Shown here: positions 1-64,000 of the stretch, in pieces | Position numbering within the stretch: the first letter of the stretch is position 1 | Layout of the letters: every line of letters begins with the position of its first letter | Source: a virus | IMG/VR virus record: IMGVR_UViG_3300017917_002814 | Location: 62,001-126,000 of that record | DNA: 64,000 nucleotides | Reading direction: 5' to 3' (one strand) | Position numbers and translations under genes: made by a program | The notes under the pieces: generated by a model | Seen by the model: the letters and a program-made list of their open reading frames with translations, nothing else | Told to the model about the DNA's origin: nothing | Database searches by the model: none

Positions 1-986
1 TTCCTGTCACTGTACCTATTGTAGAATACAGCACTGATAGTCTAGTTCCAGTTGTAAAAGACCATGAATTTAAATTTCCATACGCGGTTTTTAAACTAGA
101 TATATTCCCTACAGACCCGGTGTTCACTCCACCTTGTATGTGGCATTCTAAGGATCGTGTAGCCGAAGCATTGAACGACTCAGGTAGTGTTAGTGTAGTG
201 CCTAGAGAAGCTCGAGCACATATCCAAACACAATTGTACGATTATCCCTATGTTTTGCGACGAAAAGAAGACTTTTATACAGATAAAGCCTTGGATATTG
301 TGTATATCAGCAACGGCGAGCCCGATGCTGAGCGTTGGTACAATCATTTGATTACAGTAGCAGAAGCACAGATACCACACGGCATACAAAAAATTCACCG
401 AGTACAAAATGTCAATGGTCGCATTGCGGCTTATCACGCTGCTGCTCGAGCAAGCAGCACAGATTGGTTCTTTGCTGTGTTTGCCAAACTAGAAGTTGTA
501 GGCAGTTTTGATTTCGCCTGGCAGCCAGATTATTGGCAGGAGCCTAAACATTATATCTTCCATAGTAGAAATTGTTTGAACGGCCTTGAATATGGACACA
601 TGGGCGTTATTGCCTACAATAAACGACTGGTACTGGATACCATCGAGTCTGGGTTAGACTTTACGCTTAGTCAAAAACATACTGTGGTTCCGAAATTATC
701 AGCCATTGCATACTTCAACCAAGACCCGTGGATGACTTGGCGTACAGCTTTTAGAGAAGTATTGAAACTAAAATTGTTTACAGAAACACAGCCAACTTTA
801 GAAACAGAACATAGATTAGATACATGGCTGACAGTTGCAAATGGTGATAATTCACAATGGTGTTTACGTGGAGCTCAAGACGCAGTTGATTACTTCTTAG
901 AAGTATCAGGCGAATATGATAAACTTATGTTAAGTTTTGAATGGTCTTGGCTGGCTGCAAGATTTAAGACTCTATATATTGTTTAA
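1..986 (+). CDS. Partial conserved phage protein, function not recognised
   Basis: The reading frame is open from the left window edge (first full codon at base 3), so the N-terminus is missing; a GTG at 120 is only an internal codon. About 327 residues are visible. The sequence is soluble and rich in Trp and Tyr, with no signal peptide or membrane segment. I do not recognise a named family. It may belong with the sugar genes that follow, because the next gene is a sugar-type aminotransferase, but that is inference from position. Its 3' end overlaps the convergent DegT gene by 23 bases, leaving no room for a terminator. Confidence 0.6.
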   Translation, partial: PVTVPIVEYSTDSLVPVVKDHEFKFPYAVFKLDIFPTDPVFTPPCMWHSKDRVAEALNDSGSVSVVPREARAHIQTQLYDYPYVLRRKEDFYTDKALDIVYISNGEPDAERWYNHLITVAEAQIPHGIQKIHRVQNVNGRIAAYHAAARASSTDWFFAVFAKLEVVGSFDFAWQPDYWQEPKHYIFHSRNCLNGLEYGHMGVIAYNKRLVLDTIESGLDFTLSQKHTVVPKLSAIAYFNQDPWMTWRTAFREVLKLKLFTETQPTLETEHRLDTWLTVANGDNSQWCLRGAQDAVDYFLEVSGEYDKLMLSFEWSWLAARFKTLYIV

Positions 987-2064
987 TTTTTTCTACAACA
1001 GTCTCTACTTCGCCATCAGTGAGTTCAGGATAAATTGGTAGACTCAAACACTCTCTAGTGAAGGCCGCAGTCTCTGTAAACAAATCTCTACTATAATCTA
1101 TATAATTGAATCCTACACCTAGATCGTATAACGCATATTCATAATTAATTTTAGTTTCAATACCGTGATATGATAGTCTGCTCATAAGGGCAGATCTATT
1201 ACTGGTTCTAATGACAAATTTGTGCCATGCATGATGCACACCTTCGTTAGGCATAAGAATATCTACATGTTGATATAATTCATTTATGTAGTAGTTGGCT
1301 ATTTCATCTCTACGACGTTGCCATGCGTCAAAATGTTCAAGTTTAATTAACATTTGAGCACAGTCTGATTCACTCATTTTACTGTTAGTTCCTGGGCTAT
1401 CGTGTACTATTTTTCCGTTGTCTCTAAGTGCTCGACAGGTTTCGTATAAATTAAAATCGTCTGTAAGAATCATTCCACCTGATCCATAGTTGTTTAAGTT
1501 TTTAGTAGGATCAAAACTCAACACACTAATAGTGCCCATTTTTCCGCTAGGCGTGCCGCGATAACTAGCACCAAAACTTTGTGCTGCATCTTCAATAACA
1601 ACCAGGTCATCATTAAAAAATTGTGTATACATGCTGAACTTGTTCCAGTCAATACAATTACCAAACAAGTTTACATACATAATGGCACCAACACTGCGAT
1701 CTAATTTGTATTGATACGAATCAAGATCAATCAATCCTTTAAAGTCTACATCGCAGAATACCGGGGTAAAACCGTTCATCACCACGCTGTTTATTGTGGC
1801 AACAAAACTTACTGTAGGAATCAAAATAGAATATGGTGGTTGGTTCATTGCTGCCAACTGGGCAAATATCAATGCCTGAGTGCCCGAATTCACGGCTACC
1901 CCATAAGCTCTATTACACCGCCTAGCTATTTTTTCTTCAAAGTGCTTGGTATATTCCCCATCAAGAACTCGCCCGGTACTGTATACTCGATCGGTTATGT
2001 CTAATATTTCTTCACGTAAATTTTGATATTGCCTAGCAATACCGAAGAATGGAATTACAGTCAT
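964..2064 (-). CDS. DegT/DnrJ/EryC1/StrS-family PLP-dependent sugar aminotransferase
   Basis: The 366-residue protein has the full length of the family, which transfers an amino group to nucleotide-activated keto-sugars. Visible marks are a GTQAL cofactor-phosphate loop near residue 61, the IEDAAQ motif with Asp159 that contacts the PLP ring, and the Schiff-base lysine Lys188 in SFDPTKN followed by a YGSGG turn. Its ATG overlaps the stop of the epimerase upstream (ATGA), so the two are translationally coupled. Together they suggest a phage step in making an amino sugar for host surface or virion glycans. The exact substrate cannot be read from the sequence. Confidence 0.9.
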   Translation of the reverse strand: MTVIPFFGIARQYQNLREEILDITDRVYSTGRVLDGEYTKHFEEKIARRCNRAYGVAVNSGTQALIFAQLAAMNQPPYSILIPTVSFVATINSVVMNGFTPVFCDVDFKGLIDLDSYQYKLDRSVGAIMYVNLFGNCIDWNKFSMYTQFFNDDLVVIEDAAQSFGASYRGTPSGKMGTISVLSFDPTKNLNNYGSGGMILTDDFNLYETCRALRDNGKIVHDSPGTNSKMSESDCAQMLIKLEHFDAWQRRRDEIANYYINELYQHVDILMPNEGVHHAWHKFVIRTSNRSALMSRLSYHGIETKINYEYALYDLGVGFNYIDYSRDLFTETAAFTRECLSLPIYPELTDGEVETVVEKIKQYIES

Positions 2065-3029
2065 AGCCTAGATTGCCAATATTTTGATCGTTTAAACCAT
2101 TCATAATAACGTATGAAACCTTCTTCAACATTTACAGTTGGAGTAAAATCAAAATCTTTTTTTGCACTGCTAATGTTCAATCGGCCTCGTTTGGGAAAAC
2201 TAAAATCTCTATCATAAACTTCAATTGATCCTTGTCCTGCAATAGAAATAGCCAGTTCGGCCGCATCCATAAGCGTGTATTGTTTTTCTGCTGATCGTGT
2301 AATATTATAAATTTTATTTGCACTGTTCTTGCTCAGTGTGGCTTGAACAATTCCCAATGCAGCATCTTCCACATAAGTAAAATCCAACACTTCGCCGGGT
2401 CCTTTGACTTTTAATGTTTCACCACGCATGGCACCTAACATAAATTTAGATACTACCCGATCTTCTACATCCAGTTCTCCATACACTGCACTTGGACGAA
2501 TAATTACATATTCAAACCCATACTGACGAGCATAGTCTTCAACAAGTTTTTCGCCCATGTATTTCATAATGCCGTACTGTCCAATTGGTTGGCAGATAGC
2601 ATCTTCGGTTACATCTGTTTCAAAGTCTCCGTAAACCATACTTGAACTAACATAAACAAAACGTTTTATTTTAAATGTTTTTGCTGCTTCTAATAGATTT
2701 ATCAAACCAGTGGCCATTACTTCACTAGCCACAACAGGATTCTGTCCTACAACTTTTTGTCTAGGAAAACTAGCAAGATGAATTATGGTGTTACAGTTAA
2801 AAACACCAATTCTTCTTTTAATATCCTCAGTATCACGAATATCTCCTACCAGTGGTGTACATCTAATTTTTTTTAGACGTTCGCCTATTAAATAATTTAA
2901 TTCTTCTTGAGGAATAAAATCATAGTTAGTTCGATTATCAACACCAAAACAGTCAACTCCATGTTGTTCTAAAAATTTAACAACATTATGACCAATAAAG
3001 CCAGCACTACCAGTTATAAATATTTTCAT
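2061..3029 (-). CDS. NAD-dependent epimerase/dehydratase (extended SDR)
   Basis: The 322-residue protein has an N-terminal Rossmann motif GSAGFIG (residues 7-13), a VYVSSSMVYG strand near 125-134, and the catalytic YxxxK pair Tyr152/Lys156. These define extended short-chain dehydrogenases that act on nucleotide sugars, such as 4-epimerases and 4,6-dehydratases. It is the first gene of a two-gene unit with the DegT aminotransferase, a common pairing in dideoxy- or amino-sugar synthesis. Substrate is unknown. It differs from the GalE-like paralogue at 22084-23058, so the phage carries two separate sugar epimerases in this window. Confidence 0.88.
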   Translation of the reverse strand: MKIFITGSAGFIGHNVVKFLEQHGVDCFGVDNRTNYDFIPQEELNYLIGERLKKIRCTPLVGDIRDTEDIKRRIGVFNCNTIIHLASFPRQKVVGQNPVVASEVMATGLINLLEAAKTFKIKRFVYVSSSMVYGDFETDVTEDAICQPIGQYGIMKYMGEKLVEDYARQYGFEYVIIRPSAVYGELDVEDRVVSKFMLGAMRGETLKVKGPGEVLDFTYVEDAALGIVQATLSKNSANKIYNITRSAEKQYTLMDAAELAISIAGQGSIEVYDRDFSFPKRGRLNISSAKKDFDFTPTVNVEEGFIRYYEWFKRSKYWQSRL

Positions 3030-3056
3030 AAGATTTTATATAATTCTTCCGCGAAA

Positions 3057-3287
3057 TTATTTGAATTTTAGAGCAAAATAGGTTTGTGCTTCGGGACTAA
3101 GGTCTCCGGTTATAACCACGCGGTACCCAAAGTTTGCAAAATCTTGCTGAATATGAAATGTGGCCTCACCTTTTACATTCTGCATTACCCAACGACCTTT
3201 ATCAGTATCTTGCCATTCACTAATAGGAAATGCCGCATAAAGATACGGATCTTCTACATCGCCCATTATAAACTCGTGTAATATCAT
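3057..3287 (-). CDS. Small conserved phage protein downstream of thyA
   Basis: This 76-residue acidic protein is unrecognised. Its ATG overlaps the thyA stop (ATGA), so it is translated from the same message as thyA and DHFR. It has no membrane segment or cysteine. Alternating hydrophobic stretches near the C-terminus suggest beta strands. A role tied to nucleotide metabolism is only suggested by position. Confidence 0.65.
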   Translation of the reverse strand: MILHEFIMGDVEDPYLYAAFPISEWQDTDKGRWVMQNVKGEATFHIQQDFANFGYRVVITGDLSPEAQTYFALKFK

Positions 3288-4201
3288 ACTGCCATTTTGG
3301 CCTTTATGGCATCGTGTGATTGATAGTTTTCTAGGCGAATATCTGACATAGTAAATTTGGTTATATCTGATATTTCAGTATTCAACCATAGTCGTGGAGC
3401 AGGTAATGGTTCACGCTTTAGCTGTTCATTTACCTGTTCTATATGATCCAGATATATATGTGCATCGCCGAGAACGTGAACGAACTCGCCTACTTGCAAA
3501 CCACACACTTGAGCAATCATGTGTGTGAGTATACTATAGCTCGCGATGTTAAAAGGAACACCTAGAAACATATCGCAGGATCGCTGATACATCTGGCACG
3601 ACAGCCGACCATCGGCCACATAAAACTGTGCAAAACAATGACATGGCGGTAATGCCATTTGATCAAACTCACCGGGGTTCCAAGCTGTAAGTATATGCCT
3701 ACGACCATGCGGATCTGATTTAATTCCTTCCACCAAGGACTTTAATTGATCAACTTCGCTTACTTCTATATTGTTTCCTGTTCTACGATAGGTGGAACCA
3801 AAGCTGTCTTTGAATGTACCGTTAGGTTCTCTTTGTTTAACTTTACGCCAGTGACGCCACTGAACGCCATACACACGGCCTAAATCGCCGTCGTATTTGG
3901 CCTTGGATTTCCAATACGGGGCTAGTGCATTAGGTGTCCAGATAGTAACTACACCATCCCTAGTACCGTGCGTGATTTCTGCTAACCTGCGTTCGTCACC
4001 GGAGCCTTCGATCATCCATAGCAGCTCACCCACACAGGCCTTCCATGCAAACTTCTTAGTAGTAATAGCAGGAAATCCTTTTGATAAATCATAACGCTGC
4101 TGCATACCAAACTTGCTTATGGTACCTACGCCCGTGCGATCATCTCTGCGTGTTCCTGTTTCTAAAACATCACGCAATGCCGTTAAATATTGTTGTTCCA
4201 T
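3284..4201 (-). CDS. thyA: Thymidylate synthase
   Basis: This enzyme methylates dUMP to dTMP with methylene-tetrahydrofolate. The 305-residue protein has the folate-type ThyA signature: the catalytic cysteine Cys187 in ALPPCHCFAQ, RSCDMFLGVPFN with Asn218, and HVLGDAHIYLDH near the C-terminus. Asn218 sits at the position that selects uracil in ThyA; T4-type dCMP hydroxymethylases carry Asp there, so I call true thymidylate synthase. The DHFR gene lies directly upstream with its stop abutting this ATG, which completes the thymidylate cycle because ThyA oxidises the folate and DHFR reduces it again. Confidence 0.96.
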   Translation of the reverse strand: MEQQYLTALRDVLETGTRRDDRTGVGTISKFGMQQRYDLSKGFPAITTKKFAWKACVGELLWMIEGSGDERRLAEITHGTRDGVVTIWTPNALAPYWKSKAKYDGDLGRVYGVQWRHWRKVKQREPNGTFKDSFGSTYRRTGNNIEVSEVDQLKSLVEGIKSDPHGRRHILTAWNPGEFDQMALPPCHCFAQFYVADGRLSCQMYQRSCDMFLGVPFNIASYSILTHMIAQVCGLQVGEFVHVLGDAHIYLDHIEQVNEQLKREPLPAPRLWLNTEISDITKFTMSDIRLENYQSHDAIKAKMAV

Positions 4202-4711
4202 TTATAAGGGTCTAAAAATATCTACATTTTTGTAGATACTAAAGTTTAACATCTTATCTGTGCTAGGTCTACTGCTTATGATTCTCATTCCAACCATAAA
4301 TGCACGGAGATCAATTCTAGTATCGCTAAATGCTGCACCTTTGCGATGAGTGACATATGCGTAATCTATAAGATCCTTGCAATCCATAATAAGTTCAGGA
4401 CCACCTAGTATGAATATTTTTTTATCAGGAAATAGTTCTCTAAGTTCGCGTATCTGTTTTTTGTAATCACCAGACAAACGTCTTATACTAGGATGCCCTA
4501 TGATTGGTCTACTACTAACAACGCAATTGATCCGATCAGGTAACGGTTTTCGCATTTTAGGGTCATCCCATGTTTTACGACCCATTACAACAATTTGATC
4601 TAGAGTGTGTTCTCTAAACCAAGCCATGTCCTCGGGATTCAAGGGCCACGGCAATGTACCTCTATTACCAAATGTTCCCATTTGGTCGGTGGCAAAAATA
4701 GTGCAGATCAT
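4202..4711 (-). CDS. folA: Dihydrofolate reductase
   Basis: The 169-residue protein reduces dihydrofolate to tetrahydrofolate with NADPH. Typical features are the Met20-loop segment GNRGTLPWPLNPEDM near residues 16-30, the VVMGRKTWDD cofactor-binding motif near 41-50, the VVSSRP strand, and FILGGPEL near residue 100. It sits directly before thyA in the same transcript and regenerates the cofactor ThyA consumes. It starts 7 bases after the stop of the upstream SGNH gene. The length is normal for bacterial and phage DHFRs. Confidence 0.94.
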   Translation of the reverse strand: MICTIFATDQMGTFGNRGTLPWPLNPEDMAWFREHTLDQIVVMGRKTWDDPKMRKPLPDRINCVVSSRPIIGHPSIRRLSGDYKKQIRELRELFPDKKIFILGGPELIMDCKDLIDYAYVTHRKGAAFSDTRIDLRAFMVGMRIISSRPSTDKMLNFSIYKNVDIFRPL

Positions 4712-4717
4712 TTTATA

Positions 4718-5545
4718 TTATAATCTTTCTGGTAATGATTTGTTAAATTCAAAAGGAATTCCTTTCAATAATTTTTCATTTATTGTGTTTACCCAGTCTA
4801 TGGTTGATTGTGATAATTTTATATTTTTAAAAGTATTTTTTATGATTTTTAAGTGTTCAATTGGTGTCGGATGTAAATCAATAACGTTTTCAGTAAAGTA
4901 TAAATTTTTATTTGTAAAAACTTCGTCAATGAATGATTTAACTTCGTGATTTATTTCATGTGAGTAGTCTGCACTATTATAACTAAAAACATTATCAAAA
5001 GTAGGCCAATCGCTTCCTGATAATTTATCGTATAATTTTTTTATATCGTGTTCTGCATATCTTAGTATTTTTTTTGAAGTTGGTTTATAATTGATGTTTA
5101 TAATTTTTTCAATAGTTGATTTATACAGTTGTCCTGCCCTTGAATTGCAATCATAATCAGACCAACATAACATGATAAAGTTTATTCCTGCTGTATTTAA
5201 AAGTTTTTCTATCCCTGAAAAATATCCGTAGTTTATTATTTCAAAACCATCTGGACAATTTGAAGGATTTACTAGATCTAAGTCATGTATACAGTTCCAT
5301 TGATTGGTGTGATAGAAGTCAGTTCTAGTAATTCCTGACCACATTATAATAAATGTGTCATCGTCACTAATAGTATTTCTAGTAAGACATTCAATAATTG
5401 AATTATAAATGAATGCATTTCCGGCACTTGATTTGCCCCAATTTTCAAATTTTGAAAATTCTTTACCTAATATATCTGCCCAAGTTGGGTAAGCATAAGA
5501 AGTCATACTACACCCAAATGTGTACAGATTACCTCGAAAGTTCAT
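4718..5545 (-). CDS. SGNH/GDSL-hydrolase-like protein (copy 1 of 3)
   Basis: The 275-residue protein starts with a beta strand and a GCSM block (residues 11-14) equivalent to the GDS nucleophile motif. It has the oxyanion-type Asn in GKSSAGNAF (Asn43), a WSG block near 69-71 and a C-terminal DLHPTP block with Asp223 and His225, matching the catalytic Asp-x-x-His of SGNH esterases. Such enzymes remove or transfer acyl groups, often on polysaccharides. Two other proteins of the same fold lie at 16474-17178 and 23055-23774. It is more AT-rich than its DHFR neighbour, which fits recent insertion. Substrate unknown. Confidence 0.7.
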   Translation of the reverse strand: MNFRGNLYTFGCSMTSYAYPTWADILGKEFSKFENWGKSSAGNAFIYNSIIECLTRNTISDDDTFIIMWSGITRTDFYHTNQWNCIHDLDLVNPSNCPDGFEIINYGYFSGIEKLLNTAGINFIMLCWSDYDCNSRAGQLYKSTIEKIININYKPTSKKILRYAEHDIKKLYDKLSGSDWPTFDNVFSYNSADYSHEINHEVKSFIDEVFTNKNLYFTENVIDLHPTPIEHLKIIKNTFKNIKLSQSTIDWVNTINEKLLKGIPFEFNKSLPERL

Positions 5546-5881
5546 TTATAGATTTTTTAGTAATTCATCAGTAGCTGGTTGCACTGCCTTTTGAACTGCC
5601 GACACGCTGATGTAAAAATCAATATCTTCTATTATATAATCTAATGTAGATAATTTTGTTTTTAACATTTTTTCTAAAACGTCAGGATCGTTACCTTCAT
5701 CAAGTAATTCTTTGATATTGATATTTACAATTGTGCCGTCAGTGAGATTGACTGCAACACTTTCTAATAGGGCAATAGGAATCTCTTTTTTTTCCACTGA
5801 ACGCAGTATTGATTCCCATTGTGCTTTTGAATTTAAATTAAGCCGCTTGCTTCTTTGTTTTTTTGGTTTGTGTTCCGGCAT
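5546..5881 (-). CDS. Conserved phage protein, unknown
   Basis: This 111-residue protein has a very basic N-terminus and an acidic, helical C-terminal half. It overlaps the end of the upstream gene by 44 bases; no later in-frame ATG near the N-terminus removes the overlap, and an AAGG Shine-Dalgarno-like sequence precedes the start. Both overlapping frames encode lysine-rich ends. Function is not recognised. Confidence 0.65.
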   Translation of the reverse strand: MPEHKPKKQRSKRLNLNSKAQWESILRSVEKKEIPIALLESVAVNLTDGTIVNINIKELLDEGNDPDVLEKMLKTKLSTLDYIIEDIDFYISVSAVQKAVQPATDELLKNL

Positions 5882-6512
5882 CTTCTACCTTTGGACTTAG
5901 GCTTTGTGCTTCTGCTTTCAATCTTTCTGCTTCTGCCAATAACTGTTTTGCACTGGCTTCCATTTTTTGCGCTTGCTCTAACCGTTGAGCAGCTAAGTCT
6001 GAATCAGATAGCATGCCTGATAACATTTCCGCAGCACTGGTATTACCCTGGGCCTCTCTTGTGCGTCGCTCGCCTATCTCTTTAATTTCTGCTCGTCTAG
6101 GAGCCTGCTTGCCAGTCATGCCGCGGCTGGCATCTAGCTCTTGCAATTTTTTTAGAGCTTCTTCGCCTTTGGTCATTTCGTCCATGATATCGTTTAATTC
6201 ATCTAACCGAACACTTGAGTTTGACGTTGGTGTAACTAGAACTTGATTGGTGGGAACTTTTTTCATCAATCCATTACGATGTAGGCTCTCTAAACAGTTG
6301 TTTCCGTCGGCCATAATTGTTCTAAACAGCACATCGCTTAGTTCTTTGGCCTCTTGACCTTGTGGACTTTCTAGTGCTCGCATCACTTCATCGTGAATCA
6401 TTCTAGGAAGTAAATCACTGTAAACTACTAGGGCCATATGCTCTAAATCTGGAATTTTTCGAAAAACAATTACACATCGTTTATCGTTGTGCTTACCAAC
6501 GTGCTTTAACAT
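5838..6512 (-). CDS. Conserved phage protein with C-terminal coiled coil
   Basis: The 224-residue protein has a globular N-terminal half of about 100 residues followed by an Ala/Glu/Lys/Gln-rich region (about 125-210) that should form a coiled coil, then a basic tail. The ATG is preceded by a clear AAGGAG. I do not recognise a family; it resembles conserved genes of T4-like aquatic phages. It is not RegA, whose sequence pattern is different. Oligomerisation through the coiled coil is likely. Confidence 0.7.
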   Translation of the reverse strand: MLKHVGKHNDKRCVIVFRKIPDLEHMALVVYSDLLPRMIHDEVMRALESPQGQEAKELSDVLFRTIMADGNNCLESLHRNGLMKKVPTNQVLVTPTSNSSVRLDELNDIMDEMTKGEEALKKLQELDASRGMTGKQAPRRAEIKEIGERRTREAQGNTSAAEMLSGMLSDSDLAAQRLEQAQKMEASAKQLLAEAERLKAEAQSLSPKVEDAGTQTKKTKKQAA

Positions 6513-6529
6513 TTGAATTCTCCTTGATT

Positions 6530-6751
6530 TTATTCGGACTGATCCGCAGTGGGATCTGCTGGTGTCTGTTTATTTATGGCGCCACTTGCTTCTAAAAATT
6601 TTAGAAGTTTGTCGTATACTGCACCAACTGCGCTGAGTTCTTCGGCTTTGATAGCACCGCGTTCGCTAGTCACTCTAATTAGATTTAATAACAATACTAA
6701 ATCTGCTAGTGCCAGGCTGGGTGGTTCGGGGGTTTGTGAATTTTGATCCAT
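6530..6751 (-). CDS. Small helical protein, unknown
   Basis: This 73-residue protein has a central amphipathic helical stretch between Pro/Gln/Thr-rich ends. A GGAG Shine-Dalgarno precedes the ATG. It has no recognised motif. It is the first gene of a run of small genes that includes the coiled-coil protein 17 bases downstream. Confidence 0.6.
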   Translation of the reverse strand: MDQNSQTPEPPSLALADLVLLLNLIRVTSERGAIKAEELSAVGAVYDKLLKFLEASGAINKQTPADPTADQSE

Positions 6752-6810
6752 TTGTTCTCCATTAAAGTTATATATTATTTAATGAAGAAATAAATGCTGT
6801 ATATTTTTTA

Positions 6811-7095
6811 TTAGTAGTATGATTGTTGTATTTGATCTAAACAAAGACTGAACATGCTAGCTTCGCCGGGCAATTCAAACGCAGCACAAGCAGTCATTCC
6901 TATTGATCCGCTTGCGGTCGTATAATAAATATCGCCGAACCAAAACCGTCCTTCAAAGTTTTCCCAAATCCAATCAGATATTTGTTTGTTAGAATTTCTT
7001 AGTTCAAATTTTACCTGAACAAAGTGAGGCGGGCAACGATCCATTTCTCTGAGTCCGTGTACTGAGAGTGGATTGGCTTCTCCGTTACGTAACAT
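6811..7095 (-). CDS. Small conserved phage protein, unknown
   Basis: I place the start at the ATG at 7095 (94 residues), which overlaps the stop of the upstream gene by 11 bases; a TTG at 7125 would need a 41-base overlap. The protein is Trp/Phe/Tyr-rich with WIWENFEGRFWFG in the middle, an arrangement seen also in the 97-residue protein at 9705-9998 (WLWENYG). Both may be members of one small phage family. Function unknown. Confidence 0.6.
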   Translation of the reverse strand: MLRNGEANPLSVHGLREMDRCPPHFVQVKFELRNSNKQISDWIWENFEGRFWFGDIYYTTASGSIGMTACAAFELPGEASMFSLCLDQIQQSYY

Positions 7096-7372
7096 TTTTG
7101 TTGCCTGCGGTTTCGTCTGTAACAATTAAAATTTTGTGTTCATCTGCAGCAATACTAGAATCTGGACGCACAATTCGATCCTTTAAGAATTCGTTTGATT
7201 GTGTTATCCAAGTGCTCAACATTTCTCGTTGTCCAGTAATCTCCACAATTTCAGCTGCGCGAGTAATATCCTCTAAGGCATCCTCTGTACGCATCAGCCG
7301 ATCTTCAAGTTCGGAAATAAGTTGTTTTACTTTTTTACTGGCTTTAATCGCTTCAAGATCGACAGGTTCCAT
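7085..7372 (-). CDS. Small helical protein, unknown
   Basis: This 95-residue charged protein is mostly helical, with a probable coiled coil over residues 10-45. Its ATG overlaps the stop of the upstream gene in a TAATG junction, so translation is likely coupled. It has no recognised domain. Confidence 0.6.
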   Translation of the reverse strand: MEPVDLEAIKASKKVKQLISELEDRLMRTEDALEDITRAAEIVEITGQREMLSTWITQSNEFLKDRIVRPDSSIAADEHKILIVTDETAGNKNVT

Positions 7373-7761
7373 TACACATGTTCCTTTTTGAGAGTTTTGA
7401 AAGTTTCTGCTCGGGCTTTATTGTATACGATTTTTTCTAATCTTGCAATTTCTTTCTTTTCGTATTGTGTACGGCGCTGATCGGTCATTGCACCAATTAG
7501 ATTGTCGTATTTTCTAGACCAACGAACGCCATCTAAAAAGTTTTCAACATCACTCAACGAACCCACAAACAAACAGGCATCACGACTATACACCGGTAAC
7601 CTATCGTCCTTGGGATACAAAGCAATTACATCAATACTGCCATCACCAAATTCGTGATGCGGACGTCTGCCCAATCTAAAACCAAAGAAATCAGCAAGTT
7701 GGCGAACTTGATCAACACGCTCGATCATGTTCATACCAACGGCCACTGCTACATGTTTCAT
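7372..7761 (-). CDS. Conserved phage protein, unknown
   Basis: The ATG at 7761 overlaps the stop of the upstream gene as ATGA and is preferred to a TTG at 7776. The 129-residue protein has an alpha/beta-looking first half, including SIDVIALYP, and a basic helical C-terminus. No family recognised. Confidence 0.6.
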   Translation of the reverse strand: MKHVAVAVGMNMIERVDQVRQLADFFGFRLGRRPHHEFGDGSIDVIALYPKDDRLPVYSRDACLFVGSLSDVENFLDGVRWSRKYDNLIGAMTDQRRTQYEKKEIARLEKIVYNKARAETFKTLKKEHV

Positions 7762-7976
7762 AGTTCTCGTTTCCAATCAAAGCCAACATAGTATTCCATC
7801 ATGACCTCCATAGCATCACGATAGCGATAGTTATGTTCAAGATCCTGTCGCTGATATTCTTGCAAAGTTTCTGCAGATTCCAGATTCTCAATATCTGAAC
7901 AAAGACCTTTGTAGTCTTGGACGAGAATACTTTTGATAATACCATCTACTGCTTCACTGTTTAAATCTACTATCAT
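7758..7976 (-). CDS. Small acidic protein, unknown
   Basis: This 72-residue acidic protein lies in a chain of ATGA junctions with genes on both sides. It shows no signal peptide, membrane segment or recognised motif. Confidence 0.55.
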   Translation of the reverse strand: MIVDLNSEAVDGIIKSILVQDYKGLCSDIENLESAETLQEYQRQDLEHNYRYRDAMEVMMEYYVGFDWKREL

Positions 7977-8146
7977 TTGGCCATCCTTTCCTTTCTGCAG
8001 GCTTCTTTCATTGCATTAGTATAGTCGGGACTGATTTCTGCTATACTACAATCAATGGTGCGCTCTTTAACTGGATAAGTTGCCATAGCCACAACTACAG
8101 CAATAGCAATAGCTATAGCAACTAAAATAAATTCTTTGGTTATCAT
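7973..8146 (-). CDS. 57-residue single-pass membrane protein
   Basis: This short gene encodes 57 residues. After MITKEF comes an uninterrupted stretch of about 16 Val/Ala/Ile residues that can span the membrane, then a charged tail with two cysteines. Both ends are ATGA overlaps, with the 88-residue membrane protein upstream and the 72-residue gene downstream, which strongly supports translation. It sits behind the VWA protein and may be a membrane partner of that module. Its length explains why it is easily missed. Confidence 0.7.
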   Translation of the reverse strand: MITKEFILVAIAIAIAVVVAMATYPVKERTIDCSIAEISPDYTNAMKEACRKERMAK

Positions 8147-8409
8147 TTGATATTATCCTTTTTAAGAATATCAAAAACTTGCTCGTCGTGCTTGACAAAA
8201 TCTTTCCAAATGTTTCGAGCACCCCACCATAAGAACATTATAATAGCAACTGCATTGGCACCAAGGGCAATACTCCAAAAGATATTACGGGTAGTACCTT
8301 CACCGGCAGTAAATCCTGCACTCAATGTAAATGCTGTGGTAAACAGCAATACCTCAAACCAACCGCACTTACTGATAAACCATTTGATAAAACGCCCAAA
8401 TTTTTTCAT
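8143..8409 (-). CDS. Two-pass membrane protein coupled to the VWA gene
   Basis: I start this 88-residue protein at the ATG at 8409, which overlaps the VWA stop in a TAATG junction; an upstream in-frame start at 8490 would lie deep inside the VWA gene. It has a basic N-terminus, two hydrophobic segments (about residues 17-35 and 43-65, the second ending in FLWWGA) and a charged C-terminus. The tight coupling to the metallopeptidase-like/VWA protein suggests it anchors or serves that complex at the membrane. No named family recognised. Confidence 0.7.
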   Translation of the reverse strand: MKKFGRFIKWFISKCGWFEVLLFTTAFTLSAGFTAGEGTTRNIFWSIALGANAVAIIMFLWWGARNIWKDFVKHDEQVFDILKKDNIK

Positions 8410-9656
8410 TATCTTCCTTTCGCAGCTTCTTCGTAGTGTGCCCAGATACCCCATGGTGGTTCGCAACCTGGGTTGCCTTTGATGATCCAAACAGTTTCGC
8501 AGTACTGCTCATCACCCCACTCACCAAATGGCATACCGTCAGTAAACATAATGAACTTTTTAGGTTCAATGTTTTCAGACTTCATGAACTCCCAATTAGC
8601 CATAAAATCAGTGCCACCACCACCCATGGGTTCGTAGTTCATGATATCGTCGATGTTGTCTGAAGTATAAGTCTGCATGTTATAAATCTCAGTGTCAAAG
8701 CACCACAGTGTGATCTTGTACTCATCAAACGCCTCCATGATACCTTTGATCTCACCCAGGAATGCACGACTGTCTTCTTCGCTAATTGAACCTGATTGGT
8801 CCATCGCAATACAGATGTCAATCATGTCACCGGGCTTGAGTCCGGGTAGTATAGCATCTATGTGCCAACTACGACGACTCGGGCGAGCCCAAGTAAAGTC
8901 ATTTTTAATTACGGCTGTAATCTGTTGCTGCAATAGTTCTTTCCAACCAATAACAGGTGCTGTAATGTCTTTAAGTAAACGCTTGACACCAGCGGGCAAG
9001 TTACCCGCACCCGCCGCCTGTGCAGCACTAATTACAGCACCCTTGATCTCATCGCGGATAGCCTGTGCTTCTTCTTTGCTTAGTTTTGGCTTACCTGATC
9101 CGTCTTGGCTGTCGCCATCGCCTTCCTCTTCAAGGTGATCGTCTAGCAACATTTTTTCAAGTTGTTCTAAATTTATCTTGTCTGCATTTTCGTACAAGTA
9201 ATCGTATACTTCTTCATAACTTTGGCCTTTGAATTTAGAATCAAACAAGATTGGTACTACGGATATCTTCTCGCCGATACGCTGTTCTACTAGGTCTTGG
9301 TTGACACAGTAGTCAGCAGCGATATTGCTCAGTCGCGGTTGTCGATCACCGCGACGACCCATGTGATCATAAACCGCATGCAAGATCTCGTGTCCGACTA
9401 GGAACTCGAGTTGTTTTAGCGGCATTTTGTTTACAAACTCACTATTATAATAGAACTTGCGTCCGTCTGTGGCAGCGGTTCCGCACCACTCATCCGCATT
9501 AGTCAGTGTCATACGGGTAGCCAACTGTCCAAAGAACGGAGCCTTTAGTAGCAAGCCAATACGTGCTGTAGTCAGTTTCTCGCGGGCCGCTGCATCTGTG
9601 CGCGAATCAGTTACGGTTACTACTTTTTGTTTATCAATTACAGTAGAATCTGCCAT
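8409..9656 (-). CDS. DUF2201-type protein: metallopeptidase-like domain plus VWA-like domain
   Basis: The 415-residue protein has an N-terminal zinc-peptidase-like domain with HEILH (His89, Glu90, His93) and the following NIAADYCVN motif that supplies a third ligand (Asp115). An acidic linker (about 175-190) leads to a C-terminal VWA-like domain with the MIDAS motif DQSGS starting at Asp286. This architecture is known as DUF2201 and is often paired with MoxR-type ATPases. The partner MoxR gene lies about 400 bases upstream at 10055-11161. A strong promoter (-35 TTGACT, -10 TATAAT) precedes it. The target is unknown; a chaperone or protease-like role on a metalloprotein or membrane complex is inferred from MoxR/VWA systems. 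Confidence 0.85.
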   Translation of the reverse strand: MADSTVIDKQKVVTVTDSRTDAAAREKLTTARIGLLLKAPFFGQLATRMTLTNADEWCGTAATDGRKFYYNSEFVNKMPLKQLEFLVGHEILHAVYDHMGRRGDRQPRLSNIAADYCVNQDLVEQRIGEKISVVPILFDSKFKGQSYEEVYDYLYENADKINLEQLEKMLLDDHLEEEGDGDSQDGSGKPKLSKEEAQAIRDEIKGAVISAAQAAGAGNLPAGVKRLLKDITAPVIGWKELLQQQITAVIKNDFTWARPSRRSWHIDAILPGLKPGDMIDICIAMDQSGSISEEDSRAFLGEIKGIMEAFDEYKITLWCFDTEIYNMQTYTSDNIDDIMNYEPMGGGGTDFMANWEFMKSENIEPKKFIMFTDGMPFGEWGDEQYCETVWIIKGNPGCEPPWGIWAHYEEAAKGR

Positions 9657-9679
9657 TACTACTCCTTATTGTGTAATAC

Positions 9680-9708
9680 ATTATAGCGCGAACGGGATTT
9701 ATAGTCAA
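9680..9708 (-). promoter_or_regulatory. Sigma70-like promoter of the VWA gene
   Basis: Reading the minus strand, TTGACT (9703-9708) and TATAAT (9680-9685) are separated by exactly 17 bp, 24 bases upstream of the VWA start, with AAGGAG between. The spacer begins ATAAA and contains CCC, as in the two related promoters near 11.75 and 12.03 kb. Confidence 0.75.
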
Positions 9709-9998
9709 GTGGTCCATTTTAGTTGCAAATGTGCCAATGTCGCATCATCAAAAACATACAAAAGGGGTTTGTTGTCTTTAGTGTTATAATGCCATGCCCA
9801 TTTAGGCATTGCAAGTGTCCTGTCATATATAAGGTCGTATAACTCTCGCTCACTACTAGGACCGTAGTTTTCCCACAACCAATCTCGCATGGCACTATAA
9901 TTGCTAAATCGCCAAGACCCCCTAGGAAATTCTATACGATAATCAAAGTTATCGTTACCTGCATAACGATGATCTAGTTTAACAATTTTATAGTTCAT
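9705..9998 (-). CDS. Small conserved phage protein, unknown
   Basis: This 97-residue Trp/Tyr-rich protein lies between the MoxR and VWA genes. It contains WLWENYG, similar to a segment of the protein at 6811-7095. It has no Shine-Dalgarno: the ATG directly follows the T-tract of a strong terminator hairpin. Expression may therefore depend on read-through, or start differently than shown. Function unknown. Confidence 0.55.
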   Translation of the reverse strand: MNYKIVKLDHRYAGNDNFDYRIEFPRGSWRFSNYSAMRDWLWENYGPSSERELYDLIYDRTLAMPKWAWHYNTKDNKPLLYVFDDATLAHLQLKWTT

Positions 9999-10001
9999 AA
10001 T

Positions 10002-10036
10002 AAAAAGGAGGACTTACGGATCTAGATCCTGCCTCC
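10002..10036 (-). terminator. Rho-independent terminator after moxR-like gene
   Basis: On the minus strand an outer GGAGG/CCTCC stem (10032-10036 with 10007-10011) encloses the perfect palindrome GGATCTAGATCC (10018-10029) and is followed by TTTTT. It lies just after the MoxR stop and just before the next ATG. Confidence 0.75.
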
Positions 10037-10054
10037 ACCTCACACGCGACTCGA

Positions 10055-11161
10055 TTACTTACTTGAACCTGCTGCGGCTAACACATACTTGCCAAAACGT
10101 TGATGGAACTCATCAAAACTAGGCATCTTGCCCGGAACCATTGGCAGATTGTATGTGGTCAGTGCAACTCGCGCACCCATAACAGTGACTTCGGTAGTAA
10201 AGTTATCCATCATGAACCGGAGGAAGTTGTCGGCCATCTTATGAAACTCGGCAATCTTGTCCTTGCCGTTCTTCTGATAATAGTCTTGCAGTTCGTAACA
10301 CATTGAGGTAGTCAGCGAGTACATGGCCGAGATTTCTTTGGTCTTGAGTTCTTTAACTTTACCCGCCAGGATGTCTTCGGGCTTGGGCAGTTGACCCGAA
10401 ATCTTACGATGCGCCATAAACTTGACCGCAGTGCCTTCGCCTACACAGCCTGCAATGAGGTCTGTAAGTTCAGCATTAGTAGTGTCTTCGTCTTTACAAA
10501 AATCGCTAGCAAAGGTCCACGAGCGTGGAGTAGCAAAAGAACGCGAACTAGAGCGCGGATCAAAGTCAAACATGTCACTCTTAGCGAACGACAGATAACC
10601 TACAACATCCGCATGGATCTTGTTTTTAACAGCCCAAGTCTGCCAAGATTCAAAGTCAGGGCGAACCTCCAAGTGTACAAAACGATTGGCAAGCGGACTA
10701 GGCATACGATATGTAACACCCTTGTCGCTATCTCTATTACCCGCTGCCACCATAACTACATTGTCTGGCAAGTGATATTTGCCAATGCGGCGATTCAAAA
10801 TCAACTGATATGCTGCGGCTTGCACTGCTGGCGCAGCCGAGTTCATCTCGTCCAATAGCAACACTACAATTGGATACTGAGCCGCTAGTTCTTCATCGGG
10901 CAAGTCAATAGGCGGCGCCCAATCCATAAGTCCTCTATCTTTGTTATAGAAAGGAATGCCGCGAATGTCTGTGGGCTCAACTTGCGACAATCGCAAGTCG
11001 ATCATGTAGCCACCTAACTCGTTGGTGATGTCAGCTACAACTTCGCTCTTACCAACGCCGGGCGGACCCCACAAAAAGATTGGACGCTTGTTTTTAAAGC
11101 ATCGTAAAATACGACTGCGAGCTTCTTCGGGCGTCACAGTACGGGTTTCAGTTACTGCCAT
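10055..11161 (-). CDS. MoxR-type AAA+ ATPase
   Basis: The 368-residue protein is an AAA+ ATPase of the MoxR/CbbQ type. The Walker A motif is GPPGVGKS (residues 32-39) and Walker B is VVLLLDEMNSA (Asp103, Glu104). A sensor-1-like VVMVAAGNRDSD segment follows, then the alpha-helical lid. MoxR proteins act with VWA-domain partners to remodel or activate protein complexes, and this gene is followed, after one small gene, by a DUF2201 VWA protein. It has its own promoter and a terminator behind it, so the ATPase and VWA protein are expressed as separate units in the same region. ATP binding is firm; the substrate is unknown. Confidence 0.88.
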   Translation of the reverse strand: MAVTETRTVTPEEARSRILRCFKNKRPIFLWGPPGVGKSEVVADITNELGGYMIDLRLSQVEPTDIRGIPFYNKDRGLMDWAPPIDLPDEELAAQYPIVVLLLDEMNSAAPAVQAAAYQLILNRRIGKYHLPDNVVMVAAGNRDSDKGVTYRMPSPLANRFVHLEVRPDFESWQTWAVKNKIHADVVGYLSFAKSDMFDFDPRSSSRSFATPRSWTFASDFCKDEDTTNAELTDLIAGCVGEGTAVKFMAHRKISGQLPKPEDILAGKVKELKTKEISAMYSLTTSMCYELQDYYQKNGKDKIAEFHKMADNFLRFMMDNFTTEVTVMGARVALTTYNLPMVPGKMPSFDEFHQRFGKYVLAAAGSSK

Positions 11162-11193
11162 TTATATTCTCCTTCGTCAACGTGTGAAACATT

Positions 11194-11222
11194 ATTATAG
11201 TATAATCGTGAATAAGTGTCTG
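11194..11222 (-). promoter_or_regulatory. Sigma70-like promoter of the MoxR-like gene
   Basis: On the minus strand CAGACA (11217-11222) and TATAAT (11194-11199) are 17 bp apart and 33 bases before the MoxR start, with AAGGAG in between. The -35 lies inside one arm of the inverted repeat at 11216-11243, a possible operator arrangement. Confidence 0.6.
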
Positions 11223-11243
11223 TGGCTTTTACGCAACAGACAC
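11216..11243 (-). other. Perfect 8-bp inverted repeat overlapping the moxR -35
   Basis: GTGTCTGT (11216-11223) and ACAGACAC (11236-11243) are perfect inverted copies separated by 12 bases. No T-tract follows on the minus strand, so it looks more like an operator or RNA stem than a terminator. It lies between the stop at 11250 and the MoxR promoter. Confidence 0.5.
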
Positions 11244-11249
11244 TCATTG

Positions 11250-11717
11250 TTAGAAGCAAACCTTACCAGCTTCGCGCTTGGCTGCAAGCTTGGCATCGCA
11301 TTTGGCAAAGAATGCAACTGCCTTAGCCGCGTCACGCTTGTATTGTGCAAACGACACAACTGGCATGCCAACTACCTCGCGCTCTGCCATAGCCTTTGCA
11401 TATGCTTCTTTAGTTGGCTCGTCAGATGTAGTCGCTTTAACTGACTTTACTGTGACTTTGACAGTCGCAGCCTTTGCAGGCTTAGCCGCAGCTGACTTGG
11501 GTTTGGCGGCACGAACCGGCTTGGTGGCAGTCATGCCTTGTGCATTGAGGTAATCAATTGCAGCTTCTTTAGCCATTGTAAACGGCAGCTCAATCATGTT
11601 TACTTCTGTGCAACCAAAACGCTCAAGTGCTTTAGCACGATTTGCATCGTTAGCAAATTTGTAAACAACAGCACCGTTCTCAACACAGGTGCCAGCAAAA
11701 GCAAAAAGTTTGGACAT
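11250..11717 (-). CDS. Ala/Lys-rich protein with a basic low-complexity linker
   Basis: This 155-residue protein has a small N-terminal domain (about residues 1-65), an Ala/Lys/Pro/Thr/Val linker (about 66-95) reminiscent of histone-H1-like tails, and a basic helical C-terminal part. Binding to DNA or another polyanion is plausible from composition only. It has its own promoter and AAGGAG ribosome binding site. Family not recognised. Confidence 0.65.
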   Translation of the reverse strand: MSKLFAFAGTCVENGAVVYKFANDANRAKALERFGCTEVNMIELPFTMAKEAAIDYLNAQGMTATKPVRAAKPKSAAAKPAKAATVKVTVKSVKATTSDEPTKEAYAKAMAEREVVGMPVVSFAQYKRDAAKAVAFFAKCDAKLAAKREAGKVCF

Positions 11718-11749
11718 GAATTACTCTCCTTATTAGTTACTGTACCACT

Positions 11750-11778
11750 ATTATAACAAAATGGGTCTTTTTAGTCTA
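11750..11778 (-). promoter_or_regulatory. Sigma70-like promoter sharing a repeat with 12020-12048
   Basis: On the minus strand TAGACT (11773-11778) and TATAAT (11750-11755) are 17 bp apart. The spacer contains CCCATTTTGT and is nearly identical to that of the promoter at 12020-12048, so the two are copies. It drives the Ala/Lys-rich gene. Confidence 0.65.
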
Positions 11779-11791
11779 CCAAAAGTTTTTG

Positions 11792-12013
11792 TTACTTTTT
11801 AGCAACACAAACATACTCTTGTTGATATTGCAACTGTGTGTCTATTACACGATTAATAACATTCATCTGTTGTTGCGAATATTGCAAGTTTGGAGCAATC
11901 ATGCGAGTTGCATAAATTGCACGAATAGCATCTTTGCAACTGTTAACAGAATCGTAAGAACCCATATGAGCTGGCTGTTGATTGAGAGCAACAAATAATA
12001 AAATGTATTTCAT
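11792..12013 (-). CDS. Small possibly exported protein, unknown
   Basis: This 73-residue protein begins with a short hydrophobic run (YILLFVAL) that is too short for a clear signal peptide, then a Gln/Tyr/Asn-rich helical part. Two cysteines are present. The ATG lies exactly 6 bases after a -10 element (TAAAGT) and there is no Shine-Dalgarno, so a leaderless mRNA is predicted. Confidence 0.55.
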   Translation of the reverse strand: MKYILLFVALNQQPAHMGSYDSVNSCKDAIRAIYATRMIAPNLQYSQQQMNVINRVIDTQLQYQQEYVCVAKK

Positions 12014-12019
12014 GTGTAC

Positions 12020-12048
12020 ACTTTAACAAAATGGGCCTTTATAGTCTA
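12020..12048 (-). promoter_or_regulatory. Sigma70-like promoter predicting a leaderless mRNA
   Basis: On the minus strand TAGACT (12043-12048, overlapping the stop of the upstream gene) and TAAAGT (12020-12025) are 17 bp apart. The -10 is followed by exactly 6 bases and then the ATG at 12013, so transcription would begin at the A of the start codon. The -35 and spacer copy the promoter at 11750-11778. Confidence 0.55.
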
Positions 12049-12381
12049 CCGTTTTTTTCGTTGCTTTTTAGCAACTGTTTTATTGGTTGCTAAAGGAGCA
12101 ACTTTTGTTGCATTTTTGAGCCGATGAAACAAATCTGTTGCTTTTTTAAAATTAAAATTTGGATGCTTGTACATATAGTCTATTTTGCGCTCTAAAACTT
12201 GCAAAACTTCTAACAAGTCCATTTTTGTTGCAAAATCGCTATCCATTAGTATTTTATTAACATCATGCTTATCTAGCATGTATTCTACCCATTTTTCTGT
12301 AGCGGGTATTTTGTAATATTGCACTATTGCTTTTTTGTTATTGCGTGTTGCATATTTGCTAATGTAAGTACGTGCTAACAT
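12046..12381 (-). CDS. Small basic protein, unknown
   Basis: This 111-residue protein is strongly basic, with Lys-rich ends (final residues KKQRKKR). The middle looks helical. It has its own promoter and an AGGAGG ribosome binding site. No domain recognised; nucleic-acid binding is only a guess from charge. Confidence 0.6.
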   Translation of the reverse strand: MLARTYISKYATRNNKKAIVQYYKIPATEKWVEYMLDKHDVNKILMDSDFATKMDLLEVLQVLERKIDYMYKHPNFNFKKATDLFHRLKNATKVAPLATNKTVAKKQRKKR

Positions 12382-12407
12382 ATAGCCTCCTTTTAACGAG
12401 ACTTTAC

Positions 12408-12436
12408 ATTATATGCAAAACACGATTTATGTGCAA
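12408..12436 (-). promoter_or_regulatory. Sigma70-like promoter
   Basis: On the minus strand TTGCAC (12431-12436) and TATAAT (12408-12413) are 17 bp apart, 26 bases before the ATG at 12381. The spacer starts ATAAAT, like that of the VWA promoter. Confidence 0.7.
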
Positions 12437-12442
12437 CGCTTG

Positions 12443-12808
12443 TTAAAGTTGCAAGTTGTCTAGATATTGTTGAAGATTATCGGCATGCAATTTAAGCAAC
12501 ACAGTTTCTTCTTCGCCTAATAGTAATAAACTATCCGTTTTTTGTATGTAATAGGGACAAGTAAACAGTCTGCTCAACTGTAGAAGTGTTCTGTTGCGCA
12601 AAGGCTCTGCTAATTTGCATTCGTATATTGGGATTCGAGTAAATTTTTTAATAAACTCAATTCCGGTTTTACTGAGTCTTAAATTAGTTGGATCGGTATG
12701 ATTCCACCACCAAACTCGGATATATTGAGAATATTCAGATGAGTCACGTCCAGCTGCCGCTAAAATGCCTTCAGTGTAGCTTTGATGATTACGGGTAGAT
12801 TTGGTCAC
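12443..12808 (-). CDS. Conserved phage protein, unknown
   Basis: The 121-residue protein starts with GTG, preceded by AAGG, inside the end of the upstream gene (20-base overlap). It is mainly helical with Leu-rich repeats near the C-terminus. No family recognised. Confidence 0.55.
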   Translation of the reverse strand: MTKSTRNHQSYTEGILAAAGRDSSEYSQYIRVWWWNHTDPTNLRLSKTGIEFIKKFTRIPIYECKLAEPLRNRTLLQLSRLFTCPYYIQKTDSLLLLGEEETVLLKLHADNLQQYLDNLQL

Positions 12809-13076
12809 CTTGTTTCATTAGGACCACTGTGAATTTGTCAGTTTTGAACAAGGCGTTTAGTTTTTTGCAAAGATTGATGGCGTGTCCAGAATTTGAAAAA
12901 CTTACCTTTTTGTATTTTGGACCCGGATACGCAACCAGCATGTTAGAACTCTTTAAATTTATTGGTTTATTGTCATAGAAAATAGCCCAAATTCCTTCAC
13001 TACTAAGAACTTGTTCACTTTTGTAGTTAGACTTGTTTACATGTTCTAACAATATTGTTGGTTTAGGTCTAGACAT
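12789..13076 (-). CDS. Small basic protein, unknown
   Basis: This 95-residue Lys-rich protein shows alternating strand-like segments. A CATAAATA late-type box lies 22 bases upstream of the ATG (13099-13106). Function unknown. Confidence 0.55.
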   Translation of the reverse strand: MSRPKPTILLEHVNKSNYKSEQVLSSEGIWAIFYDNKPINLKSSNMLVAYPGPKYKKVSFSNSGHAINLCKKLNALFKTDKFTVVLMKQGDQIYP

Positions 13077-13098
13077 TACATTATTTCCTTGAACTATA

Positions 13099-13106
13099 TA
13101 TTTATG
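13099..13106 (-). promoter_or_regulatory. Possible T4-type late promoter box (CATAAATA)
   Basis: The minus strand reads CATAAATA in the short gap before the gene at 12789-13076. This octamer type is expected by chance many times in AT-rich DNA, so the call rests only on its position. Confidence 0.3.
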
Positions 13107-13126
13107 CTAAAAATAGTCAGTTTAAG

Positions 13127-13336
13127 TTAAAAACCTCCGCCGTCCAAGCTTACTGCTGTAGGTTGCGATGTTTCACTGGCTGATTGTATTTCTGCAATGT
13201 GAGCAAGTAAAGTAAAAATATCAGAATGCAAACTTCTAGCTTCGTCTGCTGATAATGCTAACTGTTTACTACCTGTTTGATTCATTATTTTTACTCTTTC
13301 GTTAAAGTTTTTAATTGCTAAACTTAATTTTTGCAT
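13127..13336 (-). CDS. Small helical protein, unknown
   Basis: This 69-residue helical protein ends in a Gly-rich tail. It overlaps the upstream gene by 13 bases. No recognised motif. Confidence 0.5.
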   Translation of the reverse strand: MQKLSLAIKNFNERVKIMNQTGSKQLALSADEARSLHSDIFTLLAHIAEIQSASETSQPTAVSLDGGGF

Positions 13337-13797
13337 TGCATTTCCTTGTGAATATTTTGCATTTCTTCTTTAGATTTGAACGGACCAATGAAATTATATC
13401 TGTTTACTGTGATATTTTTTGGGCAAAAATTTTCTGTCCATATACCGTTTAATTTGATCAAATAGTAACCTGCACAGAACAAACTTTTGCTTTTTGGCGT
13501 TTTACTATATATTGGTAATTTTTTTTGTACATCCCAAACTTGATTATAAGATTTACCTTTGATTGGATATCCATAAACTGTTTTGTTACTTTCTTTTGTA
13601 GTTTTGTCAGGAGCACCAAATTTAATGTTGTACTTTTGTTTGAGATTTTTAACTGATGGAAAATATTCGCGTTGTTCATCGTGAACATAAACAAAGCCAC
13701 CATCAGACCGAGCCTGTATGGTAGCAATTTTTTGCCCATGATCTTCTACTACCCAAAATTTGTTTTTCACTACTGGTTTGGCTATTCGTTCATTCAT
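13324..13797 (-). CDS. Basic beta-rich protein, unknown
   Basis: The 157-residue protein is Lys- and Tyr-rich with many short strand-like segments. It overlaps its upstream neighbour by 8 bases. It is more AT-rich than nearby genes. No family recognised. Confidence 0.55.
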   Translation of the reverse strand: MNERIAKPVVKNKFWVVEDHGQKIATIQARSDGGFVYVHDEQREYFPSVKNLKQKYNIKFGAPDKTTKESNKTVYGYPIKGKSYNQVWDVQKKLPIYSKTPKSKSLFCAGYYLIKLNGIWTENFCPKNITVNRYNFIGPFKSKEEMQNIHKEMQCKN

Positions 13798-14059
13798 GTG
13801 ATTTTTTCAATGTACTATGAGTAATAATTTTGCCAATTTCATGACCAAGGTCTAGATTTTCAGCTACGATAAATAAATCATCTTCATAAGACTGTCCTCG
13901 ACGCACTTGTACAATGTATCCGCCGTGTGCTTCGTGAACGTCAATTGATAATTTCTTATTGGGCAATCGAGATTTACCGCTACCATATATTTCGCCTATT
14001 GAAATATCTGTACCACCTCCGCCCATGCCACCTATTGTAAATGTTTGTGAACTACTCAT
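13790..14059 (-). CDS. Small conserved phage protein, unknown
   Basis: This 89-residue protein has a Gly-rich N-terminus (GGMGGGGTD) followed by a compact part with VDVHEAHGGY. Its C-terminal region resembles that of the next protein upstream (14056-14325): both have an AHGGY/AVGGH turn and end in a short helix. They may be paralogues. The start is an ATGA overlap. Confidence 0.55.
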   Translation of the reverse strand: MSSSQTFTIGGMGGGGTDISIGEIYGSGKSRLPNKKLSIDVHEAHGGYIVQVRRGQSYEDDLFIVAENLDLGHEIGKIITHSTLKKSHE

Positions 14060-14325
14060 AATTTCATTTGCTCCAACATGATAGCCTGTGCCACTTGCTT
14101 GGCAAAGTCTTGATCTTCGTGAATCATATACAAGGTATTTTCGTGTCTATCTGTTTTTTCGTTGTATTTTCTAGATTCAAAAATATGACCTCCTACCGCT
14201 CGGTGCAAGGTAAAATTTAGTCCTTCATGTCTTAAATGATCTCTTGATGAAACTACCGTTTCTCGTAGCTGTATAGATTCTTCTTGATTCAACCAATTTC
14301 TTACTGCTCGTCTTAACCAATTCAT
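14056..14325 (-). CDS. Small conserved phage protein, unknown
   Basis: The start at 14325 is supported by a strong AGAGGAG ribosome binding site and an ATGA overlap with the upstream stop; an in-frame ATG at 14349 is less likely. The 89-residue protein shares an HRAVGGH turn and overall layout with its downstream neighbour. Function unknown. Confidence 0.6.
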   Translation of the reverse strand: MNWLRRAVRNWLNQEESIQLRETVVSSRDHLRHEGLNFTLHRAVGGHIFESRKYNEKTDRHENTLYMIHEDQDFAKQVAQAIMLEQMKL

Positions 14326-14666
14326 TGTTGTTTCTCCTCTTCTTGACATAATACTTTCATCATTTCAAATTTGTCATGTAAATCTTTAAGTCCAGGATGG
14401 CGACTCATTAAATCTTGTAATCGTGCTTCTTCTCGCATTTTAGTTTCTGCCCACGTCAGTGCCGAGTGTGCAGCTTCACTTAAATTCAAGTTGGCGTTAG
14501 TATCAATAGGATACCATGCAACACCGTTATAAACTTCTATAGAACCGTTGTTACCATTGTATCTTAAAAGACCAGCACTTTGTGCACCTGGGCTTATTGG
14601 CGGCACATTGTTGTAACCATTTTGTATATGAAGATATGGACTACCACTGGTTAAACTTTTGATCAT
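14322..14666 (-). CDS. Possible virion-type protein, unknown
   Basis: I start this 114-residue protein at the ATG at 14666, which overlaps the upstream stop as ATGA; the longer frame runs through the DUF3307 gene. Its first 60 residues contain LRYNGNNGSIEVYNGVAW, a pattern common in phage particle proteins and fibre attachment segments. The C-terminal half is helical and charged. A structural role is inferred from this pattern alone. Confidence 0.55.
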   Translation of the reverse strand: MIKSLTSGSPYLHIQNGYNNVPPISPGAQSAGLLRYNGNNGSIEVYNGVAWYPIDTNANLNLSEAAHSALTWAETKMREEARLQDLMSRHPGLKDLHDKFEMMKVLCQEEEKQQ

Positions 14667-15037
14667 ATGTATTCTGCCAATAGAACGGAAACTACAAATC
14701 CAATAGTCAAGTAGGTCAAGGCGTGTAGTAATTGATCTACACCAATCCAAAACCAGAACTGGTTGCTGTCGTAAGCCAATTTCACTGTGGCTCTGCGCTG
14801 GAACCAATCTACAGTATAATGCACAACAGCATCAAATACGGCCAACATAACACAAGCCTGTAAACCTAAAAAGTGCATGAGAATCACATAAGTCAATGCA
14901 CCGTGTAGTCCGGCGTGTTGCAAACCACCTATGCGCCAAAAATGACCTTTGTCTCTCAGCATTCTATCCGTTTGCCAACAGAAGTCTGCTAGAAAATGTT
15001 TGACAAACAACAAGACTAATATAAGCCAAGTGATCAT
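14663..15037 (-). CDS. DUF3307-family membrane protein
   Basis: The 124-residue protein is an integral membrane protein with about four hydrophobic segments. The N-terminal KHFLADFCWQTDRM segment and the central LHGALTYVILMHF/AVFDAVVHYTVDW pattern, with conserved His and Asp in membrane helices, match the DUF3307 family, found in phages and bacteria. Function is unknown. Both ends join neighbours by ATGA overlaps. Confidence 0.75.
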   Translation of the reverse strand: MITWLILVLLFVKHFLADFCWQTDRMLRDKGHFWRIGGLQHAGLHGALTYVILMHFLGLQACVMLAVFDAVVHYTVDWFQRRATVKLAYDSNQFWFWIGVDQLLHALTYLTIGFVVSVLLAEYI

Positions 15038-15240
15038 TTACATAACTCTTCCCATACAAGTTCTTTGTCATAAACATGACTGCGAAGACTTATATAATTT
15101 CTTGCCAGGGCTTGGTGTATAACCATGGCATAATCCTTTGGACACTCAGGATGAATAATCAGTGCTGCACGAGCAGCCATTTTTAAATTGTCATGAACAA
15201 AAAAATCAGGATCGTCTTGATTGATTTCACGAATGGTCAC
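15034..15240 (-). CDS. Small protein, unknown
   Basis: This 68-residue protein starts with GTG in a GTGA overlap with the upstream gene and ends in an ATGA overlap. It looks helical and has no recognised motif. Confidence 0.5.
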   Translation of the reverse strand: MTIREINQDDPDFFVHDNLKMAARAALIIHPECPKDYAMVIHQALARNYISLRSHVYDKELVWEELCK

Positions 15241-15470
15241 AGGATGCCTTCTTCAACTACTGTATTAGTCCAATTCCTGCCACGAATATACCGTTGTGCT
15301 TGTTCTAGGGTGTCAAACATTTTGGTTGCAGAACAAGCCCCATCTGGGCTGTACGATTTTAATGTGCGCCAAAACTTGAAACCAAATAACCATTTCACTT
15401 CGATTTGTATGGTGTAAAAAGTTACAGCATTGCCGTCTTCAAATTTTACAATTCTATATCTATCTGTCAT
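15237..15470 (-). CDS. Small protein, unknown
   Basis: This 77-residue protein starts in an ATGA overlap with the RNase H stop. It has WLFGFKFWRTL in the middle and a basic C-terminal half. Not recognised. Confidence 0.5.
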   Translation of the reverse strand: MTDRYRIVKFEDGNAVTFYTIQIEVKWLFGFKFWRTLKSYSPDGACSATKMFDTLEQAQRYIRGRNWTNTVVEEGIL

Positions 15471-16456
15471 GCCGGATACTCTGCACCTAAGAATTCACTT
15501 AAACTCGAACTTTGTTCACTCAATCGATTTAATTCATACTTGCCACAAAACTTCAAGAACTGTGCTCCTACCATGGGACGACTTTTACGAACTGCACCTG
15601 CTGCTATGGTCTCTGCAATCTTGGCTTTAATTTCTGCAGGTTGTGCAGTGAGATCTACTAGCACTCTATTGCGTTCATAGTCATCTAACACTCGATGTTC
15701 CACACCGTTATGATCTGTCCATCGCTGAAGCATGAGATTGTTCCAAGCATATCCTTTTTTATGTTGGTCAGCAAATGCCTCATTGAGACCAACTTTGTTC
15801 TTGCTACCTTTCGTCCTAACACCCGGATAGGCGGAAAAGATATTGTCTGTTGGATCTCCGCGCATACACTTCTCAAACAGGATCCATTGCGGATCAGGTA
15901 TGACTTTGGGTGCCTTGGTCTTTTTATCAATTACCAGTTTGCCTTTCTTGTCAAGAATTCCTTCTAGCGTGTGTAGTTCGTCGGCAACACCGTTATATTG
16001 CTGTACATTCGGCGCCAGTAACTGGTAGAAGTCGGTGTCGGAGGATATGATAACATGATTGTCATTGGGGTGGGCTTGTATAAAGCCGGCAATGAGATCA
16101 TCTGCTTCAAGTTCAGGATGCTGAAGAACTGTGCAATTAGTCTTTTCTGCGAGGAACGTTTTAAGATTATCGAACGCTTCCCAAAATAGTCGGTCCTCTT
16201 CCTGTTCGGATTCAGTGAGAGCTGCACGAGCGACTGCACGATTCTTTTTGTACGGCTCGTAATAATCCTTTCGCCAGCTCCGTCCCTCCAAACAGAATAC
16301 CACGTGATCGGCTTTCTGATCCCGCCAAGCCTTATTAACCGAACCAAGGGTAACATGTATGGCAAATCCCAACTTATCCCAAGTGTCCGATTGACGATGG
16401 GCCGAATGGCGGGCACGGAAGAATGTGTTTGCAGTGTCTACGATTAGATATCTCAT
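15467..16456 (-). CDS. rnh: 5'-3' exonuclease / RNase H of the T4 Rnh (FEN) type
   Basis: The 329-residue protein is a 5' nuclease of the FEN family that removes RNA primers during lagging-strand synthesis. The acidic metal-binding motifs are in order: the N-terminal IVDTANTFFRA, ELEADDLIAGF near residue 120, ISSDTDFYQLL near 145, and MRGDPTDNIF with the helix-hairpin PGVRTKGSKNKVG near 205-225. It has its own promoter with the ATG 6 bases after the -10, no Shine-Dalgarno, and thus a predicted leaderless mRNA. Confidence 0.88.
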   Translation of the reverse strand: MRYLIVDTANTFFRARHSAHRQSDTWDKLGFAIHVTLGSVNKAWRDQKADHVVFCLEGRSWRKDYYEPYKKNRAVARAALTESEQEEDRLFWEAFDNLKTFLAEKTNCTVLQHPELEADDLIAGFIQAHPNDNHVIISSDTDFYQLLAPNVQQYNGVADELHTLEGILDKKGKLVIDKKTKAPKVIPDPQWILFEKCMRGDPTDNIFSAYPGVRTKGSKNKVGLNEAFADQHKKGYAWNNLMLQRWTDHNGVEHRVLDDYERNRVLVDLTAQPAEIKAKIAETIAAGAVRKSRPMVGAQFLKFCGKYELNRLSEQSSSLSEFLGAEYPA

Positions 16457-16462
16457 GCAGTA

Positions 16463-16491
16463 ATACTAGCATATTATAATAACCGTGTCAA
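16463..16491 (-). promoter_or_regulatory. Sigma70-like promoter of rnh predicting a leaderless mRNA
   Basis: On the minus strand a perfect TTGACA (16486-16491) and TAGTAT (16463-16468) are 17 bp apart. Six bases later comes the ATG of the RNase H gene at 16456. The -35 lies inside the 3' end of the upstream SGNH gene. Confidence 0.7.
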
Positions 16492-17178
16492 GTGTGGTAA
16501 AAGAAATTCTGCCCATTTTCTATGAGCATCGGCACCAAAATGATATGAATTTGGTTTTACTGTTTTGTATCCTTTTGAAAGTAACCAATTAAAATAAATA
16601 AATTCTTCATCGTATGGATTTAGAAAAGAATTTCCCCATTCTTGTCTTTGCAAATTGTTTATTCTAATATGGGAAAAACAATTATATGTGTTAAAAAAAA
16701 GATGTGGTACATTGAGACCATTTAAATATTCGTGAAAATTCCATATAGTTTCATGATTATACAATTCATTTTTTGCATATTCTGAAGACGAAGCTATTAC
16801 CCATGTTTTGTATTTTTGAACCAACTCGCTTGGCAATCTATCTGTTCCACTGCCAGTGATTTGATAATACACACCATCATGCAACCATTCTTCTCGTTCC
16901 CAAGTGGCCCATCCTATAATAATTGCATCTGGTTTTGTGTGTTCTAAATACTTTTTAGTGGTTCTAATTATTCTGCTATTTGAACTTGCCGATTCGGCAT
17001 CACAATGCAATATAGCAAACAGTTCATTGGCAATATTACAACCATAGCTGGCTCGCTCATTGTCGGGGTGCGGAATACGCCCCAAAGCATGGTAAAACGG
17101 ATCATCCTCTGCAAAGCAGTAATCATTTACAGCTTCTGCGCCAGCACTATGGCTGTCTCCATTTACATAAAGTATCAA
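16474..17178 (-). CDS. SGNH/GDSL-hydrolase-like protein (copy 2 of 3)
   Basis: The 234-residue protein has GDSHS at residues 7-11 as the nucleophile block, a SYGCN segment, a central IIIGWATWEREEW strand-turn, and a C-terminal FGADAHRKWAEFL block supplying Asp and His. It starts with TTG in a TTGA overlap with the gene upstream; the first beta strand begins at once, so no longer N-terminus is needed. It resembles the copies at 4718-5545 and 23055-23774 in fold but not closely in sequence. Acyl-esterase or transferase activity is likely; substrate unknown. Confidence 0.7.
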   Translation of the reverse strand: MILYVNGDSHSAGAEAVNDYCFAEDDPFYHALGRIPHPDNERASYGCNIANELFAILHCDAESASSNSRIIRTTKKYLEHTKPDAIIIGWATWEREEWLHDGVYYQITGSGTDRLPSELVQKYKTWVIASSSEYAKNELYNHETIWNFHEYLNGLNVPHLFFNTYNCFSHIRINNLQRQEWGNSFLNPYDEEFIYFNWLLSKGYKTVKPNSYHFGADAHRKWAEFLLPHLTRLL

Positions 17179-17573
17179 GAGATTTCGGTCCTTCCGTTGC
17201 CTAAATCGTTACGATCTACTCTTCTGGGTCTCGCATCAATGGGTTGATTGGCCTCCCATTGCTCATAGTTTTCATTTAAAATATTACGACATACACTTTG
17301 AAACCATCTATCTACTATTTCGGCATCAGTATCATCTTTTTTCTGCATAAAACCGGCTTTGACCAATTTGGCCACAAACAATTCATTCCAATCTAGTTCA
17401 AAAGAACCATTGCCAACATCATCAGGATCAAGTTCCACTGCCACAACACTGACATATGGTTCTCCTGCTTCTGTAGCCAATTCCTTAGCAGTTTTGTTTT
17501 TTGCTTTAGGCTTTGGTCGTTCTTCTTTTATTTCTGGTTTCTTTTTAAGCCAATCAAACATCAGGTTCCCCAT
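17175..17573 (-). CDS. Conserved phage protein, unknown
   Basis: The frame encodes up to 132 residues. An in-frame ATG at 17561, fused to the QueE stop as TGATG, would give 128 residues beginning MFDWLKKK and may be the true start. A Lys-rich linker is followed by an acidic helical domain. Similar proteins are common in T4-like phages of aquatic bacteria but I know no function. Confidence 0.6.
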   Translation of the reverse strand: MGNLMFDWLKKKPEIKEERPKPKAKNKTAKELATEAGEPYVSVVAVELDPDDVGNGSFELDWNELFVAKLVKAGFMQKKDDTDAEIVDRWFQSVCRNILNENYEQWEANQPIDARPRRVDRNDLGNGRTEIS

Positions 17574-18409
17574 TCATTTTTAAATAACGGCACTTGCAAT
17601 CGATCGCTATATCTTAAACCATGTTTCATTGCCAGTAATGCCACTGTACGATTATTCAATGTGTAAACACTTTCTACGCCACCTACAGGCATTAGATAGA
17701 CTGATCCATGAAATCCAGCATTACGATATTGTTCCGTTGCTTTTAATGCGTCTTTGACATCTTCTTCGGTGGCTACTACAAATTTAAGATATGTATGGCC
17801 AATGGTTTGATATTGACATACAATCTCTGGACGAATAGCCTCGGCCCATGACTCACCACTGGCCGGGAGTTTTGCGCTTACACTAAATGTCACTTCTCGA
17901 GCAAAATTGGGACCAGGCATTTGCCATTGTAGCAAGTAATCTGCAAACTCATCAGATAACATTTGAGTGCCATTAGTTTCAAAAGTTATTTCTTTTAATC
18001 TTTTCATGCGAGGATGATTGAGTAAATCCTCATAACTGCGCTGCCAGCCTAGTAATGGTTCTCCACCGGTAATAACAAGATGTTCATCTTTCCACTTACC
18101 ATGTGGCAATATTTGCATAATCCGTTCTACAATCGCATCACTAGTAAGCATAGGACTTAGATCTTTGAATCTAGGATCCCATGACGCATAACTATCACAA
18201 CCTGTGCTAACTAATGGAAGTTCTTCGTACCGACTGTATTTGGCAGGATCAACATTTTCTGCTTCTATGCTTAGATGTCCGCGAGGCATACCAAACCCTG
18301 CACACTTAAAGTTGCAACCAAATGTGCGAAGAAACACACTAGGAACACCCATGTATCTACCTTCGCCTTGTATTGAATAGAAGAGTTCTGCTACTTTGAT
18401 TTTACTCAT
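17561..18409 (-). CDS. queE: 7-carboxy-7-deazaguanine synthase (QueE, radical SAM)
   Basis: QueE converts carboxy-tetrahydropterin to 7-carboxy-7-deazaguanine with a [4Fe-4S] cluster and SAM. The 282-residue protein begins with the family signature ELFYSIQGEG (8-17), has RTFGCNFKC with Cys32 and Cys36, and TGGEPLL near residue 113. The third cluster cysteine is not two residues after Cys36 but appears as Cys71 in CDSYASW, after an insertion of about 32 residues starting AGFGMPRG. The usual motif around the third Cys (CDTxYxW) is kept there, so the cluster is probably intact. It works with QueD and FolE encoded upstream. Confidence 0.88.
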   Translation of the reverse strand: MSKIKVAELFYSIQGEGRYMGVPSVFLRTFGCNFKCAGFGMPRGHLSIEAENVDPAKYSRYEELPLVSTGCDSYASWDPRFKDLSPMLTSDAIVERIMQILPHGKWKDEHLVITGGEPLLGWQRSYEDLLNHPRMKRLKEITFETNGTQMLSDEFADYLLQWQMPGPNFAREVTFSVSAKLPASGESWAEAIRPEIVCQYQTIGHTYLKFVVATEEDVKDALKATEQYRNAGFHGSVYLMPVGGVESVYTLNNRTVALLAMKHGLRYSDRLQVPLFKNEWGT

Positions 18410-18412
18410 AAT

Positions 18413-18583
18413 TTACCAATGTCGAATAATACCTGCCACGATGAACAGGTTTGTTAGAATGTATACTAGCACAATAGCGGTACGGATACAAGCAATTTTA
18501 TTTGCTTCTGTATCTGTAGTGCCTGATTTTTCTCCTAGTGCTTTGGCCCAAAGACGCCAAACGTTACGCAAATAAATCTTCAT
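18413..18583 (-). CDS. 56-residue single-pass membrane protein between queE and queD
   Basis: This short gene overlaps the 3' end of queD by 20 bases and ends just before the queE start. It encodes 56 residues: a basic N-terminal part with WRLWAKALG, then a membrane segment of about 20 residues (IRTAIVLVYILTNLFIVAG). Its position inside the deazaguanine cluster is notable but no function can be assigned. Confidence 0.6.
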   Translation of the reverse strand: MKIYLRNVWRLWAKALGEKSGTTDTEANKIACIRTAIVLVYILTNLFIVAGIIRHW

Positions 18584-19067
18584 TCCATTCTCTATGGCCT
18601 TCGCGGAAAGCCATATTGCTTTGTGTTTCTCTAACCTCTACTCGATAGCACCAAAGACGCTCTGCTTCACTTGGACCCCACATGTCTGGTATATACACAC
18701 CATTCACATATTTGTACAACATGTCTGCTAGGCCTTCACAACCTAAGCGTGGTAGTACAACAATTTTAGCCATATTCTTTTCTTGTAGCAGTTTAAATGT
18801 TTCCATTTCTGGATCGTCTTGCGCCACAATCAAAGTATGGTCAAATTGATCTTCTAAGATCTTCTTAAGTTCTTTGAGACCGCCGTAGTCGGCGGCCCAG
18901 TTACGCACATCTAAGTGATCTGTGCCAAAATAAAACTTCATCGAAAATGAATAACCGTGAATTAGATTGCAATGGCTGTCGGCACGCCATTGACGATATG
19001 CACAAGGAAATGCGTCGTGATACTCTTTGGTACTTGTATATTTGTAAACTCTTGTTGGGTAAGACAT
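18564..19067 (-). CDS. queD: 6-carboxytetrahydropterin synthase-like protein (QueD)
   Basis: QueD turns dihydroneopterin triphosphate into carboxy-tetrahydropterin, the second step to 7-deazaguanines. The 167-residue protein keeps the T-fold signature: catalytic Cys33, the FDHT motif (Asp76, His77), and Glu147 in VRET. Two of the three usual zinc-binding histidines are changed: the AH of the first motif reads CAY (Tyr24) and HGH reads HGY (His37, Tyr39). Nearby His17 and His32 might compensate. A promoter and TATAAATA box lie upstream, and FolE and QueE flank it within 2.5 kb, supporting the pathway assignment. Confidence 0.82.
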   Translation of the reverse strand: MSYPTRVYKYTSTKEYHDAFPCAYRQWRADSHCNLIHGYSFSMKFYFGTDHLDVRNWAADYGGLKELKKILEDQFDHTLIVAQDDPEMETFKLLQEKNMAKIVVLPRLGCEGLADMLYKYVNGVYIPDMWGPSEAERLWCYRVEVRETQSNMAFREGHREWNEDLFA

Positions 19068-19085
19068 GTTATTCTCCTATATTAA

Positions 19086-19115
19086 ATTTTAACATAGGCT
19101 TGCAGAATTTGTAAA
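19086..19115 (-). promoter_or_regulatory. Sigma70-like promoter of queD
   Basis: On the minus strand TTTACA (19110-19115) is followed after 18 bp by TAAAAT (19086-19091), or after 17 bp by TTAAAA. A TAGGAG ribosome binding site and the queD ATG follow. Confidence 0.6.
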
Positions 19116-19152
19116 GCGGGATGAATGCCAAGAAAGGCCGCTAATAGATTAT

Positions 19153-19160
19153 TATTTATA
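19153..19160 (-). promoter_or_regulatory. TATAAATA late-type box upstream of queD
   Basis: The minus strand reads the exact T4 late consensus TATAAATA, 86 bases before queD and just after the phosphoribosyltransferase stop. It is the only perfect TATAAATA I noted between genes. A late promoter before a base-synthesis gene would be unusual, so chance is possible. Confidence 0.4.
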
Positions 19161-19162
19161 CT

Positions 19163-19711
19163 TTAATTTTCCCACCAAGATTCCCAAGGAAAAACCACCC
19201 AACAAGGATCTTCATTTTTGTTGATATTTTGCCCTATATAATCAACATTTTTAAACTGACTGGCTTCATTGTTTACAATTACAGCGAACCGTACATTGTT
19301 ATTATAAATTACGTTCCATGCCGGATGTTTGGGTAAACAACTGCTACGCCAGTCATTTTTGATCCATTCTAGTGTAGCACCTGAATCATTTATATCATCA
19401 ACGATTAGAATTTTTTTACGATATGCCGGATCGGTGTCAGCATCACCTGATCCACGTTGGTCCTTAGGTACATAACCAAACGCATGTTCGGCCATCCAAA
19501 GATTACTTTCACTTTCGTTACCATCGCGTAGACTTACTTTTAGTGTTTCACATGGGACATCAAAATAATGACTAATCATAGCAGCCGGAGTCAACCCACC
19601 TCGAGTAATACCTACCACATAGTCAGGACGCCAATCACTGTTAGCAATGTCTCTACATAGTCTATGCATTAAACCTTTGAATTCTTGGTCTGAGATTCTG
19701 ATTTTTTTCAT
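19163..19711 (-). CDS. Phosphoribosyltransferase (type I PRTase fold)
   Basis: The 182-residue protein has VVGITRGGLTPAA near residues 32-44 and the PRPP-binding loop ILIVDDINDSGATL near 101-114, both diagnostic of type I phosphoribosyltransferases that join a base to PRPP. Xanthine-guanine and hypoxanthine enzymes are the nearest types. It lies between FolE and QueD, so a role in purine or deazapurine salvage is attractive, but substrate specificity cannot be read here. Start by TAATG overlap is not needed; its own stop overlaps no gene, and the upstream gene stop meets its ATG. Confidence 0.85.
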   Translation of the reverse strand: MKKIRISDQEFKGLMHRLCRDIANSDWRPDYVVGITRGGLTPAAMISHYFDVPCETLKVSLRDGNESESNLWMAEHAFGYVPKDQRGSGDADTDPAYRKKILIVDDINDSGATLEWIKNDWRSSCLPKHPAWNVIYNNNVRFAVIVNNEASQFKNVDYIGQNINKNEDPCWVVFPWESWWEN

Positions 19712-19899
19712 TAGTCTCTTTCTGCCACAGTGGCTTCTTTGATAAGAGAAATCAACTCATCTAAATCTTTACATAAAATTTTAGCGGTTGCCCACTCGCT
19801 GCTTGAGTCTCTACCACTGATTTCTAACATAAATCCATTGTCATACATATAAACTGTAAAGTTGTCGTTTACTTTTTCTAGTTTGTCATTTAGTTTCAT
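19711..19899 (-). CDS. Small acidic protein, unknown
   Basis: This 62-residue acidic protein is joined to the phosphoribosyltransferase by a TAATG junction and to the upstream gene by ATGA. It is predicted beta-beta-alpha in layout. Function unknown. Confidence 0.5.
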   Translation of the reverse strand: MKLNDKLEKVNDNFTVYMYDNGFMLEISGRDSSSEWATAKILCKDLDELISLIKEATVAERD

Positions 19900-20120
19900 T
19901 TTAAACCTTTCTTTTTTTTGTCTTCCTGCATTCCTTGTGCTATCATTTTTTTAATAATCAACAGCACTCGACCTTTTTCTTTCTCCGTTAAAAATTTAAC
20001 CAATACAAGTTTATCATCATAACTTTTAGCACCATCTAAGAATTCTTCTGGTACTGTTATTTTTGGTTTTTTTGGTTTAAACTTTTTTAAATTTGCTTTT
20101 ATGTCATCATCGTCGGACAT
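19896..20120 (-). CDS. Small Lys-rich protein, unknown
   Basis: This 74-residue protein is highly charged, with KFKPKKPKITVPEEF in the first third and a Lys-rich end. Not recognised. Confidence 0.5.
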   Translation of the reverse strand: MSDDDDIKANLKKFKPKKPKITVPEEFLDGAKSYDDKLVLVKFLTEKEKGRVLLIIKKMIAQGMQEDKKKKGLK

Positions 20121-20125
20121 TCATA

Positions 20126-20803
20126 TTATTCTTTCTTATCTCCAAACAATTGAAGCAGGCTCAAGAATAGATTTATAAAGTCTAAATAGAGAGTCAATGC
20201 ACCCATAACTTCAACCGCCGGTCCATCACTTTCCATCAATTGTTCTCTAATCTTTTGAGTATCATATGCTGTTAGACCTAAAAAGATAACTACAGCCGCA
20301 GCACTTATTACTGTTTGAAGCAGAGATGATCCGATAAAGATATTTACTATACTTGTAATAATAATAGCTATTAGTGCCACAAATAGATATTTCCCCAACG
20401 AGTCTAAACTTTGTTTTGTGAAATAGCCGTAAATACTCATGGTCAAAAAAAGTATCGCAGCACCAAAGAATGCACTAGCAATACTGGCACTGGTGTAAAG
20501 TACAAAGATAGTGGCAAAACTTAGTCCCATTAGTGCAGCGAAACCAAACAGACAGGCCTTGGCTACAAATTTTGAAGGGCTATTGCCGAGTACATATCCT
20601 ACACCAAATATTGCTGCCAACGGTGCAAATATTACGACCCATTTCATAATGCCAGTAAAAAAGAATGCCATAAGTGCAGCATCTGAGGCTACCAAGGCAC
20701 TCACAATCATACTTACTATAACTGCTTGTGCCATATTATTGTATACACGAATCATACCGCTGTTAATTTCAGCAGGTGTTCTATAGGGTAATGCGTAATC
20801 CAT
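20126..20803 (-). CDS. Bax inhibitor-1/YccA-family membrane protein
   Basis: I start this 225-residue protein at the ATG at 20803, which has a GGAG ribosome binding site; an upstream TTG lies inside folE. It has about seven membrane-spanning segments and the family's C-terminal pattern LGLTAYDTQKIREQL followed by ALTLYLDFINLFLSLLQLFG. Bacterial members such as YccA modulate FtsH protease, and others leak calcium. A phage copy may protect phage or host membrane proteins from FtsH, which is inference. It follows folE with an 11-base overlap. Confidence 0.88.
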   Translation of the reverse strand: MDYALPYRTPAEINSGMIRVYNNMAQAVIVSMIVSALVASDAALMAFFFTGIMKWVVIFAPLAAIFGVGYVLGNSPSKFVAKACLFGFAALMGLSFATIFVLYTSASIASAFFGAAILFLTMSIYGYFTKQSLDSLGKYLFVALIAIIITSIVNIFIGSSLLQTVISAAAVVIFLGLTAYDTQKIREQLMESDGPAVEVMGALTLYLDFINLFLSLLQLFGDKKE

Positions 20804-20813
20804 TGTAGTCTCC

Positions 20814-21509
20814 TTATCTAGGTGCAAACTCTTGTTGCAATTTTACGTTGTCAAAAAACTCTTTCTTGGTTGCCGGGTCAGCTTTAAACGCTCCTTTTAA
20901 CACGGTAGTCTGGGTGAGACTACTGTGTGCCATAATGCCCCTATTCTCGCAGCATCCATGTGTGGCCTGTATATAAACCGCCACATCTCTACTTCCAGTC
21001 GCAAACTCAATCTCCCTTGCAATGTCCATACAAAGCTCTTCCTGTAGTGTACCTCTCCTTGCACACCACTGAGCGATTCTTGTATACTTACTAAGGCCGA
21101 TGAGTTTGGGACCAGCAATGATGCCAATGTACGCCACGCCTGATACAGGTTGGTGATGATGACTGCAAACACTTTTAAGTTCTGAACGGACCACAAGCAT
21201 CCCTTCGTACTTACCGTCTGCATCATTCGGAAACGCAGTTGCGTTTGGTGTCGGATCATATCTACCTGCCATTAGTTCATTATAATACATTTTGGCAAGA
21301 CGCCTCGCTGTGCCAATACTATTAGGATCTGTTGCTCTATCAATCAACAATGTGTCTAGTACTTGTTCAAACGCCTCAGTGGCTTCGTCGATCAATTGAT
21401 CTTTGTCCTCATCCGTTACATAACTGCTGATGTTGTCACCGGCCCAGTATCTTTTGCCGTCGGCATGCATTTGCTCTCGAATTCTATCGCTTACTCGTGT
21501 GTATTTCAT
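20814..21509 (-). CDS. folE: GTP cyclohydrolase I
   Basis: FolE opens GTP to dihydroneopterin triphosphate, the entry step to 7-deazaguanines (and folates). The 231-residue protein has the zinc site SVCSHHHQP (Cys115, His118), the active-site strand GLSKYTRIAQWCARR and the C-terminal HGCCENRG motif with Cys186. Length and motifs are normal for type IA enzymes. QueD and QueE lie downstream in the same direction, so a deazaguanine role is favoured over folate supply, though thyA/DHFR elsewhere also use folate. Confidence 0.93.
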   Translation of the reverse strand: MKYTRVSDRIREQMHADGKRYWAGDNISSYVTDEDKDQLIDEATEAFEQVLDTLLIDRATDPNSIGTARRLAKMYYNELMAGRYDPTPNATAFPNDADGKYEGMLVVRSELKSVCSHHHQPVSGVAYIGIIAGPKLIGLSKYTRIAQWCARRGTLQEELCMDIAREIEFATGSRDVAVYIQATHGCCENRGIMAHSSLTQTTVLKGAFKADPATKKEFFDNVKLQQEFAPR

Positions 21510-22094
21510 TCAATCTCCAATAATTGTAATATCTCTAAGATCTGGATATTCGTGATATTTAGGCGGTTCGTTTACTGAATACAATTTTTCCAAACCATGT
21601 CTTGCATCTTCAATAGTGGGGCGATAATGGTAACCAATCTTGAAAACACGCTGTTCCTGCCACGGTTGAACCGCAAGGTCTCGACCATCATATCTCTGCT
21701 GTAATAAAAAGCCATATGCTTCCTTGTCATCTAATAGTATAGCACCACCGTGACCTATTTGTAAAGGCTTGTTATGACCAAAACTTAAACATTGCATCAT
21801 GCCCGGTCTATACATTCCCGTTTCTAATCTACGGGCACTATCCCAAATATCTGTCCCGTAAAATCTATACTCACCTGTCCATTTTTCTGGCACTAGTTCG
21901 TATTCTATACCCAACTTGTGCATGGTCATAGGAATAGATAGATAGGTATATGCGGTAAATTTAGTTCGTTTGACTTTCTTATATCTCAAACACATTTCAA
22001 TAGCATGAGTACAACAGTCGGTCATTACAGCATACGGTGCGCCAGTTTTTTTGGCCAATAACTTCTCAAATTGAGCTATTTCTTCAAACGCCAC
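21510..22094 (-). CDS. Short DegT/StrS-like aminotransferase-fold protein
   Basis: The frame is about 195-203 residues depending on whether GTG 22094 or TTG 22121 is used; the true start is unclear. It has TDCCTHAIEMCL where DegT proteins have the phosphate-binding loop and CLSFGHNKPLQIGHGGA with the equivalent of the Schiff-base lysine. The usual length is about 370, and the C-terminal domain appears to be missing while the PLP-lysine region is kept. It could be a reduced enzyme or a non-catalytic relative. It lies between folE and galE, overlapping galE's end. Confidence 0.6.
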   Translation of the reverse strand: MAFEEIAQFEKLLAKKTGAPYAVMTDCCTHAIEMCLRYKKVKRTKFTAYTYLSIPMTMHKLGIEYELVPEKWTGEYRFYGTDIWDSARRLETGMYRPGMMQCLSFGHNKPLQIGHGGAILLDDKEAYGFLLQQRYDGRDLAVQPWQEQRVFKIGYHYRPTIEDARHGLEKLYSVNEPPKYHEYPDLRDITIIGD

Positions 22095-23058
22095 GTGTGT
22101 ACCATTTATAAGCACTATCAACGATTTGATCTAGGGTTGAATACTTTGGTTTCCATCTAAGCAAAGTATAAGCAATATCTGCATTTGCCACTAGTTTGTC
22201 TGGGTCACCGGGTCTACGCGGACCAATTTTGACGTCTACACCACCATAATTTAAAGAAATATAATCTATAATCTCCTTATTACTAATGCCGTGTTGAGTC
22301 CCAAGATTCATAATTGCTGCATAGGTTTTATCTTGATTTGCCATCCAATCAATTGCACGTATGTGTGCATCGGCTAAATCCCAAACATGAACATAGTCTC
22401 TAACACAAGTGCCATCGGGGGTATTGTAATCTTTACCGTTCAATGTAAAAATTTTTCCTGCTAGTTTTGCTTCGAATATTCTGGCAATAATATGACTTGC
22501 TCCTGGCGCTTGTCCTAAGTCGTAGTCAAAAGGTTCAGCACCGGCTGCATTAAAATATCTGAAACATACACTAGGTATGCCGTATGCAGTATGATAATCT
22601 GATAACATACGTTCAGTTATATATTTACTTGTGCCATATGGACTAATTGGCATTTTGGGATCAGTTTCGTAGACAGGAATATTTACAGGATTACCGTACA
22701 CACTTGCACTAGAACTAAACAGCACAAGTGGTTTCTTTTTGAGATCTTTGAGACAATTTAATAATAGGACTGTTTTGGCTACATTGTTGTTATAATACTT
22801 GGCAGGATCTGCTACACTTTCACCTACAAGGGTATCTCCACCACAATGCACCACTACGTCAGGCTCAAGGTCTTGAATCCATAGCAGCGACTCTTTGCTG
22901 GAATAATCGCTGTGTAAAAAACCTTCAATATTTTTAAGAGTATGATTTCTACGTTCGCGGTCAATTACATAGATATTGTTTTTTGGATCATGTTGCTTTA
23001 AGGCTCGCGCGATATGGCTACCAATATAGCCACACCCTCCGGTTATAACAACTTTCAT
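22084..23058 (-). CDS. galE: UDP-glucose 4-epimerase (GalE-like)
   Basis: The 324-residue protein has the Rossmann motif GGCGYIGSH (7-15), SSSASVYG, the catalytic YGTSK pair (Tyr141/Lys145), FRYFNAAGA and DGTCVRDYVHV, the last two being specific marks of UDP-hexose 4-epimerases. It would interconvert UDP-glucose and UDP-galactose or their N-acetyl forms. It is followed by the short DegT protein and preceded, through an ATGA overlap, by an SGNH-like protein and a glycosyltransferase, a typical polysaccharide-modification set. Confidence 0.9.
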   Translation of the reverse strand: MKVVITGGCGYIGSHIARALKQHDPKNNIYVIDRERRNHTLKNIEGFLHSDYSSKESLLWIQDLEPDVVVHCGGDTLVGESVADPAKYYNNNVAKTVLLLNCLKDLKKKPLVLFSSSASVYGNPVNIPVYETDPKMPISPYGTSKYITERMLSDYHTAYGIPSVCFRYFNAAGAEPFDYDLGQAPGASHIIARIFEAKLAGKIFTLNGKDYNTPDGTCVRDYVHVWDLADAHIRAIDWMANQDKTYAAIMNLGTQHGISNKEIIDYISLNYGGVDVKIGPRRPGDPDKLVANADIAYTLLRWKPKYSTLDQIVDSAYKWYTRGV

Positions 23059-23774
23059 ATATATTTTTTTTCTTTAAGAAAAGGGATAATTATTTTGTCT
23101 ACAAACAATTTATGTTGTTCTGAAGTAGGATGAAAAGGGTCATCATCGGCAAAAGATAAATTAGAAAAGTCTCGCGCCCATTCATGTTCCCCTTTGACAG
23201 GCAAAAAATTTGATTTATCAATCAAATCATGCAAATGTGTTACATCCGCTTCTTGAGTGATACCATTATTAAAAAGATCCTCAGTTATATTACTCATAAA
23301 AAAAGGAACACGATTTAGATGTAAAAACCATTGTGTCCTAAGGATGTGTTCATAAGTGTATATCAAAGATCCAATATTGTCGTGAAATGTAGTATAGTAT
23401 AATTTACTTAGACTGTTTTTCCAACCCCAATGGAGTAAATTCCAAGATTTACTGGTTCCAGGAATAAAATGAGTAGGATTTTGTCGCCAACCATCGGAGT
23501 TTTCGGGCGTGAGTTCATCTCTAGAATAAAACTCTGATCTGTCTCTATTAGACCACATTATTCCCACTAAAATTTCATCAGGCTTATAATTTTTTAGTGC
23601 TTGAGAAACTTCGTAAATGACTTTTCTTGAAATAAGTCCATTTCCTGAACTGCCTAATCCTAATTCTTTTTTTAGAACATTTGGAAAATGATTGGCCAGA
23701 TGGACTGGCCAAGTTTGATCCCATGCTGTATCAGTAAAACTGCAACCACTAGTGATTAAAATTTTAGTTGTCAT
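23055..23774 (-). CDS. SGNH/GDSL-hydrolase-like protein (copy 3 of 3)
   Basis: The 239-residue protein begins ILITSGCSFTD with the nucleophile-type Ser, then has GLGSSGNG with the oxyanion Asn, VGIMWSNRDRSEF in the centre and DDPFHPTSEQH near the C-terminus with the Asp-x-x-His pair. It is linked by ATGA overlaps to galE and to the glycosyltransferase, so it probably acts on the same carbohydrate, for example as an O-acyl esterase or transferase. Substrate unknown. Confidence 0.72.
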   Translation of the reverse strand: MTTKILITSGCSFTDTAWDQTWPVHLANHFPNVLKKELGLGSSGNGLISRKVIYEVSQALKNYKPDEILVGIMWSNRDRSEFYSRDELTPENSDGWRQNPTHFIPGTSKSWNLLHWGWKNSLSKLYYTTFHDNIGSLIYTYEHILRTQWFLHLNRVPFFMSNITEDLFNNGITQEADVTHLHDLIDKSNFLPVKGEHEWARDFSNLSFADDDPFHPTSEQHKLFVDKIIIPFLKEKKYI

Positions 23775-24967
23775 TTATACTTGTTTTCATGAGTATGACG
23801 TCTATAATCTATGCTCATACGCAACCACTGTTCGCCTTTGCCTTCGATTATGTCACAGATACGATCAATGGTACCATCATTCCACGCACTAAATTTACCC
23901 ATGTTTGCATGCGGGCGCTGGAGGAGGGGGATAAGTTTTTGTGTAGCATCTCTGAGCGACCACGGCACATAAAGTCGTTCATGATCATTTGCAAAAGCTT
24001 CGGGAAAGCTGCGGTATGCGGGGTATAAGATATTAGCCCCAAGAGCGTCCGCCTCGCTGGCAGTATTTGACACCCAATCCTGAAGAGCACAATTAAAAAG
24101 TACTCGCGTGTCGTTGAGTAGAGCGTAGTAATCATTCTTTTCAAGATCTTCATATACTGTCAGTTTACCTTCTGCTTGTAGTCTGCGTGTTCGTTCCATA
24201 TACGAACTATTATTACTACGCAACTTGCTGCCGCTGAATACACAGAACTCTACCTGAGGCCAATCGTTGTATGGCAGTGCTTGCAGTCTATGATATTCTT
24301 CAATAAGGTCCATGTAGAAGTCGGGCTGCTTCTCTTGATCCCATCTAGCAGCAAAGCCTACGCGGCAAGCTCGGTCTTCAAACCGTTTAAGTTCACCGGG
24401 CACACGACTGCGTACTTCGTCTTTACCAAACGCAAGACCGCTGATATTGTATATTGGAGCTTTCCAGCCTGCCACCTTCATGTGCATGACCATTTCTTCA
24501 TTGGTAGCAAGAATAATATCTGCAAATGAATCTACCATCTTTTCATAATGCCCCATCCATTCCTGCATGCCCCAGACATGAACAAAGTCGTCTGGGTCAA
24601 TAGTTTGTGCAAGACAACGAACGGCAATGCGAGGGCGCATGTTAGTAGGCACTTGATCAAGAATGTAAGGTAAGCTCTCGATGCCGGGTTGAAACATGTC
24701 TTCAAAGTAGATAACATCTTCATTGTTAATTTCTCCTTGTTGCATCATGCGTACAAGATTCATCAATTGGCTCATGCCAAAGTAGGTACGACCGTGTGCA
24801 TCAAGCACTTGCCCAACACTGATCTTTTGACTGTTGTCAAGATTCAGTCCTGGCACAATCCGATAATCAATACCACGACGTTCAAACACAGCACGATTCC
24901 ACTCTTGCAGTTGTAGAGTGTAACGTGCTTTATAAGGCTCTAGACCCATATACCATAACTTACGCAT
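23771..24967 (-). CDS. Phage glycosyltransferase (GT-B-like)
   Basis: I start this 398-residue protein at the ATG at 24967, fused to the upstream stop as TAATG. It begins MRKLWYMGLEPYKARYT and has VGFAARWDQEKQPDF near the middle and a C-terminal half with FNCALQDWVSNTASEADALG, an acidic nucleotide-sugar-binding pattern like the E-x7-E of family-4 type enzymes. Such proteins occur in many T4-like aquatic phages. The acceptor may be DNA, protein or surface glycan; the DNA-modification genes nearby make DNA one option, without proof. Confidence 0.75.
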   Translation of the reverse strand: MRKLWYMGLEPYKARYTLQLQEWNRAVFERRGIDYRIVPGLNLDNSQKISVGQVLDAHGRTYFGMSQLMNLVRMMQQGEINNEDVIYFEDMFQPGIESLPYILDQVPTNMRPRIAVRCLAQTIDPDDFVHVWGMQEWMGHYEKMVDSFADIILATNEEMVMHMKVAGWKAPIYNISGLAFGKDEVRSRVPGELKRFEDRACRVGFAARWDQEKQPDFYMDLIEEYHRLQALPYNDWPQVEFCVFSGSKLRSNNSSYMERTRRLQAEGKLTVYEDLEKNDYYALLNDTRVLFNCALQDWVSNTASEADALGANILYPAYRSFPEAFANDHERLYVPWSLRDATQKLIPLLQRPHANMGKFSAWNDGTIDRICDIIEGKGEQWLRMSIDYRRHTHENKYK

Positions 24968-25452
24968 TACTTTTCTCCTGTATCTGTAGCGACCTTGATA
25001 TTTAGACCGCGTAGTGAACTGGCAGGAATTTCTGCGTTTGATGCTTTCTGAGCGATCACACTGTTCCAATAGTCCTTTGGATCAATGCCCATTCCAGCAG
25101 TAGTATCTGCATATTTGAGATTGTAATCTTGCGCTCGATATCCTGGACCAGTAGGTTGTTGCATTTGATTATATGTAATAGACTGTTTTATTTTTTCAAT
25201 CTCTTGTTCTAGTCGTCGGAAGTATTGCCACTGTTCGCGCACATCTTCTTGCATTCTACGCAGCGGGCCGTGTTTCTTGACTCTTTGTTCACCTTCGTGG
25301 TCGTCGTTATCAGTCAATATGACCATCATCATGAGTTGGCGCAGGGCATTCTTGACTCTAGGATCATCACTAGTCAAGGCTTGGTCAAACATTTCAACAA
25401 AGCGTTCTAGATCGTAGTCGGCTGTGTCTTTTTCTCGCATGGCGCCGCTCAT
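24967..25452 (-). CDS. Conserved phage protein with coiled coil, unknown
   Basis: The 161-residue protein is charged and helical in its first two thirds (coiled coil about 60-95), then Pro/Gly-containing and extended. It sits in a run of ATGA and TAATG overlaps before the glycosyltransferase. Similar genes are found beside this glycosyltransferase type in T4-like phages. Function unknown. Confidence 0.6.
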   Translation of the reverse strand: MSGAMREKDTADYDLERFVEMFDQALTSDDPRVKNALRQLMMMVILTDNDDHEGEQRVKKHGPLRRMQEDVREQWQYFRRLEQEIEKIKQSITYNQMQQPTGPGYRAQDYNLKYADTTAGMGIDPKDYWNSVIAQKASNAEIPASSLRGLNIKVATDTGEK

Positions 25453-25670
25453 TGACTGCGTTCCTTTTTAGCGTACCAATTCATTTTTGGCCATTTACCG
25501 CGTTGTGCCCGATCGAATTCGCCCCACGGAGTCTGTTGATTGTACAAATGTCGTTCATCATATGGATATCCATAAGTTACACAAAATTCACGATATCGAT
25601 CGAGGTCGTCAAAAATTTGACTGACTTCGGGTTTCATAGTCAGGTACTTCTTGAGCCATTTAGCGGCCAT
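25449..25670 (-). CDS. Small conserved phage protein, unknown
   Basis: This 73-residue protein is rich in Tyr, Trp and charged residues, with YGYPYDERHLYN in the middle and WYAKKE near the end. It is joined by ATGA to the next gene. I recognise it only as a common small gene of T4-like aquatic phages. Confidence 0.6.
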   Translation of the reverse strand: MAAKWLKKYLTMKPEVSQIFDDLDRYREFCVTYGYPYDERHLYNQQTPWGEFDRAQRGKWPKMNWYAKKERSQ

Positions 25671-25680
25671 TTTAATCTCC

Positions 25681-26130
25681 TTAGATTTTGATTGATAGAG
25701 AAGGTTGATGTGTGTTGTAAGTTATTGTACAGCCATTTTCGCCGTCCTCACTTACACTTATTGTAACATTACGTCCGGGATATCTGTTTGCAATTTGGAC
25801 ATATAGATCGTCCGCAATCATTTCACAGCTTTTGTGATCGAGTTGCAGTGTGGCTTGGTTGCCCGAATACAGTTGTTCAATCCATCGTTTGAACTGTATG
25901 AATTCGATGTCTCTGTCATTGTGATAGACATCAATGCTAATCCTAAAATGAAATATGTGCCGATGAGGATAGCCAAGGAACGATACGTCATAATAATCTC
26001 CGGTCGCAAGTAGTGGATCGGTAAGTGCTGCTGGATATTGATGTATGCCTTCTTTGGTGAAAGTAACCCAAATTTGTCTTTGGGCTTGATGTTTGATTCT
26101 TTCTACTGTTTCTCTTTGTTCTAAGTTCAT
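25681..26130 (-). CDS. Possible T-fold (QueD-like) conserved phage protein
   Basis: The 149-residue protein has LGYPHRHIFHFRISIDV, LQLDHKSCEMIADDL and ISVSEDGENG. The order of a His-rich strand, an LDH motif, a Cys-Glu helix and a final SE strand resembles the pterin-binding T-fold shared by QueD and FolE. The match is by pattern only and the catalytic cysteine position of QueD is not clear. Members of this protein group occur in T4-like aquatic phages. A role in the deazaguanine pathway is possible from context. Confidence 0.45.
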   Translation of the reverse strand: MNLEQRETVERIKHQAQRQIWVTFTKEGIHQYPAALTDPLLATGDYYDVSFLGYPHRHIFHFRISIDVYHNDRDIEFIQFKRWIEQLYSGNQATLQLDHKSCEMIADDLYVQIANRYPGRNVTISVSEDGENGCTITYNTHQPSLSIKI

Positions 26131-26723
26131 AATGAATGTAGGTTATTTAAAGTAACTTCTTTAGTATAAATTCCGTTATTCAATAAGTCAATTATTTTAA
26201 TTACCAAGTCGGCTGTGTCCATTGCATTTTGCAGTATAAATTTTGAATATAAGTTTCCGTCTAAAGTAGTTATAAAGTTAGTGTCTAGCAGTGCAGGATT
26301 TATCTGTATGACTTTAAGAAATGGATCAATTGTTCTGTTTTCATTTATTATATTTCTTTGTTTTCTTTTTTCAACAAGATATTCTTTTTCTTTGGTGTTA
26401 AAATCTTTGAAAAACGTTTCTGGTTCATCTAGTAAAAAACTTCCAATATTTACAATCAATTTTGATGAATTGCCTCTCCAACTCTTTAGAAAATATTTGA
26501 GTAATTCTGTTTGTCCAAAATTATCATATGCGTTATTTATAAACACGTCTGAATTTTTGTTATTCCATACTATTTTTGCAATAGAAGGAATTTGCCCTAT
26601 ATCGTAACCATCAATTATATCAAAACCTACTACATCTGTGCAAATGTTTTTATAATAGTATTTTAATTTTAAAAACAACGCTTCGCCTAACCCAGACCTA
26701 TGACCAGTAATGACAAATTTCAT
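26127..26723 (-). CDS. Short-chain dehydrogenase/reductase-like protein
   Basis: The 198-residue protein starts with VITGHRSGLGEAL, the glycine-rich NAD(P)-binding loop of classical SDRs, has DVFINNAYDN as the NNAG-like block, an IVNIGSF strand with the catalytic Ser, and a YxxxK pair in EYLVEK. It is shorter than usual (about 250) and markedly AT-rich. Joined by ATGA overlaps on both sides. Substrate unknown; sugar or small-molecule oxidoreduction is likely. Confidence 0.7.
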   Translation of the reverse strand: MKFVITGHRSGLGEALFLKLKYYYKNICTDVVGFDIIDGYDIGQIPSIAKIVWNNKNSDVFINNAYDNFGQTELLKYFLKSWRGNSSKLIVNIGSFLLDEPETFFKDFNTKEKEYLVEKRKQRNIINENRTIDPFLKVIQINPALLDTNFITTLDGNLYSKFILQNAMDTADLVIKIIDLLNNGIYTKEVTLNNLHSL

Positions 26724-27250
26724 TTAACTATCTCATCTTTGGTATATTGAGACCAATCGGTAAAAGTTGAACGGTTCATTAGTTTATGAACACTATGACA
26801 CCACACACCTGGGTTTGAATGAGCAAAGTTTGTGTCATCTAGTTTAATTGTAGCATTATACCCTAGTTGTTGTAAATAGGGCAATTTAACCGATATCATT
26901 GGAATAAATTTATGATATTCTACAAACGGAGTTTCGAGCAATCCTTCTACTTCTTGGACGTCAATATCTAAAGTACACCAGTATCCTCGACCTATAAAAG
27001 GCATAATCATGTTTTCCCAACGAATCCAGTCTTGACTGGTTGCCCTACCTGTTGGAAAACTTTGATTAGCACCAAAATAGATATGTTCTATTCGACGATC
27101 CACTGATGTGTAAGGATCGTCAAGTATCTTTTCAATATCTTCAGTAGATTGAACACCTATTACAAATAGAGTTTTCATTCCAAATGCGGGACTATGTTCC
27201 ACTTCTGTACCTATAAACATAGCTGCATTATTATGTCCGGGTCTATCCAT
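26720..27250 (-). CDS. Conserved T4-like phage protein, unknown
   Basis: The 176-residue protein contains AMFIGTEVEHSPAFGMKTLF, a strand pattern suggesting part of an alpha/beta barrel (HIYFGANQSF, YWCTLDIDV, FIPMISVKLPYL), and a C-terminal HSNPGVWCHSVHKLM. I know it as a conserved gene of T4-like aquatic phages, but no activity is established. Its place between the deazaguanine genes and dpdA makes a role there possible. Confidence 0.65.
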   Translation of the reverse strand: MDRPGHNNAAMFIGTEVEHSPAFGMKTLFVIGVQSTEDIEKILDDPYTSVDRRIEHIYFGANQSFPTGRATSQDWIRWENMIMPFIGRGYWCTLDIDVQEVEGLLETPFVEYHKFIPMISVKLPYLQQLGYNATIKLDDTNFAHSNPGVWCHSVHKLMNRSTFTDWSQYTKDEIVK

Positions 27251-27462
27251 TAGTTATCACCATATCCAATTCGTTGAGTATCTTCTTCCCATTGTAATTT
27301 ATGTAGTCTACTAATTTCGTCCTTTAATCGCAACTTCTTTTTTTTCAATTCAGCAAGATGTTCAACATCTACACCGGGGTGATTAGTTTGCATTTCATTT
27401 ATTTGTTTGTCAAGCAGTTTGTGCATTTCTTCTAAATGCTGTATACGACTTTTATAGCTCAT
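27250..27462 (-). CDS. DUF465 (YdcH-like) small coiled-coil protein
   Basis: The ATG at 27462 has a GGAGG ribosome binding site and overlaps the dpdA end by 11 bases. The 70-residue protein shows the DUF465 layout: a first helix with HLEEMHKLLDKQI, a short turn, then LAELKKKKLRLKDEISRL. Such proteins form small helical hairpins. Function unknown. Confidence 0.75.
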   Translation of the reverse strand: MSYKSRIQHLEEMHKLLDKQINEMQTNHPGVDVEHLAELKKKKLRLKDEISRLHKLQWEEDTQRIGYGDN

Positions 27463-29011
27463 GCGGCTCCTCCAAATGTGATTGCATAATGTTTTCAGCT
27501 TCTTCTTCTTCAGACATTTCTTCATCTGTAGAATCTTCTACGGTTTCAAAAAGAACATTAAACATGGTATTACTGTTTTTAGTTTTTTTACCTTTGAATC
27601 CTCTAGTGCCAATAATATTCATCCAATAACTATCATAGTGATCTATTATATCATTAGCAGTTTGCTGATCTGGTGCGGCAAATATGGCTTCTACTATATC
27701 TTCAAATTTGGCATGATCTCCTTGACGATTCCATAACATAGCAGGACGTTCTCCAGAATCAAATTTTCTATTGGCTCTTTGTACACTCTCAATGTGCATC
27801 CAAACATTGTGCCCCATCATTATTGCATAGCTAAAACTATCCCAACTGGTTTTACCTTCTTTACCATTTTTGTTTAGATCGCCGGGTTTATATATACAAA
27901 CATCTTTAATCAATAAATGTTGACTTATAGGACTGTCTTCAAAATTTTCGAATATGGCATCTTGCAACACTGCGTCTCTGAACAATCTAGTATCAGTGGC
28001 ATATTTCTTATCATCGGCGCTTGGAGACATTCGATAAGACCATTTACTATCGTGCGGTAAATCAATTGAATGATACATTTGCCCATTGGCTGTAGCAAGA
28101 AATGGGCTTGCACAATCAAAACTAATTGTAAAATTAGGATTCACGTATTTTCTTACGGCTCGTTGAATTACAGTAAGTAACACAGCCCATTCTAGCTTAC
28201 TGGTGCCCAAAAAGTGCATCCAGTCATGAATACCCTCCTGGAGCAAGTTATCATATTTTAACGCAATTAGTCTTTTAAGGACAAGATGAATGTCACACAT
28301 GTTTTGACCACCCATTGCCCATCCGTCAAAGTGTGTATCTGGATATTTGTTTGGATCGCAGAACTCTTTCATTTCTTGATACCATGCTTCTGCACTAGTG
28401 TGATTATCACCTTGCAGCACATTTAAAAACTTGGCGCCACCGTTGTTTTTTCCTTGACGATGCTGCATGAAATATAAGTTATTAAACTTTGTAGCATCTA
28501 CGGCTTCTTCAAGTGTAGTGATACCACAAGCCTTACTGGCTTTCTTATCGTGAATGACCCATGTTGGAATATCAAGAATCATGCCATAATCAGCAATACC
28601 ATCTAACCATTTTAACACAGCTGAACGTTTTTTTTCGGCCTTGGCACAACCTGAGTTGGCTTTCCAATCGCCTTCCCATAAGCCTTTGGCAATTTGGAAT
28701 CCTCCTGAATCACCTAACATAAAGGTTCCTGGCTCTCTTTTACGAACCATATCCTCGCTAGGATCATCTTTGGCAAGATCTAGATTCGCATGTCCTCCTG
28801 AGTAGAGGCTCCATCGGTAAGGGAATAGTCCTTGTTGACTGTTTAGCCAATTGAATTGTTCCATATCTTGTAATGCCTGTGGCATACGAGCAGGATCAAC
28901 ATAATCATTATTGACACGTTGTTTCCCTATAAAAGTTGCATAGAAGCCGGATATAGCTGGTAAGAATACTGCATAATCAGACTGTTTTGATGTTAAATTA
29001 TCTTGGGCCAT
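27452..29011 (-). CDS. dpdA: DpdA-like 7-deazaguanine DNA transglycosylase (TGT superfamily)
   Basis: The 519-residue protein (ATG 29011; a TTG at 29032 is less likely) has the tRNA-guanine transglycosylase signatures: MLGDSGGFQI with Asp101, FLNVLQGDN near 195-203, DGWAMGGQNM near 229-238, and ISFDCASP with Asp299, equivalent to the nucleophile in the FDCxxP motif. It is longer than tRNA enzymes (about 375), as DpdA proteins are. DpdA replaces guanine in DNA by a 7-deazaguanine. FolE, QueD and QueE upstream would supply the base. Expected to modify phage DNA and protect it from host nucleases. Confidence 0.78.
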   Translation of the reverse strand: MAQDNLTSKQSDYAVFLPAISGFYATFIGKQRVNNDYVDPARMPQALQDMEQFNWLNSQQGLFPYRWSLYSGGHANLDLAKDDPSEDMVRKREPGTFMLGDSGGFQIAKGLWEGDWKANSGCAKAEKKRSAVLKWLDGIADYGMILDIPTWVIHDKKASKACGITTLEEAVDATKFNNLYFMQHRQGKNNGGAKFLNVLQGDNHTSAEAWYQEMKEFCDPNKYPDTHFDGWAMGGQNMCDIHLVLKRLIALKYDNLLQEGIHDWMHFLGTSKLEWAVLLTVIQRAVRKYVNPNFTISFDCASPFLATANGQMYHSIDLPHDSKWSYRMSPSADDKKYATDTRLFRDAVLQDAIFENFEDSPISQHLLIKDVCIYKPGDLNKNGKEGKTSWDSFSYAIMMGHNVWMHIESVQRANRKFDSGERPAMLWNRQGDHAKFEDIVEAIFAAPDQQTANDIIDHYDSYWMNIIGTRGFKGKKTKNSNTMFNVLFETVEDSTDEEMSEEEEAENIMQSHLEEPHEL

Positions 29012-29035
29012 ATGTAATCTTTGATATAGCAATTA

Positions 29036-29659
29036 TTATCTTGGGTCGTTATAAAATTCAACACTGTTGATAAAGTCGTAATCTATTTTATAGCAATCAA
29101 TAATTTTTGCCTTTAAATCTGGAAATTCAATAAGTTGTTTTTTTATATACTTAGATATTTGATTGGTATCGTAGTTATTTTCGGAAATGTTGTTTTCCAC
29201 TTTTACAGTTGTATTTAGATCGAATCCTAAAAAAGAATTTATTTGTTGAACCAACTTGTTGTTATATCTAAAAAAAATAGGATTATAATTTTCAATCTGA
29301 GTTAGATATTTTACTTGATAATCAGTGTGATCATCAAAAATTATTTTATCGAATATAATCTTTCTAGTTAGATCATTGAAATCTTCTACAAAATGATCGC
29401 TTCCGTATCCATAGCTACACAAATGAAGCGTAGCATAGGTAGCAAATCCACTTATCCATCTATCAAGAGGATCTCTAATAAATGCAAAACTTGACTTTAT
29501 GGATTTGTTGTTATCTAATATATTCCAGTGCATCCAGCTATTTTCTTTTAGAATGTTAGTCAGAAACGTACTGGCATTTTTTGGAATATTGAGATAAAAA
29601 ATATCTTGGTTAGGGGAAAGCATCCCGCCACCAGGCATGTATCCTTTATCTTTTGTCAC
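29036..29659 (-). CDS. Sulfotransferase-family-2-like protein
   Basis: The 207-residue protein has IPKNASTF (about 25-32), like the PAPS 5'-phosphosulfate loop, and SFAFIRDPLDRWISGF (about 57-72), like the 3'-phosphate motif of carbohydrate sulfotransferases. The start may be GTG 29659 (GTGA overlap with gp45) or the ATG seven codons later, which has an AAAGGA. It would transfer sulfate from PAPS to a glycan or other acceptor. It is AT-rich and lies between the clamp gene and dpdA, unlike any T4 core gene. Confidence 0.72.
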   Translation of the reverse strand: MTKDKGYMPGGGMLSPNQDIFYLNIPKNASTFLTNILKENSWMHWNILDNNKSIKSSFAFIRDPLDRWISGFATYATLHLCSYGYGSDHFVEDFNDLTRKIIFDKIIFDDHTDYQVKYLTQIENYNPIFFRYNNKLVQQINSFLGFDLNTTVKVENNISENNYDTNQISKYIKKQLIEFPDLKAKIIDCYKIDYDFINSVEFYNDPR

Positions 29660-30375
29660 TTGGTTTGGGCTGGTAAGATAAAATTATAAATGGCCAACCC
29701 AGAATCAACAGTGATTTGTGCTGCACCTTCGTCACTGAAACGAATCATTTTATCACCTGATAAACTCAAAATACTAATAACAGCGGCCAACGGCCAAGAC
29801 CAAGCTTTAGATAAAGATCCAGCAACATCATGAGCAAACACAAAATTGCCTGCATGACTACTGTGATCACCAAAGTAGAACATTAGATTATTATTTTCTG
29901 TTCGAGCAATAAAAGTGGTTTCTCCGCTGTTAGCTTGTGCTTGAAATTTTAGACGCTGAATTGCTGCAACAGATGGTTCAATTTCCACTCCCCATTTTAC
30001 ACCTTTAAACTTTACTGTTTTAAGTTGATCATTTACAATTTCTGCACTCATAAAACGATAATCATTTTTAAAATCGCCAGTGGAATTTTCAAAATGGATA
30101 CCTGTTGGTGCATCATCTTTTTTTGTTATAGTCAGTTTTGCATCATCTTTGTACTCGGGGATGTTCAAAATAGTGTTGAGCTTGCTTAGATTGGGCATGC
30201 CAAACGTGCCAATAAATTCTGGCACAGGGTTGTGAAATTGTGCTTGAACAATAACTGTGCGCTCTTCGCTAACTGCCTCAATCATAGTTGCACTTTCGTT
30301 GCCTACTATTTTTACTAGATCAATAATGCCTAAGCTGTGTGTATGTTGAACAATATCTTGCAAATAATCTTTCAT
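29656..30375 (-). CDS. 45: DNA polymerase sliding clamp (gp45-like)
   Basis: The 239-residue protein matches the T4-like clamp in length and in its motifs, for example FGMPNLSKLNTIL near 58-70, DYRFMSAEI, VKFKGVKWGVEIEPS and the C-terminal VDSGLAIYNFILP. Three copies form a ring that holds the polymerase on DNA. The clamp-loader gene (gp44-like) lies far away at 58.3 kb. A perfect TTGACA -35 and TAAAAT -10 precede it, with a GGAG ribosome binding site. T4 gp45 also activates late transcription. Confidence 0.9.
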   Translation of the reverse strand: MKDYLQDIVQHTHSLGIIDLVKIVGNESATMIEAVSEERTVIVQAQFHNPVPEFIGTFGMPNLSKLNTILNIPEYKDDAKLTITKKDDAPTGIHFENSTGDFKNDYRFMSAEIVNDQLKTVKFKGVKWGVEIEPSVAAIQRLKFQAQANSGETTFIARTENNNLMFYFGDHSSHAGNFVFAHDVAGSLSKAWSWPLAAVISILSLSGDKMIRFSDEGAAQITVDSGLAIYNFILPAQTK

Positions 30376-30398
30376 GTAGAGTCTCCAATAATTTTACA

Positions 30399-30427
30399 AT
30401 TTTACTACCGCTTACAACGCTTGTCAA
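30399..30427 (-). promoter_or_regulatory. Sigma70-like promoter of the sliding clamp gene
   Basis: On the minus strand TTGACA (30422-30427) and TAAAAT (30399-30404) are separated by 17 bp, 23 bases before the clamp ATG. Confidence 0.75.
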
Positions 30428-31356
30428 TTGATTATATTTTTAATTTCACCTGATGTTTGCCCAGCTTTAATTGATTTCAGTACACCTTGTTTTCGTAGTT
30501 CAATTAATGAATAGGCTGGTTTAGAATTATATAGATAAACTGTTTCAAAACCTAGACTTTCTGCCAGTGGTATTAATAAACTTTCTGGCACATAAGTCAT
30601 AAAGTAATTTTCGGCATATGCGGCTGCTTCTGGTAAATCGGCATTGTTGTATGTAAAAATAATAGTGCCACCAGGACGCAACCATTCAGATGCTTGAATT
30701 AAAATTTGTTTTATGCTATCAATACTAAGATAATTAAAAAAGTTATAACTAAAAATTAAACCAAATTGATTTTTAGGTAGGTTGTGTATTTTGTAAAAAT
30801 CTCGTATTAAATATTTTCTTACTCTACCTCGATATAATGGCGGAAACTGTTCAACTGCACTTGATAAAAATTCGTCAAAAACATCGGCTATATAAAGGGG
30901 ATCACTAGCGACTAATAATTTAGTCCATTGCCCGTCTCTACAACCAATTTCAAGTGCTGGGTACTGCCAGTTACTGTATAAATTTATTCGTTGAGTTAAA
31001 ATTCTTTCAAATTCTTCATTGGTTGTTATTACTCTTGTGTTTCTAATAGAGTTTGCGTCTAAATATTTTAGTTCAAGCTGATAATTTTCTGCAAAAAATT
31101 TTGTAGCTAACGAATTTATTCTGTCTTGGATATTTGATAATTGATGACTGATTTGTTCTAAATTTTTTTCAATTATTGCGTAAATGTCTTTGTGTTGATT
31201 AGCCAATTCTATCAAGCCATTGGCTATTTCACAATCTGCCACTTCAGATAAATTTATTATTCTTAAATAATTTTTTTCAACTTCTTCCTTTAAAAGATCT
31301 GTTTCTAAAGAAAGAGATAATTGATTTTTTATTTGAACTAATTCATGTAATTTCAT
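30424..31356 (-). CDS. Class I SAM-dependent methyltransferase with N-terminal coiled coil
   Basis: The 310-residue protein has a long charged helical N-terminal region (about 1-105) and a methyltransferase domain starting at YPALEIGCRDGQWTKLL, motif I for SAM binding. FGLIFSYNFFNYL follows as motif II, then LRPGGTIIFTYNN. It is AT-rich and lies between the polymerase and clamp genes. Methyl acceptor unknown; sugar or lipid-linked glycan methylation is common for this type. Confidence 0.72.
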   Translation of the reverse strand: MKLHELVQIKNQLSLSLETDLLKEEVEKNYLRIINLSEVADCEIANGLIELANQHKDIYAIIEKNLEQISHQLSNIQDRINSLATKFFAENYQLELKYLDANSIRNTRVITTNEEFERILTQRINLYSNWQYPALEIGCRDGQWTKLLVASDPLYIADVFDEFLSSAVEQFPPLYRGRVRKYLIRDFYKIHNLPKNQFGLIFSYNFFNYLSIDSIKQILIQASEWLRPGGTIIFTYNNADLPEAAAYAENYFMTYVPESLLIPLAESLGFETVYLYNSKPAYSLIELRKQGVLKSIKAGQTSGEIKNIIN

Positions 31357-31380
31357 TGAAAATGTTTTATTTTAAAATAT

Positions 31381-34041
31381 TTACTCAAACGTGAACAAAG
31401 TATCAAAGGTTGTTTTGATATCAGTGTGCGATGGTATATCCCAATCAAGTACACCTAATAGATTTTCTACTTTTTGATCTACAATAGTGGCCTCCATTTC
31501 TGAATCGTCAAACGGCAGTTCCTTGAACCATGCTGGGATATGAGTTTCATCTGTGGGATATCCAACTGATGTATAGCCTAGAGGATTGTCTTTGAGTTTA
31601 CACACAATGGTTTTCATACCGTCTACAATGGCCATGCTGTAGTTATCGCCGTGCATTCTACGTAAGTTATTCCAATTCATTGCTGCACGTACATGTCCGG
31701 GCATGTTGGCTCTTCCCAATCGTTCTTCTTCTTTGCTGTACTTGGTTAGATTGTTGACACGTTTGGGTGTTCCTTTTTCCCAGGCCGGCCGATCTTGAAA
31801 CGCAAGTTTAAATTCGCGTACTCGATCATATATTTCTTCTTTTGGCGCACCAGTTAGTACTGCCTGTAATAACTCACTCAAGAAGTCCTGTACAACCTTG
31901 GGAGTATCTGACCGCTTGAGATCTAAGCCCATGGCCTTGACCTTGCCGGGCTTGCTGTGTGTGTCTAGTCTGTTGCCTTCTAGATCATAAATTAGCACAG
32001 CATAACGTTTCTTCTTTATGAATAGTCCCTTACTAGCAACAAGTTCCCGCCCTCCTCGGATGAGCGCACCCATCGATCTTGGTACATGACAAGCTCGTTC
32101 CATAAAGGCAGGAAAGCTGTCATTGACTTGATCCGCGATACTATCATATAATTGAGCACAGATTTCTTTGTTCCATTCCATGCGTCCGGATTCAACTTCT
32201 TCTCTAACTGCTGGCCAAGCTGTAAAATAGCATGAGTCAGTGTCACCGTAGATGATGGATTTGCCCACATGGTCGTACTCTCCGAATATGCACTCGTTGA
32301 TATACGCATCCATGTGTCTCGCAATGATACGTCCGGTAAGAGTAGTACTTTGACCAATCCTTTTGTCAAAAAATCTACAACCTGGGTTGAGAATTGCCCC
32401 ATAAAGACTGTTAAGATTAATCTTCTTGACCAGCTGTCTCTTATCCCAGAAAGCCTTGTCCTCATCAGTAATTGCTTCTTTTTTCTTTGCTTGCAGTTCC
32501 TTGCGTTCTGCATACCACCTCTCTAACAATCCAGGCACCACAGCCTTTTGTTCATAGCTAAAGATAGTACCATTTGCTGAAAGCATCCAAGGCTGATTAC
32601 TATCAAATATCATGCGCCATATATCAGCAGCACTCATCACATCTGATCCACCTGCTTCCCAATCAATTGTTATTTCTGTTCCAATTTCTCCATTCATCAC
32701 AGCAGTATATTCAAGACTACCAAACATGTTTTCCCAAGCATCGGCAAAACTGCTGCCTGAATTCATTTTGTCTTGAATATATCTATCAGTCATTATTGGC
32801 CGGAGTTGCCCGATAATACTCTCTTGTGCCATGTTAAGAGCGCGGATTGCTGACGGGTATAGACTGTTGATATCGATCGCTCCGATCCAGTCGTGCATGC
32901 CTCTTTTGGGGAAAGCAACATAGGCACCTGCTGCTTGTGTGTCTCCTTGATCATCTCTACCTTTCCTATTAGGTACTACCATTCCACGTTGATGTGCTTC
33001 ATTGATAATTGCTTGTTCAGTAACTGCTACTGCTCCCATTGTAGTGGGAAGTAATACTGTGTTATCGTGTGCAAGTTCATTGGCTAGATCCAAGAAACGC
33101 AACTTCTTGTCTAGCTTGGCCACAAGCATAGTATCTTGTCTGTTGTAGTCAATGAACTTGGGAAAGTCTTTGTTGTATAATTGATCTAGTGTGCCCTCGT
33201 ATTGAGTTTTGCGTTCATCCAGTTCATATTCGCCAATGGCGTCCAAACTGTAACTGTGACGTTCTTCATACGTGTATTTGCGATACAGTTGCATATAGTC
33301 CATATGCACACGACCAATTAGATCAAAGGTGAGATTTTCTGCACCAAATCGTTCAAATGTTCTTTGTTTGGGCAATTGGCCCCATAGACAAAATCTACGA
33401 GTGTCGTCTTTGTTTAAAACCTTGGTGGTTCGCATGACCATGTAAGGAATATCAAATCCTTCTGAGTTCCATCCGCTTAGTATATCTGCATCATCAATGA
33501 TGTCTAGGAAAGTGTTTAGCAGATCTTCTTCGCGTTCAAACAAAAAACAGTTATCATAACGATTACAAATTTCTTGTGCTGTTGCCCACGAATAACTTTT
33601 AGGTGGCACAACTAGTGTTACTAACTTGTCCATCCAATCTAGATATACGCTTATTGCCGTAATTGGATTAAACGGATCTTCGGGCTTGCTGAAACCTCGT
33701 TCCGGGTCAAAATCAACCTCAATGTCGAAAAACGCAGTATGTAACTTGGGAGATGTAGCCCCCAAGTAGTGTTCTTCAAGACAACGGAATACTGGATTAA
33801 TATCTGATTCCCAAAGACGCTTGTTGCTGTTAATACGAAGCTCTTTTTGAAATTCCTTATTCGACCTGGATGAAAACCTACTAACTGGAGTACCGTAAAC
33901 AGTACGAAATTTACCACGCGGGTCGTCGTAGTAGAACATGTAGTTTGCAGGATATTCTTTGTATACTCTCTCTCCTCCGATACGTTCCACAACATGGATG
34001 CGATCCTGGTTACGGTCATATAATGCATCAACATAGCTCAT
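31381..34041 (-). CDS. 43: Family B DNA polymerase (gp43-like)
   Basis: The 886-residue protein is the replicative polymerase. In order: exonuclease motif FFDIEVD (Asp106, Glu108), ILSGWNSEGFDIPYM, YNRQDTMLV, then polymerase motifs DINSLYPSAIRALN, KINLNSLYGAILN and YGDTDSCYF with the two metal-binding Asp residues. Size matches T4 gp43 (about 900). No intein or intron is visible. The C-terminus FDTLFTFE resembles the clamp-binding tail of T4-like polymerases. Its clamp partner is encoded downstream. Confidence 0.97.
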   Translation of the reverse strand: MSYVDALYDRNQDRIHVVERIGGERVYKEYPANYMFYYDDPRGKFRTVYGTPVSRFSSRSNKEFQKELRINSNKRLWESDINPVFRCLEEHYLGATSPKLHTAFFDIEVDFDPERGFSKPEDPFNPITAISVYLDWMDKLVTLVVPPKSYSWATAQEICNRYDNCFLFEREEDLLNTFLDIIDDADILSGWNSEGFDIPYMVMRTTKVLNKDDTRRFCLWGQLPKQRTFERFGAENLTFDLIGRVHMDYMQLYRKYTYEERHSYSLDAIGEYELDERKTQYEGTLDQLYNKDFPKFIDYNRQDTMLVAKLDKKLRFLDLANELAHDNTVLLPTTMGAVAVTEQAIINEAHQRGMVVPNRKGRDDQGDTQAAGAYVAFPKRGMHDWIGAIDINSLYPSAIRALNMAQESIIGQLRPIMTDRYIQDKMNSGSSFADAWENMFGSLEYTAVMNGEIGTEITIDWEAGGSDVMSAADIWRMIFDSNQPWMLSANGTIFSYEQKAVVPGLLERWYAERKELQAKKKEAITDEDKAFWDKRQLVKKINLNSLYGAILNPGCRFFDKRIGQSTTLTGRIIARHMDAYINECIFGEYDHVGKSIIYGDTDSCYFTAWPAVREEVESGRMEWNKEICAQLYDSIADQVNDSFPAFMERACHVPRSMGALIRGGRELVASKGLFIKKKRYAVLIYDLEGNRLDTHSKPGKVKAMGLDLKRSDTPKVVQDFLSELLQAVLTGAPKEEIYDRVREFKLAFQDRPAWEKGTPKRVNNLTKYSKEEERLGRANMPGHVRAAMNWNNLRRMHGDNYSMAIVDGMKTIVCKLKDNPLGYTSVGYPTDETHIPAWFKELPFDDSEMEATIVDQKVENLLGVLDWDIPSHTDIKTTFDTLFTFE

Positions 34042-34050
34042 AGATATATT

Positions 34051-34185
34051 TTATTTTTTTGTTACAAAGAAGTCAACAATATAGTCGCAAAGATTAGCAA
34101 ATTGGAGACATGAAAACATCAATAGGCCAATACATGCTCCTAACAACACCCAGTATCCTACAATTGATAAAAAAACTAATAGCAT
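34051..34185 (-). CDS. 44-residue single-pass membrane protein
   Basis: This tiny gene starts in a TAATG overlap with the membrane protein upstream and ends 9 bases before the polymerase start. It encodes 44 mostly hydrophobic residues (LLVFLSIVGYWVLLGAC and more) with a charged end. Its fit between two genes supports it. Function unknown. Confidence 0.55.
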   Translation of the reverse strand: MLLVFLSIVGYWVLLGACIGLLMFSCLQFANLCDYIVDFFVTKK

Positions 34186-34472
34186 TAGGTTATCATCCTT
34201 ACCAGCCCAATCGTATCAATGGTAGTGAGCAATATGTAGTTAGCCAGCATGCCAAAGGATTTACGACTCCAAGCAGCCCAAGCATACATAGCACAACCAG
34301 TGATCCACAAAGGATATAAAGCAAGGAGTGGAGGATTGGGTACTGTGATCGCCATTGTGAATGCGCATCCAATTGAAATTGCCCAAGCAAGAAGCTCAAC
34401 AACAAACCGTATACGGTTAGATGTCCAATCATTTCTTATCCATTGTAGTATACTTGATACACTATCAATCAA
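34185..34472 (-). CDS. Conserved small membrane protein
   Basis: The 95-residue protein has a charged N-terminus and about three hydrophobic segments, with ITVPNPPLLALYPLWITG between them. It starts with TTG in a TTGA overlap with the upstream gene. Similar proteins are frequent beside gp43 in T4-like aquatic phages. Function unknown. Confidence 0.65.
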   Translation of the reverse strand: MIDSVSSILQWIRNDWTSNRIRFVVELLAWAISIGCAFTMAITVPNPPLLALYPLWITGCAMYAWAAWSRKSFGMLANYILLTTIDTIGLVRMIT

Positions 34473-34729
34473 AGTGTTTTGCCTACCGTTTGAAGAATAG
34501 TATTCAATTCTTCATTGTCGGCGTTTTCTTCTCCAAGTTTTGATTTGAATGCAGTTCGAATAGCCTTTTTAAGAATAGCAGGTTTAATTTCCATTTCCTC
34601 TGCTACGGCTTTGACCGTGTCACTAAGTCCAGCATTCAAATCTTCTACTTCTTGCATGACCGCCATGCCTTCATTGATTATCTGTGTAAGTTTGGCTTTT
34701 TGTTCAGCGGAAAACATACGTGAGCTCAT
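34469..34729 (-). CDS. dsbA: Probable double-stranded DNA-binding protein (DsbA-like)
   Basis: The 86-residue helical protein has the layout of T4-like DsbA: an N-terminal helix ending in INEGMAVMQEVEDL, then LSDTVKAVAEEMEIKPAILKKAIRTAFK, which resembles the KDxxKxxxxELGIxxK pattern. T4 DsbA binds late promoters. The match is by pattern, so moderate. It has its own promoter and a TAGGAG ribosome binding site. Confidence 0.6.
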   Translation of the reverse strand: MSSRMFSAEQKAKLTQIINEGMAVMQEVEDLNAGLSDTVKAVAEEMEIKPAILKKAIRTAFKSKLGEENADNEELNTILQTVGKTL

Positions 34730-34753
34730 AAAATCTCCTAAGTAAAAAATAAT

Positions 34754-34782
34754 AGTATAGATGAATGCTAAAAGAATTGCAA
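34754..34782 (-). promoter_or_regulatory. Sigma70-like promoter of the dsbA-like gene
   Basis: On the minus strand TTGCAA (34777-34782) and TATACT (34754-34759) are 17 bp apart. A TAGGAG site and the ATG at 34729 follow. Confidence 0.7.
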
Positions 34783-34786
34783 GAAA

Positions 34787-34866
34787 ATTTTGCTCACTTT
34801 AACCCTCGGGGCACGACTCCTTTGAGTAAGCCAGCAGCCGGCTCTTCACGGTCCTAAGGTGAAGAC
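34787..34866 (-). other. GC-rich intergenic stretch with several short hairpins
   Basis: This 80-base stretch between the 59-residue gene and dsbA is clearly more GC-rich than its surroundings. On the minus strand it can form CTTCAC/GTGAAG (9-base loop), GAGCC/GGCT-TA-CTC, ACTC/GAGT and CCC/GGG stems in series. No T-tract follows, so it is not a standard terminator. I do not recognise a known RNA family; a structured RNA or processing site is possible. Confidence 0.4.
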
Positions 34867-35046
34867 TTATTTTTTAGGTTCACAGGTTCTTGTACGTTGT
34901 AGGGTACCATCTGGTCTACGCTCTTCGCGCCATTCTGTACAAACTTGGGTTTCTGTTTTTTCTGGCAACACTTGGTCAACGGTCCAATTTGCAGCCATCC
35001 ATCCCATTGCGCTGAAAAAACCCCATACTAATATTTCTGCTATCAT
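34867..35046 (-). CDS. 59-residue membrane-anchored protein, unknown
   Basis: This short gene starts in an ATGA overlap with the class-III aminotransferase stop. It encodes one hydrophobic segment (ILVWGFFSAMGWMAA) and a polar tail with two cysteines and many Arg/Glu residues. Function unknown. Confidence 0.6.
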   Translation of the reverse strand: MIAEILVWGFFSAMGWMAANWTVDQVLPEKTETQVCTEWREERRPDGTLQRTRTCEPKK

Positions 35047-36200
35047 TTAGTTTTTTTCAATAAAGTAATCAATCTTTTTTCTAATTCATCCCAGTACAAA
35101 TCATCGGCTATCATGGGCGTTATTAAAAATATTGAATTTTTCATATAATGAGAAGTACATAGCCCGGCACGTTCAAAACCTAATTTAGAAACGGGCCTGT
35201 CAAGCAGCAACTCTTTCGCTAATCCAAAACCTCGATAATCTTTGACCCCATATAGTTTTAATTTATCAAATAAAATTATGTGTTTAAGATTTATATTTTC
35301 AACTAGATTAGAATCAAACATTTGCAGAATTTGATTGGTGAGTGCTATTCCTAACATTTGTGGTTGCCATGTGTGCCCGTAGTGTACTGTTTGTTTCACT
35401 ACATCTAATACTTTTGATGAAACTAATGCGCAACTTAGTGGAACATAACCGCCGGTTATACTTTTGCCCATAATTGATATATCAGGAATGATATTATATT
35501 TTTGATAGCTAAACGCCGGGCCTACTTTACCAAAGCCTCCCCAAACATCATCTATTACTAACAGTATTCGATATTCTGTGCATAATCTACGTATTTCTGT
35601 CCACCAAAACTCCGACCAAGGTCTTATTCCATTTATCCAAGGAATAGATTCTATAATAATTGTTCCAACATATTTGTCTAAATCTAATATTTTTTTAATC
35701 AACTTTAATGTTTCTTTTTCATCTTGTTGTTGATCATCACTAGGAGCCGGAAGCACAATATTTCTATCAGATTTTTTTTCTCCGCGCAATTGTCTTGCAA
35801 GATAGGTTGCTCCATGGTAACCCGGTGTAAAGCTTATTATTTTGTTTTTATTTTGCTTTAAATTTTTCCAATACTGATCTGATATTTCTAATCCTGCTTC
35901 AACTCCATCACTTCCACTTATAGCGTATAGGACGCCAGACATGCCGCTCATCTGTAAAAGTTTATCAGTTACTTCATTGAGTAAATAATTTTGTTCCGAA
36001 GACTTGCCTCTTACGAATTGTACTTCGTTTATTTGCTTGTTTAATGCTTTTATGAGTATTTGATTTGAGTATCCCCAAATATATGCGCCGTGCCCGCACA
36101 TTAAATCTAAATACTTTTGATTATTTGATTCCACCCAATAGTCGTAGGTAGCAGTTACAAAACGAATTCTTTCTTCGTTGCACTGTTCAACAAGTTCCAT
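35043..36200 (-). CDS. Class-III PLP-dependent aminotransferase
   Basis: The 385-residue protein resembles glutamate-1-semialdehyde aminomutase and other class-III aminotransferases. It has YLDLMCGHGAYIWGY near 30-44, AISGSDGVEAGLEI near 93-106, LLVIDDVWGGFGKVG (PLP-ring Asp217/218) and ISIMGKSITGG with the Schiff-base Lys246. It is AT-rich and placed between the replication genes and the Dps gene. Known relatives in surface-sugar and natural-product clusters modify small molecules; substrate unknown. Confidence 0.85.
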   Translation of the reverse strand: MELVEQCNEERIRFVTATYDYWVESNNQKYLDLMCGHGAYIWGYSNQILIKALNKQINEVQFVRGKSSEQNYLLNEVTDKLLQMSGMSGVLYAISGSDGVEAGLEISDQYWKNLKQNKNKIISFTPGYHGATYLARQLRGEKKSDRNIVLPAPSDDQQQDEKETLKLIKKILDLDKYVGTIIIESIPWINGIRPWSEFWWTEIRRLCTEYRILLVIDDVWGGFGKVGPAFSYQKYNIIPDISIMGKSITGGYVPLSCALVSSKVLDVVKQTVHYGHTWQPQMLGIALTNQILQMFDSNLVENINLKHIILFDKLKLYGVKDYRGFGLAKELLLDRPVSKLGFERAGLCTSHYMKNSIFLITPMIADDLYWDELEKRLITLLKKTK

Positions 36201-36211
36201 ATATTGATAGT

Positions 36212-36787
36212 TTAAAAGTTGGCAATACGTTCTTTAATAATAACTATTACTTTATCATTGAGAACAACTTCATAATGATTACAATCTAATTCAACTAGCT
36301 CCATAATGTCTTCACGTTTGCGTTGACTTGATATAGTTACCACACCATCGTTTGGCGCTGGTATCCATGGAGCCGATCCTTGTGTTGTTACTACGTTTGT
36401 CCAGGGTTTGTCGATGTTTATTGACCTTGCTGCTTTCATTGCCCAACTTGTAGGGCCTATGTCTTTTAACAATCTGCTGTACGGTAAAAAATATTTTGCT
36501 ACGTCAGCTACTTCGGCTCCGCCATATGGTGTGCTCAATGTAACCGCTCCTAACACTTGATCAGGAAAAAGATCTGCTAAGTGTAACGCATATATACCGC
36601 CAAGACTGTGACAAATAAAAAACATGTTTTTTTGAGCAGACAACAATGCTCGCATGTTTTCTAAATTTTTTTCAAATCCGTTTCTACTGTCGTAGTTTAT
36701 TAAAAGTTCTTGACCTTTGACGTGTTGTCTAATGTAATTGAAACTTTCACTAGTGGCACTGGCACCGTGAATATAAACTAGAAGCAT
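36212..36787 (-). CDS. Alpha/beta hydrolase (lipase/PGAP1-like)
   Basis: The 191-residue protein begins VYIHGASATS (oxyanion HG motif) and has FICHSLGGIYAL near 70-80 with the nucleophile Ser, then a DGVVT segment and a His in CNHYEVV that complete the triad. Such small hydrolases cleave esters or amides. No signal peptide, so it acts in the host cytoplasm. Substrate unknown. Confidence 0.8.
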   Translation of the reverse strand: MLLVYIHGASATSESFNYIRQHVKGQELLINYDSRNGFEKNLENMRALLSAQKNMFFICHSLGGIYALHLADLFPDQVLGAVTLSTPYGGAEVADVAKYFLPYSRLLKDIGPTSWAMKAARSINIDKPWTNVVTTQGSAPWIPAPNDGVVTISSQRKREDIMELVELDCNHYEVVLNDKVIVIIKERIANF

Positions 36788-36794
36788 TGTACAA

Positions 36795-37229
36795 TTATTT
36801 TAGAGTTGATCTCAGCATCCAACTATGTTTGGCATGAGCGTCTTGACGATCTGCTAGGAAATTGCTTAAACCGTGCATGCCCAGTTCTTCAGCAGCCATG
36901 AATACAATATGAAACATTTCTTTCATTCGATCACTATCTTGCAAAAGTTCTAATAACATTGACTCAGCAGGCAAGATTTCTGTTTCGTCGTCTACTAGAC
37001 TCAAAATACTAAATCTTGTAAATGAACCTGGTGTGTATGCTCCAGTTGCTCTAATTTCTTCCGCAAATTTATCAATACTGCCATATACTTCTTCGTAGAT
37101 GTTACCAAATAGTTCGTGATACTGTGGAAAGTTGGGTCCTTCTACATTCCAATGAAAGTAGTGTGCTTTAAGATAAAAAGCATATTCGCTTGCAAATGCA
37201 ATTTTAAGAGCTTGTTTCAGTGCGTCCAT
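36795..37229 (-). CDS. Dps-like ferritin-fold protein
   Basis: The 144-residue protein has the Dps signature with ferroxidase ligands: AHYFHWNVEGPNFPQYHELF (about 22-41) followed by IDKFAEEIRATG (about 52-63). Dps forms a dodecamer that stores iron, detoxifies peroxide and shields DNA. No basic DNA-binding tail is visible at either end. A GATAAATA box lies 19 bases before the ATG. A phage copy may guard DNA against oxidative damage during infection or in the particle. Confidence 0.85.
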   Translation of the reverse strand: MDALKQALKIAFASEYAFYLKAHYFHWNVEGPNFPQYHELFGNIYEEVYGSIDKFAEEIRATGAYTPGSFTRFSILSLVDDETEILPAESMLLELLQDSDRMKEMFHIVFMAAEELGMHGLSNFLADRQDAHAKHSWMLRSTLK

Positions 37230-37248
37230 TGCCGATCCTAATAAAGTA

Positions 37249-37256
37249 TATTTATC
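37249..37256 (-). promoter_or_regulatory. Late-type promoter box (GATAAATA) before dps
   Basis: The minus strand reads GATAAATA 19 bases before the Dps ATG, at the end of the 48-residue basic gene. Position is right for a T4-type late promoter; chance cannot be excluded. Confidence 0.4.
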
Positions 37257-37398
37257 TGCCCTGACCTCGATAGGCCTTATGAGCTCGACGTATACTTTTG
37301 TTCATTGTACTAGTTTTGGCTCTACGTCCGCCTTGACTGGTCATTTTGACCACATGTGCTATAAGTTTTTTATTTGTTGATTGACTGGGTTTGGCCAT
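37252..37398 (-). CDS. 48-residue basic protein, conserved in T4-like phages
   Basis: This short gene has a strong AAGGAG site and overlaps the upstream gene by 29 bases. It encodes 48 very basic residues ending in TSTMNKSIRRAHKAYRGQGR. I know the closing pattern TSxMNKxxxRxxxxYRGQG from small genes of T4-like aquatic phages. Nucleic-acid binding or packaging inside the head is plausible from charge. Confidence 0.65.
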   Translation of the reverse strand: MAKPSQSTNKKLIAHVVKMTSQGGRRAKTSTMNKSIRRAHKAYRGQGR

Positions 37399-38056
37399 TA
37401 TTTTCTCCTTGAATATTAGATTGCTCGTACATCACTGTGTCTGTGTCACCCAGACGCCATTTAGGATTTTGCTCTACTACATACTTTCGAGTACAAACTC
37501 GGAAATCTGGAAATTTCATGTCTCGTGGGTTGCTAGCAGCATCAAAAAATAAACACCTATTGTTGGGTTGTGCTGCGTACTGTCCGTTGTCTAATTCTAT
37601 AAAATTGAAACTTTTGTGATCTTCGGGCCATTCGCTGTATCCGGTGTCAATGATATTGTGATTGGGATGAGCATGATCTACGGTAAACATGTAATTGCCC
37701 GAGTACATGTTTTTGTCTTTGGCGTAAAACTTACAGCTTAAATTTCGCAAGAATGCTTTCTGTATTACTGTCATGTCGTAATCAAAACAATCCCAAATTT
37801 GTAATGTATCTAAAGATAAAAATTTATCTGGTTCAAGACTGTCTGTACGAGACACAAAAGCATGCAAAGGCAGCTTGTCGTATAATGCGCCATAGTTGGG
37901 AAGATAGGCTTCGATTCTAAAGGCTTGGCCTCTTATGCTTTTTAATGACACCCAAATGCATGGTTCGTATTCGCCATGGCCTTGTTCAAAATCATATAAA
38001 AACTCTTTGCGTATATAACAATGAACTGGTGGTACGTTAGCTACTAAAAATGACAT
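37370..38056 (-). CDS. Conserved phage protein, unknown
   Basis: The 228-residue protein is rich in aromatic residues and looks beta-rich, with FRIEAYLPNYGALYDKLP, GNYMFTVDHAHPNHN and SEWPEDHKSFNFIEL. It ends in a Gln/Asn-rich tail. It is conserved in T4-like aquatic phages as I recall, but no function is known. A structural role is possible given its neighbours. Confidence 0.6.
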   Translation of the reverse strand: MSFLVANVPPVHCYIRKEFLYDFEQGHGEYEPCIWVSLKSIRGQAFRIEAYLPNYGALYDKLPLHAFVSRTDSLEPDKFLSLDTLQIWDCFDYDMTVIQKAFLRNLSCKFYAKDKNMYSGNYMFTVDHAHPNHNIIDTGYSEWPEDHKSFNFIELDNGQYAAQPNNRCLFFDAASNPRDMKFPDFRVCTRKYVVEQNPKWRLGDTDTVMYEQSNIQGENNGQTQSINK

Positions 38057-38071
38057 TGATTGAACTCATGG

Positions 38072-38650
38072 TTATTGATCTTTTTTTGGTGTTAAAATGT
38101 TTTTAAAAAAAGTTTCAATTGGCCCGCCTTGCTTGGTAGCATCTCTCGCCATTTCATATCCAAGTTCGGTTGGACCTGAAGCTCTTTTTCTAAGTGTATT
38201 AAAACCATTTGCGATATCAAGAATGCGTCGTGCTGTACTTGGCTCTTGCTGTTGATCTGCCGGTGGTTGTAGTTCAGGAATGCCTTGTTCTTTCATGCTG
38301 CGTGTTTTGGTGGCCACATTTCGTGCAGGACCGCGGCGTTCTGGATTGGGATCTTCTCTACGCTTTTTGGCTGCTGAGCTGGCACGACCTTTCTTTCCTA
38401 GTGCATGTGCCTTGCTGGCTGGCAAACACTTGGGTTTACCTTCGCCCTCGCTGCGTCCCCCACACTCGCCGCGAATCTTGCCGTCGGGTCCAAATCTTAC
38501 CCATTTCTCACGAAACCACTTTTTTAAATCTTCTTCAAGTTCTTGTTCGCTCATCCGGACACAGTTAGGTACCTGACGGTCACCTTTTTTCTTCATGCCT
38601 TGTTGTTGATAGCCTTTCCAACAAGCTTCTAAGAGTTCTCTATATTTCAT
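38072..38650 (-). CDS. DUF5872-type basic protein with capsid-targeting-like N-terminus
   Basis: The 192-residue protein begins MKYRELLEA, with an L-x-E site (Leu6, Glu8) like T4 gp21 protease sites. Residues about 45-115 form a basic Cys/Gly motif region (WVRFGPDGKIRGECGG, KCLPASKAHALGKKGR, KKRREDPNPERRG) matching DUF5872, seen also in giant viruses. The C-terminal part is helical. It follows the 874-residue protein by ATGA overlap. Likely a virion or head-interior protein; this is inference. Confidence 0.65.
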   Translation of the reverse strand: MKYRELLEACWKGYQQQGMKKKGDRQVPNCVRMSEQELEEDLKKWFREKWVRFGPDGKIRGECGGRSEGEGKPKCLPASKAHALGKKGRASSAAKKRREDPNPERRGPARNVATKTRSMKEQGIPELQPPADQQQEPSTARRILDIANGFNTLRKRASGPTELGYEMARDATKQGGPIETFFKNILTPKKDQ

Positions 38651-41271
38651 TTTTTGCTTTTGTTACCCCAATTGGCTGCACCTTTTTTACGGCATCGTAC
38701 TAAGGCACCTGATGCATAGGCTGACGGCCATACCTTGTAACGACTTTTCACTTTGTGATAGCAGGCATCTTGTTTTTCTGCAAGCATACGATCGCTGTAA
38801 GCAGTACCACCACATTCGGGACACAAGGTTGCTGTTTCTGTTACTATTTCATATCCTGCACGACGCATTTCCTCTAGATACTGTTCAACATCTTCGTTGG
38901 CATAATTCATTTTGGTCGTTCTAGCGTTCGGAGTATACATTTGTTTTACTGATGCTACTTTTCTGTTGGGATTTTGAGCTACAACACTACCAAGAACTAC
39001 TTCATTGCTGGGTCCTGATCCTTGTTCATGATTAGCTTTTATAACTTTTTTCTTACCGTCTTTAAATGTCACTTCCCAACTGCTAGTAACTTGTTTGGCT
39101 TCGTTGACACCATACTTCTTCTTTAGTTCTGCTTGCCGAGCATGGCGCTCTTGATCATTCTCAATGTCATACGACTTTGCAAACTCTTTATAATATTCAG
39201 GATCAGGTGCACCACGCTTTTTACGCAGCTCTTGAAAACGACGATCTAGTTTTTCTCTAGCTGAAGCTTCGTTAGTTGGTTTAGATTGCTCATAATCTTT
39301 AACTGTTTGACGCAATTCTTTTTTTGCTTCAGGGGACAGTTGAGCTTTGGTATCAGTGGAGGGCTTGGTATAATCAACGGCTTTAACTGTTTGTCTTAAA
39401 GATTGTTTTTCTTGATCAGACAATTTTTTATCTTCCGATGTTGGTTCTTTTGGCTGTGGCCTTGGTTGAGGTGCTCGAGGAATTTCTGGTATGTCAAACC
39501 CGCCTTCGCGCATGGCTGAGATACGCTGCTCTGCAATCATGATCAAGTCGCGCATTTCCTCAACACTCTCACAGTTCCATCTACGTAGCGCCTTGTTGAT
39601 TGGACTATCGGGATCTCTTTTTGTCTTGGCTCCAGCGTGTGCCCGCTTCATGCCGCTCATTCTGGCACAAAAACTTTTGCGACGCTTGGCACTCTTTGAC
39701 CCTTTTTTTAGTTTACTTGGCTTGGTGGTCACTGCTGTTTGCAATTTACTGCCTGGGTTTTCTCGACGATACGCTTTAACTGCTTTGCGACTCATTCCTG
39801 GAGTCCGGTCTTTGCGATTTACTTTTTTCCAATCTTCCGCCACACCTTGTTCGTCTAATGGTTCATCACCAATGGTAGGACGATACTCTTGAGGTTCAAG
39901 GCCTCGTATGGCTCTATAAGCTGCATCTAAAATTTCCATCTTTGTTGGATGGTCGAGCCCTTTATACCAAGGTTGTTCTTGCAATTGATCAAACACATCT
40001 TTGCGTTCTGCATTAGAAAAATCTTCTTCGTAGTCCCAATAGGTAAATGATACCTTCTTGCCTTCGATATCTAAAGTCAAATGCATTTGATCTAGGTCGT
40101 AATCTTGATCAACAACACTTATGTCTTCCGCCACATCTTTAACTACACGAGCAACACCAACCCGTTGGTCTTTAGGCTCTATGGGTTGCCGACCACGCTC
40201 TTGTTCTCGACGCTTTTGTGCAGCAAGATCTGCCACACTACCTTTTCTAGGCTTCTTGGCACCGTATGAGAAAGGCCCTGCTTCGGCTACAGGATTCTTA
40301 CCTATATGCCACCCACGACCAGGCCCATAATCATTGGGAGTTGGCAAATCATAATATTGTTTGTAAAGTGTGTCCCATTCAGGATGTCCAGGTTCTACAA
40401 TATATGGTTCGCCATAGTTTAGGTCTAATTCAAAAGCCGTGCCGGCGTCTCTGATCTCGTAGTAGTGCGGAAAGCGACCAAGTTCGGATCCTTGTTGTTG
40501 TAAAGTATCTTCGTCAGGAACGTCATCTTCTTGCACCGGCTGCTGCGGAACTATATCTATTTTTGCATTTTTAGGTACAATGGTGTTAATGGTCAACTCA
40601 TCACCAAAATCTCTGCTGGTGTCCAATGCTCTGACACGTTGGTTTCCTGACTTATCTGTGCTTACTGATGCTACTCGATGTTTATAATTTTCATCACCAT
40701 CTTTGTTAGTAAGAGTTCTTATGCTTTGTACGTATGAGGTATGCGGAGACTTATCATCAAATTCTTCTGTTTCTTGCACTGGTTGATCAGCATATTGACC
40801 AAAATGTTGTTGCTGTTGTTGATAGTTAGCTGCTCTCTCAGCATCGCTATAGCCTTGACCGGATGCCATTCTTTGGGAGTAGTCAGCCATTTTTTCTGGA
40901 GTCCAGTTCTTGGCTTTATAGTCGGCCATGCTCTGTTTATAATCAGCACTGGACATACTACCTATTTTAGATATACGTGTGCTTCCGTCTGGTTGTGTTT
41001 TTGCTTCCCAGCCTTGTGGTACATTAAGGGGAGCTTGTTCATCGACTTCCTTGCGTTTATTAGATAAAACAGATCTTATCCAAAAACTTTCAGTCGCTTG
41101 GTGACTGTCAAATGGACCACCTTTGATACTATAATTTTTTTCTTCGGCATAAGCTTTAGCTGTCTTGCCCACAGGTTTTCGCATGATCATGGGCCGACCA
41201 CGCTGGTCATACACAGCATAATATTCTTCGTTGCTGTTTTCTGTTATTTTAAATAAATCATTTATAAACAT
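38647..41271 (-). CDS. Large low-complexity virion-type protein with DUF6321-like motif
   Basis: The 874-residue protein begins MFINDLFKITEN, a capsid-targeting-like peptide with an I-x-E site at residue 11. Most of it is polar low-complexity sequence with Gln runs. Residues 527-567 hold a basic motif (RRKSFCARMSGMKRAHAGAK, then SPINKALRRWNC) resembling DUF6321, and the C-terminal 40 residues hold YHKVKSRYKVWPSAYASGAL and a Cys/Arg tail, both of kinds shared with giant-virus proteins. Two imperfect copies of LRQTVKxxDY lie near 640-690. A packaged, DNA-contacting protein is inferred. Confidence 0.65.
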   Translation of the reverse strand: MFINDLFKITENSNEEYYAVYDQRGRPMIMRKPVGKTAKAYAEEKNYSIKGGPFDSHQATESFWIRSVLSNKRKEVDEQAPLNVPQGWEAKTQPDGSTRISKIGSMSSADYKQSMADYKAKNWTPEKMADYSQRMASGQGYSDAERAANYQQQQQHFGQYADQPVQETEEFDDKSPHTSYVQSIRTLTNKDGDENYKHRVASVSTDKSGNQRVRALDTSRDFGDELTINTIVPKNAKIDIVPQQPVQEDDVPDEDTLQQQGSELGRFPHYYEIRDAGTAFELDLNYGEPYIVEPGHPEWDTLYKQYYDLPTPNDYGPGRGWHIGKNPVAEAGPFSYGAKKPRKGSVADLAAQKRREQERGRQPIEPKDQRVGVARVVKDVAEDISVVDQDYDLDQMHLTLDIEGKKVSFTYWDYEEDFSNAERKDVFDQLQEQPWYKGLDHPTKMEILDAAYRAIRGLEPQEYRPTIGDEPLDEQGVAEDWKKVNRKDRTPGMSRKAVKAYRRENPGSKLQTAVTTKPSKLKKGSKSAKRRKSFCARMSGMKRAHAGAKTKRDPDSPINKALRRWNCESVEEMRDLIMIAEQRISAMREGGFDIPEIPRAPQPRPQPKEPTSEDKKLSDQEKQSLRQTVKAVDYTKPSTDTKAQLSPEAKKELRQTVKDYEQSKPTNEASAREKLDRRFQELRKKRGAPDPEYYKEFAKSYDIENDQERHARQAELKKKYGVNEAKQVTSSWEVTFKDGKKKVIKANHEQGSGPSNEVVLGSVVAQNPNRKVASVKQMYTPNARTTKMNYANEDVEQYLEEMRRAGYEIVTETATLCPECGGTAYSDRMLAEKQDACYHKVKSRYKVWPSAYASGALVRCRKKGAANWGNKSKK

Positions 41272-41272
41272 A

Positions 41273-42211
41273 TTACATTGCCTGCCTTCTTAATTCTGCA
41301 ACTTGTTTTACTAAATCTGCTATCTGACGTTTAATATCGTTTCTCTGTGCTGTCATTTGCTGCAAACTCATGGTCTTTTCAACTGGATTTGCACCTTGTG
41401 GAAATTGCTTGTTTATGTCTGCCAATTGCCGTCTCAGGCCTGTAATTTGTGCCACTAGTGCTGCTATCTGCCCTTGTATTTGTTGTTTACCTGCTTTTCT
41501 TTCTTGTGCTTTGGCAAATTCTTCTGCAGGATTTCTAGCAGTGTCATTGCCGATCCCTGAGCCAGGAGCGCCGTATTCGGAGATAGGAGTTTCGTTTTCG
41601 CCCCACTCCGGCCACCTTAGGCCTTTGGGATTCCGCGGATCTGCAGGAGGTACCATTACATCCTGTGGTTGTTTTGGTTCTTCGGGTTTGAATTCTTTAG
41701 CAGATCCGGGTTGGTAGGGATTGTTCTCCAGATTTTGTTTCAATTGTTGAAACATTTTTTCTGCCTGAGGACTCTGTGGTGCATATCCTCCTGTGATCTT
41801 ACGAACTTCGTCATACCAAGCACCGCTGTACTTTTTAAGTTGTATACGTTTATCTACACCTTGAATATGTCCAGGTGGAACGATAATTTCCCATCCGTGA
41901 ATATTTGTAGGGTCATTGGGGTCAGCGTGAATTTCAATGCCTTCATTGACTTCCAGATCCTGTTTGTATTCTTGCCATTCTTGAAACAGATCTCGTTTGA
42001 CAGGATTACTGTTTATAACCTGACTCAATTCTTTAAGCAAGCTGTTGGACTCTTCAACACTTTCGGCTGCACCATCGCCTACCATTCGACTGCGAGATTT
42101 CTTTGCACTGTCCTTGCCCCGCCAGTATCCAGGCCATTTAGGACCTGTTGGTTTACGCTCAGCTGATGACATGCTGTCCATTTTCTCCAACAGGTTTTTT
42201 ATATTGCTCAT
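41273..42211 (-). CDS. Polar low-complexity protein with C-terminal coiled coil
   Basis: The 312-residue protein begins MSNIKNLLEK (L-x-E site at residue 9) followed by a basic Gly/Trp motif (GPKWPGYWRGKDSAKKSRSR) near 23-43. The middle is Pro/Gln-rich; the last 75 residues are a clear coiled coil (IAALVAQITGLRRQLADI). It is coupled to the upstream gene by ATGA. Probably a virion protein with its neighbours; not recognised by name. Confidence 0.6.
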   Translation of the reverse strand: MSNIKNLLEKMDSMSSAERKPTGPKWPGYWRGKDSAKKSRSRMVGDGAAESVEESNSLLKELSQVINSNPVKRDLFQEWQEYKQDLEVNEGIEIHADPNDPTNIHGWEIIVPPGHIQGVDKRIQLKKYSGAWYDEVRKITGGYAPQSPQAEKMFQQLKQNLENNPYQPGSAKEFKPEEPKQPQDVMVPPADPRNPKGLRWPEWGENETPISEYGAPGSGIGNDTARNPAEEFAKAQERKAGKQQIQGQIAALVAQITGLRRQLADINKQFPQGANPVEKTMSLQQMTAQRNDIKRQIADLVKQVAELRRQAM

Positions 42212-43464
42212 CTGTCGTAAACGCCTTTTCCTACAGCCACTTTTTTCTGTTTGTAGGTATTGCCAACTTTTTTAGGTACACCTGATGTTGGCTTATGACC
42301 GGGACCACCTATACTGGTAGCAACAGCACCAGCTGAGCTTGCTCCACCTGTGGCGCTTTCTTTAACAGATTCTTTTTTTTCAAAATACAAAGATCTTTTA
42401 TTTTTTTCAAAAGGATTCATACCACCGCCACCACCGCCACCACCGCCACCACCCATACCTCTGCCGCCTGATGGTCTTGAACTTTTGTACATCGGACCTC
42501 CTAGTGCGTCTGTGGCAGTGTTTGGAAGTCCTAATTTACCTGCCGCTCTTTGAATCAACGATGGAGGATTTGGATTACCTCTTACAACTTCACCTCCCGA
42601 TCTTATTACATCTCCTCTAGCGTTTCTTCCTTGATAATTTCTAGCACTATCATAACGTTCTTCTTCTCGGCGTGCAGCTAGATCTCTTTCTTCTCCGGTT
42701 TCGCCCATTTCGTTTACAGGCTCATCACTTTCGTATTGCATTGGACGGAAGCGACGATTAGCAAGATCAAACATACTCATGCCTCCTCCACCACCACCGC
42801 TGCCACCACCAAATCTAGTAGCTGGAATTTTGCTCACTCGAGGGACACCTTCTGGTCGTTCTACTCTACTAGCTTTTCCGCCTCCTACTAACTGTCCGCT
42901 TTGAGTGAAATCTCTTACCCCCGCACCTTGCGGTCCACTAGGGCCGGTCCTTTTTGCTCCAGGCAGTCCTTCGTCGCCTAGATTACTAGGAATGTTTCTT
43001 TGTGCATATCTTTGTAAGTCAGGATTGATTTCTCCTTTTGGCGCACTCATTATTCTATCTCTAGGACGTGAAGGAGCATATCCTTTTTCTGGATCTACAT
43101 AATCCCCACCTGGTTTGTGAACTTTAATTGGATCATCGTCGTCTTCGGCCAACAAACTTTCAATTGCATAATCAGCAGCACCTTCAGCAAACGCCATCAT
43201 TTCTGGTTCTTGACTAACAGCTTCATATTTCATGTAGTCTCGCACACTTTCTAGGTACTGGCTTGCTAGTGTAAGCTTGCTTTGTACCCAACCTTCAAGT
43301 CCTTCCATTTCACTCACATCTCGAAGCAGTTTATGTATTTCAATTGCCGCTTGTGCTGCCGAATACATTTGACTTCTAGCCATTTGCACTTCATGGTCTC
43401 TATGCATGTCATCTGCTTCTTGTGCAATAATACTGTTTTCTACTATGAATTCTGCTGGTTTCAT
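42208..43464 (-). CDS. Gly-rich virion-type protein with conserved helical domain
   Basis: The 418-residue protein begins MKPAEFIVEN, with an I-x-E site at residue 9. Residues 22-80 form a helical domain (VQMARSQMYSAAQAAIEIHK, MEGLEGWVQSKLTLAS) that I know from T4-like phage structural proteins. The rest is low-complexity with two poly-Gly runs (one of 11 residues). A late-type box precedes the gene. Likely a head or tail component. Confidence 0.65.
   Translation of the reverse strand: MKPAEFIVENSIIAQEADDMHRDHEVQMARSQMYSAAQAAIEIHKLLRDVSEMEGLEGWVQSKLTLASQYLESVRDYMKYEAVSQEPEMMAFAEGAADYAIESLLAEDDDDPIKVHKPGGDYVDPEKGYAPSRPRDRIMSAPKGEINPDLQRYAQRNIPSNLGDEGLPGAKRTGPSGPQGAGVRDFTQSGQLVGGGKASRVERPEGVPRVSKIPATRFGGGSGGGGGGMSMFDLANRRFRPMQYESDEPVNEMGETGEERDLAARREEERYDSARNYQGRNARGDVIRSGGEVVRGNPNPPSLIQRAAGKLGLPNTATDALGGPMYKSSRPSGGRGMGGGGGGGGGGGMNPFEKNKRSLYFEKKESVKESATGGASSAGAVATSIGGPGHKPTSGVPKKVGNTYKQKKVAVGKGVYDR
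42419..42456 (-). repeat. Triplet repeat coding for poly-Gly
   Basis: The plus strand shows repeats of accaccgcc-type triplets, giving 11 glycines in the minus-strand protein. Such tracts can change length by replication slippage in frame. Confidence 0.7.
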
Positions 43465-43485
43465 CTTGTTTTCCCGATAATGTAA

Positions 43486-43493
43486 TATTTATT
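43486..43493 (-). promoter_or_regulatory. Late-type promoter box (AATAAATA)
   Basis: The minus strand reads AATAAATA 21 bases before the ATG at 43464, overlapping the last codons of the upstream gene. It would drive the run of virion-type genes from 43.4 to 38.1 kb. Confidence 0.4.
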
Positions 43494-43815
43494 GTTGTGT
43501 ATGATTTAACATATTGTCGACTATAAAACGCCATTCAATTTCTAAATCATTGGTTTTAAGTAAATTTTTATTCACTGTTGTGTTGTTTACCTTAAAATTA
43601 TCAATTTCAAACCGTGCGTTTCTGTCTAAATTTTCTAACTTGAACGTATGTACTCCAGTATCTAAATCACAGAATAGATGCTCTTTGATATAATTTTGAT
43701 AACTAGGCCAGCCAAAAGTGCGTTCGGTTAGCATTTCTCCATTTACATAAAGCCTATAAACTGGTGGGTCGATGCTCCAATGGCTGTACACATCAACCTC
43801 CAATTTGGTATGCAT
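43489..43815 (-). CDS. Beta-sandwich, carbohydrate-binding-like protein
   Basis: Start at ATG 43815, fused to the upstream stop as TAATG; 108 residues. VYRLYVNGEMLTERTFGW, then CDLDTGVHTFKLENL and FEIDNFKVNN, resemble the strands of small xylan-binding-type carbohydrate modules. The protein at 45056-45538 has the same layout. They flank the nucleotidyltransferase gene. Binding of a glycan is inferred from fold pattern only. Confidence 0.55.
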   Translation of the reverse strand: MHTKLEVDVYSHWSIDPPVYRLYVNGEMLTERTFGWPSYQNYIKEHLFCDLDTGVHTFKLENLDRNARFEIDNFKVNNTTVNKNLLKTNDLEIEWRFIVDNMLNHTQQ

Positions 43816-45026
43816 TATTTTTTCCTGCCTTGACAATGGGCTCGCTGACTAAAACCTCGAGGATTGTTACAATTTATACTACGCTTATACTTTGCGCTCC
43901 ATTTTTCCCTTAGTGTTGCAATTTGTTCTTGCAATTGTTCTACACTGTCAGCCAGATGCATTTTCTTTAGTTGGCGACCAACTTCACCAGGACGAATATC
44001 CTGTGTAAGACTGTGACTGTATCTTGGATCTTGAGCTTGTTTTTTATTTGCAATTACTCCCACCCCTGCTGCTTCTTCATAAAAACGATTCTGAATCCTC
44101 ATCTTTGTTCCAGGCTCGTTGTCAACCCAGTCATAGGGATTGCCCATTTCTTTAGGCTTATATGGATCGGCTATTATTTTATTACCAAGCTCTGTTTTTA
44201 AAGTATTTGATTGAAAATCGCCGGGCATGTCTATGGTTTTGGTATCCCACGGTTTCTTCGCATCAACTACATTATCTTGTTTTGCAGGATATTTGCCGGT
44301 ATTGTATTTGTCGTGTTTGTACAATTTGTATGCAGCCTGACCTGTAGCTTGTTGTAACGGTGTTAGTTCCGGGTCCTGGTCTTCGTTGACAGTCTGCGGA
44401 ATTTTGTCTAGTATACGACCAATTTCGGCATCATCACGACCATACATTTGCAATAAATATTCTGCCCTAGATTTAGGATCGTCTCTTACTGCGTTCCATG
44501 CTGCTCGAGCGGGTGTGCCGTGACTAACATCCACTGGTCGACCATTGATTTTAATTACCTTTTGACGCTCGTCGGCTATGATCACATATCCGTGCTTATC
44601 AGCAGTGGCGCATTTATCCAAGCTTTCAAATGTTTTAAAATAACCTGGACTGCCATCTTTTTTAACGCTGTCGGGACGAAGTCTATCACGGTCAGGTGAG
44701 CCCACTGCTGCTACAAAAATAGTGTTAGCGGGATTGAATTGCGGTTCTGGGAGCTTGTAGGGATTGGTTACTTCAATGATACGATCACTGGGTACACCAG
44801 CTGCATTCATTAGAACTGTTTTGTCGGAAAAATTAAATGGGCTTTTGGGGAGTTCTACTTTGTTGCTGGTAGCAATATATACATTATCTCGACCAAATTT
44901 GTTTTGTAAACTGCGGAATACTTCGCCGTGACCAAGATGAAAAGGTTGAAACCGACCCGGGTATAACACTACCAACTGCGGGCCGGCTTCTGCTACATAT
45001 GTTTCAAATAAATCAGCAATAAACAT
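43815..45026 (-). CDS. Nucleotidyltransferase (NMNAT/NadM-like) with capsid-targeting-like N-terminus
   Basis: The 403-residue protein begins MFIADLFETYVAEAG, then a nucleotidyltransferase domain with PGRFQPFHLGH (about 23-33) carrying the HxGH motif that binds ATP phosphates. SPDRDR and a later basic region follow. Known relatives adenylylate NMN or similar nucleotides. The C-terminus (KYKRSINCNNPRGFSQRAHC) is a Cys/Arg motif also found at the end of other T4-like phage proteins. The N-terminal peptide has V-x-E followed by Ala at residues 11-14, so packaging in the head and cleavage is possible. Substrate not proven. Confidence 0.75.
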   Translation of the reverse strand: MFIADLFETYVAEAGPQLVVLYPGRFQPFHLGHGEVFRSLQNKFGRDNVYIATSNKVELPKSPFNFSDKTVLMNAAGVPSDRIIEVTNPYKLPEPQFNPANTIFVAAVGSPDRDRLRPDSVKKDGSPGYFKTFESLDKCATADKHGYVIIADERQKVIKINGRPVDVSHGTPARAAWNAVRDDPKSRAEYLLQMYGRDDAEIGRILDKIPQTVNEDQDPELTPLQQATGQAAYKLYKHDKYNTGKYPAKQDNVVDAKKPWDTKTIDMPGDFQSNTLKTELGNKIIADPYKPKEMGNPYDWVDNEPGTKMRIQNRFYEEAAGVGVIANKKQAQDPRYSHSLTQDIRPGEVGRQLKKMHLADSVEQLQEQIATLREKWSAKYKRSINCNNPRGFSQRAHCQGRKK

Positions 45027-45055
45027 GGTAAATCCATTATATTGCTGTATTTAGC

Positions 45056-45538
45056 TTAAATGTTTTCAAGCAGCCAGATGTAGTAAGGACTAGTAAATGG
45101 TAAAATCCATCTACCATTCCAACCAAGATTTACACAATTCGAAACAGATTCAGGCAATTCTTGCTGCAACTGAGACATTTTTGCCTTATAAACTTCAGGA
45201 TAATCTGGACGATAATCGCTTGCAGTCCATAGTAAAGAAGCTAAGTCAATTTCATCAATTTCAATGGAATCTATATTTAATAGTAGATCTTCCATGATGT
45301 TACCGTTTGAATCTAATACTGTATCGTATATAGTTTTATTTAAAAATTCCACTACAAGTGAACAGTTTCCCTCGTCGATAGTTGCATCGAATTCAAAATA
45401 TTCAGTTTCGTTTATATTGCCTCTAAGTTCTCCATTGACAAATACTATATCATTTACTAGAATTTTGAACTTAGGTTGCTTTTTTTTTGAAGTGCCGCTT
45501 AAACCTATTTTAAAATGCAATGTCTCTTTATCTGACAT
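45056..45538 (-). CDS. Beta-sandwich, carbohydrate-binding-like protein
   Basis: The 160-residue protein has FKILVNDIVFVNGELRG, YFEFDATIDEGNCSLVVEFL and a final INIDSIEIDEIDL, the strand order of small carbohydrate-binding modules, then a 60-residue extension ending in WLLENI. It resembles the protein at 43489-43815. Likely a virion component; ligand unknown. Confidence 0.55.
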   Translation of the reverse strand: MSDKETLHFKIGLSGTSKKKQPKFKILVNDIVFVNGELRGNINETEYFEFDATIDEGNCSLVVEFLNKTIYDTVLDSNGNIMEDLLLNIDSIEIDEIDLASLLWTASDYRPDYPEVYKAKMSQLQQELPESVSNCVNLGWNGRWILPFTSPYYIWLLENI

Positions 45539-45547
45539 AAAACTCCT

Positions 45548-46492
45548 TTATGCTGGTGCTTTCTGCGCCATTTTGATAGCGTCTGCAAGTGCGGCTGGGG
45601 CAGAATCACCCAATTCGGGCGCCAAACCACCTGGTTGTGCAAATTGTGGCATTTTACTTAGATCGCCGACAAATTCATAATGCCCGATGTGATTTAACAG
45701 GACTTTACCGTGTGCCCAAATTTCACCACCTAGCGCACTCCACCTACGGCAAAACAACCAATCTTCGCTTAGATAGTGTCCTTTTTCATCAATAGCCACG
45801 TCAAAGATACTGTACATTGTGGGTTCAAATTGCTTGCCAAGACCAACATCATCCACATATTTGGTCTCAGGATGTGCCTTGCAAAGTGTTTCGTACACAT
45901 GACGTTTAAACATTAAGAAACCAGTGCCCATGGTATCTACTGTGAAGATATCACCTTGAACCTTGGTTTCACGTTTGAGATTGATAACATAGTTCACCGG
46001 CAAGGCTTTTTTAGGGTATAGACCACCAATGACATCCTTATCGCAAGCCATCATTTGCAAAATACTTTCTGGCTGGAAACGAATATCAGCATCAATAAAC
46101 ATAAAGTGTGTAGCAGAAGTGTTGGTCATCATTTTAGCCATCAAGTTGTTACGTGCTCGTGTAACTAGGCTTTCGTTGACCATGGTGTCAAGACTCCAGT
46201 TTAAGCCAACTTGTTGCGCCATAAGAATGAAACGTAATAGTGAAGTCATTGTGGGTTCACTTACATTACCACCATAACAAGGCATACCAATATGAAGATG
46301 GCACTTGGTAAAATCAAAAGGAACACCTTGTTGTTGCTGTTGTTGTGCCTGCTGAGCAGCAGCGGCTTTGATCATAGCCACAGCATCTTGTGGGCTTGGT
46401 GTTGCAGCTTGTTTTGCTGCAACGGTTGCTTTAATTGCTGCCACGGCATCTGCCTGTGTGGTGGCAGTATCTCCAATTACTTTTTTGGTCAT
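45548..46492 (-). CDS. Glycosyltransferase (GT2/GT-A-like)
   Basis: The 314-residue protein has an Ala/Gln-rich N-terminal 60 residues with a poly-Gln run, then a GT-A domain: CHLHIGMPCYGGNVS, ARNNLMAKMM, HFMFIDADIRFQPESIL with the DxD-type metal site, and a C-terminal SEDWLFCRRW catalytic block. Phage enzymes of this type decorate proteins, DNA or surface glycans. Acceptor unknown. A Pro/Ala/Gly tail follows. Confidence 0.8.
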   Translation of the reverse strand: MTKKVIGDTATTQADAVAAIKATVAAKQAATPSPQDAVAMIKAAAAQQAQQQQQQGVPFDFTKCHLHIGMPCYGGNVSEPTMTSLLRFILMAQQVGLNWSLDTMVNESLVTRARNNLMAKMMTNTSATHFMFIDADIRFQPESILQMMACDKDVIGGLYPKKALPVNYVINLKRETKVQGDIFTVDTMGTGFLMFKRHVYETLCKAHPETKYVDDVGLGKQFEPTMYSIFDVAIDEKGHYLSEDWLFCRRWSALGGEIWAHGKVLLNHIGHYEFVGDLSKMPQFAQPGGLAPELGDSAPAALADAIKMAQKAPA

Positions 46493-46517
46493 TGATTTCT
46501 CTCTTGGTTAAATTTGA

Positions 46518-46688
46518 TTAGGCTTTGTTTACTTCGACAACGACTCCGTTGCCAAATAGTTCTTCTGCTACCGATCCTAATGCTGTAATTATCTCGCTGT
46601 TGGCAAGATCGGGTGCATCTGTTGCATCAGAGTCTTTAACTAGTTTGCTGATTGTGATCACAATCACTTCTTCATGTATTTTTGCCAT
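46518..46688 (-). CDS. 56-residue conserved small phage protein
   Basis: This short gene encodes 56 residues starting MAKIHEEVIVITISKLVKD and ending EELFGNGVVVEVNKA, a beta-alpha-beta layout. I know similar short genes in T4-like aquatic phages. An AATAAATA box lies 25 bases upstream. Function unknown. Confidence 0.65.
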   Translation of the reverse strand: MAKIHEEVIVITISKLVKDSDATDAPDLANSEIITALGSVAEELFGNGVVVEVNKA

Positions 46689-46712
46689 ATTAGCAATCCT
46701 TGAATAATAATG

Positions 46713-47435
46713 TTATTTATTATCCAAGCATACTAGCTCAGAAACTTCTCTAATAATATCTGGGTTGATTAAAGTGATAAATGTTGCTACGTGTTTGTCG
46801 TTGGAATAAAAATATGAACCCCAGATCCAATCATGTGGTTTGCTCAAACTTTCTTTGGTATGATCATTTATTCTAATTAAATCACCCAGACTGTTTAGAT
46901 AATTCAATATCTGTGTTCTAGTTTCAAAATTAAACTGTTTTTCTTTAAACCAAATTCTGTATCGATATTTGGGAGGTTTTTTAACAAGCACTACGTGTTT
47001 GTCTAGTAGTGTTTTTATTTCTTCATTTTCTGGTCCAACAATAGATATAATTTTGTCCTTGTGGTCAGGATCAATTGATTCGGCAACTGATTTGATCATT
47101 AATTCGTCTTCTGCATACACAGAAAGTTTTGGTTCTTCAGTACGAATTTTTACGTCAGGATACTCATAGTAAAGATTACTTAGACCATGTAAAAATCCAA
47201 CATCAGCTTCTTTTAAATACTTGTACAATTGTTTGTTGTACCAGGATCCTTGACGTTTATAATCTCGCACCCAACTTTGTCGTTTATCAAGGTCAACAGC
47301 TATATTTTCACACCTAATACTTTTACAACCCGGAGCATACAAGTCAAGTCGATAATAATATTGATTGTAAAATTGCTTGGATGATGATAATACTTTAATA
47401 TTCGGAGATAGGTTCTTCCAGAACAATGTATCCAT
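46713..47435 (-). CDS. Conserved phage protein, unknown
   Basis: The 240-residue protein begins inside the end of clpA (41-base overlap). It is rich in Tyr, Lys and Asp with YRYRIWFKEKQFNF near the middle and KPHDWIWGSYFY near the C-terminus. No family recognised. The AATAAATA box at 46714-46721 lies inside its stop region. Confidence 0.6.
   Translation of the reverse strand: MDTLFWKNLSPNIKVLSSSKQFYNQYYYRLDLYAPGCKSIRCENIAVDLDKRQSWVRDYKRQGSWYNKQLYKYLKEADVGFLHGLSNLYYEYPDVKIRTEEPKLSVYAEDELMIKSVAESIDPDHKDKIISIVGPENEEIKTLLDKHVVLVKKPPKYRYRIWFKEKQFNFETRTQILNYLNSLGDLIRINDHTKESLSKPHDWIWGSYFYSNDKHVATFITLINPDIIREVSELVCLDNK
46714..46721 (-). promoter_or_regulatory. Late-type promoter box (AATAAATA)
   Basis: The minus strand reads AATAAATA 25 bases before the 56-residue gene at 46518-46688; an AAGGA site lies between. 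Confidence 0.45.
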
Positions 47436-49689
47436 TTTCGTCTATTCTATGTTGAAAGTTTGATGTTTCTGCTGTTTGAAATTCAAATTTGTTATTACAG
47501 TAATCTACTATAACAGTAGTTCCTGCTACAATATTTTCAAAAAGTATTTTTTTGCTAAGTGGAACTTTAATTGTGTCATTTATTTTCCTTTGTAATGGTC
47601 TTGCTCCCATTTTACTATCAAACCCATTTACAATAAGTTCATCAACTGCTTTTTCTGTCAACCTCACACGCAATTGTTTTTCTAATAGTAAATCATTAAG
47701 TTCAGTGACAAATTTGTTTACAATTTTACGCATACTCAATTTGTCTAAGCGATTAAATTTAATTACTCCATCTAGTCTATTTCTAAATTCAGGTTTAAAG
47801 AAATCCTTTACAGCACGATCATCTTCACCTGTTTTTTCAAGTGCAGTAGTAAATCCCATTGTGTTTTTTTCGTTGTCGGCGGCGCCTAGATTTGATGTTA
47901 AAATAATTATTGCATTTCTACAATCTGCTTTTTTACCATTACTACTGGTTACTGTGCCTTCATCCATCATTTGTAATAAAATATTACTGACGTCAGGGTG
48001 CGCTTTTTCAATTTCATCCATTAAAATTATACAATTTGGATTTTTTTCTATGTCAGAAATTAGCAGACCACCAGCCAAGTTTCCGTCATCGTAACCAACA
48101 TACCCCGGGGGAGCACCAATGAGTTTGGCAACTGTGTGTCTTTCCTGATATTCACTCATGTCATACCTGAGTAATTGCATACCAAGACATTGCGATAATA
48201 GTTTTGCTAGTTCTGTTTTTCCTGTTCCGGTGGGGCCTAAAAATAGGAAATTTCCTACTGGTTTATTAAGAGATTTTAATCCAGCACGGCTAACATAAAT
48301 TTTTTCGAGTACACTTTCTACAGCTGAATCTTGACCATACAACTTGTCTTTAATTTTAGATTCTAAATTATCAATTACTCCTGATTCTTTGTTATTATAC
48401 GTACCAATCTGATCTATAGGAATTTTGGTAATTCTGCTTAAAGCATTGATAATATCTCCTTTAGACACAGTCCAACTTGTATTTTTAATTTTGTGTTTAG
48501 CACAGCAGGCATCAATCAAATCAATAGCTTTATCTGGAAGCTTTTTATCAGTTTGATATCTAATAGATAAATCAACAGCAGCATCAATTGCTTCGTTAGA
48601 AATAGATCCACCGTGAAACTTTTCAAAATTAAATTTTAAACCATACAAAATTTCTTTCGCAGTTTCTGCACTTGGTTCATTTATGGTGATACGTTGAAAT
48701 CTACGCATCAATGCTCGATCTTTTTCAAAGCTCTGTGTGTATTCTTCCCAAGTGGTTGATGCAATGACTTTGATCTTGCCTTTACTCAAGGCTGGTTTGA
48801 TCATGTTACTGAAATCAACACTGCTTTGACTGCCGGCGCCGGCACCTCGCATTTGATGTGCTTCGTCAATAAACAAAATAGCATTGCCTTTGGTGTTCAA
48901 TGCTGCTATAATTTCTTGAATTTTTTCTTCGAAATCTCCGCGATATTTACTGCCCGCCAACAGACTACCGATATCTAGATTATAAACAGTAAAGTCTTGA
49001 AGATATTGTGGTACAGTTTTTGTTACAATTGCCAATGCTAACCCTTCGGCAATGGCAGTTTTACCAACACCCGGATCGCCTACCATTAGTACATTTGATT
49101 TATTTCTACGTGCTAAAATTTCAATGATATCATCTGTTTCGTGTTTGCGTCCAATAACAGGGTCAATTTTTCCTTCTTTGGCAAGGGTGTTTAAATTGTC
49201 GCAATAATGTTCTAAAATTTTATCTGCTCGATCGGTGTTGACAATGGCTTTACCAGATTCTGGTTTATAATTTTTATTATATAGTTCTACTAATTTGCCA
49301 CGATCCAAGCCGTATTTGACCATAAAATAATGGGCATAACTATTATTTTCTGCATGAATACTAAGAAACAAATCTAATAGTTCGATCTGTTTTCTAGAGC
49401 TAAACAAAACTTGCGTAAATGCTCTGTTGAACACTCTTTCCAAACTATGTGTTTTTTTTGGTTCTAAATCTGTAACTATTAAATTTGTGGCCTGTAACAA
49501 GTAACTTTCTAATTCGGCGTCAAGTCCGTCGGTGTCTGTTCCAAATTGGATTAATAAATTTTTAAACGGTTCGAATCTTATCATTGACAAAAAAACATGT
49601 TCCAAGGTCACGTATTCGTGACTTAGTTCTTTAGCCAATTGAGTTGCCTCAATTACAATATGATCAATTTCTGGATTGGTTTGTAGCAT
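47395..49689 (-). CDS. clpA: ClpA-like AAA+ unfoldase
   Basis: The 764-residue protein has a Clp N-domain (residues 1-140), a first AAA+ module with GDPGVGKT (204-211) and ILFIDEAHQM, and a second with GPTGTGKT (485-492) and CIILMDEIEKAH. There is no ClpB-type middle coiled coil, so it is ClpA-like. A loop MGF at 611-613 sits where ClpA has its IGL ClpP-docking motif and fits the hydrophobic-Gly-Phe/Leu consensus, so it could engage host ClpP. No clpP is in this window. It follows dnaJ directly and may be leaderless. Confidence 0.92.
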   Translation of the reverse strand: MLQTNPEIDHIVIEATQLAKELSHEYVTLEHVFLSMIRFEPFKNLLIQFGTDTDGLDAELESYLLQATNLIVTDLEPKKTHSLERVFNRAFTQVLFSSRKQIELLDLFLSIHAENNSYAHYFMVKYGLDRGKLVELYNKNYKPESGKAIVNTDRADKILEHYCDNLNTLAKEGKIDPVIGRKHETDDIIEILARRNKSNVLMVGDPGVGKTAIAEGLALAIVTKTVPQYLQDFTVYNLDIGSLLAGSKYRGDFEEKIQEIIAALNTKGNAILFIDEAHQMRGAGAGSQSSVDFSNMIKPALSKGKIKVIASTTWEEYTQSFEKDRALMRRFQRITINEPSAETAKEILYGLKFNFEKFHGGSISNEAIDAAVDLSIRYQTDKKLPDKAIDLIDACCAKHKIKNTSWTVSKGDIINALSRITKIPIDQIGTYNNKESGVIDNLESKIKDKLYGQDSAVESVLEKIYVSRAGLKSLNKPVGNFLFLGPTGTGKTELAKLLSQCLGMQLLRYDMSEYQERHTVAKLIGAPPGYVGYDDGNLAGGLLISDIEKNPNCIILMDEIEKAHPDVSNILLQMMDEGTVTSSNGKKADCRNAIIILTSNLGAADNEKNTMGFTTALEKTGEDDRAVKDFFKPEFRNRLDGVIKFNRLDKLSMRKIVNKFVTELNDLLLEKQLRVRLTEKAVDELIVNGFDSKMGARPLQRKINDTIKVPLSKKILFENIVAGTTVIVDYCNNKFEFQTAETSNFQHRIDENGYIVLEEPISEY

Positions 49690-49694
49690 AAAAA

Positions 49695-49702
49695 TATTTA
49701 TT
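49695..49702 (-). promoter_or_regulatory. Late-type box (AATAAATA) directly before clpA
   Basis: The minus strand reads AATAAATA ending 5 bases before the clpA ATG and overlapping the dnaJ stop. If used as a T4-type late promoter, transcription would begin at the ATG. There is no Shine-Dalgarno. Confidence 0.4.
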
Positions 49703-50564
49703 GATTAAAGAATAATTTTTTTAATGTGGTTTGTTGCTCTGCTGTAATACTGGTTGGAACATTTATTTTAACATTAATAAACAAGGAACCCCTAACATTT
49801 TGATTCATTGCATATAACCCTTGATCTGGTATCCTAAATTTAGTATTAGGTTGTGTTCCTTGCGGTATGTTTAATTCGAAAATTTTTCCATCTAGACCTT
49901 GTACGCTGCTTAAACAACCTACCATGGCTTGAATACAATCAATTTCTATTGTTTTATGTAAATCAAGATGATTTACATTAAACTCGGTGTTGGCTTCAAT
50001 TTGTATTTTTACATATAAGTCTCCTCTTGGCAGAGTTGAAAAAAAGTTATCACCTAGACCGGAATATTTTACAGTTGAGCTAGGAGTTACACCTCGAGGA
50101 ATATTCACTTCAACCGGATAACTATCGCCATTGGTAGTTTTTACATTGATAATTTTTGTTTGATTTTCAAGCGTACTAGCAAGACTGATTACTATTTCAA
50201 TTTGTATATCTTTGTTTTTTCTTGGTTGTCTAAAGTGTGAAAACGGATCACCATGCCCGGCAAAGCCCTGCCCAAAAGCAAAACCAAAATTGCGTAACAT
50301 TTCTTCCATTTCTGGGGGCATGCCACCACCGACATCATGCCCGTTTACTGTAAATCTAAAACCACCAGTACCACGGCGCTCTGCGTCATATTGTGCTCTT
50401 TTATTTTGATCACTGATTGTTTCGTAGGCTGCTTGAATCTGCTGGAATCTATTGGTGTCACCGCCTTTGTCTGGGTGATGCTGATTTGCCAGTTTACGGT
50501 ATGCCTTTTTAATTTCATCTAAACTGGCGTTTTCAGAAACTCCTAAGGTATCGTAGTGTGTCAT
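49698..50564 (-). CDS. DnaJ/CbpA-type J-domain co-chaperone
   Basis: The 288-residue protein has an N-terminal J-domain (residues 3-65) with the HPD motif in HHPDKGG, a Gly/Phe-rich segment, and the two C-terminal substrate-binding domains. The DnaJ zinc finger is absent, so it is of the CbpA type. It would deliver substrates to host DnaK. Its ATG lies exactly 6 bases after a TATAAT, so its mRNA is predicted to be leaderless. clpA follows at once. Confidence 0.9.
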   Translation of the reverse strand: MTHYDTLGVSENASLDEIKKAYRKLANQHHPDKGGDTNRFQQIQAAYETISDQNKRAQYDAERRGTGGFRFTVNGHDVGGGMPPEMEEMLRNFGFAFGQGFAGHGDPFSHFRQPRKNKDIQIEIVISLASTLENQTKIINVKTTNGDSYPVEVNIPRGVTPSSTVKYSGLGDNFFSTLPRGDLYVKIQIEANTEFNVNHLDLHKTIEIDCIQAMVGCLSSVQGLDGKIFELNIPQGTQPNTKFRIPDQGLYAMNQNVRGSLFINVKINVPTSITAEQQTTLKKLFFNQ

Positions 50565-50570
50565 AGTGTA

Positions 50571-50600
50571 ATTATATATCCTTTATTACTGTTGTGTCAA
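50571..50600 (-). promoter_or_regulatory. Strong sigma70-like promoter of dnaJ-clpA, leaderless
   Basis: On the minus strand a perfect TTGACA (50595-50600) and a perfect TATAAT (50571-50576) are 18 bp apart. Six bases separate the -10 from the ATG at 50564. A terminator lies just upstream, insulating the unit. Confidence 0.8.
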
Positions 50601-50601
50601 T

Positions 50602-50631
50602 ACAAATGAAAAGAGCCCAATAAAGGGCTCT
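50602..50631 (-). terminator. Rho-independent terminator of the lysis operon
   Basis: On the minus strand AGAGCCC and GGGCTCT form a 7-bp stem with a 6-base loop (50612-50631), followed by TTTTCATTT. It closes the lysis operon before the dnaJ promoter. Confidence 0.8.
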
Positions 50632-50655
50632 AAAAAATAAATTGTTTGCTACAAT

Positions 50656-50862
50656 TTACTTCTTTTCGTCTTTCTTTGCACCTTCAATTTTGGTTCCTTC
50701 TAATTTCTTGTGAACCTTGATTGTTTTACAAACTTCTTTTTCTTTTTTGGTCTTGTTGTCAAATTCTTTAACACAGACTTTTTTCTCTTCGGCTGCTTGA
50801 CAATCATGTGCGTAAGCCAATGGTACGAAAACAAATAATAGTGTTGCAATTAGTTTTTTCAT
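50656..50862 (-). CDS. Small periplasmic protein with signal peptide
   Basis: This 68-residue protein has a signal peptide (KKLIATLLFVFVPLAYA) with cleavage expected after AYA, then a Lys-rich mature part with three cysteines. It is the last gene of the lysis operon, coupled by ATGA to the holin-like gene. Role unknown. Confidence 0.65.
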   Translation of the reverse strand: MKKLIATLLFVFVPLAYAHDCQAAEEKKVCVKEFDNKTKKEKEVCKTIKVHKKLEGTKIEGAKKDEKK

Positions 50863-51086
50863 TTTGGAGGGTCCTTTTTAGTAAATTTTTCTGATGCTGT
50901 AAATCCTAAACCACCTAATACAATATAACTTATAGCATCAAATGTTTGCTGACTCACTTTCTTTTCAAAAAACAATTCAGAAAAGAATGCTACTGCTATC
51001 AACAAGAAAGCCAAAAATGTAATGACTCTCTTGCTGCTAGGATTACTTTCGCTTTCACCGGAAAGCATTCTAACAATAAAGTTCAT
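50859..51086 (-). CDS. Holin-like membrane protein
   Basis: The 75-residue protein has a polar N-terminus, two membrane segments (ITFLAFLLIAVAFFSELFF and AISYIVLGGLGF) and a charged Lys-rich C-terminus, the layout of small phage holins. It lies in the lysis operon next to the endolysin and spanin genes. Holin function is inferred from layout and context. Confidence 0.65.
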   Translation of the reverse strand: MNFIVRMLSGESESNPSSKRVITFLAFLLIAVAFFSELFFEKKVSQQTFDAISYIVLGGLGFTASEKFTKKDPPK

Positions 51087-51568
51087 TACCGTTCCGGATG
51101 TTCTGGTTGTGCTGGTGCTTCTTTACCGCCGAAGCCAGGTGCTACACTTGCAACAAAACTTGGAACATCGCCAATTGGTGCTGCGGCTGCTGCGGCACTA
51201 CCAAACGAGAATGATGCGCCCAGGCCACCGCTTGATGGTGCCGGTGCTGCAGGCGGAGCTGGTGGAGGTGTGTAAGGCTTGTTAGCTGCATCCAGTGCTT
51301 TGGCTCTTAGATCCTTGTCGTCGCCTGCTAACATTATTCCCGACAAGGTACCAGTCAAGAATGTGGCAATTGGAATAATAAGTTCAAAAAACTTGTTATC
51401 CACTGGACTCATTCCATTCATGGGTTGAGTGACAAAAATTAAACTGTATAACACTACAAACACAATTCCGAACAATGTTAAACCCAAAATAATACCAATA
51501 AAAAATTTGAGTCTAGCATTTAATTCTTCTGTGGTATATCTTTCTTTACTGAATAATTCTGCGATCAT
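51086..51568 (-). CDS. Membrane protein of the lysis operon, possibly a second holin/antiholin
   Basis: The 160-residue protein has two membrane segments (about residues 21-48 and 62-82) and a long Pro/Ala/Gly-rich tail. It overlaps the holin-like gene by TAATG and the lipoprotein upstream by ATGA. A role in timing lysis is inferred from position. Confidence 0.55.
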   Translation of the reverse strand: MIAELFSKERYTTEELNARLKFFIGIILGLTLFGIVFVVLYSLIFVTQPMNGMSPVDNKFFELIIPIATFLTGTLSGIMLAGDDKDLRAKALDAANKPYTPPPAPPAAPAPSSGGLGASFSFGSAAAAAAPIGDVPSFVASVAPGFGGKEAPAQPEHPER

Positions 51569-51801
51569 TTACAATCTCCTTTTCTTGGTGTTGGTTGCTC
51601 TGGTTGGAAATTATTTCCAGTCTGGCCACCAACTTTATTTTTTTCATAGTGTGTAAGATCTTCTGGGCAAGTACCGTTTGCACTACACCATGGCTTCTTA
51701 CATTCTTTTTTATCCCAGTTATCGGGGTCTTGACAAGGATAACGGTAGTTCTCCGAGCAAGAGACTAATAATGGTAGTATTAGTATTGCAAGGTATCGCA
51801 T
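51565..51801 (-). CDS. Small lipoprotein of the lysis operon
   Basis: The 78-residue protein has a signal with lipobox LLVSC, so Cys15 should be lipidated. The mature part is polar with five further cysteines. It is fused to the endolysin stop as TGATG. Function unknown; it is not a typical Rz1. Confidence 0.65.
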   Translation of the reverse strand: MRYLAILILPLLVSCSENYRYPCQDPDNWDKKECKKPWCSANGTCPEDLTHYEKNKVGGQTGNNFQPEQPTPRKGDCK

Positions 51802-52418
51802 CAGTGAACTCCTAACACATGCAGAGCATGATTGTAATGTTTGATACGATCGTCCAATCCAATGAATCCTCCGTTGATTTTTCTGGTCATTTTCTTAATG
51901 TCGCCGGCATCTGCTTCTACATTTAATTTATTGGTTTCCCAAAACCAACATGCCGATTGTGCTGCACCCTCAAAAGTCTGTGTATATTCAGCAGCTTCTT
52001 CTGGGCTGATTTCTAAACTAGCCGCAAACCATTGATAATTAGTCTTTCCAGTCAATTGAATTAGGCCGCGACCACGATAACGGAACCCATCACCGCTTGC
52101 TTCGTCGCCATTGCCCATTCTATTAGCGTAGACTCTGTTAGCAATTTTTTCAGGTTTCTTCTCGTAGGCTTTGGCGGTAGCCATATCTGTAAAATATCTT
52201 GGAAAGGTTTTCATTAAACTTTCTGCTCGATAATTCAAGTTTTCTGTTAGAAAAACAAATCCGCCTGATTCGTGAGCACATTGTGCTATGAAGGCTGCGA
52301 TTCTCTGAGGCGTGTTTATTTCATAGTCTGGTAACAGTTGACTCAATGCCTTATGCCAATGGTTGATATATTGATTTTTTGGCAATAGTTGTTTAAGTTG
52401 ATCCTTAGTAAGTTCCAT
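51801..52418 (-). CDS. GH19 (chitinase/lysozyme-like) endolysin
   Basis: ATG 52418 gives 205 residues; a GTG at 52454 is less likely. The family-19 fold is shown by AFIAQCAHESGGF with the catalytic Glu, YFTDMATAKAYE, and GFRYRGRGLIQLTGKTNY. Many phage endolysins of this type cleave peptidoglycan. It has no signal peptide, so it depends on the holin to reach the wall. It sits in the middle of the lysis operon. Confidence 0.87.
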   Translation of the reverse strand: MELTKDQLKQLLPKNQYINHWHKALSQLLPDYEINTPQRIAAFIAQCAHESGGFVFLTENLNYRAESLMKTFPRYFTDMATAKAYEKKPEKIANRVYANRMGNGDEASGDGFRYRGRGLIQLTGKTNYQWFAASLEISPEEAAEYTQTFEGAAQSACWFWETNKLNVEADAGDIKKMTRKINGGFIGLDDRIKHYNHALHVLGVH

Positions 52419-52431
52419 GTAGTTTGATCCT

Positions 52432-52482
52432 TTATTTGTTATGTTTTCCGCCACATATTGGGCATGATTCTTGCTCTTGCAT
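52432..52482 (-). CDS. Possible 16-residue peptide with CPxCGG knuckle
   Basis: A 16-codon frame with an AAGGAA site lies just before the endolysin start. It encodes MQEQESCPICGGKHNK, with a zinc-knuckle-like pair. It fills the gap between two genes of the operon. It may be translated or may simply lead into the endolysin gene. Confidence 0.3.
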   Translation of the reverse strand: MQEQESCPICGGKHNK

Positions 52483-52491
52483 ATCTGTTCC

Positions 52492-52680
52492 TTAAATTAC
52501 GGCCATTGCTACATTGCAAGCCTGATATATATGTCTTGCTAATTGTTCGTTGCCTGCACATTCTTGTGCTGCTCGAATGTCTCTTATCTCAAGCAACAAA
52601 TAATCTCTTTCATTGCGGTCAATTTCTCCCATTTCGTAGGCGTCGTTGAGTGCTTGTATCTCGTGTTCTAGTGGATGCAT
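52492..52680 (-). CDS. Small helical protein of the lysis operon
   Basis: The ATG at 52680 overlaps the lipoprotein stop as TAATG (62 residues). The protein has a helical hairpin with GEIDRNERDYLLLEIRDI and no membrane segment. Function unknown. Confidence 0.55.
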   Translation of the reverse strand: MHPLEHEIQALNDAYEMGEIDRNERDYLLLEIRDIRAAQECAGNEQLARHIYQACNVAMAVI

Positions 52681-53033
52681 TATCTTCCTTCCCATGCTGA
52701 GCGAGCAGCTTGAATTCTTTGTTCGGCAGTCTTTTTGCCCAGTTCGCAGAATGTTTTACTTCCGCCTTTGCCCATTCTCACCACATGAGCATGTAATCCT
52801 TTTATGTTTTCTGCTTGCGGATCTTTTCGCCATTCTGTGTATTTGGCTAAATGAGCTGATGATATTTCCATTATGCCCCAGTCTGGGCCTGTGCAATCAA
52901 CAGACTCTAATATTCTATCTAGTTCTACCAAGTGATTAAACATCACAGGGTCATGCGATCTTGGCCAGTATTTTTTGATAGTAGTACACCCAAGTAAAGA
53001 AAGTGTTAGTAGTAGCACTGCTAAATGTTTCAT
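52680..53033 (-). CDS. Lipoprotein of the lysis operon
   Basis: The 117-residue protein has a signal with lipobox LSLLGC, so Cys16 should be lipidated. The mature part has two further cysteines, a PRSHDP turn and a helical end. It begins one base after the o-spanin stop. Not recognised beyond its export signal. Confidence 0.65.
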   Translation of the reverse strand: MKHLAVLLLTLSLLGCTTIKKYWPRSHDPVMFNHLVELDRILESVDCTGPDWGIMEISSAHLAKYTEWRKDPQAENIKGLHAHVVRMGKGGSKTFCELGKKTAEQRIQAARSAWEGR

Positions 53034-53034
53034 A

Positions 53035-53301
53035 TCATTTCACTTCCTCAAATATTTTTTTTTGTTTTGAGTACCATTCATTCCACTCATCCACCTTGAT
53101 TGAACACTCATAATAATTTGTATAATTTTCAACCACGGTTTTGTGTAAATCTACTATGGAAACACTATCGCCTTCAATTTTTTTAAGAGCCCCACATGGC
53201 TGTTTGAGGCTGGGCGGAGCTTCGGGAAATTTCATTATTACAGGAACAGTAGTCGAGCACCCGGTTAAAAACATTGCAAATAACAAAGAATAAGTTTTCA
53301 T
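53035..53301 (-). CDS. Outer-membrane spanin (Rz1-like lipoprotein)
   Basis: The 88-residue protein has a lipobox LTGC, then TTVPVIMKFPEAPPSL, a Pro-containing stretch typical of o-spanins, and a helical C-terminus. It overlaps the i-spanin gene upstream by ATGA. With that protein it would fuse the inner and outer membranes at lysis. Confidence 0.75.
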   Translation of the reverse strand: MKTYSLLFAMFLTGCSTTVPVIMKFPEAPPSLKQPCGALKKIEGDSVSIVDLHKTVVENYTNYYECSIKVDEWNEWYSKQKKIFEEVK

Positions 53302-53813
53302 TTTTTCTCCGCTGCTTTGTTATGTTCTTCAACGATAATTCTTGGTACTGGACAGTTTTTGAGTGCAGTTTGTAACTCTTGCTGCTTTGCTTCAAACACC
53401 GCACGTTCTTCTGCACTCATGTCCTTGACAATCTCAACAGTATCACCTTTGACCAAGCGATTTATATATTCAATTTGTATACGTCCTTTTTCCCTAACTA
53501 CTTTGGTTTTTTCAATCACTCTAGTTTCTACTTCAGTGTTTACCTGTTGGCTTTTTTCTTCTGCTAGTCGTACTTTGTCTTCCATTTCTGCCACTCGCTC
53601 GCGCCATGACAGCTCATTGCTATATCCGCCGTACCAGTAAATACCGCTAGTTAGTAATACAATACCAACTAATTGTATCCAAAATCTATATATGTTTAAA
53701 AAGGGAATAAAAGTAATAACCCAACTAGCCATCAATATTAGTGCGCCTAACCCCATTAAACAATAGGTTATCGTGAGTATGAAACTTTCAGGTAATAAAT
53801 GTAAAATCCACAT
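53298..53813 (-). CDS. Inner-membrane spanin (Rz-like)
   Basis: The 171-residue protein has two hydrophobic segments in the first 65 residues and then a long coiled coil (about 75-130) with AEEKSQQVNTEVETRVIEKT, as in i-spanins; most have one membrane segment, so the second is unusual. The o-spanin follows by ATGA. It is the first gene of the lysis operon, behind a late-type box. Confidence 0.7.
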   Translation of the reverse strand: MWILHLLPESFILTITYCLMGLGALILMASWVITFIPFLNIYRFWIQLVGIVLLTSGIYWYGGYSNELSWRERVAEMEDKVRLAEEKSQQVNTEVETRVIEKTKVVREKGRIQIEYINRLVKGDTVEIVKDMSAEERAVFEAKQQELQTALKNCPVPRIIVEEHNKAAEKK

Positions 53814-53816
53814 AAT

Positions 53817-53841
53817 ATACTGGTAATCGAACTACCAGTAT
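53817..53841 (-). other. Perfect 9-bp inverted repeat at the head of the lysis operon
   Basis: ATACTGGTA (53817-53825) and TACCAGTAT (53833-53841) are perfect inverted copies with a 7-base loop. It lies between the late-type box and the i-spanin ATG and touches both, so it could regulate transcription or sequester the start of translation. Confidence 0.6.
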
Positions 53842-53846
53842 TTATG
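53839..53846 (-). promoter_or_regulatory. Late-type promoter box of the lysis operon (CATAAATA)
   Basis: The minus strand reads CATAAATA 25 bases before the i-spanin ATG. Its position before the first lysis gene suits a T4-type late promoter. Confidence 0.5.
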
Positions 53847-53855
53847 CTATTTTGG

Positions 53856-54407
53856 TTAAAGAATCCCTGCTAGGCTTCTTATTGTTTGAGTATGATCGTT
53901 TATTGGTGCTCGCGTAGTTACAGGAACACCGGCTGCATTACGCATTTCATCTAATTCTTTTTTACCGTATTTTGCCAGATAAGTTGAAGATGACAAAGGT
54001 ACATTATTTTGTATATTTTCTGTTGAAAGTTCTAATTTTGCAGGATTAGATCGGATTTGCATTGCCCAGTCACTTAGTTCTTGCTCAGTTAAATTCATTA
54101 TATCCTGCATCATTTCTAATACTTTTTGGGCAAAACTTGGTTCTCTGTCACATTCAACAAACACTAAAAAATCCCCGTCTTCTAATTCTCCTGCGCTAAC
54201 ATCTGCGTCCAACACCCATTCGTATCCTTTTTCAATGAAATTGACTAGATCCTCAGCTGGTTCGCGACCATTTACTTTGAAACTTATTACAATTACATCT
54301 TCATCTTTGCCCATTTTGCTTTTATATTCATCAATGTGCAATTCTGGCGTAACTAAACGTTTAAGATCGCTTTGTTCTAAGCCTTCGCTTATTTTACTGT
54401 TGAACAT
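53856..54407 (-). CDS. Conserved phage protein, unknown
   Basis: The 183-residue protein has an acidic alpha/beta first half (DVIVISFKVNGREPAEDLVNF, DGDFLVFVECDREPSF) and a more polar second half. It overlaps the upstream gene by 14 bases. Conserved in T4-like aquatic phages as I recall; function unknown. Confidence 0.6.
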   Translation of the reverse strand: MFNSKISEGLEQSDLKRLVTPELHIDEYKSKMGKDEDVIVISFKVNGREPAEDLVNFIEKGYEWVLDADVSAGELEDGDFLVFVECDREPSFAQKVLEMMQDIMNLTEQELSDWAMQIRSNPAKLELSTENIQNNVPLSSSTYLAKYGKKELDEMRNAAGVPVTTRAPINDHTQTIRSLAGIL

Positions 54408-54936
54408 TTTGCGTTCCTCCTACTGGTGCTGCAGAATCTGTTTTGTACATGTTTTTGTCTTGTCCGGTTTCGTATGCTTGCTCAATATCTTCAACATCAA
54501 TATTTCCAGAATACAACTCTAGACTGCCCTGATTGATTTCTTGCATGAGCTTTTTTGGCATCACAATTTCAACTAACCAAATTGGAGTTCTTGCTAATTT
54601 TGGAAATTTTGTACCAGGTTCAAAATCGTTTGGTTCTTTAACTTTGATTGGATATTCAAGTTGATCTTTTTTATAGGCTATCTCGCAGCCGTATTCCAGT
54701 AATCGTTCCCCGCCCCTAGGATCGGGCATTTTTTTGTAAGGCCACATAAATGTACAAGTAACAAAGTACTTTTCATAGTTTGGGCCATCAACTAACTCGC
54801 CTTTTTTCCAGTTAGCAAATGTGTAGATATCAAGTTCATCTATTACTCGCTCAAAATCTAAAAGTGTACTAATAGCACTATCAGTTAAAGAAATAGATTT
54901 TATATTTTCTAATACGTCGTTTATGTTTTTAGACAT
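54394..54936 (-). CDS. Conserved phage protein, unknown
   Basis: The 180-residue protein starts with a helical region, then has FVTCTFMWPYKKMPDPRGGE and PIWLVEIVMPKKLMQEI. The pattern is conserved in T4-like aquatic phages, but I know no function. It is divergent from phoH, with the spacer 54937-55109 between them. Confidence 0.6.
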   Translation of the reverse strand: MSKNINDVLENIKSISLTDSAISTLLDFERVIDELDIYTFANWKKGELVDGPNYEKYFVTCTFMWPYKKMPDPRGGERLLEYGCEIAYKKDQLEYPIKVKEPNDFEPGTKFPKLARTPIWLVEIVMPKKLMQEINQGSLELYSGNIDVEDIEQAYETGQDKNMYKTDSAAPVGGTQNVQQ

Positions 54937-55011
54937 TTTTTGTCCTATTTTAATTATTTAGTTTTGTAATTAGTTGTGTACCCGATGAGCTTTATACTTA
55001 GTCTATTTTAT

Positions 55012-55040
55012 ACCAATATTTAAGGTATTAAAATACTGGT
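55012..55040. promoter_or_regulatory. Imperfect palindrome in the divergent phoH spacer
   Basis: ACCAATATTT (55012-55021) and AAATACTGGT (55031-55040) are inverted copies with one mismatch and a 9-base spacer. The spacer is the only divergent gene junction in the window. No clear promoter with good spacing stands out on either strand; TATACT near 54992 is a candidate -10 for phoH without a good -35. Confidence 0.35.
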
Positions 55041-55109
55041 GCAACCGTTGTAAATAACAGCGTGGACTTGATAAAGAAGACGCCAAGCCCACCAAGAGGA
55101 GCTCGGGCC

Positions 55110-55859
55110 ATGGCAGATCCACCATTTTTAAAGGAGGTAGTCTTGAGCAAACGCCGTAGAAGCGAAGCAGCACAATTACAAGTAGTACAAATAGACTCAT
55201 ACCAAAAACAACGCCGTACCATTCAACTTATTCCTAAAAGCTTAAATCAAGAAAAATATATAGATTTACTAGAAAATCCACAACACCTAATAGTATTTGC
55301 CGCAGGTCCGGCAGGAACAGGCAAAACTATGCTGGCTGTATTGGCTGCACTAAAAGCATTTAGAGCAGGAGAGTGCTCTAAGATTGTTATTACCAGACCC
55401 GCAGTAGGTGTTGACGACGAGCAACATGGATTTTTGCCGGGCACACTAAATCAAAAGATGGAGCCATGGACACGCCCTATCTTTGACATAATAGAGGAGT
55501 ATTACAAACCACAAGAGGTATTGCGTCTGCTAGAAGAAAAATATATTGAGATTGCTCCACTAGCATACATGCGAGGGCGGACATTTAAAAATTCGTGGAT
55601 TATTGCAGATGAGATGCAAAACGCGACACCAAGTCAAATGAAAATGCTGCTAACTCGACTCGGCGAAAACTCTAAGATGGTTGTAACAGGTGACACGCAG
55701 CAGGCCGACCGTAAGGCCAAGGACAACGGATTATTGGACTTCCAAAGACTAATGAAAGACTTTGACAGCCAATACATTGCTGGCGTGGAGTTTGCAGTTC
55801 GAGATGTTCGTAGACATCCTGCTGTTACCGAAGTTCTAAAATTATACGGGGAGGTATAA
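55110..55859 (+). CDS. phoH: PhoH-like ATPase
   Basis: The protein has Walker A AAGPAGTGKT and ILITRP-like VITRPAVGVD, a Walker B segment SWIIADEMQNATPSQ and GDTQQADRK, the classical PhoH motifs. PhoH is a P-loop ATPase found in many aquatic phages; its role is unsettled, with phosphate-stress and RNA-related functions proposed. Three starts are possible: GTG 55062 (265 residues), ATG 55110 with AGAGGAG, or TTG 55143 with a perfect AAGGAGGT. I list the ATG. It is one of only three plus-strand genes. Confidence 0.9.
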   Translation: MADPPFLKEVVLSKRRRSEAAQLQVVQIDSYQKQRRTIQLIPKSLNQEKYIDLLENPQHLIVFAAGPAGTGKTMLAVLAALKAFRAGECSKIVITRPAVGVDDEQHGFLPGTLNQKMEPWTRPIFDIIEEYYKPQEVLRLLEEKYIEIAPLAYMRGRTFKNSWIIADEMQNATPSQMKMLLTRLGENSKMVVTGDTQQADRKAKDNGLLDFQRLMKDFDSQYIAGVEFAVRDVRRHPAVTEVLKLYGEV

Positions 55860-55874
55860 TGTATTAAATACTAG

Positions 55875-56873
55875 ATGTTTTTATACGAAGAAATTCGCCA
55901 TGTACACCTTGAAATTTCTTCAAGGTGTAATGCAGCATGCCCTTTATGCCCAAGAAACTTGTGGGGAATTAACGGAATCATAGACGACTTTCCTATATGT
56001 GATTTAACATTGTTGCAAGTTAAAAAAATATTTGAAGTTGATTTTTTAAAGCAACTCGAAACTTTACTTATCAATGGCAACTATGGAGATTTTGTCACTT
56101 GCAAAGAAGCTGTGGAAATAATTGAATATCTAAGAAATAGTAATGATAAATTACAAATTGTAATACAGACAAACGGAAGCGGGCAACCACATATTTGGAG
56201 TCGATTAGCCGAGCTCGATGCTCATGTTTATTTCAGTATAGATGGTAATAAAGATACCAATCACCTTTACAGACAAAATACAAATTTTGATTTAATTATT
56301 AAAAATGCCAAAACTTTCATTGATGCTGGCGGTCATGCTGAATGGCATTTCATTAAATTTGATTTCAATGAAACACAAATAGAAGAAATACAACAGATGA
56401 GTCAGTCTCTTAAATTTAAAAAATTTTTTCTAAGAGATGCCGGTAGAAATGATTATCATGTTTTCAATAAGGACAGAACTTATAACTTTTCTGTAGGTAA
56501 CCCAAAATTGCCTGCGGATTTTCAAAGGTTGGTTGAAATTTTTGAATGGACAAAAACCAGCGATAAAACACCAATTTATCAAACTGCTAAATCAAAAAAT
56601 GTAAATTGTTTAGCAAAGAGAGGAAAAAGTATATACGTTGCAGCAAATGGAGAAGTTTTTCCTTGTTGTTGGACTGGTTTTTCACCCAGAACTGATAATA
56701 GAAAGCCTGGCAATAATCAGCTTAGATCAATACTTGAAAACTATAATAATAATGCACTTGAGGTGGGATTAAAGCAAGCAATGGAATGGTTTCAGGATCT
56801 CGAGAAAACTTGGGACTTGCCAGATGTACTTCAAGGTAAAAACTACATTTGTAACGACACTTGCGGAACTTAG
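55875..56873 (+). CDS. Radical SAM protein with SPASM-like C-terminus
   Basis: The 332-residue protein has the radical-SAM cluster motif CNAACPLC (Cys18, Cys22, Cys25), a VYFSIDG strand, and a C-terminal cysteine-rich region with NCLAKRGKSIYVAANGEVFP, CCW and a final CNDTC, as in SPASM/twitch auxiliary-cluster proteins. Such enzymes modify peptides, sugars or other small molecules. It starts 15 bases after phoH and is AT-rich. Its target is unknown; its end overlaps the convergent HAD gene by 4 bases. Confidence 0.82.
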   Translation: MFLYEEIRHVHLEISSRCNAACPLCPRNLWGINGIIDDFPICDLTLLQVKKIFEVDFLKQLETLLINGNYGDFVTCKEAVEIIEYLRNSNDKLQIVIQTNGSGQPHIWSRLAELDAHVYFSIDGNKDTNHLYRQNTNFDLIIKNAKTFIDAGGHAEWHFIKFDFNETQIEEIQQMSQSLKFKKFFLRDAGRNDYHVFNKDRTYNFSVGNPKLPADFQRLVEIFEWTKTSDKTPIYQTAKSKNVNCLAKRGKSIYVAANGEVFPCCWTGFSPRTDNRKPGNNQLRSILENYNNNALEVGLKQAMEWFQDLEKTWDLPDVLQGKNYICNDTCGT

Positions 56874-57355
56874 TACAACTTTGATATTTCGTACATAGTT
56901 GTATCAATATCAACGTGGTGAATAGCAATACCACCTGCTACTCTCCATTCTTCAATATTGCTTAGTCTGTCGTCAATTAAAATATCCCCTGGGCAACAAT
57001 GTTGCCATTTGTCTTTGCTAAACGGTCCAAAATGCACAGGAATACCAGGAAAGTAATTTTGTGCCCATATCAATTTATCATAGAACGCCCATTTGATATC
57101 GTTACCTTTGGGCACTGCTGTCAGGAACAACAAGTTATATCCTTTTGTTGCTGCAATATCTCTACACTCATCTACCAGTCTATCAGCATATGATGTTTTT
57201 TTCAATTCGCGATAAAGTCTGGGGTTGGCAGCAATTTTTTGCCATTGTTCATCAGGATATATTCCGTTAGGACCCGGTACCGGACCAATAATGTGTTCAG
57301 CATACTCGTCGAAGTCGGCTACAACTCCGTCCATATCTAAATAAAGTGTTTTCAT
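56870..57355 (-). CDS. HAD-family 5'(3')-deoxyribonucleotidase-like phosphatase
   Basis: The 161-residue protein has HAD motif I LDMDGVVADF (nucleophile and acid Asp), motif II LTAVP and motif III-IV GDILIDDR. This is the cytosolic 5'-nucleotidase type found in phages, which dephosphorylates nucleoside monophosphates. It is coupled by ATGA to the gene upstream. Fits with the nucleotide genes elsewhere in the phage. Confidence 0.82.
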   Translation of the reverse strand: MKTLYLDMDGVVADFDEYAEHIIGPVPGPNGIYPDEQWQKIAANPRLYRELKKTSYADRLVDECRDIAATKGYNLLFLTAVPKGNDIKWAFYDKLIWAQNYFPGIPVHFGPFSKDKWQHCCPGDILIDDRLSNIEEWRVAGGIAIHHVDIDTTMYEISKLY

Positions 57356-57588
57356 TGATTTTTGATTTTTTGATGCACTGCTTGTAAGTAAACAGTTTGA
57401 TTGTTTAACTTGTTTTGTAAACTTCTTACTGTGTCTTTAAGTTGATATATTTCTGACTGCATCAATGACATAGCATTTTGCTGATCTCTAATTTTAACAT
57501 CGTGTGTCATTAAATTAGGACGAGGTGGAGCATCGGGATTTACTGCCCGTTTCTTTTTTGCTTTCATTGCTTTAAAGATATTGCTCAT
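57352..57588 (-). CDS. Small coiled-coil protein, unknown
   Basis: This 78-residue protein has a basic Pro-containing N-terminus and a C-terminal coiled coil (MSLMQSEIYQLKDTVRSL). It joins its neighbours by ATGA overlaps. Function unknown. Confidence 0.55.
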   Translation of the reverse strand: MSNIFKAMKAKKKRAVNPDAPPRPNLMTHDVKIRDQQNAMSLMQSEIYQLKDTVRSLQNKLNNQTVYLQAVHQKIKNQ

Positions 57589-57908
57589 ATATAGTATTTA
57601 TCGTCAGGAATGCTGGGAAATTTGATAGCTAATACTTCAGTGTCCTCCAGATAGTGCGCATAGTAATGTTCTCCGGGCTCGCTAACGTAAATATCCCCGG
57701 GCCCAAATTCTTCGCCGTTAATTACCATTCGACCTTGAGTGATCAATTGCACTTCGGTAATAACTTTATGATAATGCGGAGTATCTACATGTCCTGCTTT
57801 ATTTCCTTGCCAACAAACTTCAAAATCCTTGGTGCGTACAATTGCTTCAGGAAAATCTCCGATAAACCATCCCCTTGCACCTGACTCACTCAGCCGGTAC
57901 TTCTTCAC
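57585..57908 (-). CDS. Cupin-fold protein
   Basis: The 107-residue protein has cupin motifs in PHYHKVITEVQLITQGRM and PGDIYVSEPGEHYYAHY, with the metal-binding His and Glu. Starts with GTG and an AAGGA site. Small single-cupin proteins bind metal and act as isomerases, dioxygenases or binding proteins; function unknown here. Confidence 0.75.
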   Translation of the reverse strand: MKKYRLSESGARGWFIGDFPEAIVRTKDFEVCWQGNKAGHVDTPHYHKVITEVQLITQGRMVINGEEFGPGDIYVSEPGEHYYAHYLEDTEVLAIKFPSIPDDKYYI

Positions 57909-58266
57909 TGATTTTTTCCTTGTCTAGATCAGATTGCATTTCATCCAGCATGTGATTAAAATATTCTGGATCAAGCTTGACCATTACTTCTGTAATGTAT
58001 TTGTGATAACCTTTAAAAAAGTATTTGAACAATTCATCAAAATTTTTGTTATAATTGAAACTGTTTTGTTCTACAGTTTTGTTAGTCAGATTCATAATGA
58101 CTTTTGCAGTCATTAGGTCCTGGCGACGTAATTTAGTGCTGACCTGTACTTGCTCATCATAACGAATATTGGCAGGATCTTTCATGTAGCCAGGAATATG
58201 GGTTTTACGGGGGTCTCGGGGTTTGGTCAAGTAATTTGCTACAAGATAAATGTTTTGTTTTTTCAT
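57886..58266 (-). CDS. Conserved T4-like phage protein beside clamp loader, unknown
   Basis: The 126-residue protein has the conserved patterns NYLTKPRDPRKTHIPGYM and FKYFFKGYHKYITEVM. It follows gp44 by ATGA, the place of gp62 in some phages, but its sequence does not resemble gp62, so I leave it unnamed. It overlaps the cupin by 23 bases. Confidence 0.6.
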   Translation of the reverse strand: MKKQNIYLVANYLTKPRDPRKTHIPGYMKDPANIRYDEQVQVSTKLRRQDLMTAKVIMNLTNKTVEQNSFNYNKNFDELFKYFFKGYHKYITEVMVKLDPEYFNHMLDEMQSDLDKEKISEEVPAE

Positions 58267-59186
58267 GATATTTGACTAAGTTCTACAAGAGTTGCACTCA
58301 AATTGATTTCAGGATCCGCCACTATTGGATGATTGACCAAACCTTTGCGTATAATTAGAATAGCTTGATCCTGTTGTTCATCAGTAGCTCCCCATAAATC
58401 TAAATTGTCATACATCCAACGGAAAATTTCTTCCATTTCTTCTGGTGCAGTATGAGTGCAAAGCAAAATTCTACCTTCTTTGATTTTACCGCGTTTGAAT
58501 AATTCTATGACTTCTAGTTTATGATCTGCGGATTCCGACCCACTTGATGTTCGTGATATTACCAACTTGCCAGTGACACTGTTAGTCTGAAGTAATTTTA
58601 AACAACTACGTAGATCCGGATATGTTGCTTTAACGTAGCTGTCTAACGTATCAAGATCAAATTCAACACCTTCAGAGATAAGTACGGTGGCAGCTCTACT
58701 CGTAAATTCTGTTTGATCTGTTTTGTCAATTACAATCTGCTGACAACGACTTTTTAGTGGACCAATAATTTTGTGTGCAAGATTGGCAGTGAGAATAAAT
58801 CTGGCTTGACTTTGATATGTTTCCATTAGACCACGCAAAATAGCCTGTGCATTATGGCTTAGATAATCTGCTTCATCTAACAGTACAATCTTTAAATCAC
58901 CAAACGGCATCGTACTAACAAAACCTTCAATTTTGCTTTTTAAGAAATCAACACCATTATCTCTTGAAGCGTTTACTTGCAAGAAATCGTAAGCATCAAT
59001 ATCTAGGCTGTTCACAAGAATCTTAGCCAGTGTGGTTTTACCTGTGCCGGCTGGACCTGTAAACAGCAAATGAGGAACGCTTTTTTCGCGAACAAAATGT
59101 TCTATTTGTTCACGTTGCGTGGGATCAGTGAATACATACCCGTCTACAGTTTGCGGGCGATACTTTTCAGTCCAAAGTTCTTTCAT
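58263..59186 (-). CDS. 44: Clamp-loader ATPase (gp44-like)
   Basis: ATG 59186 overlaps the upstream stop (ATGA), giving 307 residues. The protein has GPAGTGKTT (44-52), DEAD box VLLDEADYL (Asp104), and the SRC motif in PLKSRCQQ, diagnostic of clamp-loader AAA+ subunits. It loads the gp45-like ring with gp62. The clamp and polymerase are encoded about 25-30 kb away. Confidence 0.92.
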   Translation of the reverse strand: MKELWTEKYRPQTVDGYVFTDPTQREQIEHFVREKSVPHLLFTGPAGTGKTTLAKILVNSLDIDAYDFLQVNASRDNGVDFLKSKIEGFVSTMPFGDLKIVLLDEADYLSHNAQAILRGLMETYQSQARFILTANLAHKIIGPLKSRCQQIVIDKTDQTEFTSRAATVLISEGVEFDLDTLDSYVKATYPDLRSCLKLLQTNSVTGKLVISRTSSGSESADHKLEVIELFKRGKIKEGRILLCTHTAPEEMEEIFRWMYDNLDLWGATDEQQDQAILIIRKGLVNHPIVADPEINLSATLVELSQIS

Positions 59187-59983
59187 ATATTGTCTTGATG
59201 TATGCAAAGAAGATCTTCACATCGGTTGTTTAAGGTAGCTATTTCCATGGTTTCGGGATTGTGAGGAATGTACCCTGCATTGTGAATAGCTGAAAATAAT
59301 TTTTCGCTGTCTAATTGGCTGTAACCAAAAAACCATTCTGTGAGTAAAACTGGTTTTTGACTAATTAAAAAGTCTTGCATATTCTGTATTATAGCAATAT
59401 CGTGACCCTCGGTGTCAATTTTTACAAAACCAATACAATCAATTTCTTCTTGGGTCAAATATTTTTTACAAATATCCATAAATGGCATACCTGTTATTTT
59501 GATGGTATTACCTGTCATTCCTTTTACTCGTGATGCAGTGTCGCTGTCCCATGACTCGTCTAATATACCACCATTAATCATGGCATTATTGTGATCACCA
59601 AACACAAGTGCTTCACTACATTCGTTAGTGACTGCTTCTGTAGCAATAACAAATCTTCCTAAATCTTTATTTGCCTCACAATTTTTTTGTAAGAATGGTA
59701 ACATATGCGGATTGGGTTCGATTGCCAACACTGTGGATTGACAAGCCGCCATCATGGGCAATGCTGTGTCTCCAATGTGTGCTCCTATATCCACACAAGT
59801 CATACCTGGACGAATCCATGTGCCGTAATGATAGTCATTCCAGTAACTAGAAAAAACTTGTTCGAAAGGCGGCATCCTATGCAATGGGTGCTCGAAGTCA
59901 TACCAAGTACATGTTTTATTTTCTAAACCGTAGGCAGCTAATTCCAGTTTTACTGGATCTTTCAATTTGTAATCATTGTTCAT
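59183..59983 (-). CDS. FkbM-family methyltransferase
   Basis: The 266-residue protein has motif I TCVDIGAHIGDTALP, AIEPNPHMLPFL and GFVKIDTEGHDI, hallmarks of FkbM methyltransferases that O-methylate sugars or small molecules. It is inserted between the GroES-like gene and gp44, with ATGA overlaps on both sides. Acceptor unknown. Confidence 0.85.
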   Translation of the reverse strand: MNNDYKLKDPVKLELAAYGLENKTCTWYDFEHPLHRMPPFEQVFSSYWNDYHYGTWIRPGMTCVDIGAHIGDTALPMMAACQSTVLAIEPNPHMLPFLQKNCEANKDLGRFVIATEAVTNECSEALVFGDHNNAMINGGILDESWDSDTASRVKGMTGNTIKITGMPFMDICKKYLTQEEIDCIGFVKIDTEGHDIAIIQNMQDFLISQKPVLLTEWFFGYSQLDSEKLFSAIHNAGYIPHNPETMEIATLNNRCEDLLCIHQDNI

Positions 59984-60402
59984 TCGTATTGTTCTCTTGT
60001 TTTACGTTCTGCATGCACAGCGGTTGAAATGGTATCAATATTTTCAGGTTCGTGATCCGACACAAAAATAATTGCTTCAGGATCTGCTCGACGTATTGTG
60101 ATCTCTTCTCCATTTTCAATGATTTTAAGACCTCGGCTCCATCGGCCGTGTTCAACAAGCACCCATTGACCGACACGAACGTCTCGTTGTTCTGGACCAA
60201 CGGCATACACTCTAGCCCACCGTGGTCGAATACCGTCTGTTTTACCATCATCTCCTAATAATACTATACCGCTGGACAATTGTCTACCTTCAAATGTCAT
60301 ATCTGTTACAATAATACTATTGCGAAGCGGTTTAATTTCACCATCTATTTTGATGCCAAATTGATACCCACGTTTTTGATCAAACGGATTGTCTAATTTC
60401 AT
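59980..60402 (-). CDS. GroES/gp31-like co-chaperonin
   Basis: The 140-residue protein has PLRNSIIVTDM, a mobile-loop segment (about 35-50), SSGIVLL and RPRWARVYAVGPEQRDVRVG then GQWVLVEHGRW, matching phage co-chaperonins. T4 gp31 replaces GroES to fold the capsid protein. A charged tail of 35 residues follows. With DnaJ and ClpA it is one of three chaperone-type genes in the window. Confidence 0.82.
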   Translation of the reverse strand: MKLDNPFDQKRGYQFGIKIDGEIKPLRNSIIVTDMTFEGRQLSSGIVLLGDDGKTDGIRPRWARVYAVGPEQRDVRVGQWVLVEHGRWSRGLKIIENGEEITIRRADPEAIIFVSDHEPENIDTISTAVHAERKTREQYE

Positions 60403-60414
60403 TTCTTCCTCTTT

Positions 60415-60819
60415 TTAAATTCTAGTTGGACCTGTTTTTTTAGGTTCTTCTTCTCGTGGGGGCTGTGTTTTTGCTACTGAACTTGCTAGACTGCCTCGCA
60501 ATGGTCTATTTGACTGCGTTTCTTCTTGCAATTTAACTTCTTGTTTAATTTCAGCTGGTTCCACCCAGTCGTCTACTAAATCTTTTTTTGGTGTTTCTCT
60601 AGGAGTAGGAATACGGTCTGATGCAACAGGCGTGTTTAATTTATAGTAATCACTCATCACCTTGTCTCTGGTTCTTTCTATTCTTCCCCCGGGCCCAAGC
60701 TCGTCACCTCGAGCGTTTACTTTCATGTTGCCAATTGCAATAGATTCTTCATTTTGTGCAATTACAGCATCAATGTTTATCCTTTTTCCATTGGCAGTGG
60801 TGTATACTCGTTTACTCAT
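60415..60819 (-). CDS. Conserved phage protein, unknown
   Basis: The 134-residue protein has an ordered N-terminal half (NARGDELGPGGRIERTRDKV) and a Pro/Glu-rich disordered half. The first part is conserved in T4-like aquatic phages. It has a GGAG site. Function unknown. Confidence 0.6.
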   Translation of the reverse strand: MSKRVYTTANGKRINIDAVIAQNEESIAIGNMKVNARGDELGPGGRIERTRDKVMSDYYKLNTPVASDRIPTPRETPKKDLVDDWVEPAEIKQEVKLQEETQSNRPLRGSLASSVAKTQPPREEEPKKTGPTRI

Positions 60820-60837
60820 TGATATCTCCTTGTGAGT

Positions 60838-60845
60838 TATTTATC
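60838..60845 (-). promoter_or_regulatory. Possible late-type box (GATAAATA)
   Basis: The minus strand reads GATAAATA 18 bases before the ATG at 60819, overlapping the upstream stop. Chance is possible. Confidence 0.3.
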
Positions 60846-61353
60846 GTAAGAATTCTTCAATATTTAAATCATAATACATGCTGTCTATTCGATGTACTCC
60901 GATCAAGTATAACACATAACTGGCCACACTTGATCCTCTACCTACACCCCATACAACATTGTTTGTTCGCCATGTGTCAACAATGTATTTTAATTGTTTT
61001 AAAAGTGGAAACAGTGATCGTTCTTGAAATAGCATCAGTTCGTGTCCAACTCGTTGAAGTTCTTCTTGTGTTTGACACTTATCTAATACCCATTGTGCAA
61101 TATCCATGTTTAGATATTCTTCTGGCATATGCCAATTGTTTTGATTATTTTTATCAAACTCTTCGATGTCTATCAGTTCTTGATTATATAATTCAAGTAT
61201 CGGCAAGTCTGCATAAAAATTCTTGACTGCATTATTATACGTAAAAGGATCCACTACTGATATTTTTGAAATATCAATATCTGGATTTTGATATAAAAGT
61301 TCACACAGTTCAGCACTGGTGGCATTTGCTACACCCAACTTGTCATAATTCAT
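60841..61353 (-). CDS. Stand-alone fragment of a C-family (PolIII alpha-like) polymerase
   Basis: The 170-residue protein ends with VVWGVGRGSSVASYVLYLIG and DLNIEEFLR, which match the segment just before the catalytic Asp motif of bacterial DNA polymerase III alpha (consensus GPGRGSxxGSLVAYxLxI). The region before it also fits. It stops exactly before the catalytic aspartates would follow, so it cannot be an active polymerase. It is not an obvious frameshift: the stop is followed by a new gene. A DNA-binding or inhibitory role is possible. Confidence 0.6.
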   Translation of the reverse strand: MNYDKLGVANATSAELCELLYQNPDIDISKISVVDPFTYNNAVKNFYADLPILELYNQELIDIEEFDKNNQNNWHMPEEYLNMDIAQWVLDKCQTQEELQRVGHELMLFQERSLFPLLKQLKYIVDTWRTNNVVWGVGRGSSVASYVLYLIGVHRIDSMYYDLNIEEFLR

Positions 61354-61586
61354 TTGATATCAATTATACCTTTAAACTTGTCACTTTTTTCTTCCATCTC
61401 TTGCATGGTTTTTCTATTGCGTACATCCATTTCATAACGATAATTTTCCAATATCATTTGCATCTGCGGTAATACACTTACTGGCCCAAAACGATGCGCT
61501 TGATTGTACTTTTGCATTAGCTCATTGTACTTTTTGTGTAATTCTTCTGTGGATAAAACTGATAAATCTGAAACCAACGGATGCAT
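61350..61586 (-). CDS. Small helical protein, unknown
   Basis: This 78-residue protein is helical with YNELMQKYNQAHRFG in the middle and a charged end. It is joined by ATGA to the polymerase-fragment gene and by TAATG to the MazG-like gene. Function unknown. Confidence 0.55.
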   Translation of the reverse strand: MHPLVSDLSVLSTEELHKKYNELMQKYNQAHRFGPVSVLPQMQMILENYRYEMDVRNRKTMQEMEEKSDKFKGIIDIK

Positions 61587-62020
61587 TATAAATCTCCTTG
61601 TCTCCGATTTTCGGACTGTTGCACGTTAAATTCGCCACCTGGGTAACGAGCTTTCAATTTATTTACATTCTCTTGTATAACTTCGTTTGGATCTAAATCC
61701 AAGGCTCTACAAGCATTGATCCAGTACCACATGATATCCCCAAGTTCACGTTTCATGTGAAACACATTTTCCACCGACAACGGTTTACCTTGAAAATATA
61801 TTTTTTTTGGTATTTCACAGAACTCGCCGGTTTCGGCTGCAAGACCCAAAGCTGCTGTGAGCAATAGCGGTACATTTATATCTGGACCGTGAGTTTGACT
61901 TTGATTGTCCCAATTGCCGTCAAGTTCATCTAACCGGCTCATAAAAGTGGTCAAATCGTTTGACGGTTTGCTGGTAACTGCTGCTACAAATTCTGAATAC
62001 TTGTTTAAATCTACAGTCAT
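61586..62020 (-). CDS. MazG-like nucleotide pyrophosphohydrolase
   Basis: The 144-residue protein has LGLAAETGEFCEIPKK, KRELGDIMWYWINACRALD and ENVNKLKARYP, the Glu-rich motif of MazG-type enzymes that hydrolyse nucleoside triphosphates, possibly including ppGpp-related or modified nucleotides. Its AGGAG site lies in the arm of a terminator hairpin, so translation may be controlled by RNA folding. Confidence 0.85.
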   Translation of the reverse strand: MTVDLNKYSEFVAAVTSKPSNDLTTFMSRLDELDGNWDNQSQTHGPDINVPLLLTAALGLAAETGEFCEIPKKIYFQGKPLSVENVFHMKRELGDIMWYWINACRALDLDPNEVIQENVNKLKARYPGGEFNVQQSENRRQGDL

Positions 62021-62067
62021 AAAAAACTCCTAGTTTGCATAATTATAAACTATGCAAAGCTAGGAGT
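62021..62067 (-). terminator. Terminator hairpin that includes the mazG ribosome binding site
   Basis: On the minus strand ACTCCTAG (62060-62067) pairs with CTAGGAGT (62026-62033), with additional TGCATA pairing inside and TTTTTT immediately before the mazG ATG. It terminates the fibre-gene transcript and hides AGGAG in its stem. Confidence 0.75.
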
Positions 62068-62083
62068 CAATTATTTTAGGTAT

Positions 62084-63229
62084 TTAAACTTTAAACCATC
62101 TACCAACTGCGGCGTTGTACAACAATTTGATAGAAACTGAATTAGTTAAACTCGCTGATGCTGACCAGTTGTTAGCTAGCCCATATACAGAAGTTACGCC
62201 CGGAGTCATGTTGGACACAAAACAACTTGTAATAGCAGTCATTGATGTTATGTCTATTTCTCTACCATTTTCTACAGAATCAGGAAGCGTAATGAATAGG
62301 TTGGCTACAGTGCCAGTTGGTGAACAGTTGGCAATAAACCTATTATAATCAACATTAGCAAATAAATTTTGCCCTGTTACAACATTAGCTAACAGGTAAT
62401 CAGGATTGATTATGCCATTGTTGATAATTAAATTGCCATTTACAAATGCATTACCTGAGATAGCCGCGCCTCCGAGCACAACTAATGCTCCTGTTGTTGC
62501 ACTGTTTGCTCTGGTAGTGGCCGGAATCACAACGTTGCTTGTAGTTGAAGATCCTAGTAAAACATTACCTGTTGCAGTAAAATTGCTTATACCGGTTAGA
62601 TCACCGCTTATTGTAATGCTGTTACCGTCAAAATCTCTATTTCTAGTAAGGTCTCTAATACCTAATGTGGTACCACCATCTACTGTAAAGATTTCAAAAT
62701 AATAGTCTGTGCTATTGGAAATTTCTGCAGAACTAAACGTAATAGTATTACCACTGAATCCTGCTACTGTGTCAGGGTCACCTAGTGTCAATGAATTTGG
62801 AAAAGATAGCACATAGGCTGAACTTGGGTTGCTGACCCATAGTTTAATACTTGCGTATTGGTTGCTAGAATTAGCAGGAAAACTAAATGTCAAGGTAGTG
62901 GAACCCGACATAGTAATTTTTTGGAAATTTCCGTTGGTGAAATTGATAGTTACACTACCGCTTACACTGCCGATGTTGTTGTATGTTTCTCTCCAGCTAG
63001 TCAATGTTGGGTTGACTATAGCATTTCCTGCAAAATCGTTACTTAAAGTGGTGTTTAATAATGCACTTTTAAGTACAACTTTGTTTTGTAAATCTTCTAA
63101 TTCAGCTTTAGTAAAGGTAAAATTATTGCGAATATTAGTGAAATTATCGCGAAAACCTTGACTGTCATTGTCTTGACCGGCTACAGGATATGTACCGTCA
63201 ATATTATTTGGATTAACTTGGCTTGTCAT
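62084..63229 (-). CDS. Fibre-like structural protein
   Basis: The 381-residue protein is rich in Asn, Ser, Thr and Gly with many short strands (ITISGDLTGISNFTATGNV, AAISGNAFVNGNL), a pattern typical of phage tail-fibre or particle-surface proteins. The N-terminal part (NNIDGTYPVAGQDNDSQGF) is also common to such proteins. No chaperone or receptor-binding domain can be named. Confidence 0.7.
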   Translation of the reverse strand: MTSQVNPNNIDGTYPVAGQDNDSQGFRDNFTNIRNNFTFTKAELEDLQNKVVLKSALLNTTLSNDFAGNAIVNPTLTSWRETYNNIGSVSGSVTINFTNGNFQKITMSGSTTLTFSFPANSSNQYASIKLWVSNPSSAYVLSFPNSLTLGDPDTVAGFSGNTITFSSAEISNSTDYYFEIFTVDGGTTLGIRDLTRNRDFDGNSITISGDLTGISNFTATGNVLLGSSTTSNVVIPATTRANSATTGALVVLGGAAISGNAFVNGNLIINNGIINPDYLLANVVTGQNLFANVDYNRFIANCSPTGTVANLFITLPDSVENGREIDITSMTAITSCFVSNMTPGVTSVYGLANNWSASASLTNSVSIKLLYNAAVGRWFKV

Positions 63230-64000
63230 TTATACAAATACTCCATTTTGTGGGAACTTGATATATTTATCTAGCGATTCAGGAATGATCCAAATATCTT
63301 GATTGTTGCTGAATGTGGTACCACCAGTAAATGAGTTTCCTGCTGCAAAGCCTTCGCGCATGATACAGGTACCACCATCAAATGTTGTTTCTGCTGTGCG
63401 TTCTAGCCCTGTTGCAAAATCAGCCACATAGTACCTTGGAACAGCTTCGCCTGCTTCTGTTCTATACTGTAACGTACTTTGCCTGTAGGTGTCTCCAGTA
63501 CGAACTTTTACTGTTTGATCAATGATGATTTCTTGTCTAAATAACAATGTGACTTCAGCATCATTTCCTTGATCAAAGTGGCTAAAAGACAGTATTTGAC
63601 TTGCCTCATCAAAACCCACTTGATCGTCATCTAAGCCTAGCTCTGGAAACTCTTCCCATGTCAATTCCCATATGCCACCTTGCTGATTGATCGTGACAAA
63701 CCCGCCAGCTTTGTCTAGATACCCTGGAATAGTGTTGCCTGCACTATTTGTCCATCCATTATTAATTCCGCCATACCCAGTTTGTTTGGCAAATATTATT
63801 TTTTCTCCTTCGATGAAATTCCCAACTCCATCTACAATTAGTGATGATCTAACTGTCAGTAAGTTTTCTCCGTCGATACTATCAAATGATGTGCTGACTG
63901 CATAATCAACAAATGCCTCCCCATTAATCCTTATCGCAGCACTTGACGGAGAAGTTATATTACTCGATAATGTAAGTATATTTCCTGCAGTATTCAAATT
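63230..64000 (-). CDS. Partial fibre-like structural protein
   Basis: The frame is open at the right window edge, so the N-terminus is missing; about 257 codons are visible. Composition and strands resemble the next gene downstream, from which it is separated by an abutting stop. Likely a tail-fibre or baseplate-surface protein. Confidence 0.65.
   Translation of the reverse strand, partial: NLNTAGNILTLSSNITSPSSAAIRINGEAFVDYAVSTSFDSIDGENLLTVRSSLIVDGVGNFIEGEKIIFAKQTGYGGINNGWTNSAGNTIPGYLDKAGGFVTINQQGGIWELTWEEFPELGLDDDQVGFDEASQILSFSHFDQGNDAEVTLLFRQEIIIDQTVKVRTGDTYRQSTLQYRTEAGEAVPRYYVADFATGLERTAETTFDGGTCIMREGFAAGNSFTGGTTFSNNQDIWIIPESLDKYIKFPQNGVFV

Follow-up and report, generated by a model that had tools for sequence, protein, structure and literature searches.

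A run of neighbouring genes with similar short N-terminal peptides raises the question of whether their products are packaged in a phage head and processed there. The genes lie within positions 38072–45026 of the window analysed here, a stretch of 64,000 nucleotides that corresponds to bases 62001–126000 of a 137,412-base IMG/VR record. The family-B DNA polymerase of this record is nearest to those of the jumbo T4-like phages Phosso and Atu_ph07, at approximately 46–50% identity. Reading of the open reading frames places all five tagged genes on the minus strand (Table 1), and the start positions (38650, 41271, 42211, 43464 and 45026) and N-terminal residues given in a preliminary description of this DNA are correct in both coordinates and letters. 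The genes had been called adjacent; they are five of six consecutive genes, but a 115-residue gene without the motif separates the fourth from the fifth. The inclusion of a nucleotidyltransferase among the five is borne out by a match to PF01467 that scores above the cut-off.

Table 1. Coordinates of the gene block in the window. A slash marks a putative cleavage site.
Feature	Positions	Strand	Remarks
Gene 1	38072..38650	-	192 aa; tag MKYRELLE + module F + module D (DUF5872-like); PHROG 727/23735/4359
Gene 1 N-terminal capsid-targeting-like peptide	38627..38650	-	site LLE/A abuts module F
Module F (ACWKGYQQQGMKKKGDRQVPNCV...) in gene 1	38546..38626	-	
Module D (DLKKWFREKWVRFGPDGKIRGECGG...) in gene 1	38288..38530	-	
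Gene 2	38647..41271	-	874 aa, polyprotein-like; PF19846 E=8.8e-10; tag MFINDLFKITE + several [LIV]xE-bounded segments + module C (DUF6321) + CPECGG ribbon + module B
Gene 2 N-terminal peptide	41239..41271	-	MFINDLFKITE, then N
Module C (DUF6321) in gene 2	39556..39834	-	VAE/ immediately before
Module B (KQDACYHKVKSRYKVWPSAYASGALVRC...), gene 2 end	38650..38775	-	LAE/ immediately before
Gene 3	41273..42211	-	312 aa; tag MSNIKNLLE + PGYWRGKDSAKKSRSRMVGD segment
Gene 3 N-terminal peptide	42185..42211	-	MSNIKNLLE, then K
Gene 4	42208..43464	-	418 aa; tag MKPAEFIVE + DHEVQMARSQ domain + Gly-rich tail
Gene 4 N-terminal peptide	43438..43464	-	MKPAEFIVE, then N
115-aa gene between gene 4 and nucleotidyltransferase	43489..43836	-	no N-terminal motif; outside the set
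Nucleotidyltransferase gene	43815..45026	-	403 aa; NMN-adenylyltransferase-like; PF01467 E=9e-6
Nucleotidyltransferase N-terminal peptide	44988..45026	-	MFIADLFETYVAE, then A; outside the fold
Module A (KWSAKYKRSINCNNPRGFSQRAHCQGRKK), nucleotidyltransferase C-terminus	43818..43904	-	LRE/ immediately before

N-terminal peptides of the block genes

All five peptides are amphipathic and reach an L/I/V-x-E sequence within 8–13 residues. The prohead protease gp21 of T4 cleaves after L/I-X-E, and in the T4 IPIII peptide both targeting and processing are governed by residues 4, 7, 8 and 10 (PMC9026906); read directly, the T4 sequences are MKTYQEFIAE/A in IPIII and SFLTE/A in gp23. The V-x-E ending and the length of the peptides are slight departures from the T4 type.

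The L/I/V-x-E ending ascribed to the five genes is present in each, but the bare motif is a weak criterion; it occurs near the start of 27 of the 151 genes of the record and in 11% of internal Met windows, and as sole evidence it was rejected as too common. A stricter pattern, which adds a hydrophobic pair at approximately residues 5–8, matches nine of the 151 genes, five of them among the six consecutive block genes, and 1.5% of internal Met windows; it was devised after viewing the five, so that the weight rests on conservation among relatives and on independent phages. As a control the T4 result is imperfect, with 8/117 open reading frames matching, including gp21, gp22 and gp24, while IPI is missed and IPIII is cut off in the locus. 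The abundance of the loose motif is what would be expected if the peptides were ordinary starts of unrelated intracellular proteins, alike by chance, with the detection of their relatives in virions due to carry-over. We consider such an origin very improbable on the evidence of the relatives and virions described below.

Conservation of the block and its tags

Relatives of the tags were searched for with DNA patterns. The gene order nucleotidyltransferase-gene 4-gene 3-gene 2-gene 1, with at least four of the five families present, recurs in 55 loci, which come from no fewer than 25 different contigs. Among 18 gene 2 proteins, taken as those starting MF[IVL]xD[LIF]F with PGRF-type nucleotidyltransferases left out, the tag MF[IV]xDxF is kept with a mean identity of 70% over residues 2–8, whereas the bodies have been swapped, approximately 90% of pairs being without similarity over residues 15–80. 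The lengths of these relatives range from about 150 to 874 residues. Conserved N-termini borne by exchanged bodies argue against a chance likeness, and in gene 2 this persistence of the tag is a direct observation.

The other families are also recognisable by their starts. Gene 1 has 87 relatives with distinct N-termini, typically beginning [KR]xx[EQ][LI]LE[AS]CW; the 19 relatives of gene 3 mostly keep an MSxxxxLLEKM-type start, and the closest relatives of gene 4 begin MKxxxFIxE-like. An alignment of N-termini had been proposed as a check on whether only the first 10–15 residues are conserved. Gene 2 gives this outcome, but in genes 1, 3 and 4 and in the nucleotidyltransferase conservation extends beyond the tag into the adjoining segment.

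Mobile two-cysteine modules

The preliminary description overlooked a larger feature of the block, namely mobile basic modules that start at gp21-type sites. Within the window, module A lies at the end of the nucleotidyltransferase, modules C and B in gene 2, and modules F and D in gene 1. The modules recur on kinase-like, nucleotidase-like, ParB-like and methyltransferase-like proteins and on long cyanophage chains, these domain names being assigned mostly by eye. Across all loci, every type from A to F has two nearly invariant cysteines and a net positive charge; the cysteine pair may form a disulfide, hold a metal or serve in dimer formation.

Of 374 distinct contexts of eight unrelated module types, 315 have [LIVMF]-x-E immediately before the module, compared with a background of 2.1% for positions within these proteins; the borders were picked by eye after inspection and the contexts are related by descent, so these counts are not probabilities. 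The sequence stands directly before module A in 70/71 contexts, at N-terminal, internal and C-terminal positions, and before module D in 55/58, module E in 30/36, module C in 25/30, module F in 62/79 and two smaller types in 6/7 each. Module B follows it in 61/86, the site being missing in approximately 29%. These borders, like the peptides, are read directly from the proteins. The N-terminal motif is found in 32 of 73 clusters of module proteins vs 156 of 1885 clusters of their neighbours (odds ratio 8.7, p=4e-15), an association that also speaks against chance.

The borders might instead be conserved helices or linkers within head-packaged proteins that lose their N-terminal peptides alone, so that the modules stay joined in multi-domain internal proteins. 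A prediction that module A is helical right across its border fits this reading, which we nevertheless think rather unlikely; unrelated modules have exactly their P3 and P1 residues in common and little else upstream, and relatives of the nucleotidyltransferase have domain insertions immediately after TVNE/ or TMNE/, among them a methyltransferase-like domain directly after TMNE/ (L030:3698-5101).

Two of the modules touch Pfam families whose entries give no function. Gene 2, through module C, scores 39.5 bits against DUF6321 (PF19846), above the gathering cut-off of 28.5, while gene 1 scores 16.5 bits against DUF5872 (PF19197), below the cut-off of 27.5. The AlphaFold model of gene 1 (modules F and D) is of low confidence (pLDDT 53), and Foldseek returned no match to it at E ≤ 0.001; the best matches are mostly other DUF6321/DUF5872 and cyanophage proteins and offer no clue to the fold. 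A segment like that of gene 4, DHEVxMAxSQL, was found by eye inside cyanophage polyproteins.

The nucleotidyltransferase

The enzyme has an HxGH-type nucleotidyltransferase fold, as judged from PF01467, and its motif GRFQPFHLGH is invariant at the core among relatives. The NMNAT model TIGR01527 matches with E=2.5e-6 but at 27 bits against a cut-off of 181, so that we file the enzyme as NMNAT-like only. The top Foldseek matches are NaMN adenylyltransferases, albeit weak ones (E ~1e-3), and the protein is probably NMN adenylyltransferase-like. In the AlphaFold model residues 1–12 have a pLDDT below 50 (disordered) and the domain starts at residue 17. Two relatives, in L036 and L056, have no N-terminal peptide and begin directly at the nucleotidyltransferase domain, and others form chains of 1142 and 1038 residues (L311 and L317).

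Relatives in cyanophage virions

Superfamily members of the enzyme and homologues of the modules occur in published virion proteomes. A cytidylyltransferase or NMNAT is listed for particles of S-SM1 (PMC3037559), S-SCSM1 (PMC9602691), S-SZBM1 (PMC9146016) and S-CREM2 (PMC10665884). The virion-detected proteins begin MKKFSAFLNE/A in S-SM1 (NMNAT-like), MKSFLQFLKE/A in S-SCSM1 (NMNAT), MRFRQFIIE/A in S-SZBM1 (NMNAT-like) and MKNFSSFLTE/A in S-CREM2 (cytidylyltransferase), and all four starts resemble that of T4 IPIII. Carry-over of abundant proteins is flagged as possible by the authors of the S-CREM2 (PMC10665884) and S-SCSM1 (PMC9602691) studies, but four independent detections of enzymes with like starts argue against it as a general explanation. 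GC190 of S-PM2 points the same way, in that it has a different start without the peptide and is listed as undetected in S-PM2 particles (PMC3037559); its support is weak, since other structural proteins also escaped detection in that study.

A pattern built from the T4 positions alone was applied to S-CREM2. It matches 5/26 virion proteins classed as non-structural or hypothetical vs 1/167 undetected proteins (Fisher p=1.7e-4), and 0/26 structural proteins; this enrichment is likewise difficult to reconcile with ordinary protein starts and carry-over. The five matches are a SAM hydrolase, an APH kinase, the cytidylyltransferase, gp13 and gp136. Mature N-termini are not given in the published virion lists, which consist of tryptic identifications. 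In the S-CREM2 publication (PMC10665884), the main text uses none of the terms N-terminal, targeting, internal protein and cleav-.

The modules are also found in particle proteins. S-SCSM1 gp029, which carries a virion-protein annotation, has modules D, B, F and C inside it; of two S-CREM2 proteins detected in particles, gp160 has modules F and B at [LIVMF]xE-type borders, with B after ISE/, and gp137 ends in module C, after MNE/. These detections bear on the suggestion that the modules are mobile domains that bind DNA, RNA or metal and work in the infected cell, joined to a range of enzymes, and play no part in the particle. Such a function would suit modules that are all basic with two conserved cysteines and that are joined to kinase-like, nucleotidase-like, ParB-like and other domains (by eye). 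We regard it as improbable, given that module proteins are present in two virion proteomes and that, in S-CREM2, the module patterns used matched no protein beyond these.

Proposed packaging and processing

We therefore favour, as the probable explanation, that the block encodes prohead-targeted cargo, partly in the form of polyproteins, which a gp21-type protease cuts at the module borders. Relatives of both the modules and the enzyme are found in purified cyanophage particles, and the block proteins thus probably enter the head together with the DNA. The T4-like head packaging put forward in the preliminary description is well supported by inference, from these virion relatives and from a tag that is kept as bodies change. 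We infer targeting, cleavage, module release, DNA association and injection. The block proteins would enter the prohead of a T4-like phage, with the N-terminal peptide binding the scaffold core, and a gp21-type prohead protease would take off this peptide after L/I/V-x-E. The same protease probably also cuts the [LIVMF]-x-E borders of the basic two-cysteine modules; the freed modules would be internal head peptides that remain with the packaged DNA, and the NMNAT-like enzyme may be cargo that enters the cell with the genome when the phage infects. Counting against this reading are the nucleotidyltransferase relatives that have no N-terminal peptide, the module B contexts in which the site is missing, the alignment of the window enzyme to the S-SCSM1 NMNAT at the nucleotide-binding motif only, and the carry-over of which the authors of the proteomes warn.

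Pfam searches with Peptidase_S77 and Gp23 gave no match on the 137-kb record, nor in any control genome; the silence in the control genomes means that an absence of gp21 and gp23 from the record is not proven. The nearest large relative, G001, has a gp20-gp21-gp22-gp23 head module in T4 order together with the same block (locus L028). Its gp21 is a Peptidase_S77, and L-x-E sites are present in its gp22 and gp23.

There are clear parallels to known systems. T4 IPI–III and Alt also have a short amphipathic N-terminal peptide ending in L/I-x-E and a variable body that differs between phages, whereas the window tags of 8–13 residues, with putative cleavage, are borne by an NMNAT-like enzyme and by longer proteins made up of several modules. 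The T4 core proteins gp22, gp67 and gp68 are similar in being single chains with many L/I-x-E sites that gp21 cuts to pieces (PMC9026906); the putative pieces in the window differ as basic two-cysteine modules that are reshuffled among unrelated proteins and are not scaffold. The cyanophage virion cytidylyltransferase/NMNAT (T4-GC190) shares its superfamily and a T4-like N-terminal tag with the window enzyme, but the latter has the C-terminal module A and is alignable to the S-SCSM1 NMNAT at the nucleotide-binding motif only, which makes it a superfamily relative. In the giant phages SPN3US and phiKZ a prohead protease similarly trims head cargo after short x-x-E motifs; the SPN3US protease cleaves after A-X-E (PMC10052503), and modules of the window kind are not described there.

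As a tentative generalisation, T4-like phages of water bodies may have a polyprotein system in which a shared module kit is reshuffled at prohead-protease sites, the freed peptides neutralising or cross-linking DNA and the enzyme cargo being delivered to the host.

Three elements are already known: the targeting of proteins to the capsid, the gp21 sites, and the cyanophage cytidylyltransferases carried in virions. The preliminary description knew of no report of this set, which needs qualification; virion-associated NMNAT/cytidylyltransferase was published earlier (PMC3037559, PMC9602691, PMC9146016, PMC10665884), and part of the packaging argument is therefore not new, but the literature searched yielded neither a T4-type tag linked to these enzymes nor modules bounded by prohead-protease sites. 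In that literature 'capsid targeting' and cyanophage are joined in one T4 review alone, and DUF6321 is named nowhere. The mobile basic modules and the placement of DUF6321 and DUF5872 after prohead-protease sites appear to be new here, although this is not proof of novelty.

If correct, the proposed processing would allow many genes now labelled hypothetical in abundant cyanophages and related phages, DUF6321 and PHROG 727 among them, to be predicted as head cargo, with their putative cleavage sites placed exactly, and the tag sequence would account for the NMNAT-like enzyme, kinase and SAM hydrolase in cyanophage virion proteomes. Both predictions are checkable with existing mass-spectrometry data, and a modular system of wide distribution would come under the capsid-targeting rule of T4.

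Neighbouring genes and other tag-like starts

Several neighbouring genes are also of note. Beside the block, positions 36795–37229 of the window encode a Dps/ferritin-like protein (PF00210), and positions 37370–38056 a protein of PHROG 3704, labelled 'ferredoxin', which by eye resembles S-SCSM1 gp012, itself annotated as a virion structural protein. At 47395–50564 of the window a ClpB-like AAA+ protein adjoins a DnaJ-type chaperone, both phage-encoded. Outside the window, an Fe/Mn superoxide dismutase (L006:9938-10489; record 133938-134489) carries an N-terminal extension, MRELIDLTEDKQKLELKK, that likewise has an [LIV]-x-E start, and its gene adjoins that of an Fe-S biosynthesis protein. In a different T4-like group (G008 and G009), several unrelated small proteins next to the major capsid gene have starts resembling MKSFIKKLLRE (L106:12415-15528 and L107:3963-4727), perhaps a different dialect of the head tag.
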